Positions 1 through 37,070 of a stretch of 37,070 nt of DNA are shown here, piece after piece. The notes under the pieces are model-generated. The model had not been told where the DNA came from and did no database searches. It was given only the letters and a program-made list of their open reading frames with translations. This DNA is from a virus. Position 1 is the first letter of the stretch. Each line of letters begins with the position of its first letter. The translations under genes and the position numbers were made by a program. The DNA is taken from IMG/VR virus record IMGVR_UViG_3300025168_000253, positions 1 through 37,070 of that record. One strand, 5' to 3'.

Positions 1-46
1 CTTTAAGCTCAACCTTAGTTACATTGTGAATACTTAGTGAATACAT
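1..46 (-). CDS. Partial CDS, N-terminus of small early protein
   Basis: This is the first 15 codons of a leftward gene that leaves the window. The start ATG is the complement of 44-46, with a GGAG ribosome site just upstream in the gene's direction. The predicted beginning MYSLSIHNVTKVELK is identical to that of the complete 78-residue gene at 33084-33320, so it is the strain-1 copy of that gene. It lies directly downstream of DUF932 in the leftward operon. Function unknown. Confidence 0.75.
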   Translation of the reverse strand, partial: MYSLSIHNVTKVELK

Positions 47-57
47 GCGTGTTCTCC

Positions 58-894
58 TTACGCTAGTTCTAGCCATGACTTGTGCTTCATGGCCTTGATG
101 ATGGCTGCTTCACGGATACGTCTCGCATTCTCTGGCGACTTGGCTTCGTCCGTGTGTGTAGCCCATGATGTTAGACAGTTATACAAAGCCCACTTGGTAT
201 TACCTAACTGCGCTCGTTCATTATCAAAGCCACCCAGTAGATTCTGTAACTGCCTGTCATTAAACTTATCATGACTTGCCTTGTGTTGTACGTTACATAC
301 AGTCTTTTTAAAGAAGGACTCTGCTTGTTCGGTAGTGACAGGTGTACTTCTGTATGCTTCCCATACTCCCTTGCTATTAAGAAACATTTCAAGACCATCA
401 GCTATCTTATGAGCCGAGCTATCTACGCTTACGTTAGTTGTATGTTTGGCCCATGTTTTAGCTACAGTGTCGGCAGTGGTGCAGCCATTTTTACACCACA
501 AACGAAAGCCTTCTGCTGATTGTTGGAAAGCCCAGCTACCATCATAGCTATTGTATGCTTGAACACGGTACTGAATGTAATCATTTACTTCAGCGTCCTC
601 CAACATAATATCGTTGAACAATACCTCAAGCCGCATCTTAGCACCGTTGTCTGCAACGTGTGTCTTAACGCTGTAGTCTGAGCTAATGTCAGCTTGTTTA
701 ATTGAATCCATGATTGAGTTGACCGCATCACTGTGCGTAATTGGTTTGTACTTAGACTTGTGAGTGCCAAGCGATTCACCTGTGTCAGTGCGTATTAGAT
801 TACGCATCTTAGGTATTTCATTACCACGCATATCTAAGCATGGCTCCATGTCTACGCCAAAGTCCCAGTCTGTAGTGTTCATAGTATCTAGCAT
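58..894 (-). CDS. DUF932 (TIGR03299-like) phage/plasmid protein, copy 1
   Basis: A 278-residue protein resembling the DUF932 phage/plasmid-like family, whose biochemical role is not established. Features seen include an N-terminal MLDTMNTTDWDF stretch, a TDTGESLGTHKSKYKPI segment and a C-terminal helical half ending EAAIIKAMKHKSWLELA. I chose the ATG at 892-894 rather than earlier in-frame ATGs because GGAG lies six bases before it; the earlier ATG at 904-906 sits just before that ribosome site. Copy 2 at 33332-34168 differs at about 7 of 278 residues (for example K/L in LWC-NGC). It belongs to the leftward early operon and abundant early expression is plausible, but the function is not known. 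Confidence 0.88.
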   Translation of the reverse strand: MLDTMNTTDWDFGVDMEPCLDMRGNEIPKMRNLIRTDTGESLGTHKSKYKPITHSDAVNSIMDSIKQADISSDYSVKTHVADNGAKMRLEVLFNDIMLEDAEVNDYIQYRVQAYNSYDGSWAFQQSAEGFRLWCKNGCTTADTVAKTWAKHTTNVSVDSSAHKIADGLEMFLNSKGVWEAYRSTPVTTEQAESFFKKTVCNVQHKASHDKFNDRQLQNLLGGFDNERAQLGNTKWALYNCLTSWATHTDEAKSPENARRIREAAIIKAMKHKSWLELA

Positions 895-1140
895 TTGATT
901 CTCCATATTATTTAAAAAAATCACCGCGCCTTTTTATACTGGCTCCGTCCCCATTGGTACTACATGATTGGCGGCTGAGTGCTTAACTCATTTCCAATCA
1001 TGCACCTGCTCTGTTCTTGATACCCATAGTGTCTAACCGACAGGCGTTAGTCACTTCTGTTTTTGGGTCGCATGATTATTCTACATTTGATTCTCCATTT
1101 GATTGAGCGTGAGTGTCTGTGAGACACCCACTTTAGCATG
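895..1140 (-). ncRNA. Structured intercistronic segment with three hairpins
   Basis: There is no convincing gene in this 246-base gap of the leftward operon. It holds a nested hairpin at 963-1002 (outer arms CATGATTGG/CCAATCATG, inner arms TGAGT/ACTCA), a hairpin at 1029-1054 (GTG-t-CTAAC / GTTAG-t-CAC) and a perfect 6-bp hairpin at 1113-1127. Within it the leftward strand carries a copy of the local ribosome-site motif, followed by ATG and at once by a TAG stop (around 1080-1105). The segment is absent from copy 2, where DUF932 is followed directly by the 34-residue gene. It may be a small RNA, RNA-processing sites, or the relic of a lost gene. Confidence 0.4.
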
Positions 1141-1329
1141 TTAAACTGAACGAACTTCTATCTCTAATTCGTTATTGATTAAATCGCGAATCATAGTATT
1201 AACTTCATCACGTTGCTCTGATGTTAAAACTGTATCATCCGTATGCACATTAGAGAGTTGTTCTTTAAGCTCTTCGGCAATCATATTCTTAACCGCTTGA
1301 GTCAGTAGTTTAATTAGATCATCACTCAT
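1141..1329 (-). CDS. Small acidic hypothetical protein (62 aa)
   Basis: A 62-residue helical protein (MSDDLIKLLTQAVKNMIAEE...), acidic, with no Cys and no membrane segment. I take the inner ATG at 1327-1329 because GGAG lies six bases upstream, the same arrangement as at DUF932. The gene is present only in version 1 of the region and its flanks share a 16-base direct repeat (1092-1107 and 1335-1350), so it looks like a cassette inserted or deleted between conserved ribosome-site motifs. It is the third gene of the leftward cluster. I do not recognise a family. Confidence 0.6.
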   Translation of the reverse strand: MSDDLIKLLTQAVKNMIAEELKEQLSNVHTDDTVLTSEQRDEVNTMIRDLINNELEIEVRSV

Positions 1330-1362
1330 TTTAATCTCCATTTGATTGAGTTTGATTTCGTT

Positions 1363-1467
1363 TCAGCCAGCAAAGCCAGCTCCGTATAGCACAGCGATAG
1401 TGCCAACGACAAACACGACGAGCGCGATGCCGCTGATCACTGCGTCCAACAGGTGTCTGTTATTCAT
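1363..1467 (-). CDS. 34-residue single-span membrane peptide, copy 1
   Basis: A tiny protein with a polar N-terminus (MNNRHLLDA) followed by one hydrophobic helix (ISGIALVVFVVGTIAVLYG), expected to sit in the inner membrane. The ATG at 1465-1467 is preceded by GGAGGA at good spacing. Copy 2 at 34196-34300 encodes the same peptide with only N2 changed to D, although neighbouring genes were replaced. That supports it being a real gene despite its size. Its role is unknown; small early membrane peptides can act in superinfection exclusion or host takeover, but nothing here proves this. Confidence 0.7.
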   Translation of the reverse strand: MNNRHLLDAVISGIALVVFVVGTIAVLYGAGFAG

Positions 1468-1558
1468 GTGGTGTCCTCCGACTCGGTGGTAGTTTATCTT
1501 CTCATCTGGCCCGAGTGCAGCGAGGTTAACAGCCAGATACATTTTCCTCACCGAACAT

Positions 1559-1589
1559 AAAAAAAGAGGACAGCCATAGCCATCCTCTT
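1559..1589 (-). terminator. Rho-independent terminator, leftward
   Basis: Read leftward, the arms AAGAGGA (1583-1589) and TCCTCTT (1564-1570) enclose a 12-base loop and are followed by a run of seven T. It lies directly after the stop of the 169-residue gene at 1608-2117 and before the 34-residue membrane peptide. It should stop or attenuate transcription of the first leftward gene. Confidence 0.8.
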
Positions 1590-1607
1590 CCTTTATTTAC
1601 AGTTCGT

Positions 1608-2117
1608 TCATTGAACGGTATCCACACCGTCAGTATTTTGTATATAACTTGTGTCAGTAGAGTCGTGACCCAAGGCTTCAAGTTCTGCGGCAATATCGCT
1701 TGGAACCTCACCGTTCCAATCAATTGCAACGTTACTTACTGACCTCATATTGTAAGGTGTATACACATCACCAGTGTCTTCTTCATACTGCAGCTGCAAT
1801 CCATTCCATAGGTGTGTCAGTAAGTCTTGCTTGTCAGATGCAGCACGCTGTCCTGCCATTGCACCCTTGAGAAACATCGTTGAAATCTCATCGCCATTAT
1901 AACGCTTGCGAGCTGTTACAACTCTCTGTTTTTGCTTGTCTAGGTAAGCTTCTGTGCCGCTTTGACCGTTCATCAAGTATGACAGCTTATCTAAGATACC
2001 TTCTATTATAATCTTGCGCTGGTATGTCATAACATCCTGCACAACCCAGTCGTTATTCTTAGTAATCTCTGCATTCATTGTCAGTGATTCAATTATTCTC
2101 TGTGCTGCATTATCCAT
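1608..2117 (-). CDS. Hypothetical early protein (169 aa)
   Basis: This is the first gene of the leftward cluster in version 1. It encodes a soluble, mostly helical protein with an acidic C-terminal third (DIAAELEALGHDSTDTSY) and no recognised domain. The start ATG at 2115-2117 has a weak GGAA ribosome site. It is followed by its own terminator. In version 2 the same place is taken by an apparently unrelated 136-residue gene (34360-34770), so this is a site of gene exchange. First-in-operon phage genes facing away from the packaging genes often act against host functions; that is inference only. Confidence 0.72.
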   Translation of the reverse strand: MDNAAQRIIESLTMNAEITKNNDWVVQDVMTYQRKIIIEGILDKLSYLMNGQSGTEAYLDKQKQRVVTARKRYNGDEISTMFLKGAMAGQRAASDKQDLLTHLWNGLQLQYEEDTGDVYTPYNMRSVSNVAIDWNGEVPSDIAAELEALGHDSTDTSYIQNTDGVDTVQ

Positions 2118-2174
2118 TGTACTTGTTCCATTCTATTAAGTTACATTTCACTCACACATTATCGTATGAATGTT

Positions 2175-2980
2175 CAAATACACAGCCGACGAGCGCGATC
2201 GTGCCGAAGGGGATCGTCAAGGGCGTTTAACGAAGTGACCGTGAGGGCAGCCACGCGCAAACGCACGGACCTGCACAAGCATAAAAAGAATGAAGCGACC
2301 AGAGGGAGCACAATATAAAACAATGCGCGGAAGGGAGTACGATGAGCATGGCAACCGAGGGGTAAATGCCCGACCCCTGACCAAAGGGAATGGGGTTGAC
2401 GACACATCGCGATCTTTGGCCATCTGGAAGATAAAATCCGTACGGCATATTGTGTGTGTGTGAAACTCAACAGAGAGCAGGAACCTGCAAGCCTTCCGAG
2501 CCTGCGAGGAATAGCGCAAGCAGACACCTGCTCGTGTTACTCGGTAGACTAAGCGTGAGCGAGCAAAGCCGTGAACACATTTTACCGAAGCGAGAGCGTA
2601 GGTACATATGCAAATGCCCGAACGATGACCGGAGGGAACGCAATTCGTTAGCTAAATAGACTGGAAGCCATCAAGCAGTGAGGGCATCCAAGCGACCTGA
2701 GCTTGCGAGGAGGAGCGCGGCCTAACTCTGGTGGTGCAGATCTTCAAACGACAAGACAGCTTTTCAAGGCACGAAGGAAAGTGTCTAGAGTGCAGGAGAT
2801 CGCCGCCACCAATTAGGTATAAATAGGCCAGCAAAGAAGACAGCAATAGCCGAGCTTGCGAGGGAATGATACTCACCCGAAGGGCCAAGACCTTAGGCTT
2901 GGTTCATGAGTAGCACGGCCATTGCCCGCAACTCTACTTTAGGGAGACTAAACCGTAAATGCGTCAAGCCCTAAAACCAT
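2175..2980 (+). ncRNA. Candidate large structured RNA, version 1
   Basis: An approximately 800-base non-coding stretch with many nested complementary arms. Examples: 2475-2481 with 2527-2533 (GAGCAGG/CCTGCTC), enclosing 2485-2488/2520-2523 and 2494-2497/2508-2511; 2729-2742 with 2798-2811 (12 of 14 positions pair); 2870-2875 with 2907-2912, enclosing 2885-2889/2898-2902; 2938-2944 with 2969-2975 (TTTAGGG/CCCTAAA). A GAGA tetraloop stem lies at about 2584-2605. GNRA-type loops appear when read rightward, so I assign the plus strand. A possible H-type pseudoknot is at 2350-2378. Exact ends are unknown. It is not recognised as a named class; size and phage setting recall GOLLD or ROOL RNAs. Confidence 0.5.
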
Positions 2981-3093
2981 GTGCATTGGTATGGGTTTAA
3001 GCAACATAGGATAGGGTGGGATTGACTCGCGTACTTCAGAACGGCTAAGGAATGGGGGGAGAGGGTGAGGGGGGCTAATAGCAGGATATAGAT
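2980..3093 (+). promoter_or_regulatory. Conserved block upstream of terS, version 1
   Basis: Bases 2980-3026 and 3053-3093 are almost identical to 35641-35687 and 35713-35753, although most sequence further upstream differs. Between them lies a 26-27 base stretch that differs between versions. The first block ends in TTGAC, a possible -35 element, with only weak -10 candidates after it. The second is a G-rich stretch (3054-3074: G6-AGA-G3-TGA-G6) followed by an AGGAT ribosome site. It may be the late promoter and leader or the packaging (pac/cos) recognition site, which often lies next to terS. Which one cannot be told from sequence. Confidence 0.45.
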
Positions 3094-3465
3094 ATGTTAG
3101 AACAACGTAAACTAACCAAGAAACAGATAAGTCTGGTGGATACCCTCGTAGCAACAGGATGCACATTGCGCGAAGCTGCTACAGAAGCAGGGTATGCCAA
3201 CGGCGAATCAGGAAGAGTAACCGCAAGCAAAACGATACGCTTACCGCATGTGCAGTCTTACATGATGCAACGGGTAAACGAACAGCTTGGAATGAATGCT
3301 ACTGTGGCTGCAGCACGTGTTATGAACTTGGCTACGGGGGCTAGATCAGAGTACGTACAGCTTGAGGCTAGCAAAGACATATTAGATCGCGCTGGCTTCA
3401 AGCCCATAGACCGTAGTCAGGTACAAGTTGCTGGGGACATTAGAGTTAGCATTGACCTGAGTTAG
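3094..3465 (+). CDS. terS: Terminase small subunit (probable), copy 1
   Basis: A 123-residue protein. The N-terminal part (about residues 8-55) reads as a DNA-binding helix-turn-helix with CTLREAATEAGYANGESGR. The C-terminal part carries EASKDILDRAGFKP (91-104), the pattern seen at the end of many phage small terminase subunits. It would recognise phage DNA and hand it to the large subunit encoded at 5501-7024. The ATG follows AGGAT at normal spacing. Copy 2 (35754-36125) differs at two residues only (I12M, T30E). Eight small genes separate it from terL, an unusual distance. Confidence 0.72.
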   Translation: MLEQRKLTKKQISLVDTLVATGCTLREAATEAGYANGESGRVTASKTIRLPHVQSYMMQRVNEQLGMNATVAAARVMNLATGARSEYVQLEASKDILDRAGFKPIDRSQVQVAGDIRVSIDLS

Positions 3466-3592
3466 TGGAGGGGGGGTTAAAAAACCCCTACCTACTGTTA
3501 GCTAGTAGTCCCATACACACACGATACTGACAAAAGGCATCTTTCCTAAAATATTATTTTGGTTTAGGGGTTTGATTGAACAGGAGATAGAC
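3466..3592 (+). promoter_or_regulatory. Conserved leader with sigma70-like promoter, copy 1
   Basis: This intergenic leader differs from copy 2 (36126-36252) at about two bases only. It contains a G-tract/C-tract element (GGGG...CCCC around an A-rich loop, about 3471-3489), a hairpin CTACT/AGTAG at 3492-3508, and a promoter-like pair CTGACA (3527-3532), 17 bases, AATATT (3550-3555). The -10 region overlaps a near-palindrome, CCTAAAATATTATTTTGG, that could be an operator. It precedes the AGGAG site of the gene at 3593. It probably starts transcription of the packaging and head genes. Confidence 0.45.
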
Positions 3593-3925
3593 ATGGCTGA
3601 TGTAACAGGCAAGCTGAAGACTTTAGAGAAGACGCGAGTTAGTCTTTTAACTAAGTTAGAAAACATTGCTGAAACTATGAGGCAGAAGCAACTTGACCGA
3701 GGCGGTGAGAAGCCAGAGGGCAAGGAGCTTAAATCTCACAAGGCCTTAGCTCGTAAGGCGGATCAACATCGCAAGCAAGTTAAGGTTGTTGATAAAAAGA
3801 TTGCCGAGGTTCGTGGCAAGCCATCTCCGTATCGCACTGGCGGTGGTCGTGCTGCTGGGGTTGGTTCTGCGCTTGGTCGCACACCAAAGTCTTTGTTGAA
3901 AAACAAGTTGATGCCCAATACGTGA
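3593..3925 (+). CDS. Basic coiled-coil protein with conserved C-terminal tag, version 1
   Basis: A 110-residue lysine-rich protein. Residues 1-80 are helical and probably coiled (LKTLEKTRVSLLTKLENIAETM), followed by a glycine-rich linker and a C-terminal stretch GGGRAAGVGSALGRTPKS... ending KNKLMPNT. The ATG at 3593 follows AGGAG. In version 2 (36253-36603) the first codons and the C-terminal 28 residues are kept while the body is unrelated, so the tail behaves as a separable module. It lies between terS and other small basic genes. Function unknown; a virion-incorporated or packaging-accessory protein is plausible. Confidence 0.65.
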   Translation: MADVTGKLKTLEKTRVSLLTKLENIAETMRQKQLDRGGEKPEGKELKSHKALARKADQHRKQVKVVDKKIAEVRGKPSPYRTGGGRAAGVGSALGRTPKSLLKNKLMPNT

Positions 3926-3937
3926 CAGGAGATTGAT

Positions 3938-4315
3938 ATGAAGACGGAAACAAAGCGGCCTATGGCTGGTAGGGCTAGAAGTTTATTAAAGAAGGTTAGT
4001 GCTGAGATTGACAGCATACCTAAGTATAAGGGTTCTCTTACTGGTCAACCTGCTGAGACGCCATTGCAGATGGTTAGTCATAGTATTACTGCTGCTCGTC
4101 GCGCCATTCGTTTTCTCAAGGGCCAGCCTTCTGTTTCTTCTTTGGTTTCTAAGCGTAAGAAGCTGGAAGGCATAGTTAAGGACGCGGAAGAGTTTAAGAA
4201 GATGGACTTTAGTTTCTCTGAGGGCAAGGGTCCCAGCGGAGAGATGGGTAAGGCGACTACTACTCTAAGCAAGTCTGCTTATTTAAATAAGAAGCGCAAA
4301 GAGCGCAATCGTTGA
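3938..4315 (+). CDS. Hypothetical basic protein (125 aa), present only in version 1
   Basis: A 125-residue, strongly basic protein with helical segments (AGRARSLLKKVSAEIDSI and LVSKRKKLEGIVKDAEEFKK) and a KKRKERNR C-terminus. The start ATG at 3938 has an AGGAG site. In version 2 this gene is cleanly missing: the stop of the preceding gene is followed at once by the sequence that lies after this one in version 1. No domain is recognised. It could be a nucleic-acid-binding accessory protein, from charge only. Confidence 0.62.
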   Translation: MKTETKRPMAGRARSLLKKVSAEIDSIPKYKGSLTGQPAETPLQMVSHSITAARRAIRFLKGQPSVSSLVSKRKKLEGIVKDAEEFKKMDFSFSEGKGPSGEMGKATTTLSKSAYLNKKRKERNR

Positions 4316-4351
4316 AGGCTGGCGTATTAGCATCGGTATTAAGGATTCATT

Positions 4352-4636
4352 ATGGCAACACCAGCGTGGACACGGAAGGAAGGCAAGAACCCAGCGGGGG
4401 GCTTGAACGCCAAGGGCCGAGCGGGAACGGGCATGAAGGCTCCAGTAAAAAGCGGAGACAACCCAAGAAGGGCCAGCTTCCTAGCGCGAATGGGGAACAT
4501 GAAGGGGCCAGAAAGGGACGAAGACGGAGAGCCGACTCGTCTTCTTCTTAGCTTAAGAGTGTGGGGAGCATCGTCCAAAGCTGACGCAAGAGCGAAGGCT
4601 AGGGCTATTAGCAAAAGGAATAAAGCAAATGCCTAG
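4352..4636 (+). CDS. Small conserved phage protein, DUF6321-like (94 aa), copy 1
   Basis: A 94-residue basic protein beginning MATPAWTRKEGKNPAGGLNAKGR, then NPRRASFLARMGNMKGP and TRLLLSLRVWGASSKADARAKA. This pattern (NPxGGLNxKGR, NPRRxSFxxRMxxMKGP) matches a family common in marine phages that I recall as DUF6321; I cannot verify the label. Copy 2 (36640-36924) keeps the motif and has KGG where this copy has AGG. Role unknown. Its stop overlaps the next start by 8 bases, indicating coupled translation. Confidence 0.75.
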   Translation: MATPAWTRKEGKNPAGGLNAKGRAGTGMKAPVKSGDNPRRASFLARMGNMKGPERDEDGEPTRLLLSLRVWGASSKADARAKARAISKRNKANA

Positions 4637-4766
4637 TGGTAAAGGAACTAAGGTTGGTCGTTCTCCCAAGCAGAAGCCAGCTATGACTAAGAAGCAGAAG
4701 ACATTACCGACTGCTTTAAAGAGAAAGATTATGAAACCTAAATCAAGTGGTTCTGGCGGGTATTGA
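4629..4766 (+). CDS. 45-residue highly basic protein, copy 1
   Basis: A tiny Lys-rich protein (MPSGKGTKVGRSPKQKPAMT...KSSGSGGY) that starts inside the end of the preceding gene and ends one base before the next ATG. It is preserved in copy 2 (36917-37054) with two conservative or modest changes, which supports it being translated. Its charge suggests contact with nucleic acid; no known domain. Confidence 0.6.
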   Translation: MPSGKGTKVGRSPKQKPAMTKKQKTLPTALKRKIMKPKSSGSGGY

Positions 4767-4767
4767 T

Positions 4768-4935
4768 ATGGCTGTTAATGCTGCTGGTAATTACAACAAG
4801 CCCACAATGCGGAAGTCTTTATTCAAGCGCATTAAGGCTGCGAATGTGCAAGGTACTGCTGCTGGCAAGTGGTCGGCGCGTAAGGCTCAGTTATTGGCCA
4901 AGCGTTATAAGGCTGCTGGTGGAGGTTATACATGA
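4768..4935 (+). CDS. 55-residue basic protein (MAVNAAGNYNKP family)
   Basis: A small protein with MAVNAAGNYNKPTMRK at its N-terminus and KWSARKAQLLAKRYKAAGGG at its C-terminus, a pattern I have seen in uncharacterised marine phage proteins. I choose the ATG at 4768, immediately after the stop of the previous gene (TGATATG), rather than an earlier in-frame codon inside that gene. The stop overlaps the next start (ATGA). Function unknown. Confidence 0.68.
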   Translation: MAVNAAGNYNKPTMRKSLFKRIKAANVQGTAAGKWSARKAQLLAKRYKAAGGGYT

Positions 4936-5093
4936 AGAAGAAGACATTATTAAGTAAGGGTCAGGAATCTACTTTAACAAAGCATAGTGTTCATCATAAG
5001 AAAAAGCATATGTCTATGATGAGGGCGCTTATGCGTAGAGGTGTTTCTTTTTCTGCGGCACATAAGAAAGCTCAGAAGGAAGTTGGAACTTGA
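4932..5093 (+). CDS. 53-residue basic, His-rich protein
   Basis: A short gene with ATGA overlap to its left neighbour and TTGA overlap to its right neighbour, so translation is coupled on both sides. The product (MKKKTLLSKGQESTLTKHSVHHKK...) is very basic, with a HSVHHKKKHMSMM histidine cluster and a helical end (RGVSFSAAHKKAQKEVG). No recognised domain; DNA or RNA contact is possible. Confidence 0.6.
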   Translation: MKKKTLLSKGQESTLTKHSVHHKKKHMSMMRALMRRGVSFSAAHKKAQKEVGT

Positions 5094-5326
5094 AGAAGCC
5101 TCAGAAGTCATTGTTGAATTGGGGTAAGCAGAAGTGGCGCACCAAGTCGGGCAAGAAGTCTAGTGACACTGGTGAGCGGTACTTACCTAGCAAGGCTATT
5201 GCTGCTCTTAGTGATTCTGAATATGCAGCTACAACCGCAGCTAAACGAAAGGGCAAGGCTAAGGGTAAGCAATTTGTGGCTCAACCGAAAGCTATTGCTA
5301 AGAAGGTAAGGCAGTATCGTACATGA
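5090..5326 (+). CDS. Small basic protein, DUF5872-like (78 aa)
   Basis: A 78-residue protein with KSLLNWGKQKWRTKSGKKSS, GERYLPSKAIAAL, EYAATTAAKRKGKAKGKQFV and a final IAKKVRQYR. This series of motifs recalls DUF5872-type proteins; the label is from memory. The likely start is the TTG at 5090, whose TTGA overlaps the preceding stop. Highly basic, with no hydrophobic segment. Role unknown. Confidence 0.65.
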   Translation: MKKPQKSLLNWGKQKWRTKSGKKSSDTGERYLPSKAIAALSDSEYAATTAAKRKGKAKGKQFVAQPKAIAKKVRQYRT

Positions 5327-5508
5327 GTTTTATATCTACCCTTTCCCTAGCAGAGCTAGATATACTTAGACAGATAGTTCGCAAGGTTCATCTAACGTAT
5401 GTGCCGTCGGAGTTTGCCACTAACAGGGAATGCGACAAGATGATTGATGGCATGGCCCCTGAGACTGTAGATAGAATGTTGAGGTTCGGTAGACAGTACT
5501 GTGGTTGA
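5323..5508 (+). CDS. Conserved small protein upstream of terL (61 aa)
   Basis: Unlike its basic neighbours, this 61-residue protein is mixed in charge and looks globular: LAELDILRQIVRKVHLTYVPSEFATNRECDKMIDGMAPETVDRML. Similar short proteins lie just before the large terminase in marine phages. The ATG overlaps the previous stop (ATGA), and the stop overlaps the GTG start of terL by 8 bases. A packaging-related role is inferred from position only. Confidence 0.65.
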   Translation: MSFISTLSLAELDILRQIVRKVHLTYVPSEFATNRECDKMIDGMAPETVDRMLRFGRQYCG

Positions 5509-7024
5509 TTTTAAATACAAGCCAGACGGAGAAACGCTCAAGGCGTTTATGAAAGACCACACATTCTTTCGTGGCATTCGCGGCCCTGTAGGTTCTGGCA
5601 AGTCTGTTGGTTGCTGCATTGAGGTATTTCGCAGAGCGTTGGCGCAAGATAAGAATGCCAATGGTATTCGCAGAAGCCGCTGGGCAATAATTCGTAATAC
5701 CAACCCGCAGCTTAGAACCACTACCATTAAGACTTGGCTTGATTGGTTTCCCGAAGCTGATTGGGGTAAGTTCACTTGGTCAGTTCCGTACACTCATCAC
5801 ATTAAAAAGGGTGACATTGATCTTGAGGTTTTGTTCTTGGCTCTTGATAGGCCAGAGGACGTTAAGAAGTTACTGTCATTAGAGCTTACTGGCATTTGGG
5901 TTAACGAGGCTAGGGAAATACCTAAGTCTATTATGGATGCGTGTACTATGCGCGTTGGTCGCTTTCCTTCTATGCGTGAGGGAGGGCCATCTTGGACAGG
6001 AGTTATTGCAGACACCAATGCCCCAGAGGAAGATCACTGGTGGCCGATCATGTCTGGCGAGGTTCCGATTCCAGATCACATACCGCGAGAGCAAGCTAAG
6101 ATGTTGGTTAAGCCTGACAACTGGGCTTTCTTTACGCAGCCTGCTGGCATGACCGAAGTTAAGAATGATGACAATGAAGTAGATAGTTACAAGCCTAGTA
6201 AGAATGCAGAGAATACTAAAAACATGATGGGGTCTTATTATCCCAATCTTATTCAAGGTAAGACTAAGAGTTGGATAGATGTTTACGTTATGAATCGCTT
6301 GGGTTCTATCCAAGACGGAAAGCCGATCTATCCTATGTTTGTTACTGACACACACGTTGCTAAGGAGGAAATCCCCGTTGCCGCTGGTTATCCTTTGTAT
6401 ATTGGTTTGGATTTTGGTTTAACTCCTGCGGCTACTATGGGGCAGAAGGTTAGAGGAAGGTGGTTGGTTCAGGATGAAGTTGTTGCGTTTGACATGGGCA
6501 TCGTTAGGTTTGCGGAAGTTCTCCGTGAGCAGATTGCTACTAGATTTTCTCAGTGTTCCGAAGTTATTATTTACGGTGATCCTGCGGGTGATTTTCGGGC
6601 GCAGACCGACGAGTCTACCCCGTTTCACATACTTAGAGGTGCTGGCCTTAGGGCATTCCCCGCCCCGTCTAATTCCGTGGATTTGCGTCTTGAGTCGGTA
6701 TCTTCGCAGCTTAACAAAATGACAGAAGGCAAACCTGCTTTTCTAGTGGATCGCCGTTGCTCTCAGCTTATCAAAGGCTTTGAGGGCGGCTACCAGTATC
6801 GCCGCATGGAAGTGTCGGGCGAGAGATACGCAGATAAGCCTGACAAGAATATGTTTAGCCACATTCACGATGCACTACAGTATATGTTGCTTGGTGCTGG
6901 CGAGGGTCGGGCCTTGATGAATAACCAGAAAGCGGCTACCCCGTCCGTTGCTAAGAGGGACTTTGATGTATTTGCTAAGCGCAGTGGCCCTAAGCGCAGG
7001 CAGGGATTGTGGGCGCGTATGTAA
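5501..7024 (+). CDS. terL: Terminase large subunit
   Basis: A 507-residue DNA-packaging motor. The N-terminal ATPase has Walker A GPVGSGKS (28-35) and a Walker B-like GIWVNEARE (about 131-139), where Asn replaces the usual Asp before Glu136. The C-terminal RNase H-like nuclease has LDFGLTP (Asp304), YGDPAG (Asp360) and HDALQYM (Asp457). It would pump DNA into the prohead through the portal (7406-8962) and cut concatemers. The start is GTG, chosen because the 8-base overlap with the previous gene couples translation. Length is typical for the podovirus-type family. Confidence 0.93.
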   Translation: MVDFKYKPDGETLKAFMKDHTFFRGIRGPVGSGKSVGCCIEVFRRALAQDKNANGIRRSRWAIIRNTNPQLRTTTIKTWLDWFPEADWGKFTWSVPYTHHIKKGDIDLEVLFLALDRPEDVKKLLSLELTGIWVNEAREIPKSIMDACTMRVGRFPSMREGGPSWTGVIADTNAPEEDHWWPIMSGEVPIPDHIPREQAKMLVKPDNWAFFTQPAGMTEVKNDDNEVDSYKPSKNAENTKNMMGSYYPNLIQGKTKSWIDVYVMNRLGSIQDGKPIYPMFVTDTHVAKEEIPVAAGYPLYIGLDFGLTPAATMGQKVRGRWLVQDEVVAFDMGIVRFAEVLREQIATRFSQCSEVIIYGDPAGDFRAQTDESTPFHILRGAGLRAFPAPSNSVDLRLESVSSQLNKMTEGKPAFLVDRRCSQLIKGFEGGYQYRRMEVSGERYADKPDKNMFSHIHDALQYMLLGAGEGRALMNNQKAATPSVAKRDFDVFAKRSGPKRRQGLWARM

Positions 7025-7082
7025 TTGTGCGTTGCCGATCGTTCTTGATTGTGCTTATCGCTAATTAACAAAGGAGATTACC

Positions 7083-7409
7083 ATGTGCAAATTCATAAGC
7101 AGACCGCTTAGAAAGCTAGAGCAGGTTTCAAATAAAGTATTTAAGCCTCTTGGTATTAACAGTAATATTTTTGCTGGGGGTTTAAGAAAAGGCAGCGGTG
7201 CACCTGTTGTTGATGACGCTGCGGAAGACCTACAAGCTTTATCCGATCGGGCTAACGAAGAGTTGGCAGAAGAAAAGTCTAAGGCCACAGAAGATACTAT
7301 TCAGCAAACGTCAGCCAAACGGTTTAGAAGTGGGGCGCGTGGTCGCCGTTCTTTGCTGCGCTCTAAATCTGGCGGCGGTGCTGGGTTCTATAACAGGTTT
7401 CAATTATGA
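7083..7409 (+). CDS. Hypothetical protein before the portal (108 aa)
   Basis: This protein has a basic N-terminus (MCKFISRPLRKLEQVSNKVFKPLG), an acidic helical middle (DDAAEDLQALSDRANEELAEEK) and an Arg/Gly-rich end (RSGARGRRSLLRSKSGGGAGFYNRF). The ATG follows GGAGATTACC. Its stop overlaps the portal start (ATGA). Small proteins in this position in marine podoviruses are uncharacterised; a minor head protein is possible from context. Confidence 0.68.
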   Translation: MCKFISRPLRKLEQVSNKVFKPLGINSNIFAGGLRKGSGAPVVDDAAEDLQALSDRANEELAEEKSKATEDTIQQTSAKRFRSGARGRRSLLRSKSGGGAGFYNRFQL

Positions 7410-8962
7410 TAGATGATCCGATAGCCAAAGGTTACTACGAGCATTACGGTAAGGCTAAGGCTAAGCGTGAAAACTTTATTCCTTTGTTTGAAGAGTGCTA
7501 TGAGTATTCTCTTCCCCAGCGTGAGTCATTTTATTATGAGAACGTAGGGCAAAGACGCGATGATAAAATCTTTGATGAAACTGCCGTTGTTGGTGTGCAA
7601 GAGTTTGCGTCCCGATTGCAGTCGGGCATTGTTCCTAACTTTGCGCGGTGGGCTGATCTAACCGCTGGCTCCGAGGTTCCTAAAGAACAGCGTGATGCCG
7701 TGAACAATGACCTTGATGAAGTCACCGACTATGTGTTTGAGGTTTTGCAGAACTCTAACTTCTCACAAGAAGTACACGAATCCTTTATGGACTTGGCTGT
7801 AGGCACTGGCATTCTTGTTGCAGAAGAAGGTGATGCAATTAATCCGATACGTTTCTCTGCTATCCCTCTACCCCACGTTGTACTAGACACTGGGCCTGAT
7901 GATCGGATAGATCACATCTACCGTGAGAGGAAAGGAATTAAATACAATCAACTACAGGTTTTATACCCTGACGCTAAAATGAATGAGCAGATTCAAAACC
8001 GCATGGGTAACGGCGGCAAGGACACAACGACTGTACTTGAGTTGGTTTGCCGTGACTACTCTCGCAGGAATGAAGAAGTGTATATGAGTTACGCTTACTG
8101 CATGACTACCGAAAGCGTTATCTACAAACGTGAGCTTAAAGGTAATGGCGCTAATCCATTTATCTGTTTCCGTTGGTCTAAGTGTGCTGGAGAAGTCTAT
8201 GGTCGCGGCCCTCTTATCAATGCACTGTCTGCTATCAAGACAACCAACCTAACCATTGAGTTAATCCTAGAAAATGCACAGATGGCTATCTCTGGTGTGT
8301 ATCAAATGGATGATGATGGTGTCATAAATCCAGATACTATATCCTTAGTGCCGGGGTCTATTATACCAAAGGCTATTGGTTCCAATGGGTTACAGCCTGT
8401 TGCTGCTGCTGGTAGCTTTGATGTAGCTCAACTTATACTTTCGGATATGCGTTTAAATATTAAACGTGCGCTCTACAATGACATGCTGGGCAACCCTGAT
8501 AGAACTCCAGCATCTGCCACTGAGGTTGCGGAACGTATGGCTGATCTATCGCGGCGTATGGGTTCTGCGTTTGGCAGACTACAGGCTGAATTGGTGCAGC
8601 CAGTATTGCAGCGCGTTATCTACATCCTTAAAAAGCAGGGCCGCATTGAGATACCAAATGTTAATGGCCGTGAGATTAAGATTAGGTCTATCTCTCCGCT
8701 TGCACAAGCACAGGCTAACTCAGACATATCATCTGTTGGTCGGTTCCTTGAGATGGTTCTTGGCACCTTTGGGCCAGAGGTTCTTAACCTACTAATCAAT
8801 TCAGAAGAAACAGCCGCGCACCTTGCTAAAAAATTTGGTGTACCTGACGGGTTGATTCGTGATCCCGAAGAACGTAAGCAGATAGTTGCAATGGCGCAGC
8901 AAATGCAAATGCAGCAACAACAGCAGATGCAAGAGCAACCGCCACAGGAACAACTGCAATAG
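7406..8962 (+). CDS. Portal (head-to-tail connector) protein, T7-type
   Basis: A 518-residue protein matching the T7-like head-tail connecting family: an N-terminal tyrosine-rich stem (KGYYEHYGKAKAKRENFIPLFEECYEYSLP), an EFASRLQSGIVPNFARWADL segment, a central RYRERK-type region and a C-terminal part with RMADLSRRMGSAFGRLQAELVQP. It ends in a Gln-rich tail. It would form the dodecameric ring through which DNA enters and leaves. It overlaps the upstream gene by 4 bases and is followed by the scaffold and capsid genes. Confidence 0.9.
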   Translation: MIDDPIAKGYYEHYGKAKAKRENFIPLFEECYEYSLPQRESFYYENVGQRRDDKIFDETAVVGVQEFASRLQSGIVPNFARWADLTAGSEVPKEQRDAVNNDLDEVTDYVFEVLQNSNFSQEVHESFMDLAVGTGILVAEEGDAINPIRFSAIPLPHVVLDTGPDDRIDHIYRERKGIKYNQLQVLYPDAKMNEQIQNRMGNGGKDTTTVLELVCRDYSRRNEEVYMSYAYCMTTESVIYKRELKGNGANPFICFRWSKCAGEVYGRGPLINALSAIKTTNLTIELILENAQMAISGVYQMDDDGVINPDTISLVPGSIIPKAIGSNGLQPVAAAGSFDVAQLILSDMRLNIKRALYNDMLGNPDRTPASATEVAERMADLSRRMGSAFGRLQAELVQPVLQRVIYILKKQGRIEIPNVNGREIKIRSISPLAQAQANSDISSVGRFLEMVLGTFGPEVLNLLINSEETAAHLAKKFGVPDGLIRDPEERKQIVAMAQQMQMQQQQQMQEQPPQEQLQ

Positions 8963-8971
8963 GAGATAAAG

Positions 8972-9238
8972 TTGGCCGCATCTAAAGCAAACATTGGCAT
9001 TGATGGAATACAACGCGCAGCTAACCAAGATAAAGTTATAAGCACTACGGTTGCTCATCTGTTTGAATCGGAAACAGGTAAAGCAGTTATGGAATACCTC
9101 AAGTCTATAACTATTAACCGTGTGCATGGACCTAACATCAGCACAGAAGAACTGCGTCACCACGAAGGCCAGCGGTATATAGTTGGTTTGTTACAGGCAA
9201 GAACACAGCATGGTCATAAGGTAAAGCAAGATGTCTGA
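8972..9238 (+). CDS. Bbp19-like small head protein (88 aa)
   Basis: An 88-residue protein with the pattern HLFESETGKAVMEYLKSITINR...GPNISTEELRHHEGQRYIVGLL, like small phage proteins of the Bbp19 type found between portal and scaffold genes. The start is a TTG at 8972 with AGGAG at good spacing (AGGAGATAAAG). It overlaps the scaffold gene by 8 bases. A minor head-assembly role is inferred. Confidence 0.65.
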   Translation: MAASKANIGIDGIQRAANQDKVISTTVAHLFESETGKAVMEYLKSITINRVHGPNISTEELRHHEGQRYIVGLLQARTQHGHKVKQDV

Positions 9239-9950
9239 GTCATTATTAAATGAATCGTCTGAACCCGCAGAAGCAGCTACAGAAGTTGCGCAAACGCAGA
9301 CCGATAGACCAGATTGGTTGCCTGAGAAATTTAACTCGCCAGAGGATTTGGGCAAGGCGTACAATGAATTATCTTCTAAGCTGGGGACGAAGGAAGAAGA
9401 CTTAAAGGCTTCATGGCAAGAAGAAATGCAGCGAGAGGCTTACGCTGATCGCCCCGCTACTAAGGGTGATTACCTTTTGCCAGAAAGCATTGATCCCGAA
9501 ACTGCGGTAGATAGTCCGTTGCTTGATTGGTGGTCAGAGCATTCGTTTGAAAGCGGTCTTGGTCAGGAAGAGTTTCAAAAGGGCATTGAGTTATTTGCAG
9601 AAGCAATGGATCAAGGTCAGCCTGACATAGAGGCAGAAACCAAACTACTAGGTGATGCTGCAACTGATCGTATTGAGGCAGTTAGTTTGTTTGCCAATCA
9701 GTTCTTTCCTGAAGAAAGCCTAGATGCAATAGAGCGCATGTGTGAAACGGCTGGTGGTATTGTTGCTTTGGAACACATCATGGAAAAGATGAAGGGGCCA
9801 TCCTTCGCTGGTGATTCCGCTATGACTAGTCAGATCACAGATGATTCCTTGCGTACAATGCAGAAGGACGAGCGTTACTGGAACCCACAAAAACGTGATC
9901 CAGCTTATGTTAGTCAGGTAGATCAGGCGTATCGCAAACTGTATGGCTGA
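9231..9950 (+). CDS. Scaffolding (capsid assembly) protein
   Basis: A 239-residue, acidic protein with RPDWLPEKFNSPEDLGKAYNEL (26-47), a pattern typical of T7-like capsid assembly scaffolds, a disordered Glu/Ala-rich N-terminus and a helical C-terminus (DPAYVSQVDQAYRKLYG). It lies between the portal and capsid genes, as expected. It would direct capsid protein to form proheads and then leave. It overlaps both neighbours by 8 bases. Confidence 0.85.
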   Translation: MSESLLNESSEPAEAATEVAQTQTDRPDWLPEKFNSPEDLGKAYNELSSKLGTKEEDLKASWQEEMQREAYADRPATKGDYLLPESIDPETAVDSPLLDWWSEHSFESGLGQEEFQKGIELFAEAMDQGQPDIEAETKLLGDAATDRIEAVSLFANQFFPEESLDAIERMCETAGGIVALEHIMEKMKGPSFAGDSAMTSQITDDSLRTMQKDERYWNPQKRDPAYVSQVDQAYRKLYG

Positions 9951-10455
9951 TCCTATTTTACAGCGTAGGGGCTTTCAGTTAGTCCCTATGCAGAAGTCTC
10001 ATGTTATGAAGTTTTACCATGACATAGCTCCGTATAGTGCGGCAGAGTATGAAGACGTTGATTTGTTCTATGCCTTAGATCAAATGCAAGAAGAACAAGA
10101 CTGCATGGTTTTGGAAAACCCAGATGGTATATCCGTTCAACTTATTGGTTTACAGGCTACTGGCAATCAACAGGTCTGCATGTGGTCTTTGTTTACTAAG
10201 CAGATGGATGCAGATTGGCGCAGCGTCATTAGAATATCGCCTGACATTCTTAGGTATGTTCATCAAACATACTACGAGATAAACTTAAACATATCTGTAG
10301 ATAATGAAGGCTCTCTTAACTGGGCCGCATGGCTTGGGTTTTCGGCCGCTGGATATATAGATGATGAAGACGGTACAACCTTAGTGCATTTTGTGCGTTG
10401 CAATCCAGATAGAAAGAATGTTTACGCTCTAGCGTCACGGCCCGTAATGCACTGA
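9943..10455 (+). CDS. T7 gp13-like (DUF2833) GNAT-fold protein
   Basis: A 170-residue protein that fits the DUF2833/T7 gp13-like group, which has a GNAT-type fold. The segment LNISVDNEGSLNWAAWLGFSAAGY resembles the final strand-helix of acetyltransferases (N-x-A-x-x-x-x-x-x-GF). It may be a minor virion protein or modify a virion or host target; no enzyme activity can be concluded. It overlaps the scaffold gene by 8 bases. Confidence 0.6.
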   Translation: MADPILQRRGFQLVPMQKSHVMKFYHDIAPYSAAEYEDVDLFYALDQMQEEQDCMVLENPDGISVQLIGLQATGNQQVCMWSLFTKQMDADWRSVIRISPDILRYVHQTYYEINLNISVDNEGSLNWAAWLGFSAAGYIDDEDGTTLVHFVRCNPDRKNVYALASRPVMH

Positions 10456-10535
10456 GTAGCCCGTTAGGATAACTACGTTGAGGATGCAGAAGGATACCCA
10501 GAGTACAAATGCAACCTTAATAAAGGACTCTTGAA

Positions 10536-11345
10536 ATGGCTAATACAATAGACACAGCCTTCATCAAGCAGTTTGAATCCGACGTGCATCTGGCATACCA
10601 GCGCATGGGTTCTAAGCTGCGGAACACTGTTCGTACTGCAAACGCTACTGCGTCTGTCGTTCGTTTTCAAAAGATTGGTGCTGGCGTTGCCACTACTAAA
10701 TCACGCAACGGTAATGTCACTCCTATGGAACTGGCGCACACAACCGTTGAAGCAACCATGACTGACTTTTATGCTCCTGAGTATATTGACAAGCTGGACG
10801 AGTTAAAGACTAACATCAACGAGCGTCAAGCTGTTGCTCAATCTGCTGCTGCTGCCCTTGGTCGTAAGACTGATGAGCTGATCTATGCAGCTTTGGATGC
10901 GGCTGGTGGTACGGCGATTCACGATACTAGCTCGGCTCTTGAAATTGCTGACATTCTATCTCTGTTTGAAACTATGGGCGTTAATAACGTTCCAGAAGAC
11001 GGGCAGCGTTACTTGGCAATGCACCCCAAGGGTTATGCTGATATGTTTGGCATTACTCAATTTGCTTCTGCTGATTTTGTTGGCGAGCAAAACCTGCCGT
11101 TTGCAGGTGGCATGACCATGAAAGAGTTCATGGGCTTTAAAGTATTCTCTACTTCTGCTGTAACCGCAGGTAAGAATATGGCTTATCATACATCAGCAAT
11201 TGGCCTTGGTATTAACGCAGACGTTGCTACTGAGATTAATTACATTGCTGAAAAAGCATCTCACCTTGCAAACTCCATGATGTCTATGGGCGCAGTCGGT
11301 ATTGACGCCAATGGTATTTGTGAAGTTCTTGACAACAACTCTTAA
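10536..11345 (+). CDS. Major capsid protein
   Basis: A 269-residue protein with an N-terminus MANTIDTAFIKQFESDVHLA and a segment YIDKLDELKTNINERQAVAQSAAAALGRKTDELIYAAL, resembling capsid proteins of short-tailed marine and BPP-1-like phages. Its place directly after the scaffold and before a small decoration-like gene supports this. The start follows an AAGGA site. It should be the most abundant protein of the virion. Confidence 0.82.
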   Translation: MANTIDTAFIKQFESDVHLAYQRMGSKLRNTVRTANATASVVRFQKIGAGVATTKSRNGNVTPMELAHTTVEATMTDFYAPEYIDKLDELKTNINERQAVAQSAAAALGRKTDELIYAALDAAGGTAIHDTSSALEIADILSLFETMGVNNVPEDGQRYLAMHPKGYADMFGITQFASADFVGEQNLPFAGGMTMKEFMGFKVFSTSAVTAGKNMAYHTSAIGLGINADVATEINYIAEKASHLANSMMSMGAVGIDANGICEVLDNNS

Positions 11346-11360
11346 GAAAGGAACTTTATC

Positions 11361-11624
11361 ATGGCTTACGCAGCAGCAAATTTACATCGTGTCGGAGGTG
11401 CTAGTGGTGCCGCCCTTTGGATGTACCGAACAGCAGACGCAATTGCAGCGATCAACTCTGCGGGTTACTTTAATGATGCAGCAGCAATGCTAAACATTCG
11501 TGATCTGATTATTGTGCAGGATACAAACACACCTACAACTAACTTTGTAACTGTACTGACTAATACTGGTTCAGTAGTGGATGTGTCTGATGGCACAGCC
11601 GTTGTTGAAACAGACAGCGATTAA
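11361..11624 (+). CDS. Capsid decoration / head-fibre-like protein (87 aa)
   Basis: This small protein, coded 15 bases after the capsid, begins MAYAAANLHRVGGASGAALWMYRTADAIAAINSAGYF and ends in a beta-rich, Asp/Thr-rich stretch. Small Ala/Thr-rich proteins placed after the capsid gene are usual in marine podoviruses and are taken as head decoration proteins. It is followed by a very stable hairpin. The function is inferred from position and composition. Confidence 0.62.
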   Translation: MAYAAANLHRVGGASGAALWMYRTADAIAAINSAGYFNDAAAMLNIRDLIIVQDTNTPTTNFVTVLTNTGSVVDVSDGTAVVETDSD

Positions 11625-11628
11625 GGAG

Positions 11629-11646
11629 AGGGGGCTTCGGCCCCCT
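11629..11646 (+). terminator. UUCG hairpin after capsid genes
   Basis: A perfect 7-bp stem AGGGGGC/GCCCCCT closes a TTCG tetraloop (C-UUCG-G, an especially stable loop). There is no T-run after it, so it may be a partial terminator, an mRNA 3' stabiliser or a processing site. It would raise capsid expression relative to the tail genes downstream. Confidence 0.6.
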
Positions 11647-11657
11647 AACCACTTAGT

Positions 11658-12245
11658 ATGGCAAGCACAGCATCCGACAGTCCAATTGACATTTGTAGCC
11701 GCGCACTAATTCTAATTGGTGCCGAGCCTATTACGTCATTTGATGATGGAAACAATGAAGCACTGGTTGCTTCTAATATGTATGAGGATGTAGCCCAATC
11801 AGCTTTAGTTAACACTCGGTGGCGTTTTGCAACGGATCAACTTGTATTGAACCGACTAAGCGATGCACCTACTGGCAGATATGAAGCCGCATATCAAATG
11901 CCAAACAACTCACTTATGATTCATGCGCTTACTGTAAATGGTTTTAACATTGAGTTTCAAACCTACAGTGACAATCTATTCTGTGATGCCGATGCTTCTG
12001 ATGTAGTTATTGCAGACTACACATACAGAGTTACAGAAGAATACTGGCCCTCTTACTTTACAATGGCCGTTCAGTTTCAGCTTGCTTCTGTGTTTGCTAT
12101 CTCACTAGCGCGTGATGGTAGCCTTTCTCAGCTTATGGATCAGAAGGGCGCAATGCTTATGGCAAAGGCCAGAGGTCTTGATTCACAGTCACAAACAACT
12201 CGTAAGCTGGACACATCAAGATTTATTAGTAATAGGCGCAGCTAA
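11658..12245 (+). CDS. Tail tubular protein A (T7 gp11-like)
   Basis: A 195-residue protein with ICSRALILIGAEPITSFDDGNNEA, a segment around NTRWRFATDQLVL and LPSYF-like WPSYFTMAVQFQLAS, the layout of T7-like tail tube A / adaptor proteins. It would form the ring between portal and nozzle. Its stop and the next start share one base (TAATG), and the next gene encodes the nozzle partner. Confidence 0.85.
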   Translation: MASTASDSPIDICSRALILIGAEPITSFDDGNNEALVASNMYEDVAQSALVNTRWRFATDQLVLNRLSDAPTGRYEAAYQMPNNSLMIHALTVNGFNIEFQTYSDNLFCDADASDVVIADYTYRVTEEYWPSYFTMAVQFQLASVFAISLARDGSLSQLMDQKGAMLMAKARGLDSQSQTTRKLDTSRFISNRRS

Positions 12246-14851
12246 TGCAGAAGGTACAGGTTCCGATAACTAACTTTCAATTCGGTGAAGTTAGTCCATC
12301 GCTATCATCCCGAACCGATACTGCTGTTTATACTGCGTCTGCTCAGAGAGTAGAGAATATGTTTATTCGCTCCGAGGGTGGGGTGATTAAACGTGCTGGC
12401 TTACAGAACTTATACAAATATACTGACATAACCTATAACGCAGCCAAGACTCAGCAAGCTAGGTTAATGCCGTTTATCTTTTCGGATGATGAGCAATACA
12501 TAGTTTCTATGGAGAACGCCAAGATTAGGGTGTTTATTATCAATCCGTCTACTGGCGCAGTTACCTTAACGGCTACGGTCACTGCCGATGTTGATGGTGC
12601 TGCCCTGCCTTTTTCTGATGTTTACCTACATGAATATACCTTTGCTCAATTAGGTGATGTACTGTTTGTGTGCCACCCTTTGTTTATGCCAAGGCAGATC
12701 GTTAGAACTAGCCTTACTGCATTTCAAGTAGAAACATTTACGTTTGATACTCGGTCTGACAAAGAACAGATTTATCAGCCCTATTATAACTTTCATAATG
12801 CAGGTGTATCTTTAACACCTAGTGGAACAAGTAGTAGTATTACTTTAACTATTGGAGAGTTTAGCGCAGAGGCAGATGATGATGGCATTTCTGTATCGGC
12901 GCAGGTAGCTAATGAGGCCAACCTAGTTCTTGGTGGTGCGCTGGCATCCAGTGGATCAGTTACATTTGTTTACGGTAGGCTAGTTACTATTACATCTGGC
13001 GGTAATGATAGTGGCTTTGCATTTACTGTTACTGGTACGAATGTAGATGGCGATGCTCAGACTGAGGCTATTACTGGCGCAAATGCTGGTGTTGCTACAG
13101 GCACTAAGTTCTTTAAGACTATTACCCAGATTGCTTCTGCTGGTGATCCTGCTGGTACAGTAAAGGCTGGTGTTACTGATAAGGCTGCTGTTGCTTACTT
13201 TGATACTACAGGAAGTCAGGCTAGTGGTAACTATGCAAATTCAAAGCATGTTGGGGTAACTTTACTTTATCATAAGTCGGAAATACTTATTACTTCTGTG
13301 CAGTCTGGGACTCAGGCTACTGGCACTGTGTTGGATAGTTTGTTTGTGCAGCTTAAAGTCAACGCTCTTAAAACAATTAGTGGGTCGGCAACTGTAGAAG
13401 TAACGCATGTCAATCATGGTATGAGGGTTGGAGATTCTGTCACGCTATCCGAATGTGCTGCTGTGGGTAATATTTCTACTAGCAATCTTAATGGTGCTAG
13501 AGCAATTACAGGCATCATAGATGATAACCACTATACCTTTACTGCGGGTGGTTCTGCTAATGCTTCTATAGATGGCGGCGGTTCTCCCAAGGTAACGTCT
13601 GCGGCTCCCACTACAGATTGGGCAGAGCAATCATACTCTAGTCTTAGGGGCTTTCCATCTGCCATCACCTTTCATCAAAATAGACTTTGTTTTGCTGGAA
13701 CCATAGCGCAGCCAGATACTATCTGGATGAGCAAGTCTGCATCCTATTATAACTTTGATGTTGGTGATGCTAATGACAGTGACTCAATACACCTGACTGC
13801 AAGCATTGGTGAGGTTCAGCAGATCAGGCACTTGGTTTCCAACAGGGACTTACAGGTGTTTACTGCATCTTCTGAAATGTATGTACCTGCGTTTCAAGAC
13901 AAACCTATTACACCAACTAACGCACAGGTTAGAAGGCAGACACCTTTTGGTAGCGACTCTATACGTCCACAGGTTTTGGATGGTGCTACTATCTTTGTGC
14001 AAGCTGGCGGTTCTATTGTGCGTGAGTACTTGTTTACAGATTCAGAAGAGGCCTACACTGCTGTCCCTGTGTCCTCTCTGTCCTCTCATCTAATAGACAC
14101 GCCTGTAGAGATGAACACGTTCTACGGGGCTGTAGATCGCTCTGAGAGTTATGTTTTTGTTAGAAACGCATCTGGTAAGATGGCTGTGTTTAATTCTAAT
14201 AGGGCAGAGCAACGTGCTGGCTGGGCTGAGTTTACCAGCCAAGGACTGTTTCACTCTACGGTTACTATAGATGATAGGGTGTTTGCTAACGTGGCTTTCC
14301 CAATGGGGAACGATACAACGAGGTATGTACTCTGTGAGTTTAAAGCTGATTCAAACATGGACATGGATAAGACCTATACGGCAACGAGTAGTAACAATGG
14401 AATCTTCACTGTTTCATCAGACTTTGAGAACGGTGCTGTTGTTAATGTTGTTAGCGGTAATAACTATATCGGTGAGTTTACTGTCTCTGGTGGCGTTGTT
14501 AATGTCAGTGCTGTAGAAGCGTTAAACACGGCAGAAATTGGCTATAAGTTTGATGTAACTCTTACTACCAATCCAATAGATACCAACACGCAAGGTGGCC
14601 CTGTTAGTGGCAAGATTAGAAGTCTTGCTAGTGTAGTGGTTGATCTTAACTCTACATTATCAATCAGTGTAAATGGGGCTAACTTAGTTATTCGTCAAGT
14701 TACAGATGATATGTCTAATGAGCAGGCTGCGTTTACTGGACGCAAAGAGTTTAGATTGATGGGCTATAGCCGAACACCACAGATAACTATTAGTCAGTCA
14801 GCGCCGTTACCTTTACAGGTTAATGGCTTAATAGCGGAGTTAGTGTTTTGA
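12245..14851 (+). CDS. Tail tubular protein B / nozzle (T7 gp12-like)
   Basis: An 868-residue protein that begins ITNFQFGEVSPSLSSRTDTAVYTASAQRVENMFIRSEGGVIKRAG, the typical start of T7 gp12-like nozzle proteins. The core resumes around PSAITFHQNRLCFAG...TIWMSKSASYYNF and LSSHLID. Between about residues 180 and 450 lies a Gly/Ser/Thr-rich beta insertion that includes a THVNHGMRVGDSVTLSE module, seen in marine relatives. It would form the tail nozzle that carries fibres. Confidence 0.88.
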   Translation: MQKVQVPITNFQFGEVSPSLSSRTDTAVYTASAQRVENMFIRSEGGVIKRAGLQNLYKYTDITYNAAKTQQARLMPFIFSDDEQYIVSMENAKIRVFIINPSTGAVTLTATVTADVDGAALPFSDVYLHEYTFAQLGDVLFVCHPLFMPRQIVRTSLTAFQVETFTFDTRSDKEQIYQPYYNFHNAGVSLTPSGTSSSITLTIGEFSAEADDDGISVSAQVANEANLVLGGALASSGSVTFVYGRLVTITSGGNDSGFAFTVTGTNVDGDAQTEAITGANAGVATGTKFFKTITQIASAGDPAGTVKAGVTDKAAVAYFDTTGSQASGNYANSKHVGVTLLYHKSEILITSVQSGTQATGTVLDSLFVQLKVNALKTISGSATVEVTHVNHGMRVGDSVTLSECAAVGNISTSNLNGARAITGIIDDNHYTFTAGGSANASIDGGGSPKVTSAAPTTDWAEQSYSSLRGFPSAITFHQNRLCFAGTIAQPDTIWMSKSASYYNFDVGDANDSDSIHLTASIGEVQQIRHLVSNRDLQVFTASSEMYVPAFQDKPITPTNAQVRRQTPFGSDSIRPQVLDGATIFVQAGGSIVREYLFTDSEEAYTAVPVSSLSSHLIDTPVEMNTFYGAVDRSESYVFVRNASGKMAVFNSNRAEQRAGWAEFTSQGLFHSTVTIDDRVFANVAFPMGNDTTRYVLCEFKADSNMDMDKTYTATSSNNGIFTVSSDFENGAVVNVVSGNNYIGEFTVSGGVVNVSAVEALNTAEIGYKFDVTLTTNPIDTNTQGGPVSGKIRSLASVVVDLNSTLSISVNGANLVIRQVTDDMSNEQAAFTGRKEFRLMGYSRTPQITISQSAPLPLQVNGLIAELVF

Positions 14852-15264
14852 AGGACTTTAATACTCTTGAGAAAGAAATGCTTTCTGTAGAGCAAGTGCA
14901 TTGTCCTGTTACACATCATTTTGCTCCTGATGTTTATATCCGTGAGGTCTTTATGCCAGCGGGTACAATGGTGTTAGGTCACTCTCACAAGCGAAAGCAT
15001 TTAAACATTATGCTGCAAGGCGAGGCTTTGATTTATATCAACGATGTAGTTGAAAGAATTAAAGCTCCGTGTACCTTTGTATCAGACCTTGGTCGTAAGG
15101 CGTTCTTTATAATTGATGATGTAATTTTGCAGAATGTATTTGCCACAGATGAAACTGATATAGATGTGTTAGAAGATATGCTTGTAGATAAAACAGAGTT
15201 TGCTCTTGGCTATGAGCAAGAGGTTAAACAACTTGAGACTAAATTTGCGGAGGCAGTAGCATGA
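14848..15264 (+). CDS. Cupin-fold phage protein (138 aa)
   Basis: This is a small beta-barrel protein: GHSHKRKHLNIMLQGEALIYIND gives the cupin-like pattern, with His45, His47 and His51 as possible metal ligands, followed by RIKAPCTFVSDLGRKAFFIIDD. The start is a TTG that overlaps the preceding stop by 4 bases. Similar proteins occur among tail genes of marine phages; enzyme activity is unknown. It may be structural or a small metal-binding virion protein. Confidence 0.65.
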   Translation: MKDFNTLEKEMLSVEQVHCPVTHHFAPDVYIREVFMPAGTMVLGHSHKRKHLNIMLQGEALIYINDVVERIKAPCTFVSDLGRKAFFIIDDVILQNVFATDETDIDVLEDMLVDKTEFALGYEQEVKQLETKFAEAVA

Positions 15265-15782
15265 GCTTTGTAACGGCGGCAATCGTAATTGGAACTGGTT
15301 TATCTGCTTATAGCTCTATTCAATCTGGTAAAGCTGCAAAGAAAGAAGCTCAGTTTAATGCAGCGCAAATGGAAAGAGACATGGAGCTAGGTCGCATTGA
15401 GGCAACTCAGAATGCAACGGCTATGGCTCAAGACTATGCACAGTCAGTATCAGCTAACGATGCCTTCTTTGCTTTTACTGGCAGGGATGTAAGTGACAGA
15501 AGTGTACGCGCATTCATGGAACGGCAGGAAGAAATCTACAGTACAGATATTAGTAGACTAGCGTCTGATACCAATATGAGAGCGCAGAGTGTAGCGGCTA
15601 TGGCTGGGGCAGAGCGTCAACGTGGACGCAATGCTTTGACTGCTGGTTATCTTGGCGCTGCTCAGTCTATTGCTGGTGGGATTTATGAAGCTGGTACTGT
15701 TAAGACTGGCAAGGATGTTAGCGGAGGTACTACTACTAAGCCTAGCATATCCTACAGTAGAAAATATAGAAGGGCTTATTAG
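15261..15782 (+). CDS. Internal virion protein (T7 gp14-like)
   Basis: A 173-residue protein with an N-terminal hydrophobic segment (TAAIVIGTGLSAYSSI) followed by Ala/Gln-rich helices (AAKKEAQFNAAQMERDMELGR), as in gp14-like ejectosome proteins that insert into the outer membrane. It is the first of three consecutive genes that match the gp14-gp15-gp16 order. It ends one base before the next ATG. Confidence 0.75.
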   Translation: MSFVTAAIVIGTGLSAYSSIQSGKAAKKEAQFNAAQMERDMELGRIEATQNATAMAQDYAQSVSANDAFFAFTGRDVSDRSVRAFMERQEEIYSTDISRLASDTNMRAQSVAAMAGAERQRGRNALTAGYLGAAQSIAGGIYEAGTVKTGKDVSGGTTTKPSISYSRKYRRAY

Positions 15783-18700
15783 ATGGCTGTAATTCGTCAG
15801 AGACAACAGGTTTTTAGCAAACCAATCGGTGTCACTCGCATGGACACAGGCGAAGCAGACTTGTGGAGAACAGTTAAGGCTGGTGCCGATCAGTTGACTT
15901 CTATTGCCTTTAGAGAAGGGCAGACCATTGCCGAGGAAACTGGGCGTGAAGCTGGCTTAGGCGCGCCTATGAATGAAGTGCTTGGCGTAAACCCAGAGTC
16001 AGGTAAAGTTGAGCCTGTTTCTGCGCCTCAAGGCTTTGGTAGTATAGCGCGTAGAGCATATGAAAAAGTTGTTGATGCTCGGTTTATGGATGAAGCTGAT
16101 AGCCGTCTAAGATTAAAAGCTAAAGAACTGGCAAGTAAATACAAGCGAAGCCCTACAGAGTTTGCCAATCAGATGAGTAGCTTTATTGCTGAGTCTGCGG
16201 AAAAAACTGCTGATGGTAAGTATAAGAATATTATCCTAGACAACGGTAAGAAGTATCTGTCTGACATGCATATTAACCTAATGGATCAAGCGCGATCAAG
16301 GGCAAGGGTACGAGAAGCAGAACTTGGTAACTACAATCTATTAGAAGGTGTTAGCCATGCGCGTGATGCCGCAGAACAGGGCGACTATGGTTTAGCTGCT
16401 GAGCTATCTCAACAGCAAATACAAAGAGCAAAAGACTTATATGACGCTGATTTAATAAGTATTTCTGAATTAAGAACACATCAAACAAACTATAAAACTT
16501 CTGTTGCTCAAGGTGTTATTCAAGATATATTTACTCGGATGCCAGATGAATTGCAGCGTAAAAACTTTATGTTGTATCTTCGTACTGGTGGCGCAGATGG
16601 CGAAATGCCTCCAGTCTCTTTAGATCAATCACCTAAATGGAACTCTGAAAAAGGTAGGTTTATTAATCCATTAAGCGCAGATGATATTAATGCTGCTCAA
16701 TTTATGCTGCTTCCAAGAATGCTAACAGACAGAATGTACAGAGCGCAAGCCTTTGGGACTATGATAGAGGCTCTTACTCCGTTTGATGAAATAGAATCTA
16801 TGGAGCAAGAGCTTGATACCTTAGACGATTCACAAAAAAGAAATCGCTCTTATTTAGATGATAGCAACGCAGCAGATATATTCCGATTTGCCGAAGCATT
16901 AGACGCTAGAAAATCTAATATTGAAAATATAGAACGACAACGTGCCGCAGCAGAGTTAGTTGTTAGACAAAACAGTTTAGCTAGAAATCAACAGCTTGAG
17001 ACGCTTAGAGAAAACGAAGCATTTGGTGGACAGGCATCCCAGTTTTTAGAGGGTGTTTTGCAAAGCGCACAAGAAAATCCTGATTTAACTATGCTTGCTG
17101 GTGGTGAGGGTCAGCCTACATCTTCTGATATTTTTGGTGGGGTGTATAATGCACTACAAGCTGCATCAAGTGGATTAAGTAGTGAGGTTAGAGATCGTAT
17201 AGCTGGATTTGAGCAAAGGTTTGAAGATGGTGAAGAGGGATATACAATTGCTAAACTTAGATCAGATCGTCAGGAAGTTCAAAGGTCTGGTTTAAACGCT
17301 TTACTTGATCTTGGTTTGTCAGATGGTAACTCTGACAAGTTGTTAAGCGCATTAAATGGCGGCTCAACAGAAGGATTAACTACTGTTCAAGTTGCTGTGG
17401 TGCAGGGAATTAGAAGTAATGAGGGTACTTTAGTTGTTGGTGATATGGGTTATGTTGGTGAATACATAAGCCAAAACAAAGATAGTGCGCTTGAGAAAAG
17501 ACAAGATAACGTACTTCAGTTTCAAGCTGCTACATTAGGTAACGATGCTTTAAATAGTGCTGCTACACGTGGCTGGCAAGGAGCTTATGACTTATTTATC
17601 TCTGAGTCTTCTCGTTTAGGCGTTCAAGAAGGTGCATTAAGTGGTCCTGAGTTTCGCATACAGCAAGCCATGATACGCAAGGCTTGGGCTAAAAGCATTG
17701 TTGATACTAATTATTCTGCAATGAGCCAAGCTGAGTTGACTGATTTAAGAACAGCGGTTGCAACAAAAAAGATTGATCCTAATATTAGTGAGTATTCACA
17801 AAGAGTTGCTGAACAAATTAAAGGTATTGCTCGCGAAGACTTAAATGTTGAGGCAATTACAGGTCATATTGATACTTTAATAAATGCTAAGGTTAAGGAA
17901 AACAACCGAGAGAGACAAGCTAATATTATATCTAATAGACTTACAGTTGGTGATATGGGAAGCACAAAAGAACAACGTGCTGAAACTGCATTAGCTGCTG
18001 ATCAGGCTATTATTCTTAATGTTCTTGGCCTTGAGGCTGGTGATGCTGATGATCCTGCTGTTATATCTAACGCTATATCCGAAGCAATGTTATCGCCAGA
18101 ATCAATGGCACCTGATGGTGAAACAGGATTTGATGCAGCAACGGCATCTGATCAAGGTATGATTAGGCATCAAGTTCAACAAAACATAATGCGCGGAATT
18201 ATATCTCAAGGCTTTGTGGATAACCTTAAAGGCATTGCTATAGCTGGGCAGCAAAAATTTACTGATGATGAAGTTGCGTTAACAATGCAGCACTTTGCTA
18301 ACTTAGCATTTTACAAAGATCAGAATGGTCAGAATCTAAATCTTTTAATGCAGTTTGAAGACATACTAGGCAAAGAAACTTTGTCTAAATTAGAATCCGT
18401 GCATCATGCAAGTAAACTTTTAGGCTCAAATAACATGCGCGGTTTGCTGTTGCAAATGGATGATAACGCTTTTGATCCAGCGTTTCAGGATAGAATGAAA
18501 ATTGAGTTTAAAAGCGGTACTGCTTTTATGGGTGAAGACGATGATATGAAGCTGTATTCTGGCGAGGCAAGAGATATGCTTGCTAATTCAGCTAAATATT
18601 TGTGGATGGCTACAGGTGGAAATCCAGAGGCAGTGACTCAGGGCCTTAAGTCAATGTATGAAGAAAAGTTTGCCAACACTAATGGTTACGTTTTTGATTC

Positions 18701-19319
18701 TTCTCATATGGATGGAAGCAAAAGTCGCTTTGCCCCTAGTATTGTATTTCCACAAGAGCCAGTAAGAGATGCGTTCTTAAACCATGTGGCTACTACATTT
18801 GCAAATAACACTGAGCATCCTGTTACTGGCAAGCCTTATACATTTGGTGCTAATTCTAGTGGAATAATTACAAGTGAGTTTGCAGCATTAGTTTCTCCAA
18901 GACTTACTCAATCATACAATATAGCCCTTAGTGGCAATAAATTTACTATGGGTGAAGGGTTTCTTCATCCAATAGAAAAAAGCAGTGATGGTACTGTTTA
19001 CTATCAGGCTTATGAAGTAAACGAGTTTGGTTCGTTTCGCCCGATTCTAACCAAGGAAGTTAAAAGTAAAGATGGCAAGGTTATAAGCGGTGGTGCGCCG
19101 ATGTACTTTACAAGCAAAGAGCCGTACTTAAATAAGATACGAAAAAACTTAGGATTGCAGGAATTAGCTGAGTCTAAAGTAATGACTAATTTAATTGAAA
19201 ATAAAAAGGCAAGAGAAGTAGAGCAGGGTATAGTAGAAGGTGGTCCTGCATCTGGTCGCTCTGTTCTTGGGTCTGATGCTGGTCTTACAGAGGCACTAAT
19301 GGCAAGGCGCAATCAATGA
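15783..19319 (+). CDS. Internal virion protein (T7 gp15-like position), 1178 aa
   Basis: A very large, mostly helical protein (Glu/Ala/Gln-rich, long stretches such as RAAAELVVRQNSLARNQQLETLRE) in the place of T7 gp15. It would form the periplasmic tube of the DNA ejection machine. It is longer than T7 gp15 (about 750 residues), as is common in marine relatives. No lysozyme or transglycosylase motif was seen. The stop overlaps the next start (ATGA). The assignment rests on position, size and composition. Confidence 0.72.
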   Translation: MAVIRQRQQVFSKPIGVTRMDTGEADLWRTVKAGADQLTSIAFREGQTIAEETGREAGLGAPMNEVLGVNPESGKVEPVSAPQGFGSIARRAYEKVVDARFMDEADSRLRLKAKELASKYKRSPTEFANQMSSFIAESAEKTADGKYKNIILDNGKKYLSDMHINLMDQARSRARVREAELGNYNLLEGVSHARDAAEQGDYGLAAELSQQQIQRAKDLYDADLISISELRTHQTNYKTSVAQGVIQDIFTRMPDELQRKNFMLYLRTGGADGEMPPVSLDQSPKWNSEKGRFINPLSADDINAAQFMLLPRMLTDRMYRAQAFGTMIEALTPFDEIESMEQELDTLDDSQKRNRSYLDDSNAADIFRFAEALDARKSNIENIERQRAAAELVVRQNSLARNQQLETLRENEAFGGQASQFLEGVLQSAQENPDLTMLAGGEGQPTSSDIFGGVYNALQAASSGLSSEVRDRIAGFEQRFEDGEEGYTIAKLRSDRQEVQRSGLNALLDLGLSDGNSDKLLSALNGGSTEGLTTVQVAVVQGIRSNEGTLVVGDMGYVGEYISQNKDSALEKRQDNVLQFQAATLGNDALNSAATRGWQGAYDLFISESSRLGVQEGALSGPEFRIQQAMIRKAWAKSIVDTNYSAMSQAELTDLRTAVATKKIDPNISEYSQRVAEQIKGIAREDLNVEAITGHIDTLINAKVKENNRERQANIISNRLTVGDMGSTKEQRAETALAADQAIILNVLGLEAGDADDPAVISNAISEAMLSPESMAPDGETGFDAATASDQGMIRHQVQQNIMRGIISQGFVDNLKGIAIAGQQKFTDDEVALTMQHFANLAFYKDQNGQNLNLLMQFEDILGKETLSKLESVHHASKLLGSNNMRGLLLQMDDNAFDPAFQDRMKIEFKSGTAFMGEDDDMKLYSGEARDMLANSAKYLWMATGGNPEAVTQGLKSMYEEKFANTNGYVFDSSHMDGSKSRFAPSIVFPQEPVRDAFLNHVATTFANNTEHPVTGKPYTFGANSSGIITSEFAALVSPRLTQSYNIALSGNKFTMGEGFLHPIEKSSDGTVYYQAYEVNEFGSFRPILTKEVKSKDGKVISGGAPMYFTSKEPYLNKIRKNLGLQELAESKVMTNLIENKKAREVEQGIVEGGPASGRSVLGSDAGLTEALMARRNQ

Positions 19320-22300
19320 TAACACAACTTCCCACTACTAATTTTACAGAAAACTTTGAGCCTGAGTTTAAACAAGCTATAGCTTTTTCAGATACAGTCG
19401 GAGCAATGAACAGTGTTGCTTATCAACCATTCATAGATGCGTATAAAGCTAGAAAAAAATATGGTTACAAGGTTGATCAAGACTACAACTCCGCTGATGA
19501 TATTGGAGAAGAATACCAGCCATATTTTAATACTTTAGTCTTTGCTCAAAACGAACGTCATATGTCTGACATGAAAGCTGGCATTGATGATGGCATAGCC
19601 AATCGCAGGGTGTTAGCTAACTCAAGTGCTTGGGCTGTAGCTGGCGCTGGTTTGTTTGATCCTATTAACTTAATACCTTTGCCATTTGGCGGTGCTGGTA
19701 TCGGTATAGTTAAGTCTGCATTGCGAACTGGCGCTGGTGTTGGCGCTTTGCAAGCAGGATTAGAGATAGCAAAGGTTCCTTACGATCCTCTTCAAACAAT
19801 GGAAGAAGGTGTTAGCAATACTGCTATGGCTGCTGCATCTGGATTGCTTTTTGGTGGCGCATTTAGTGTACCGTTAAACAGGCGCGTACTAGCAGAGGCT
19901 AGGCATAATAAGGCTCACATAGAGGCAACGGAACGCCAGCAAGATTTTGAAAACTTAGCTGCATTATCAGATGAAGAACTTGCTGCGGCTAGATCAAAAC
20001 CAATACGCAATCAGTTTGAGTCTGCGAATACAGACAGCCTAAAGGCAGAGGCTACACGATTGCGTGAGTCTACACTTAGTCCGCAAGGCCCAGTTCTTAT
20101 GGGTGCAACAGAGCAAGCAAGACTAAAGGCTGTTACTTCCGAGCTTGCAGTAAGGAACTTAGATACTGTAGGCAAAGACCCCTATGCTATAGCGGCTGGT
20201 GGTACTGGTCCTATCTACCTTTCTACGCCTATCCGCAGGGTTTTGTCTGCTGCTATACCTGATTCAGTTAAAGAGCGTATGAGCCGTATGGCATCTGATT
20301 CTGGCTTGCTGCAAAACTTACACGTTATGGGCAAGACGCTAGGTGCTTCTGTGTACCAGCGCATGGCACCGCTCAAGGGCGAATGGGTTAAGGCCGATGC
20401 TAAGATGACTGAGCTATGGGGTTTATCTATAGGCACAGAGCCTAAGACCGTTCTTGGTATGAACTTTACAGAGAAGGCGGTTTCTTTTGACTCTAAGTTT
20501 GGCAGTGGTAAGCAGCAGACTTACAATGATTTCTTAATTGAAATTAACAGGCAGCGTGTATTTAAAGAAGAACCTAGAACAGAAGTAGAAGTTGCAGCGC
20601 GTAAGGTGCTGAATGATTTCTATGATGTATGGGGCCAGCGTCTACAAGATACAGGGCTTATAGTTAATAAGAATAAACTGGTTGCAGACATTGTTAAGGT
20701 TGATGGCAGGATTGCTGACCTTGAGGCTAGGTTAGCTAAGATAGAATCTAATCCTAAGTTTAAGTACAAGAAGATGACTGTTGCGTCTATTCGCAGTCAA
20801 ATGACTAGAGCCACCAAGCGCAAAGAAACATTGCAAGATTCCCTAGATGCCATTGCTGATGGTGATACAAAGGTTAATCCCGCTAACGAAGACTTCTTTA
20901 GCCCTAGATACTTTGACCACGCTACAGTTAAAGCAAGGCGCGAAGAGTTAGAGGCAATCATATCTAAGTGGTACATGGATAACCCGTTTATCTACGTTAG
21001 AGATAAAAGCGGTAAGGTAGTAAAACAAAGATTAGACAGCAATAAGACTGCAACTGACGCTAGGGCCAAGGCCACTGTAAGTAAGATACTTAACGAAACT
21101 ACAGAAGACGCCGATGAGTTCTTTGGCTCTGGCAAATCAATGCACCTAAAGCACAGGGGCTTAGACATACCAAACAAATTGGTTTGGGAGTTCATGGTGC
21201 AGAACCCTATAGATACTATGAAGTCATACGTACACAAAACAGGTGGACGCTATGAGTTTGCCAAGATGTTTGACGGGCAAGACTTTGACGAGATGCTAGA
21301 GGATGTACGCTTAGAGATGATGGAGGCTGGGCATTCTCAGCGTGACATTAACAAGGTGGGTAGAGACTTTGTGCATATGTATGACCGTGTGGTTACTTCG
21401 GTTATGAAGACTGATCCTGATCGCTGGGATAACAAGGCTGCATTTGTAATGAAGGAAGCGGCACAGCTTAATTATCTTGGTAGTGCTGGCCTCTCTGCTA
21501 TTCCTGACTTTGCTCGGATCATTATGGAGCATGAGATAGGTGATGTTCTCAAAGGGTTAATGGAAATATTATCTAACGAGCGTGTTAGATTAACTAGCGA
21601 AGAGGCTAATTTTGCTGGTGAAGCATTGGAGATGAACCAAGGCAATGTTCACATTCGTATGATTGATGACATTAGCAACAACCCTAGAGCTACAACTAAG
21701 TACGACATGATGAAGAATGCGTTTTACATTGCTAACGGATTGTCGCCTATTACTCAGTTTGCCAAAACATTAGACTCAATCATTCGCGGCCATGTTATAA
21801 TCAAGGATTCTATAGCATGGAAGAACGGTACTATCTCTAAGCAGAACAAAGAGTATTTGCTGCGCTATGGCATTAGCGAAGAGATGGCATTGAACATTGC
21901 TGTTGCTCCGCATCAAGTTACTGAGAAAGGTTTTTATTTACCTAACACTAAAGATTGGGAAAATGCGTATGCGTTTCCTGACACTGGTGAGTATATGCCT
22001 AACGCTAAAATTACCTATGGCAATACTAGCAGGTATAGAAAAGACGGTAGTTATGTTGCAGCGGCAGTAGACTACGAAAAGAAAACTATTAAGTTTGACG
22101 TTGATTACATCAAAGGGACATTTGACGAAAAGCCTTGGACTCAGCCAAAGGTGGAAGGTGTAAAGCCATTAGCAGAAAATGCGTTTGAAACACCGCAGCA
22201 ATGGGCCAATTTTGTTATGATGCACGAAATTATGCACACAAAGTTTCAGCCAGAAGATTTAAAACTTAATCTTGGCAAGGGCAAAACTTATGACCGCAAT

Positions 22301-23101
22301 AATCCAAAACACTACGCTAAGTACGAAAACAAAATCAACGATCTTGCACTTAAAGAACACAACAAGCAGCCCAAGATAGAAGAAGAAACTCTAACAGCCT
22401 TTAGGTCTGCGCTTTCTAGCGGAATACTTAACACAATCATGATGGGTACGCCTGCTGACAAGCCTATCTTAGTAGACGGTGTGGCTTACGTTCCTATGAA
22501 TGTGGCACGGATGTTCGGAATGAAGGAAGACGCACGTGTAAGGGGCTACTCACGCATTGAGAGTGGCCTTCTAGGGCTTCCATTTCAGTTCTACAGCTAC
22601 GCACTGGCAGCAACAAACAAAGTTGCAGGGTCATTCATGCAGGGGCAGATGAAAAACAGGTGGGGTGGATTAGCTACAGCGATGGGCGCTGGCTATTTAT
22701 CGGTAATGATTAAGACGCCTGACTTTGCTTGGGACAAGATGGAAATGGAGGATCGCTTTGCTAGGGCATTTGATCAAAGTGGTGTTATGGCTTTATACAG
22801 TGACCTGTTTTACACTGCTATGTCTACTTCTCTTGCCCTTGGTGGCCCTAATATTAGTGGTGGAATGCTTAACCCGAAGTTCCCGCCGCGTGAAGGAACG
22901 ATGGGAATGGTAGATGCAGCTACAGGTGTTGGTGGTGCTGGCGTAAGTATAACAACAGACTATGCCGAGGGCGTTGGTCAGTTTCTTAACGGTGAATACG
23001 GCGAGGGATCAAAGCAGATTATACGTTCATTGCCTTTCGCTAGAATGTGGTTTTGGAAAAATCAAATGAATGAGGCTACGAATGCTATATCCCGCTTTTA
23101 A
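19316..23101 (+). CDS. Internal virion protein (T7 gp16-like) with HExxH segment, 1261 aa
   Basis: The largest protein of the window, in the place of T7 gp16, which crosses the inner membrane during DNA ejection. Residues about 100-180 are Gly/Ala-rich and hydrophobic (WAVAGAGLFDPINLIPLPFGG...), suited to membrane insertion. A zincin-type HEIMH lies at residues 970-974, preceded by WANFVMM, with possible later ligands in KYENKINDLALKEH. I saw no N-terminal transglycosylase motif such as T7 gp16 has, so the HExxH segment may be its functional replacement. The C-terminal part is conserved-looking (GLPFQFYSYALAATNKV). Confidence 0.75.
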   Translation: MITQLPTTNFTENFEPEFKQAIAFSDTVGAMNSVAYQPFIDAYKARKKYGYKVDQDYNSADDIGEEYQPYFNTLVFAQNERHMSDMKAGIDDGIANRRVLANSSAWAVAGAGLFDPINLIPLPFGGAGIGIVKSALRTGAGVGALQAGLEIAKVPYDPLQTMEEGVSNTAMAAASGLLFGGAFSVPLNRRVLAEARHNKAHIEATERQQDFENLAALSDEELAAARSKPIRNQFESANTDSLKAEATRLRESTLSPQGPVLMGATEQARLKAVTSELAVRNLDTVGKDPYAIAAGGTGPIYLSTPIRRVLSAAIPDSVKERMSRMASDSGLLQNLHVMGKTLGASVYQRMAPLKGEWVKADAKMTELWGLSIGTEPKTVLGMNFTEKAVSFDSKFGSGKQQTYNDFLIEINRQRVFKEEPRTEVEVAARKVLNDFYDVWGQRLQDTGLIVNKNKLVADIVKVDGRIADLEARLAKIESNPKFKYKKMTVASIRSQMTRATKRKETLQDSLDAIADGDTKVNPANEDFFSPRYFDHATVKARREELEAIISKWYMDNPFIYVRDKSGKVVKQRLDSNKTATDARAKATVSKILNETTEDADEFFGSGKSMHLKHRGLDIPNKLVWEFMVQNPIDTMKSYVHKTGGRYEFAKMFDGQDFDEMLEDVRLEMMEAGHSQRDINKVGRDFVHMYDRVVTSVMKTDPDRWDNKAAFVMKEAAQLNYLGSAGLSAIPDFARIIMEHEIGDVLKGLMEILSNERVRLTSEEANFAGEALEMNQGNVHIRMIDDISNNPRATTKYDMMKNAFYIANGLSPITQFAKTLDSIIRGHVIIKDSIAWKNGTISKQNKEYLLRYGISEEMALNIAVAPHQVTEKGFYLPNTKDWENAYAFPDTGEYMPNAKITYGNTSRYRKDGSYVAAAVDYEKKTIKFDVDYIKGTFDEKPWTQPKVEGVKPLAENAFETPQQWANFVMMHEIMHTKFQPEDLKLNLGKGKTYDRNNPKHYAKYENKINDLALKEHNKQPKIEEETLTAFRSALSSGILNTIMMGTPADKPILVDGVAYVPMNVARMFGMKEDARVRGYSRIESGLLGLPFQFYSYALAATNKVAGSFMQGQMKNRWGGLATAMGAGYLSVMIKTPDFAWDKMEMEDRFARAFDQSGVMALYSDLFYTAMSTSLALGGPNISGGMLNPKFPPREGTMGMVDAATGVGGAGVSITTDYAEGVGQFLNGEYGEGSKQIIRSLPFARMWFWKNQMNEATNAISRF

Positions 23102-23155
23102 ATGTGCGTTGCTATGGGTTTTATCTACTGTTAGCAGAACCGAAAGGAGTGCATC

Positions 23156-25756
23156 ATGACTATTACTTTAGCACAGAACGCAGCGCGTGTATCTTACTCT
23201 GTAAGTGAGGGAGCTACACAAACATCGTTTACTGTATCGTTTGAGTTTTTTGATGCTGCCGATCTTAACGTATATGTTGATGGTACTTTAAAAACTATCA
23301 GTACTCACTACACTGTAAGCGGGGGCAGCGGTTCTACTGGTGCAGTAGCTATATCAGTTACAGGCGCAAGCGGTGGCAGCACTGTGGTTATTACTAGAAG
23401 TATTGCGCTTGCTAGAACAACTGACTTTCCTTCGTCTGGGTCGTTTCAGATTGCCACGCTTAACACTGAGCTAGATCGTTTTACTGCTATTGCTGCTGAC
23501 CTTAAAGATTCTGCTGATCGTGCATTAATTCTTTCTGATTCAGACTCAAGTGTTTCTACAACATTGCCATTGTTGGCTAGTCGTAAAGGTACTGTTCTTG
23601 GTTTTAACGCAAGCAGTGGTGCTGTTGAGGCGGGTCCATCTATTACTGCGGTTCAAACTTTATCTGCTGCAAGTGCATCTATTAATCTTCTTGGCACTGC
23701 TGCGGTAGTTGAAGATATGGGCTTATTGTCTGCTTCTGCGGTTATAGAAGACATGGGGCTTTTAGGTACTGCTGCTGTTATTGAAGATATGGGTTTGCTT
23801 GCAACCTCTGCTGTTATTGAGGACATGGGATTACTTGCCACGTCTGCTGTTATAGAAGACATGGGCTTGCTTGGAACTAGCGCCAACGTTACAGCAATGG
23901 GATTGCTTGGTAATAGTACAGTAATTACAAATATATCTAACCTTAGTGCTAGTGCTGTAATTGCAGACATGGCTATACTTGCTACAACAGATGTTGTCGC
24001 TGATATGAATACATTAGCTACAAGTGATATTGTTGCTGATATGAATTTACTAGCAACATCTGCTGTTATTGAAGACATGGGCTTATTAGCTACTTCTGCT
24101 GTTATAGAAGATATGGGCTTACTTGCCACCTCAGCAGTTATAGAAGATATGGGGTTATTAGCTACAAGCGCAGTCATTGAGGACATGGGGCTATTAGCTA
24201 CGAGCGCGGTAATTGAAGATATGGGATTGCTGGCTACAAGTTCAGTCATCTCCGATATGTCAACACTTGCTGGCAGTGGAGCAAATCCTAATATTACTAG
24301 CGTTACAGCCAGCGGAGCGGTAACGGCAGGGTCTCTAATTGCAACCACATCTATGACCGTCCAAAACGCCAGCGGCACAGAGGGTGTGTTTCTAAATTAC
24401 AACGAAAACGGCGGTGAACTTCAATTATTGGGCACCAGCGGCAATACCAAACTTCTAATTGATTATCTGGACAGCGACAATGACGGCAACGGTTTAGGGA
24501 GAATTTTAAATCTAGGTGCTGGCAGCACGGGCGTTCAAATTGGCGTTGCAAATGCTTCCAATACTGGAGGTATTATTTTTAGCACAGGCAACAATGTGAC
24601 CCGCCAATTAATATCCAATATCGGTGACATAACTAACTACAATACTGATGGCAGCACGGCTAAAATGACGTGGGATGCCAGTGAAAACAATCTCACTTTT
24701 GTTGACGGAGCAAAAGCGACTTTTGGAAATTCTGCAGATTTGCAAGTGTATCACGATGGGTCAGATTCTTATGTAGATGATGCGGGTACAGGAGCTTTAA
24801 TTTTACGTGGCAATAGTAATGTTACCATTGGAAAATATACAGGCGAAACAATGGGTTTCTTTGAAGCTGATGGTGCAGTTTCTCTATATCACAACAATGC
24901 AGTTAAACTAGCCACAGCAGCTACAGGCGTAGACATCACGGGCGCTTGCACGGTTAGCCCAGATACTGCTGGTAAAGATACATTTTTATTTACCTCAAAT
25001 GCCGCCAATGATGCGAGTATGTTTTTAAAATCTGACACCACCAATAAAGTAAACATTCAAGCAAACGGCGATTCTTTTTTCAATGGCGGTAACGTCATGG
25101 TGGGTACTACTGACACTACTCTTTACAATAATTCAACCGGCACAGGCACTAAAATTGGTGGTGATGGTCGTTTAGATGTAGCACGCCAAGGTGATACCGT
25201 TGCAACTTTCAACCGCACTGGAAGCAGTAACGGAGAAGTAATACGGATAGTTTCGTCGGGTACTACGGTGGGGAACATTACAATCTCAGGTTCAAACACA
25301 GCCTACAACACATCCTCAGACTACCGTTTAAAGACTGACGCACAGCCGATGACAGGTGCATCTGCCCGTGTGCTGGCACTTAACCCAGTTAACTTTAAGT
25401 GGATTGCAGACGGTACTCGTGTTGATGGTTTCTTGGCACATGAGGCACAGGCTGTAGTTCCTGAGTGTGTTACAGGCACCAAAGACGCAATGCGTGACGA
25501 AGAGTATCAGGTATCAGCAGCTACAGGTGACATCTATACACCAGCTACAGATGAAGCAGACGAGGTTATTCACAGCGCAAATGCAGAGCAACCAGAGACA
25601 CTAGCAGATGGTAAGCAGTGGCGGGAGACTACACCCGCTGTAATGGGTACTCGTTCAGTACCAGACCTGCAGGGCATTGATCAATCCAAGATTGTTCCAT
25701 TGCTTGTGGCTGCACTGCAAGAAGCATTAGCACGGATTACGGCATTGGAAGGATAA
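23156..25756 (+). CDS. Tail fibre with T7-like N-terminus, 12-residue repeats and S74 chaperone
   Basis: An 866-residue fibre. Residues 1-150 match the T7 gp17-type attachment domain (TITLAQNAARVSYSVSEGATQTSFTV...). Residues 178-369 are sixteen 12-residue repeats with consensus LLATSAVIEDMG, likely a trimeric shaft. Then follow beta-rich segments (ADLQVYHDGSDSYVDDAG). The C-terminus is an S74-type intramolecular chaperone with SSDYRLKTDAQPMTG, the usual Ser-Lys pair, then VLALNPVNFKW and GFLAHEAQAVVPE. It would trimerise and cleave itself. The ATG follows AAAGGAG. Confidence 0.9.
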   Translation: MTITLAQNAARVSYSVSEGATQTSFTVSFEFFDAADLNVYVDGTLKTISTHYTVSGGSGSTGAVAISVTGASGGSTVVITRSIALARTTDFPSSGSFQIATLNTELDRFTAIAADLKDSADRALILSDSDSSVSTTLPLLASRKGTVLGFNASSGAVEAGPSITAVQTLSAASASINLLGTAAVVEDMGLLSASAVIEDMGLLGTAAVIEDMGLLATSAVIEDMGLLATSAVIEDMGLLGTSANVTAMGLLGNSTVITNISNLSASAVIADMAILATTDVVADMNTLATSDIVADMNLLATSAVIEDMGLLATSAVIEDMGLLATSAVIEDMGLLATSAVIEDMGLLATSAVIEDMGLLATSSVISDMSTLAGSGANPNITSVTASGAVTAGSLIATTSMTVQNASGTEGVFLNYNENGGELQLLGTSGNTKLLIDYLDSDNDGNGLGRILNLGAGSTGVQIGVANASNTGGIIFSTGNNVTRQLISNIGDITNYNTDGSTAKMTWDASENNLTFVDGAKATFGNSADLQVYHDGSDSYVDDAGTGALILRGNSNVTIGKYTGETMGFFEADGAVSLYHNNAVKLATAATGVDITGACTVSPDTAGKDTFLFTSNAANDASMFLKSDTTNKVNIQANGDSFFNGGNVMVGTTDTTLYNNSTGTGTKIGGDGRLDVARQGDTVATFNRTGSSNGEVIRIVSSGTTVGNITISGSNTAYNTSSDYRLKTDAQPMTGASARVLALNPVNFKWIADGTRVDGFLAHEAQAVVPECVTGTKDAMRDEEYQVSAATGDIYTPATDEADEVIHSANAEQPETLADGKQWRETTPAVMGTRSVPDLQGIDQSKIVPLLVAALQEALARITALEG

Positions 25757-25797
25757 TCACACATGACTAGAGCAAAAGATTAAGGGCGTACATTTAA

Positions 25798-25977
25798 ATG
25801 CCAGATATAAATGAGCGTGTTTCTGCGTTAGAAAAGGATGTAGTCGCTTTGCAAACAGAAGTAAGAATCCAATTCAAGGAAGTCTTTACTCGGATCAAGC
25901 GACTTGAGACTGTGCTTATAGCTACGTCTGGTGCAACTATCATTATGCTTTTAACTATTTTAAGTAGGATGGGGTAA
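25798..25977 (+). CDS. XhlA-like coiled-coil membrane protein (59 aa)
   Basis: A short gene with an N-terminal coiled coil (NERVSALEKDVVALQTEVRIQFKEV...) and a C-terminal membrane helix (VLIATSGATIIMLLTIL), the layout of haemolysin XhlA-like lysis accessory proteins. The ATG is at 25798; the ribosome site is weak (AAGGGCG). It opens the lysis group. It could serve as a holin helper or as a small membrane anchor. Confidence 0.65.
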   Translation: MPDINERVSALEKDVVALQTEVRIQFKEVFTRIKRLETVLIATSGATIIMLLTILSRMG

Positions 25978-25981
25978 GCAT

Positions 25982-26194
25982 GTGGTACATGTTTTTGTTC
26001 TTATTCTTTATCTCGGGATGGGATCAGAACGAACACCTATAAAATCTCAACTTTATTTTAAGCGATTGGATACCTGTAATTGGTATGCTCAAGAATTAGT
26101 AAAGCGTTTTGGATACCCCCAAACAAACGACTATGGCACTGCCTATTGTCTTCCCCAGCTGGTCAATCCAAATGAGGTAATGGTTTATGATTGA
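25982..26194 (+). CDS. Small exported or membrane-anchored protein (70 aa)
   Basis: This protein has a hydrophobic start (MVHVFVLILYLGMG) and a soluble domain SQLYFKRLDTCNWYAQELVKRFGYPQ...TAYCLPQLVNP with two Cys that may form a disulphide in the periplasm. I take the GTG at 25982. An ATG two bases earlier opens another frame that is also hydrophobic but stops after 20 codons. Similar short proteins are found in lysis regions of marine phages. Function unknown. Confidence 0.55.
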   Translation: MVHVFVLILYLGMGSERTPIKSQLYFKRLDTCNWYAQELVKRFGYPQTNDYGTAYCLPQLVNPNEVMVYD

Positions 26195-26660
26195 TCCTAT
26201 CACTGCCTTTGCTGCTGCTAACGCTGCCTTCAAGGGCGTTAAGATGCTGGTCGGCGCTGGCCGTGAGATAGAGGACGTAAGCAAGCAACTCGGTGCATGG
26301 TATAGTGCAGTTGCAGACATACAGAAGGCTGAGTCTCAACGTAAGAAGCCTACGTTTTTAGAGAAACAATCTCACTCTGGTGACATAGAGCAAGAGGCTA
26401 TGGACATTGTTGTCCGTAAGAAGACTCTACTTGAAAGGGAAAAAGAGATTAAGTTTATGCTTAACATGCGATTCGGCCCGTCAACTTACGACGAAATGTT
26501 AGGTATGCGTAGGCAGATACGCAAAGAAAGAGAAGAAACTGTGTACGCAGCGATGGAAGCTAAGAGACAAATAGCTAATAATGTTGCTATACTAGTTTTG
26601 AGTTTAGGTATTGTTGGTGTTCTTGGTGGTGGAATATATCTTTTAATGTCAGTGTTATAA
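26187..26660 (+). CDS. Membrane-anchored coiled-coil protein in lysis region (157 aa)
   Basis: A 157-residue protein with an N-terminal amphipathic stretch (MIDPITAFAAANAAFKGVKML), a long charged helix (VVRKKTLLEREKEIKFML...) and a C-terminal membrane helix (VAILVLSLGIVGVLGGGIYLLM). The gene starts inside the end of the previous gene (8-base overlap). A role in lysis or membrane attachment is plausible from position; a spanin-like role is possible but not shown. Confidence 0.65.
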   Translation: MIDPITAFAAANAAFKGVKMLVGAGREIEDVSKQLGAWYSAVADIQKAESQRKKPTFLEKQSHSGDIEQEAMDIVVRKKTLLEREKEIKFMLNMRFGPSTYDEMLGMRRQIRKEREETVYAAMEAKRQIANNVAILVLSLGIVGVLGGGIYLLMSVL

Positions 26661-26671
26661 AGGAGTAACCA

Positions 26672-26872
26672 ATGACTATAGTTTTTACTAAGATACTAGA
26701 ATATAAATTGTTACCTCGTTTTATGATGTTCACTATGACTGTGGTTTATGTGCGCTGCATTGAATGGGCGTTATCTATGCCTGACATATCTACACAGCAG
26801 GCCAGTCTAATTTCTGTAGTTACAGGCGCAATGACAGGAGCCTTTGCCGTATGGCTTTCACATGAAAAGTAA
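26672..26872 (+). CDS. Putative holin, two membrane spans (66 aa)
   Basis: A small protein with two hydrophobic segments, FMMFTMTVVYVRCIEWAL and ASLISVVTGAMTGAFAVWL, joined by a short polar loop (SMPDISTQQ) and ending in a charged tail SHEK. This is the layout of class II-like holins. The ATG follows AGGAG. It lies four genes from the endolysin. It would form holes in the inner membrane at lysis time. Confidence 0.6.
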   Translation: MTIVFTKILEYKLLPRFMMFTMTVVYVRCIEWALSMPDISTQQASLISVVTGAMTGAFAVWLSHEK

Positions 26873-27020
26873 TGTGATAGAGGTTCCAAGGTTAAGTGAT
26901 CTTGATAGTCAGTTCTTGCTTTTAGAAAGACAGAAGCATGAGATAAAAGAACAGGCAAAACTTATAGCGGAGAAGGCTAATGATAGGTGGAATAGTAACC
27001 GCGATCAGCGGACTAGCTAG
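26862..27020 (+). CDS. Small helical protein (52 aa)
   Basis: A short frame starting inside the last codons of the holin gene and ending inside the next gene. The product (MKSNVIEVPRLSDLDSQFLLLERQKHEIKEQAKLIAEKANDRW...) is a charged helix with heptad-like spacing. Overlapping small genes are normal in lysis cassettes. No known function. Confidence 0.45.
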   Translation: MKSNVIEVPRLSDLDSQFLLLERQKHEIKEQAKLIAEKANDRWNSNRDQRTS

Positions 27021-27324
27021 TAGTTACATTGACGGTAAGACAGCAATACAAAAAGCCAACGCTGAGATAGCATTAAAGAAGGCTACTTCTGAGACTGATT
27101 GGGAACAGTCAGCTATAGAGGCGAGTAAGGATTCTTGGAAGGATGAACTATGGACAGTGGTGTTTGTAATTATTCTTCTCATGAACTTCGTTCCTTCTAT
27201 GCAAGCAGTTATGGCAGAGGGTTTTGCTAACCTTGAGACTACACCATTATGGGTGCAGTGGGGAATGTATTGTAGTATAGCAGCCAGCTTTGGCATTAGA
27301 ACAATTAAGGGGTTTAAAAAATAA
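26980..27324 (+). CDS. Holin-like protein of the three-span (3TM) type
   Basis: A 114-residue protein: N-terminal hydrophobic segment (IGGIVTAISGLASSYI), a polar region with SKDSWKDELWTVV, then two membrane helices (VFVIILLMNFVPSMQAVM and WVQWGMYCSIAASFGI) and a basic end KGFKK. This resembles the holin of three spans first described for gene-transfer-agent release. Its stop shares one base with the endolysin start (TAATG), supporting a joint role. Confidence 0.68.
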   Translation: MIGGIVTAISGLASSYIDGKTAIQKANAEIALKKATSETDWEQSAIEASKDSWKDELWTVVFVIILLMNFVPSMQAVMAEGFANLETTPLWVQWGMYCSIAASFGIRTIKGFKK

Positions 27325-27776
27325 TGGGATATGTATTAGGTAAGCGCAGCTTACAAAAGCTAAGCACTGTAGATGATAGACTGCAACGCATTGTGTACTA
27401 CGCTATCACTGTAACTAAGCAAGACTTCTCTGTGATCTGTGGCATTCGCACTAAGGCAGAGCAGCGTTCTCTCGTTGCATCTGGTGCATCGCAAACTATG
27501 AATAGTAAACACTTAGATGGTTTGGCTGTTGATCTTATGGCATACAGTGGCGGCGGTAGATGGGAGCTTAATCTGTACGATGAGATAGCGGATGCTATGA
27601 AGGAAGGCGCTAGTTATGAAAAGATTTCTCTGCGCTGGGGTGCAGCGTGGCACATTAACTCTATTGGTGAGTGGCCTCAATCATCTGAGGAAGCAATGAA
27701 TGCCTACATAGATTTGCGTAGATCACAGGGTCGTAGACCATTTATAGATGCACCGCATTTTGAATTGATTGTATAA
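27324..27776 (+). CDS. Endolysin, M15-family peptidase
   Basis: A 150-residue cell-wall peptidase. The zinc-binding motif SKHLDGLAVD (residues 61-70, with His63 and Asp70) and the C-terminal DAPHFEL (His145) fit the M15 L-Ala-D-Glu / D-Ala-D-Ala peptidase family, as in VanY-like phage endolysins. It should cut the peptide stems of peptidoglycan after the holin opens the membrane. No signal peptide, so it needs a holin. Confidence 0.87.
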   Translation: MGYVLGKRSLQKLSTVDDRLQRIVYYAITVTKQDFSVICGIRTKAEQRSLVASGASQTMNSKHLDGLAVDLMAYSGGGRWELNLYDEIADAMKEGASYEKISLRWGAAWHINSIGEWPQSSEEAMNAYIDLRRSQGRRPFIDAPHFELIV

Positions 27777-27809
27777 AAAGGCCCACTAGGTAGCTAATCC
27801 AGTGGGCCT
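27775..27809 (-). terminator. Rho-independent terminator, end of early operon
   Basis: Read leftward, arms of nine pairs (AGGCCCACT / AGTGGGCCT) with a 13-base loop are followed by a run of T. This is a strong leftward terminator just after the convergent endolysin gene. Rightward transcripts would meet the same stem, but without a T-run. Confidence 0.85.
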
Positions 27810-27905
27810 GTGATAAGTCACAAGGATGGAGCTGTGCTTTTATCAGACACAGAGTAGTCCCTGCCTTATCTGAGGGTGTTTATTAGGCTGAATAAAACCT
27901 ATCCG

Positions 27906-27961
27906 ACCGCCCTCTGCGTTATAAAAAAGGGCGGTGACGCAATGGAGAAACATCACCGCCC
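27906..27961 (-). terminator. Leftward terminator with competing hairpin
   Basis: Read leftward, GGGCGGTGA (27953-27961) pairs with TCACCGCCC (27929-27937) and is followed by T6, a strong terminator. A further GGGCGGT (27906-27912) can pair with the same ACCGCCC arm (27929-27935), a mutually exclusive partner. The element lies downstream of the last early gene and upstream of the second terminator, enclosing about 100 bases that may be a short RNA. Confidence 0.75.
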
Positions 27962-27969
27962 AAGGAGGG

Positions 27970-28032
27970 AAGATCATAAGACTAGGGAGAACTACAATCT
28001 TATGCGGGTGACTCTTTATACCGCATGATCTT
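27970..28032 (-). ncRNA. Three-way-junction-like structure after the early operon
   Basis: AAGATCAT (27970-27977) pairs with ATGATCTT (28025-28032). Inside lie two further stems, ATAAGA/TCTTAT (27976-27981 with 27998-28003, overlapping two bases of the outer stem) and GCGG/CCGC (28004-28007 with 28021-28024). The result resembles a cloverleaf missing an arm, but lacks tRNA T-loop and CCA features. It starts 14 bases after the last early gene's stop. It may be an mRNA 3' structure. Confidence 0.45.
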
Positions 28033-28045
28033 GTAGCATTCAATC

Positions 28046-28357
28046 CTATAAATCTTTCCACCAATCGTCTGCTATCTTAGGTTCTTCGTAGTCAGCTTCT
28101 TCCAGCTTGTAAGCATAGAGTCCATTGCCTTCGTATCGTCTTGATACAGTACGGAAACCAAACTTCTTCTTGCGTAAGTCTCGCAACGCAGCACTTGCAC
28201 TTGCCTCTGGTGCACCTGTTGCATTGCTCAACTCAGATAGCGTAACCCAATCATTCTCTTCCATGTATTGTTTTACTTTTTGTAACTGTGGCATGAGCCT
28301 GTTGAAATCACGCTCATGCACATAGTCATCTCCATCAAAGTGTGGCTCGTTGCCCAT
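28046..28357 (-). CDS. Winged-helix-like protein (103 aa), last early gene
   Basis: A 103-residue protein with a probable winged helix-turn-helix: QKVKQYMEENDWVTLSELSNATGAPEASASAALRDLRKKKFGFRTVSRRYEGNGLYAYKLE. Its start shares one base with the stop of the SSB-like gene (TAATG). It may bind DNA as a regulator or as part of the replication set; targets unknown. Confidence 0.68.
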   Translation of the reverse strand: MGNEPHFDGDDYVHERDFNRLMPQLQKVKQYMEENDWVTLSELSNATGAPEASASAALRDLRKKKFGFRTVSRRYEGNGLYAYKLEEADYEEPKIADDWWKDL

Positions 28358-28746
28358 TAGAACGGAGGTATCTCATCGTCAAAGTCTATCTCTGGCACCT
28401 TGGCCTTGTCAAAACTTTGAGGCTGTTGTTGTTGGCTCTCTGATAGGGCGAGAGACATATAATTGCCACCATCCTTGGCACGTTTCCAACCTGCTAGTTT
28501 TAGATTGGTATTATCTACTGGCCCTGAGTAGTCAGGCGCTTTCTCGTTGCCATTCTTATTGTTCTCAAACATAACGCCTAGCTTTTGATAGACCTCAATG
28601 ATCTTCATGCCAGCTTTTGTCTGGTCTGCTACAAGTATAATCTTACTATCGTTGCCCTGATTGTTGAGCTTGCCTTGTAGTATCATGCGCTGCGTATCAA
28701 ATGGTTTGAATGCTGCACCTGAGTTAGTGTTGTCGTACTCTGCCAT
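28357..28746 (-). CDS. Single-stranded DNA-binding-like protein
   Basis: A 129-residue protein ending DFDDEIPPF, very close to the acidic tip by which SSB proteins recruit partners (DFDDDIPF in E. coli). The body (RMILQGKLNNQGNDSKIILVAD, GYMSLALSE-like end) is beta-rich. I take the ATG at 28744-28746, preceded by CAGGAG. It lies beside the annealing protein and exonuclease, forming a recombination set. The fold is likely OB-like, but that is not shown. Confidence 0.7.
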   Translation of the reverse strand: MAEYDNTNSGAAFKPFDTQRMILQGKLNNQGNDSKIILVADQTKAGMKIIEVYQKLGVMFENNKNGNEKAPDYSGPVDNTNLKLAGWKRAKDGGNYMSLALSESQQQQPQSFDKAKVPEIDFDDEIPPF

Positions 28747-28762
28747 GCTTTTGGCTCCTGTA

Positions 28763-29215
28763 TTACCAGCTATTGCCAGCGGTTTTGCTGCCGCTATCTG
28801 CGGCGTACTTGTTGCCATCCATCTTCCCAAGGAAAACGTCAGCGTTAAACCCTAAGTGTGATAGGGCTTTGGTTAGGCCATCAGTGACAGCCATCTTCGG
28901 TGCATCCTCGGCAAGTCTGCCCTTGGCTGCATCAAAGAACTTACGGCACCCAGTGAAGGGGCCAAAGGCATTGACCAACTCACCGTGCCATACCTGTACG
29001 TCTGCAACTACAGCCTTGTCACCGTTAGATAGATCAATAAATCTAGTCTGGTTAATCCAGCCCCACCCTTTACCAATGGGGCCAAACTCTTCAGTAGCGC
29101 AGCGTATCTGATACATAGGATCAATGGCTGTAAATGATCGTGCGCCAAAGCTCACTTGCTTTAGGAATTTAGGGTCTGATTGCTCAACCCTGTTCCATAT
29201 GTCTAGGTTATCCAT
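28763..29215 (-). CDS. Rad52/ERF-superfamily single-strand annealing protein
   Basis: A 150-residue protein with the series CATEEFGPIGKGWGW, VWHGELVNAFGPFTGCRKFFDAAKGR and VTDGLTKALSHLGFNADVF (about 110-128), the mark of phage Rad52/ERF-type annealing proteins. It would anneal strands made by the YqaJ-type exonuclease encoded nearby. The ATG at 29213-29215 lies within the end of the upstream gene, with GGAG inside that gene's last codons. Shorter than ERF proteins, but typical for small marine phage versions. Confidence 0.78.
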   Translation of the reverse strand: MDNLDIWNRVEQSDPKFLKQVSFGARSFTAIDPMYQIRCATEEFGPIGKGWGWINQTRFIDLSNGDKAVVADVQVWHGELVNAFGPFTGCRKFFDAAKGRLAEDAPKMAVTDGLTKALSHLGFNADVFLGKMDGNKYAADSGSKTAGNSW

Positions 29216-29510
29216 CTGCTTCTCCATTACGCAGTGTGTTGATACCAATATTGTAAACACATTCTTTGTAGAATGCCTCTACTTCGTCCATATTTTTTAT
29301 GTCACGAAGGCGCTCAGTTACATAGCGTAGATTAACAGCGCCCTCACGTCTTTGATTAAGTTCTTTTTGTGCTTGATCTTTTGCTTTTGCTTTGCGTACA
29401 GCAATGCTATCTTTGTAAGTGTCTTTAGCTTGCATAGCTAACTTAGCTTGCATAGCTACAAGCTCTTGATCTTTTTTACTTGGACGTCCGCGTTTTCTTT
29501 TCTCAACCAT
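29208..29510 (-). CDS. Small basic protein with AT-hook-like start (100 aa)
   Basis: A helical protein starting MVEKRKRGRPSKKD, where RGRP (7-10) is an AT-hook core, followed by a long Lys/Ala/Gln-rich helix (RKAKAKDQAQKELNQRR). The ATG at 29508-29510 follows AAGGAG. It lies between the exonuclease and annealing protein genes with overlaps on both sides. It may bind AT-rich DNA. Confidence 0.68.
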   Translation of the reverse strand: MVEKRKRGRPSKKDQELVAMQAKLAMQAKDTYKDSIAVRKAKAKDQAQKELNQRREGAVNLRYVTERLRDIKNMDEVEAFYKECVYNIGINTLRNGEADG

Positions 29511-30306
29511 GTGCATTCTCCTTGCGTGTTGATATTCTAAGTGACCCGCGCCTGTCTCTGCGTATAGTTAACAAGTCGCAGTACACTTCCCGTTCGTTAT
29601 CCCCCACCATTTGCTTGAGACTTTTCTTGGCTGACTCAAACGATTTGGCATGGGCTTCGTTGCCAATGTAGTCGTGAGCTATAGATGTAAAGTGATTGTC
29701 GCCATTGGCATCACGCTTAATCATATCATCTACAGGTATGCTATCTATCTTCATAGTTGCTGGCTGATCGTAGCCAAGTGGCTCTGTGTCTGTATCTATA
29801 TGATGCCAGAATTGTTTGATCGCAGTCATCATAAGGTTAAAGTATGACTCGCTCCATGCAACGTGCGAACACTCCCACTTGTTGTTGCCAAAAAAAGCAG
29901 AGAGGAAGCATCCGTCTTTGCCAGACAGCTTCATGTAACACTGCAACTGTGGCATGTAGTATTCAATCAACGCATCCATAGTGTTGTATGAATTAGTATG
30001 CTTGCACTCAACAATAGAACCGCGACACATACCATCAATCGTACCCTTCATAGGTACGCCATCAACATTGCGTTTGTACTCATACTGATGATTGTGAACT
30101 AGGTAATCATTCATGTCACGCTTGGGCATGTTCTCTTCAAACCACTGCATGTTAAATGACTCAGTGTAACTACCCATGCGTACCGCAAGGTTGTCGTTAA
30201 GATCAGGGCTAGGTATCTTGCCCGTCTTGATCTGCCATAGATCATACCAATCTCCCTGCATAATTTTTACACAGTCAGACCCACCTATAAATCCTGTACG
30301 TTTCAT
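29503..30306 (-). CDS. YqaJ-type viral recombinase exonuclease (PD-(D/E)XK)
   Basis: A 267-residue lambda-exonuclease-like nuclease. Motifs: FIGGSD (6-11), MGSYTE (44-49), KGTIDG with Asp91, and VECKHT (99-104), which supplies the catalytic E-x-K; then YYMPQLQCYMKL. It should resect DNA ends for the annealing protein. I take the ATG at 30304-30306, with GGGGAA just upstream. The 8-base overlap with the AT-hook gene suggests coupling. Confidence 0.85.
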   Translation of the reverse strand: MKRTGFIGGSDCVKIMQGDWYDLWQIKTGKIPSPDLNDNLAVRMGSYTESFNMQWFEENMPKRDMNDYLVHNHQYEYKRNVDGVPMKGTIDGMCRGSIVECKHTNSYNTMDALIEYYMPQLQCYMKLSGKDGCFLSAFFGNNKWECSHVAWSESYFNLMMTAIKQFWHHIDTDTEPLGYDQPATMKIDSIPVDDMIKRDANGDNHFTSIAHDYIGNEAHAKSFESAKKSLKQMVGDNEREVYCDLLTIRRDRRGSLRISTRKENAHG

Positions 30307-30329
30307 AACATTCCCCATTGTTATCAAGG

Positions 30330-30488
30330 CTATTTGTACTGCATATGTGCAGCAACATCAACAGCTATTTTAAATAATTCCTCAAGCACTAGCACCATCT
30401 CGCTGCGCCATTGGAATATACTTGGCTCTTGCTTTCTGCCACCGTCCCTTTCTAGCTGCATTTCTATCAGGCGATTCAGTCTCTCCAT
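30330..30488 (-). CDS. Possible small overlapping gene (52 aa)
   Basis: A frame that begins inside the 3' end of the larger gene at 30382-31068 and reaches into the otherwise empty 52 bases before the exonuclease. The putative start has AGAGG upstream. The product is charged and helical (MERLNRLIEMQLERDGG...LEELFKIAVDVAAHMQY). About two thirds of it overlaps in another frame, so it may be a shadow. Confidence 0.3.
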   Translation of the reverse strand: MERLNRLIEMQLERDGGRKQEPSIFQWRSEMVLVLEELFKIAVDVAAHMQYK

Positions 30489-31068
30489 CCGCCTCTCTAA
30501 TACGCCAATCCTCTCTAAACGCGCTGTGCTTAGAGGTAAGCTCTTCAATCGTTGCATCGGCGGTCTTGTCACCTTGCTCCTCCCTTAGTCTAGTTTCGTA
30601 GGTAAACCTGTATTCATCTAGCTCATCGTCTGTAACTGTAGTGGTGTGAACCAAGCCGTGTGATAGCCGACCATATAGGTAATCAACTGGTACATAATCT
30701 TTAGCTTTGATTCTTTTTTCTATAGCAGTGAATGGATTGAAGTCCCATTCGCTTTTGCTTTCTGTAGCTACATCACGATTAGTCTCATCAGCAGCAGACT
30801 TGGCAGCAGTGACAAAGACTTTGACAGACGGCCAGTTACGCGCTCCATGGATGGCGCGTACCTGTCTGTCTGTTCTCTCTAAGAATAAATCAATCAAGCC
30901 ATCGTTGACATGGCTAGGCATAACGCCATTGATGTCTTGCACAATGAACTTCATCTCTTGCAATAAAGTCTCGTTGGTCATGCCCTGCGGTGGTGTGTAT
31001 CGTTTGAGTACAGCTTGCAGCCACTTGCCTACAGCCTGTGTTCTATAGTTATAATCAAGTTGTGCCAT
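30382..31068 (-). CDS. Hypothetical replication-region protein (228 aa)
   Basis: A 228-residue protein with no recognised domain. It has a helical N-terminal region (YRTQAVGKWLQAVLKRYTPPQG) and a charged C-terminus (AARKGRWQKARAKYIPMA). The ATG at 31066-31068 overlaps the O-like gene by 14 bases, so the two are translated together. In lambdoid phages the gene after an O-like protein often encodes a helicase loader; I see no Walker motif, so this is only positional. Confidence 0.62.
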   Translation of the reverse strand: MAQLDYNYRTQAVGKWLQAVLKRYTPPQGMTNETLLQEMKFIVQDINGVMPSHVNDGLIDLFLERTDRQVRAIHGARNWPSVKVFVTAAKSAADETNRDVATESKSEWDFNPFTAIEKRIKAKDYVPVDYLYGRLSHGLVHTTTVTDDELDEYRFTYETRLREEQGDKTADATIEELTSKHSAFREDWRIREADGETESPDRNAARKGRWQKARAKYIPMAQRDGASA

Positions 31069-31399
31069 TGCGTTTGTCCTCCAAGCTAAACACATTATCA
31101 TCCCACTGTGCATTGAGTATGTCATCAAGGCGGGAATCATTGTTGCTATCAAAGTGAGATAGATCATCCTCCCATCGCTCTGCGTTGAGCCATGTAGTAG
31201 GGTGAGGAATAAAGCGTATGTCTGTGTTGACGCTAACCAACTGAAACTTTTGCGCAGCCTCTATAATTACTTCCGCATCCTCTATCTCACATGCTTTAAT
31301 GAATGCTATGCGAGCTACACCTTTGCCCATCCTTCTTGGGTATGACTGCCAGAATAATTTAAACTCTTCTGAGTCTGGAATCCTTGGCTTTCTTGCCAT
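31055..31399 (-). CDS. Replication-initiator-like protein (O/DnaD type C-terminal motif)
   Basis: A 114-residue protein with FKLFWQSYPRRMGKGVARIAF (about 13-33) and FIPHPTTWLNAERWEDD, the pattern found in the C-terminal region of phage replication proteins that load the primosome. No separate N-terminal HTH is present, so it is shorter than lambda O types. The ATG at 31397-31399 follows AAGGAG and lies one base after the resolvase stop. Confidence 0.65.
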   Translation of the reverse strand: MARKPRIPDSEEFKLFWQSYPRRMGKGVARIAFIKACEIEDAEVIIEAAQKFQLVSVNTDIRFIPHPTTWLNAERWEDDLSHFDSNNDSRLDDILNAQWDDNVFSLEDKRNGTT

Positions 31400-31400
31400 G

Positions 31401-31721
31401 CTATTCTCCTTGTATAATTTTTTCAAACTCTTCGCCTGACATTATGACTAAGGTCTGAGGCTTACCCGTTCTTCGTTTATAAAAGGCTATGTCTCTGCCT
31501 TCTAAGACAGTGAATGGACTAGGGAAGTTAGACTTATCTCTGTATTTAACTTCACCTACCAGCCATCGCTGTCCGTCCAGTGTGAGGTGGATGTCTCCGC
31601 TCCATTCTCCACCGAGCGCACCACTGAGAGGGACTCGCTTGCACTCAACGCCGATTGATTTGAGCCATTCAACGAACCATTTTTCATGGTAAGTCCCTTT
31701 GTTTTTATTTTTGTTTGCCAT
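31401..31721 (-). CDS. Holliday-junction-resolvase-like nuclease (PD-(D/E)XK)
   Basis: A 106-residue protein with the layout of Hjc-like and related phage nucleases: GTYHEKWFVEWL (Glu13), RVPLSGALGGEWSGDIHL (Asp43) and VGEVKYRDKSN (Glu57, Lys59). It should cut branched DNA, helping to clear recombination intermediates before packaging. The assignment to a resolvase rather than another PD-(D/E)XK nuclease is by size and motif spacing. Confidence 0.72.
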   Translation of the reverse strand: MANKNKNKGTYHEKWFVEWLKSIGVECKRVPLSGALGGEWSGDIHLTLDGQRWLVGEVKYRDKSNFPSPFTVLEGRDIAFYKRRTGKPQTLVIMSGEEFEKIIQGE

Positions 31722-31861
31722 CTATTCTCCTCATAGCAAGGCATGCACAAAAACCAATGCGTCTTAGGATACTTCCCCGACAGTATAGATACATAGTACC
31801 TACACTCTTGATCGCAGTGATCGCAGTAAGCTGACTTACCTTTGTTTGATTTGTAACTCAC
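31556..31861 (-). CDS. Putative zinc-ribbon protein, overlapping gene (101 aa)
   Basis: The first half has a zinc-ribbon pattern: CDHC (13-16), another Cys at 20, and CMPC (39-42). The second half is Ser/Thr-rich and overlaps the resolvase gene in another frame. It starts with GTG at 31859-31861 within the XRE-type gene. The Cys pattern and the otherwise empty gap between the neighbours support translation of at least the N-terminal part. Confidence 0.5.
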   Translation of the reverse strand: MSYKSNKGKSAYCDHCDQECRYYVSILSGKYPKTHWFLCMPCYEENRWQTKIKTKGLTMKNGSLNGSNQSALSASESLSVVRSVENGAETSTSHWTDSDGW

Positions 31862-32039
31862 AGTCTAAGGCTTCCACCCAGCAAGCAAACATAAAGCCAC
31901 TTGGCTTACGCTTGCCTCGCTCCCACTTGTGAACTAATCCGTCTGAACATCCTATCTTAAAGTCTAAATCATTTTGAGATAGCTTTAAGTCTTTTCGCCT
32001 ACTAATAAGCTGACTTATTATGTAGTCATAAGAGTTCAT
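31836..32039 (-). CDS. XRE-family helix-turn-helix regulator (67 aa)
   Basis: A 67-residue DNA-binding protein: SRRKDLKLSQNDLDFKIGCSDGLVHKWERGKRKPS is a textbook XRE/Cro-type helix-turn-helix with KWERGKRKP. It starts within the stop of another HTH-like gene (4-base overlap). It may regulate early transcription; no integrase was found, so a lysogeny switch is not implied. Confidence 0.8.
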   Translation of the reverse strand: MNSYDYIISQLISRRKDLKLSQNDLDFKIGCSDGLVHKWERGKRKPSGFMFACWVEALDCELQIKQR

Positions 32040-32257
32040 TTCGGTGGTGTTAGCTTTCGCTTATCACGATTAGGATGTGCACCCATCAAAAGTTCTAGCA
32101 ATCTCCATACTTTCTTGGCTGTTTCATACCTTAGTTCAGAACCATTAACTGTTCTGTAGTATGTTGACGTAGGTACACCAGCTTTAATGAAGGCTTTAAC
32201 CAAAGGAACATCAGCTTCTTTGGCTTTTTTGCAGAGCAAATCATAATAACTATTCAT
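32036..32257 (-). CDS. HTH-like regulator (73 aa)
   Basis: A 73-residue protein with LLCKKAKEADVPLVKAFIKAGVPTSTYYRTVNGSELRYETAKKVWRLLE, which reads as a Cro/C1-type helix-turn-helix (GVPxSTYYRxxNG...ETAKKV). It is directly coupled to the XRE gene downstream by an ATGA overlap. The two may act on different operators or form a pair. Confidence 0.65.
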   Translation of the reverse strand: MNSYYDLLCKKAKEADVPLVKAFIKAGVPTSTYYRTVNGSELRYETAKKVWRLLELLMGAHPNRDKRKLTPPK

Positions 32258-32275
32258 GTCCTTGTACTACTGCGC

Positions 32276-32545
32276 CTATGCAACCTTGGTCAAGTGCTCC
32301 TTAATTGTTTCGTTAGCTTTTTCTGTCAAAGAATACTGCATCATTCTGCCTGTATCAGAATGAAACAATAACTCACCACGTTTAAAGTAAACTGGTTGCA
32401 TTAACTTGAGCTTGTCTGCCGTTGATGTTCTGTTTGTCTTTGATACCTCAGATAAAGACTTAGATGTTATCAACTGTCTGCGTACCTCAAGTATCTTTGC
32501 AGCTAACAGTAACTTCATGCGGTGCTTGGTAATTGTATCTGCCAT
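32276..32545 (-). CDS. Possible winged-helix protein (89 aa)
   Basis: An 89-residue protein, basic in the N-terminal half (KHRMKLLLAAKILEVRRQLI) with PVYFKRGELLFHSDTGRMMQYSLTEKANETI towards its end, which could be a winged-helix. The start at 32543-32545 has no strong ribosome site and overlaps the upstream gene by 59 bases; a later ATG (32516-32518) is possible. Confidence 0.55.
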   Translation of the reverse strand: MADTITKHRMKLLLAAKILEVRRQLITSKSLSEVSKTNRTSTADKLKLMQPVYFKRGELLFHSDTGRMMQYSLTEKANETIKEHLTKVA

Positions 32546-32732
32546 TCCGTATCTTTCGTATAAACTTAACGCCATTATCTATAGCGTATGTTCTAATGGT
32601 TGCTTGTTTAGTATCTAAGATACGAGCCGCTACATCTACAGTGTAATGATTACACAATGATTGCAGCAACTCTATCTTCTCTCGCTTATGCCTTGCTTTA
32701 ATCTCAGGCCAAGTTTCAAGGTAATCAGCCAT
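32487..32732 (-). CDS. Small HTH-like protein (81 aa)
   Basis: An 81-residue basic protein: REKIELLQSLCNHYTVDVAARILDTKQATIRTYAIDNGVKF resembles a helix-turn-helix. I choose the ATG at 32730-32732, which lies in the last codons of the Cys-rich gene upstream (ATGGCTGA overlap), giving coupled translation. A longer form from 32759 is possible. Function unknown. Confidence 0.6.
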   Translation of the reverse strand: MADYLETWPEIKARHKREKIELLQSLCNHYTVDVAARILDTKQATIRTYAIDNGVKFIRKIRNGRYNYQAPHEVTVSCKDT

Positions 32733-32925
32733 CGCCGCCACACTCTTGGCATGGTTCATAGCGTGTCTCTATGTAACCACCATTGACGTAATCAATAACA
32801 GGTACATCCTTTTCCGTTACGCCTTTGCCATAGCAAGTACCGCAATAACTGAGCTTTGATTCCAACACAGTCTTTAATGCAGAGGTAGGCATATCTATTA
32901 TAATCTTAGTAGGGAATGTCATCAT
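32725..32925 (-). CDS. DnaJ-type zinc-finger small protein (66 aa)
   Basis: A 66-residue protein with CGTCYGKG (28-35) and CQECGGDG at the very C-terminus (59-66), two CxxCxGxG units as in the DnaJ zinc domain. This would bind one zinc and could act in protein or nucleic-acid contact. Its ATG overlaps the end of the upstream gene, whose last codons also supply the GGAG ribosome site. Confidence 0.65.
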   Translation of the reverse strand: MMTFPTKIIIDMPTSALKTVLESKLSYCGTCYGKGVTEKDVPVIDYVNGGYIETRYEPCQECGGDG

Positions 32926-33118
32926 CTATCTCCACTAAAGGCTGCTGTTCTTCCCAAGCCTTGGTTGCACGTTGAATAAATTTATCTCTGTTGAAACGAG
33001 GGTTGGCTTGTTCCAACTCATCAGCAAAGACATGAAGGTGAGACGGCCAGCTAACTGACCGTCCCAACATATCAGCTACAAACTCAAGCTGCTGTTTGTG
33101 TAGTATCATCGTCATCAT
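32906..33118 (-). CDS. Small protein with SSB-like acidic tip (70 aa)
   Basis: A 70-residue helical protein (LEFVADMLGRSVSWPSHLHVFADELEQANPRFNRDKFIQRATKAWEE) ending VEIDDDIPY, close to the SSB C-terminal tip. It is not an OB-fold candidate by size, so the tail may imitate SSB to reach SSB-binding host proteins. The start is uncertain (ATGs at 33118, 33115 and 33109); all overlap the upstream gene. Confidence 0.6.
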   Translation of the reverse strand: MMTMILHKQQLEFVADMLGRSVSWPSHLHVFADELEQANPRFNRDKFIQRATKAWEEQQPLVEIDDDIPY

Positions 33119-33320
33119 CTACATAGTGATGTGAAACACTGGTATCAATTACGGGGCAGATACTTGTGTAGTCTGGGCCAAACAAACCAACGGTATGCTC
33201 AGTCATAGTGCCATCATAATTTTTAGTAGTAACGACAAGATTGCGAGAGCTAAAGTTATTGAATAGCTTGGTAACTTTAAGCTCAACCTTAGTTACATTG
33301 TGAATACTTAGTGAATACAT
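33084..33320 (-). CDS. Hypothetical early protein (78 aa)
   Basis: A 78-residue beta-rich protein (YSLSIHNVTKVELKVTKLFNNFSSRNLVVTTKNYDG) with an Asp run near its end (YVDDDDDTTQTAA). The ATG at 33318-33320 follows GGAG. Its first 15 codons are also seen at 1-46 of the window, next to the other DUF932 copy. No recognised domain. Confidence 0.68.
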   Translation of the reverse strand: MYSLSIHNVTKVELKVTKLFNNFSSRNLVVTTKNYDGTMTEHTVGLFGPDYTSICPVIDTSVSHHYVDDDDDTTQTAA

Positions 33321-33331
33321 GCGCTTTCTCC

Positions 33332-34168
33332 TTACGCTAGTTCTAACCATGACTTGTGTTTCATGGCCTTAATGATGGCTGCTTCACGGATACGTCTCGC
33401 ATTCTCTGGCGACTTAGCTTCGTCCGTGTGTGTAGCCCATGATGTTAGACAGTTATACAAAGCCCACTTGGTATTACCTAACTGCGCTCGTTCATTATCA
33501 AAGCCACCCAGTAGATTCTGTAACTGCCTGTCATTAAACTTATCATGACTTGCCTTGTGTTGTACGTTACATACAGTCTTTTTAAAGAAGGACTCTGCTT
33601 GATCGGTAGTGACAGGTGTACTTCTGTATGCCTCCCATACTCCCTTGCTATTAAGGAACATTTCAAGACCATCAGCTATCTTATGAGCCGAGCTATCTAC
33701 GCTTACGTTAGTCGTATGCTTAGACCAAGTTTTGGCAACTGTATCTGCCGTAGTGCAGCCATTGAGACACCACAAACGAAAGCCCTCTGCTGATTGTTGG
33801 AATGCCCAGCTACCATCATAGCTATTATATGCTTGAACACGATACTGAATGTAATCATTTACTTCAGCGTCTTCCAGCATAATGTCGTTGAATAATACCT
33901 CAAGCCGCATCTTAGCACCGTTGTCTGCAACGTGTGTTTTAACGCTGTAGTCTGTGCTGATGTCAGCCTGTTTGATTGAGTCCATGATTGAGTTGACCGC
34001 ATCACTGTGCGTGATTGGTTTGTATTTAGACTTGTGAGTGCCAAGCGATTCACCTGTGTCAGTGCGTATTAAATTGCGCAACTTAGGTATCTCATTGCCA
34101 CGCATATCTAAGCATGGCTCCATGTCAATCGCAAAGTCCCAGTCTGTAGTGTTCATAGTATCTAGCAT
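33332..34168 (-). CDS. DUF932 (TIGR03299-like) phage/plasmid protein, copy 2
   Basis: The 278-residue counterpart of the gene at 58-894. Changes include GV to AI near residue 15, M to L, K to L in LWC-NGC, A to S in KTW-KH and E to D in VTT-QAES; all are single-residue changes. The start ATG lies six bases after GGAG, as in copy 1. Here the upstream neighbour is directly the 34-residue membrane peptide, without the cassette found in copy 1. Function not established. Confidence 0.88.
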   Translation of the reverse strand: MLDTMNTTDWDFAIDMEPCLDMRGNEIPKLRNLIRTDTGESLGTHKSKYKPITHSDAVNSIMDSIKQADISTDYSVKTHVADNGAKMRLEVLFNDIMLEDAEVNDYIQYRVQAYNSYDGSWAFQQSAEGFRLWCLNGCTTADTVAKTWSKHTTNVSVDSSAHKIADGLEMFLNSKGVWEAYRSTPVTTDQAESFFKKTVCNVQHKASHDKFNDRQLQNLLGGFDNERAQLGNTKWALYNCLTSWATHTDEAKSPENARRIREAAIIKAMKHKSWLELA

Positions 34169-34195
34169 TTGATTCTCCATTGATTTGATTTCGTT

Positions 34196-34300
34196 TCAGC
34201 CAGCAAAGCCAGCTCCGTATAGCACCGCGATAGTGCCAACGACAAACACGACGAGCGCGATGCCGCTGATCACTGCGTCCAACAGGTGTCTGTTGTCCAT
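34196..34300 (-). CDS. 34-residue single-span membrane peptide, copy 2
   Basis: This peptide is identical to the one at 1363-1467 except that residue 2 is Asp. The ATG at 34298-34300 follows AGGAG, a different ribosome-site context from copy 1, so the coding sequence is kept while its upstream junction differs. One hydrophobic helix; expected in the inner membrane. Confidence 0.7.
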   Translation of the reverse strand: MDNRHLLDAVISGIALVVFVVGTIAVLYGAGFAG

Positions 34301-34329
34301 ACGTTTCTCCTAACGTGAGCAAGAGTTAA

Positions 34330-34347
34330 GGAGGACCGAAGTCCTCC
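34330..34347 (-). terminator. UUCG hairpin after the first leftward gene
   Basis: Read leftward, GGAGGAC-TTCG-GTCCTCC is a perfect 7-bp stem with the extra-stable C-UUCG-G loop, followed by a weakly T-rich TTAACTCTT. It stands where version 1 has a standard terminator (1559-1589), so the same control point is kept with an unrelated sequence. Confidence 0.65.
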
Positions 34348-34359
34348 CACTGTGGCTGA

Positions 34360-34770
34360 TTAGCCGTACTTTTTGGCGTAGTACGCTTTCTTCTCTTCAC
34401 TGAGCTGAGATGGGCGTGACTTCTTATCTCTTGGTTCCCATTGTGTGCCGTTGATTGATTCGTGAACACTAAGATCAATTGCGTGTATCTCTTTCAGAAT
34501 GTCCAACTCTACATCAAGACCATCTAGCTTAACGTGAGAAGTATATGCACCTTTTAATTCTTTTTGCTCTTGGGCAAAGATTTCATCTTGAATCATCTTG
34601 CGCTTGTAATCAATGGCACCTTTGCTGTTGTAGCAAGCGCCACTTGCGACTGATAACAGAAAAAATTCATTAGCTGCTTCACCAGTTTTGGCCTTGTGCG
34701 AAGCCTCAATGTAAGCCAGTGCAGACTGCTTGCCCTTGATCAGATCAGATGTGATATTCTTCGTAACCAT
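34360..34770 (-). CDS. Hypothetical first leftward gene, version 2 (136 aa)
   Basis: A 136-residue, basic, mostly helical protein (SDLIKGKQSALAYIEASHKAKTGEAANEFFLL...) ending EKKAYYAKKYG, with two Cys at most and no recognised domain. The ATG at 34768-34770 follows AGGAG with eight bases between. It occupies the place of the 169-residue gene of version 1, to which I see no similarity. It may be a host-directed early protein. Confidence 0.7.
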   Translation of the reverse strand: MVTKNITSDLIKGKQSALAYIEASHKAKTGEAANEFFLLSVASGACYNSKGAIDYKRKMIQDEIFAQEQKELKGAYTSHVKLDGLDVELDILKEIHAIDLSVHESINGTQWEPRDKKSRPSQLSEEKKAYYAKKYG

Positions 34771-34794
34771 GTCATGTTCTCCTAGTAGTTTTCC

Positions 34795-35640
34795 AAGTAC
34801 AGCAACGGCTCGCCCGTTGCTCCCCTCCTGACAACGCGACACCAAATCGCGAGCAAGCTCGCGGCTTGAAGTTTGCAATGGCAAAGACGGAAGGTTTATA
34901 CAAATAGGCGATGCCCACTACTAACCAATTTGCCGCGTAAGCGAATAGCAAATTCACAGAGAATGCGTGGTTAACAGCATCGCAACAGCAAGAGTGTATG
35001 AAAGCCGTCTTTGTCATTGCGAACTTTTTGGTGACGTGTTTCAGATCAGAGGGGGGCATCGGGTGAGTCGGGGATGAACGCTAGGAAAACGACCGACGGA
35101 GAACCTTGACTGGTTGCGGAGAATTAAACGTCTGATCTGATCAAGGCAGCAAGCAGGCGGCACTGGCTTTAGCATTGAGGGTGAGCACAAGGACAAAACT
35201 TTCTACATATGCCGCTAATGAGTTTTTTCTACTTATGTTATCAGTCGCAAGTGGTGTTTGTTGCGACAGCGAAGGTGCTTGATTGCAAGTGCGATGATTC
35301 AAGATGTGTTCTGCAGACCGAGAGCAAAAGGAATTAAACGGTGCATGTTCTTTGAGCGCAAGTTAGATTGCCGCAGATGTAGAGCTGGATATTCTGTAGA
35401 GATACACCGTTGATCAGTGTTCTACGGAGCAATCATCGGTACGCAATGGCAATCAATGAGATACGAAGGAATGCACATTTCTGCCAGTGTTGAGAAGAGA
35501 GCGTACTCAACATAAATACTGCAACATCTGACACTGTGGAGGCTTTGGTTCTTCTTGGCTCTGGCGAAATGTGACGGGCTGCTGTGCCACTGTTCTTCTT
35601 TAGGTAGAGTAAACGTAGAATCCGTCAATAGCAGAATGAC
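34795..35640 (+). ncRNA. Candidate large structured RNA, version 2
   Basis: Strong nested folding: 34869-34890 pairs with 35005-35026 over 22 positions with two G-U pairs and no mismatch. Inside it, 34908-34914/34977-34983 (GCGATGC/GCATCGC), 34922-34926/34969-34973, 34927-34933/34948-34954 and a CGC-GTAA-GCG hairpin (34934-34943) stack in order. Further on: 35041-35050 with 35131-35140 (ten perfect pairs), 35244-35250/35261-35267 (GTCGCAA/TTGCGAC), 35488-35494/35506-35512. Upstream hairpins lie at 34801-34821 and 34848-34863. The GTAA loop is GNRA only when read rightward, favouring the plus strand. Ends are not defined. Confidence 0.58.
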
Positions 35641-35753
35641 TGTGCATTGGTATGGGTTTAAGCAACATAGGATAGGGTAGGATTGACATACGTTTATCCA
35701 AGCTGTCTACAGTGGGGGGAGAGGGTGAGGGGGGCTAATAGCAGGATATAGAT
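35641..35753 (+). promoter_or_regulatory. Conserved block upstream of terS, version 2
   Basis: Counterpart of 2980-3093. It contains a nearly identical 47-base segment ending TTGAC, a 26-base segment unlike that of version 1, and an identical G-rich stretch (35714-35734) with the AGGAT ribosome site. TTGACA (35683-35688), 17 bases, TCTACA may be a promoter. A packaging site is the other reading. Confidence 0.45.
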
Positions 35754-36125
35754 ATGTTAGAACAACGTAAACTAACCAAGAAACAGATGAGTCTGGTAGA
35801 TACCCTCGTAGCAACAGGATGCACATTGCGCGAAGCAGCCGAAGAAGCAGGGTATGCCAACGGCGAATCAGGAAGAGTAACCGCAAGCAAAACGATACGC
35901 TTACCGCATGTGCAGTCTTACATGATGCAACGGGTAAACGAACAGCTTGGAATGAATGCTACTGTAGCTGCAGCACGTGTTATGAACTTGGCTACGGGGG
36001 CTAGATCAGAGTACGTACAGCTTGAGGCTAGTAAAGACATATTAGATCGCGCTGGCTTCAAGCCCATAGACCGTAGTCAGGTACAAGTTGCTGGGGACAT
36101 TAGAGTTAGCATTGATCTGAGTTAG
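35754..36125 (+). CDS. terS: Terminase small subunit (probable), copy 2
   Basis: A 123-residue counterpart of 3094-3465 with two substitutions (Met12, Glu30), both in or near the N-terminal DNA-binding part. Motifs are as in copy 1: CTLREAAEEAGYANGESGR and EASKDILDRAGFKP. The upstream G-rich block is identical. Its large subunit partner lies beyond the window. Confidence 0.72.
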   Translation: MLEQRKLTKKQMSLVDTLVATGCTLREAAEEAGYANGESGRVTASKTIRLPHVQSYMMQRVNEQLGMNATVAAARVMNLATGARSEYVQLEASKDILDRAGFKPIDRSQVQVAGDIRVSIDLS

Positions 36126-36252
36126 TGGAGGGGGGGTTAAAAAACCACTACCTACTGTTAGCTAGTAGTCCCATACACACACGATACTGACAAAAGGCAT
36201 CTTTCCTAAAATATTATTTTGGTTTAGGGGTTTGATTGAACAGGAGATAGAT
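36126..36252 (+). promoter_or_regulatory. Conserved leader with sigma70-like promoter, copy 2
   Basis: Almost identical to 3466-3592. CTGACA at 36187-36192 and AATATT at 36210-36215 are 17 bases apart. The G-tract/C-tract element has one change (CCCC to CCAC), which leaves TAGTGG/CCACTA arms able to pair. Confidence 0.45.
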
Positions 36253-36603
36253 ATGGCTGAAAAAGGTTCACTACTAAAGATTGCTAATAAGTTAAAGAAT
36301 CAGATTGCTCATTTAGATTTGTTTGATGAGTTAAACACCGAGGATCATCCTATATCCTCCACCCCTTCTGATGAAGAAAAGAAGGAGAAGCGCAAAGAGG
36401 CTCATCAAAAGCGCAAGCAGTTAGCTAAGGTTATGGCTAGAATAAATAAGATGTTTGATAAGAAAGCGTCTTCAAAAAAGACGGCAAAGCAAATACGAAC
36501 TCAGCAATCTAGTTCTGGCGGTGGTCGTGCTGCTGGGGTTGGTTCTGCGCTAGGTCGCACACCTAAGTCTTTATTGAAAAACAAATTGATGCCCAATACG
36601 TGA
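36253..36603 (+). CDS. Basic coiled-coil protein with conserved C-terminal tag, version 2
   Basis: A 116-residue protein. The body (KGSLLKIANKLKNQIAHLDLFDELNTEDHP..., then a Lys/Glu-rich coil) is unrelated to the version 1 protein at 3593-3925, but the last 28 residues, from GGGRAAGVGSALGRTPKS to MPNT, are identical and follow a Ser/Gly linker. The ribosome site and start are the same. It is followed directly by the DUF6321-like gene, with no copy of the 125-residue gene found in version 1. Confidence 0.65.
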   Translation: MAEKGSLLKIANKLKNQIAHLDLFDELNTEDHPISSTPSDEEKKEKRKEAHQKRKQLAKVMARINKMFDKKASSKKTAKQIRTQQSSSGGGRAAGVGSALGRTPKSLLKNKLMPNT

Positions 36604-36639
36604 GGGCTGGCGTATTAGCATCGGTATTAAGGATTCATT

Positions 36640-36924
36640 ATGGCAACACCAGCGTGGACACGGAAGGAAGGCAAGAACCCGAAGGGGGGCTTGAACGCCA
36701 AGGGCCGAGCAGGGACGGGCATGAAGGCTCCAGTAAAAAGCGGAGACAACCCAAGAAGGGCCAGCTTCCTAGCACGGATGGGAAACATGAAGGGGCCAGA
36801 AAAGGACGAAAAAGGAAAGCCGACTCGTCTTCTTCTTAGCCTAAAGGTATGGGGAGCATCGTCCAAAGCTGACGCAAGAGCGAAGGCTAGAGCAATTAGC
36901 AAAAGGAATAAAGCAAATGCCTAG
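36640..36924 (+). CDS. Small conserved phage protein, DUF6321-like (94 aa), copy 2
   Basis: Counterpart of 4352-4636, with NPKGG in place of NPAGG, KDEKGKP in place of RDEDGEP and LKVWG in place of LRVWG. This copy is closer to the family pattern I recall (NPKGGLNAKGR ... DEKGKPTRLLLSLKVWG). Its stop overlaps the next start by 8 bases. Confidence 0.75.
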   Translation: MATPAWTRKEGKNPKGGLNAKGRAGTGMKAPVKSGDNPRRASFLARMGNMKGPEKDEKGKPTRLLLSLKVWGASSKADARAKARAISKRNKANA

Positions 36925-37054
36925 TGGTAAAGGAACTAAGGTTGGTCGTTCTCCCAAGCAGAAGCCAGCTATGACTAAGAAGCAGAAGACATTACCGACT
37001 GCTTTAAAGAAAAAGATTATGAAATCTAAATCAAGTGGTTCTGGCGGGTATTGA
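36917..37054 (+). CDS. 45-residue highly basic protein, copy 2
   Basis: Counterpart of 4629-4766, with K for R (ALKKKIM) and S for P (MKSKSSG) as the visible changes. It overlaps the preceding gene in the same way, and its stop is followed by the next ATG after one base. Confidence 0.6.
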   Translation: MPSGKGTKVGRSPKQKPAMTKKQKTLPTALKKKIMKSKSSGSGGY

Positions 37055-37055
37055 T

Positions 37056-37070
37056 ATGGCTGTTAATGCT
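37056..37070 (+). CDS. Partial CDS, start of the MAVNAAGN-type protein, copy 2
   Basis: Only five codons (MAVNA) lie in the window. They equal the start of the gene at 4768-4935, and the spacing to the preceding stop is the same. Confidence 0.6.

Follow-up and report, generated by a model that had tools for sequence, protein, structure and literature searches.

The window examined here, i.e., the whole stretch of DNA analysed, comprises the 37,070 nt of IMG/VR record IMGVR_UViG_3300025168_000253. Its locus is denoted W, and L-numbers denote related terS loci. The two ends of the contig are strain variants of one genome, with positions 1-906 corresponding to 33275-34180 (94.6% identity) and 2933-3600 to 35594-36260 (93.7%). 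The overlap (1-4782 against 33275-37070) shows 92–96% identity in blocks, giving a genome unit of ~32.7–33.3 kb, and one end copy has extra or different genes at 907-1326, 1468-2932 and 3600-4313. A gene for a RecE-like exonuclease is found at 29503-30327, and imperfect tandem repeats (about 70–80% identity) at 23687-24249 lie inside a large ORF (23156-25756). The region upstream of the small terminase subunit gene (terS) has the following features.

34301..35592, unstranded: apparent exchangeable cassette, coinciding with the rod; 92–94% identity between its flanks (34166-34300 and 35594-36260) and the other contig end, with the interior unaligned
34319..34846, plus strand: 5' (left) arm; inverted repeat with 35027-35565, paired in the full plus-strand fold; as plus-strand RNA, antisense to X
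34330..34347, unstranded: hairpin GGAGGAC-TTCG-GTCCTCC, seen in the sequence; located directly after the X stop codon, at the left foot of the rod, and terminator-like for X
34360..34770, minus strand: gene X, a conserved orphan alpha-helical protein of 136 aa (homologues, dN/dS, AlphaFold2)
34834..35053, plus strand: predicted RNA core (rod junction, side hairpin, apical stem); match to model R1 and covariation on 21 representatives
34848..34863, plus strand: side hairpin of the core, CGCGAGC-AA-GCTCGCG (fold; stem of a terminator scan)
34869..34890, plus strand: 5' strand of the 22-pair apical stem (repeat search, fold)
34891..35004, plus strand: phage-specific apical region with a GTAA-capped hairpin (fold; length varies)
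35005..35026, plus strand: 3' strand of the 22-pair apical stem (repeat search), containing the conserved TTGCGAACT motif
35027..35565, plus strand: 3' (right) arm, non-coding mirror of X; inverted repeat without an ORF of matching length, tracking X substitutions
35683..35734, plus strand: TTGACA (35683-35688) followed by two G-tracts (35714-35719, 35729-35734), shared by most relatives ahead of terS
35754..36125, plus strand: terS, small terminase subunit (PHROG 2538, E = 6e-14)

A self-search of the window aligned 34319-34846 with the reverse complement of 35027-35565 at 74% identity over 556 columns, an imperfect inverted repeat with arms of ~540 bp. The initial annotation had placed a large structured RNA-like element upstream of terS, which is right, but the extent it gave (34795-35640) was too small, as the inverted repeat spans 34319-35565 and the element reaches about 475 nt further left. 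The 22-pair stem it described (34869-34890/35005-35026, two G-U pairs) is exact and, like the GTAA-topped hairpin (CGC-GTAA-GCG), is found in the minimum-energy fold of 34795-35640 (-294.6 kcal/mol, z -4.9, equalled by none of 20 shuffles). This stem is the continuation of the inverted repeat toward its centre. A 10-pair stem proposed at 35041-35050/35131-35140 exists as a match, but in the full fold both halves pair with the left arm inside X. The description of the stretch as gene-free holds for the right half only, since the left arm overlaps the conserved minus-strand gene X. A conserved reading frame had been named as a finding that would speak against an RNA; one does occur, encoded by the opposite strand of the left arm, and the RNA pairing exists alongside it. 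Instead of the self-contained ornate RNA envisaged, the element is a mirror-image rod over the adjacent gene.

Folded at full length, the plus strand of 34319-35565 forms a single rod of ~1.25 kb that pairs 34322-34845 with 35028-35562, then 34868-34902 with 34995-35027, and ends in apical hairpins, minimum-energy folds at 1.3 kb being approximate. The 1200-nt window from 34319 reaches -690 kcal/mol on the plus strand and -554 kcal/mol on the minus strand, and none of the other, non-overlapping 1200-nt windows of the contig comes near the rod (about -245 to -390 kcal/mol). On this evidence and the comparisons below, it is well supported that the plus strand would specify a giant rod, paired over long range and topped by a conserved multi-branch core.

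Homologues of X are present in dozens of contigs, at the same position in relatives. The proteins are homologous down to ~20% identity and have a common pattern, C-Y-x-S...H...W, and the alignment of all of them was too divergent to serve as a search profile. The dN/dS ratio was 0.05–0.50 in 14 of 15 pairs, mostly 0.05–0.30 with 0.50 for W/L005, the remaining pair being too close to tell; most pairs thus clearly point to purifying selection on X. The AlphaFold2 model has three long helices (pLDDT 79). No family was matched in Pfam or PHROG, no informative match was obtained from the PDB by sequence or by fold, and tblastn against named phages gave no match. Weak matches to helical bundles, including a lengthened ROP variant, were set aside as uninformative. 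In many relatives the arms extend along X between its terminator hairpin and a point upstream of its ribosome-binding site, and hairpins equivalent to the left foot adjoin the X stop codon in many of them. Right arms often repeat, on the plus strand, the ribosome-binding site and start of X (GGAGAAC...ACATG), for example in L104 rc 3099-3585 and L096 rc 3031-3515; in the right arms inspected this is followed by early stops or a lost frame, and in the window the ATG itself is lost.

The mismatches between the arms indicate the strand on which pairing is selected. A G-T opposition on one strand of an imperfect inverted repeat is an A-C opposition on the other, so that a neutrally decaying duplicate should show the two about equally often, and a strong excess of G.T points to selection on the plus strand. 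In seven loci pooled and read on the plus strand, GT and TG together numbered 216 and AC and CA 27 (about 8:1), with 119 GA+AG, 71 TT, 27 GG, 34 CT, 7 AA and 4 CC. G-left/T-right (100) and T-left/G-right (116) were balanced, which argues against one-sided decay. After correction for composition, estimated from the arm compositions, the order was G.U > G.A ~ U.U > G.G > C.U ~ A.C > A.A > C.C, which is that of RNA helices. About 30 further contigs found through X have the same asymmetry, with G.U:A.C ratios of 32:2 (L087), 42:1 (L096), 55:4 (L105), and 42:3 and 33:6 in others. The strand showing this selection is that of terS, opposite to X.

Covariation across homologues, one of the checks proposed for the element, is real. 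Between W and L005 (86.8% identical), changes on both sides of long-range pairs kept the pairing in 29 cases and broke it in 7. Over 15 pairwise comparisons, rod pairs with two-sided changes numbered 334 kept and 119 broken, against 28–40 kept and 54–69 broken in controls with slid partners; the slid versions start with fewer pairs, and after a rough correction the excess is about fourfold, not tenfold. These pairwise tests replaced a multi-family alignment test whose signals were weak, distant right arms being unalignable. At X sites that differ between well-diverged phages, both bases are Watson-Crick paired to their own right arm in 42–78% of cases (W/L005 44%, L096/L105 57%, L145/L147 68%, L087/L096 78%), percentages somewhat inflated by the alignment of the arms to each other by similarity. 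Shifting the partner by one lowers the share to 0–8%. Unchanged X positions are Watson-Crick paired in 65–86%, with 71% set beside the 78% maximum for differing sites. Close pairs with few differences score lower (L104/L107, 0 of 12; L094/L090, 3 of 12), which is what would be seen if substitutions initially disrupt or weaken a pair and compensation comes afterwards. It is thus well supported that the 3' arm has been kept complementary to the X antisense by what appear to be compensatory substitutions. The bulges fall at the same positions in much of the A2 clade, as they do in L145 and L147, whereas different clades do not share them. Inside a clade the rod has therefore been retained and not recopied; between clades, repeated origin or rebuilding may have occurred.

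In 26 divergent representatives the tips fold mostly alike, with the rod, the side hairpin and an apical stem carrying GCTTGNAGTTCGCA ... TTGCGAACT; the conserved motifs flanking the apical region are 27 to 170 nt apart in relatives. An alignment of 21 cores had 91.6% of cells paired (38–52% in slid controls), and 20 of its 27 pairs had two-sided changes, in 90 cells as compared to 11–26 when slid. None of 500 shuffles matched the core covariation on any measure; shuffles do not keep relatedness, while the slid controls do. The element thus shows covariation beyond controls and on one strand, as looked for in a structured non-coding RNA of a new class. One G.U pair is invariant in this alignment. 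In single folds the first core helix and the rod pairing compete with each other, so a part of the core may be switchable. Model R1, built with the apical stem as its only structure, scores 53.4 bits (E = 8e-11) in the window, which is one of its 16 training sequences, and it also finds loci outside the training set (best L148, 81.8 bits). All strong R1 matches are in terS orientation. The core adjoins the ribosome-binding region of X.

Similar elements lie upstream of terS in many IMG/VR contigs, which are not independent samples. Full or near-full rods are found in W, L005, L010, L019, L021, L050, L056, L059, L062/63, L080 and L082/83, and in most members of the A2 clade, and the remaining loci have only 60–130 nt of arm, at the X start. 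Many related loci thus have the apical core alone or a short rod, which indicates that the full mirror is not essential. On the TerS tree, long rods require at least seven changes on well supported branches, and identical TerS proteins accompany a long rod in L005 and mid-length rods in L007 and L009. Relatives of TerS (L148-L155) also occur in GTDB MAG contigs labelled Euryarchaeota, Gammaproteobacteria, Opitutae and Rhodobiaceae. The GTDB loci are mostly from MAG contigs, in which organism names are unreliable for phage, and L148-L155 are probably misbinned phage contigs. A DNA search of a phage collection with the rod region gave no match, and among named phages TerS matched only that of Pelagibacter phage EXVC031P Hodr (51%), which has a 356-nt gap to terS and no match to the core.

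The contig ends provide a direct comparison of two alleles. The region 34301-35592 cannot be aligned with the other end copy (variant A), whose counterpart of X (1608-2117, minus strand, 169 aa) aligns only marginally with the X family and lacks a rod; its 977-nt gap to terS folds at background level. Both borders lie slightly beyond the feet of the rod: the left one is the start codon (34300) of a membrane peptide of 34 aa, and the right one is at ~35592. This peptide (34196-34300, minus strand) has a good ribosome-binding site and is nearly identical in W, variant A, L011 and L005. It is well supported by these sequences that the rod has been inherited and swapped with X, apparently as one cassette, between phages with near-identical flanks. 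Between the cassette and terS is an element consisting of TTGACA, about 25 nt, and GGGGGG(G)-N3..12-GGGGGG(G), often with a GTGACGNNACGTCAC palindrome upstream, which is a candidate (late) promoter or terminase cut site.

Three rival explanations were set aside. An assembly or fold-back artefact might be suspected in a metagenome contig with strain-variant overlap at its ends; comparable repeats recur in many contigs from different samples, including the near-identical L102, L103 and L104, and an arm identity of 70–74% is far below that of a fold-back read, so we reject this explanation and regard its likelihood as negligible. A decaying inverted duplicate of X would account for a right arm that is 74% identical to the left and has no frame of matching length. 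Neutral decay, however, predicts neither the strongly one-sided mismatch spectrum nor partner bases that follow X substitutions with two-sided changes kept, nor bulges common to the A2 clade though synonymous sites have turned over; a functionless duplicate is contradicted by these observations and is extremely improbable. Two-sided changes would likewise be produced if the likeness of the arms were maintained through gene conversion or DNA template switching (quasi-palindrome correction) and not through a selected fold, and such a process may contribute. It would not favour G.U over A.C, or G.A and U.U over A.A and C.C, and would erase bulges common within clades, and the mismatch bias and these bulges lead us to reject it as the sole cause. 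Perfect copy patches would speak for it; the window's longest gapless arms (46–49 nt), however, reach no more than 78–85% identity, and we give this explanation very little weight.

Two functional alternatives deserve more attention. The selected molecule could be single-stranded DNA: after terminase cutting at the G-tracts, 5'-to-3' resection by the RecE-like exonuclease would expose the plus strand at a genome end, where the rod would protect the end, prime replication or mark packaging. The rod adjoins the conserved G-tract element, contigs L006 and L016 begin inside it, and the exonuclease gene is present. DNA too tolerates G.T and G.A mismatches, and a folded plus-strand ssDNA would leave a similar mismatch pattern. 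Against this, the mismatch order fits RNA better (U.U is about seven times A.A, and G.A exceeds G.G, after composition correction), the conserved core looks like RNA, and a role as DNA gives no reason for arms matching the X boundaries; we consider it rather unlikely, though if correct it would mean a giant single-strand hairpin at a phage genome end. Somewhat more credible, but still improbable, is a structural or scaffold RNA in which the rod itself is functional, perhaps bound by X, the capsid or a host factor, the X antisense being a by-product of shared DNA. The conserved core shows covariation in short- and long-rod phages, X and the rod are co-inherited, and GOLLD and ROOL provide a precedent for giant phage RNAs without known protein partners (PMC12286853). 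This proposal explains neither the ending of the arms at the X boundaries nor the fact that, from one clade to another, the sequences of the long arms are themselves poorly conserved.

We tentatively prefer a third explanation, that a plus-strand RNA across X acts as a cis-antisense regulator of X carrying its own sequestering arm. It is favoured by the coincidence of the arms with the X unit, from terminator-like hairpin to ribosome-binding site, in many relatives, which neither a scaffold RNA nor a DNA hairpin predicts. The overlap with an opposite-strand gene that characterizes cis-antisense RNAs and excludons is present, 34319-34846 on the plus strand covering X (34360-34770) on the minus strand. 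Transcription of the plus strand across X would yield the rod RNA, and its 3' arm, while paired, would keep the antisense half from trapping X mRNA. X, transcribed divergently from the terminase operon, would thus stay expressed, or would switch when the rod opens or is cut, and the core lies beside the X ribosome-binding region, the place at which control of this kind would operate. An arm of 74% identity would lose out to the fully complementary X mRNA, so sequestration would have to be kinetic. A sigma-70 scan of 33900-36000 found no promoter, and nothing sigma-70-like on the plus strand at the left foot. The TTGACA element between the rod and terS seems to belong to terS itself, so the rod is not necessarily the leader of that gene. 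Exchange of the cassette between near-identical phages hints at a role in phage-phage or phage-host competition.

Known rod-shaped and giant RNAs resemble the element in part. Obelisks and HDV-like RNAs are rods of ~1 kb, one half of which holds a protein gene (PMC11922315). Here, by contrast, a dsDNA phage genome encodes the rod, nothing supports replication as a circular RNA, the ORF is on the strand opposite to that under pairing selection, and X has no recognised relative. GOLLD and ROOL are giant, highly structured RNAs of phages and prophages with no known function (PMC12286853). The likeness is that of a giant structured phage RNA, but their elaborate folds are pseudoknotted and usually, though not universally, near tRNA islands, whereas this rod lies over a protein gene beside terS. 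ARAGORN found no tRNA in the window, no Rfam model matched the window at its gathering score, and at a relaxed threshold nothing relevant was found in the window or ten relatives, including with the models suggested at the outset (GOLLD, ROOL, OLE and HEARO). Of the two possibilities offered by the initial annotation, kinship with GOLLD or ROOL falls away, as by sequence the rod is not a relative of these or any Rfam family; the other stands, in that the element probably belongs to a new RNA class, and the core alignment defines a family missing from Rfam.

Like bacterial cis-antisense RNAs and excludons, the rod transcript would run antisense to a gene in divergent arrangement, but we know of none of these with a second arm that mirrors and co-evolves with the whole target gene. 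No description of the rod element was found in the open-access literature, nor, to our knowledge, has a system built of a gene-antisense arm and a non-coding mirror arm been described. We consider it likely that this is a new class of giant phage RNA, in which X forms one arm of the rod and a non-coding partner arm has followed almost every X substitution, so that gene, antisense and mirror make up one exchangeable regulatory cassette beside the packaging genes of widespread marine phages. If so, a nucleic-acid element has evolved base by base while locked to a neighbouring coding sequence on the opposite strand, and it would offer a directly testable case of RNA control by a self-sequestered antisense. 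Eukaryotic hpRNAs (long hairpin RNA genes) are inverted-duplicate hairpins that co-evolve with a target gene, and bacteria lack RNAi. The rod is likewise an inverted duplicate co-evolving with its target, with the difference that here the target gene itself is one of the arms, in cis.
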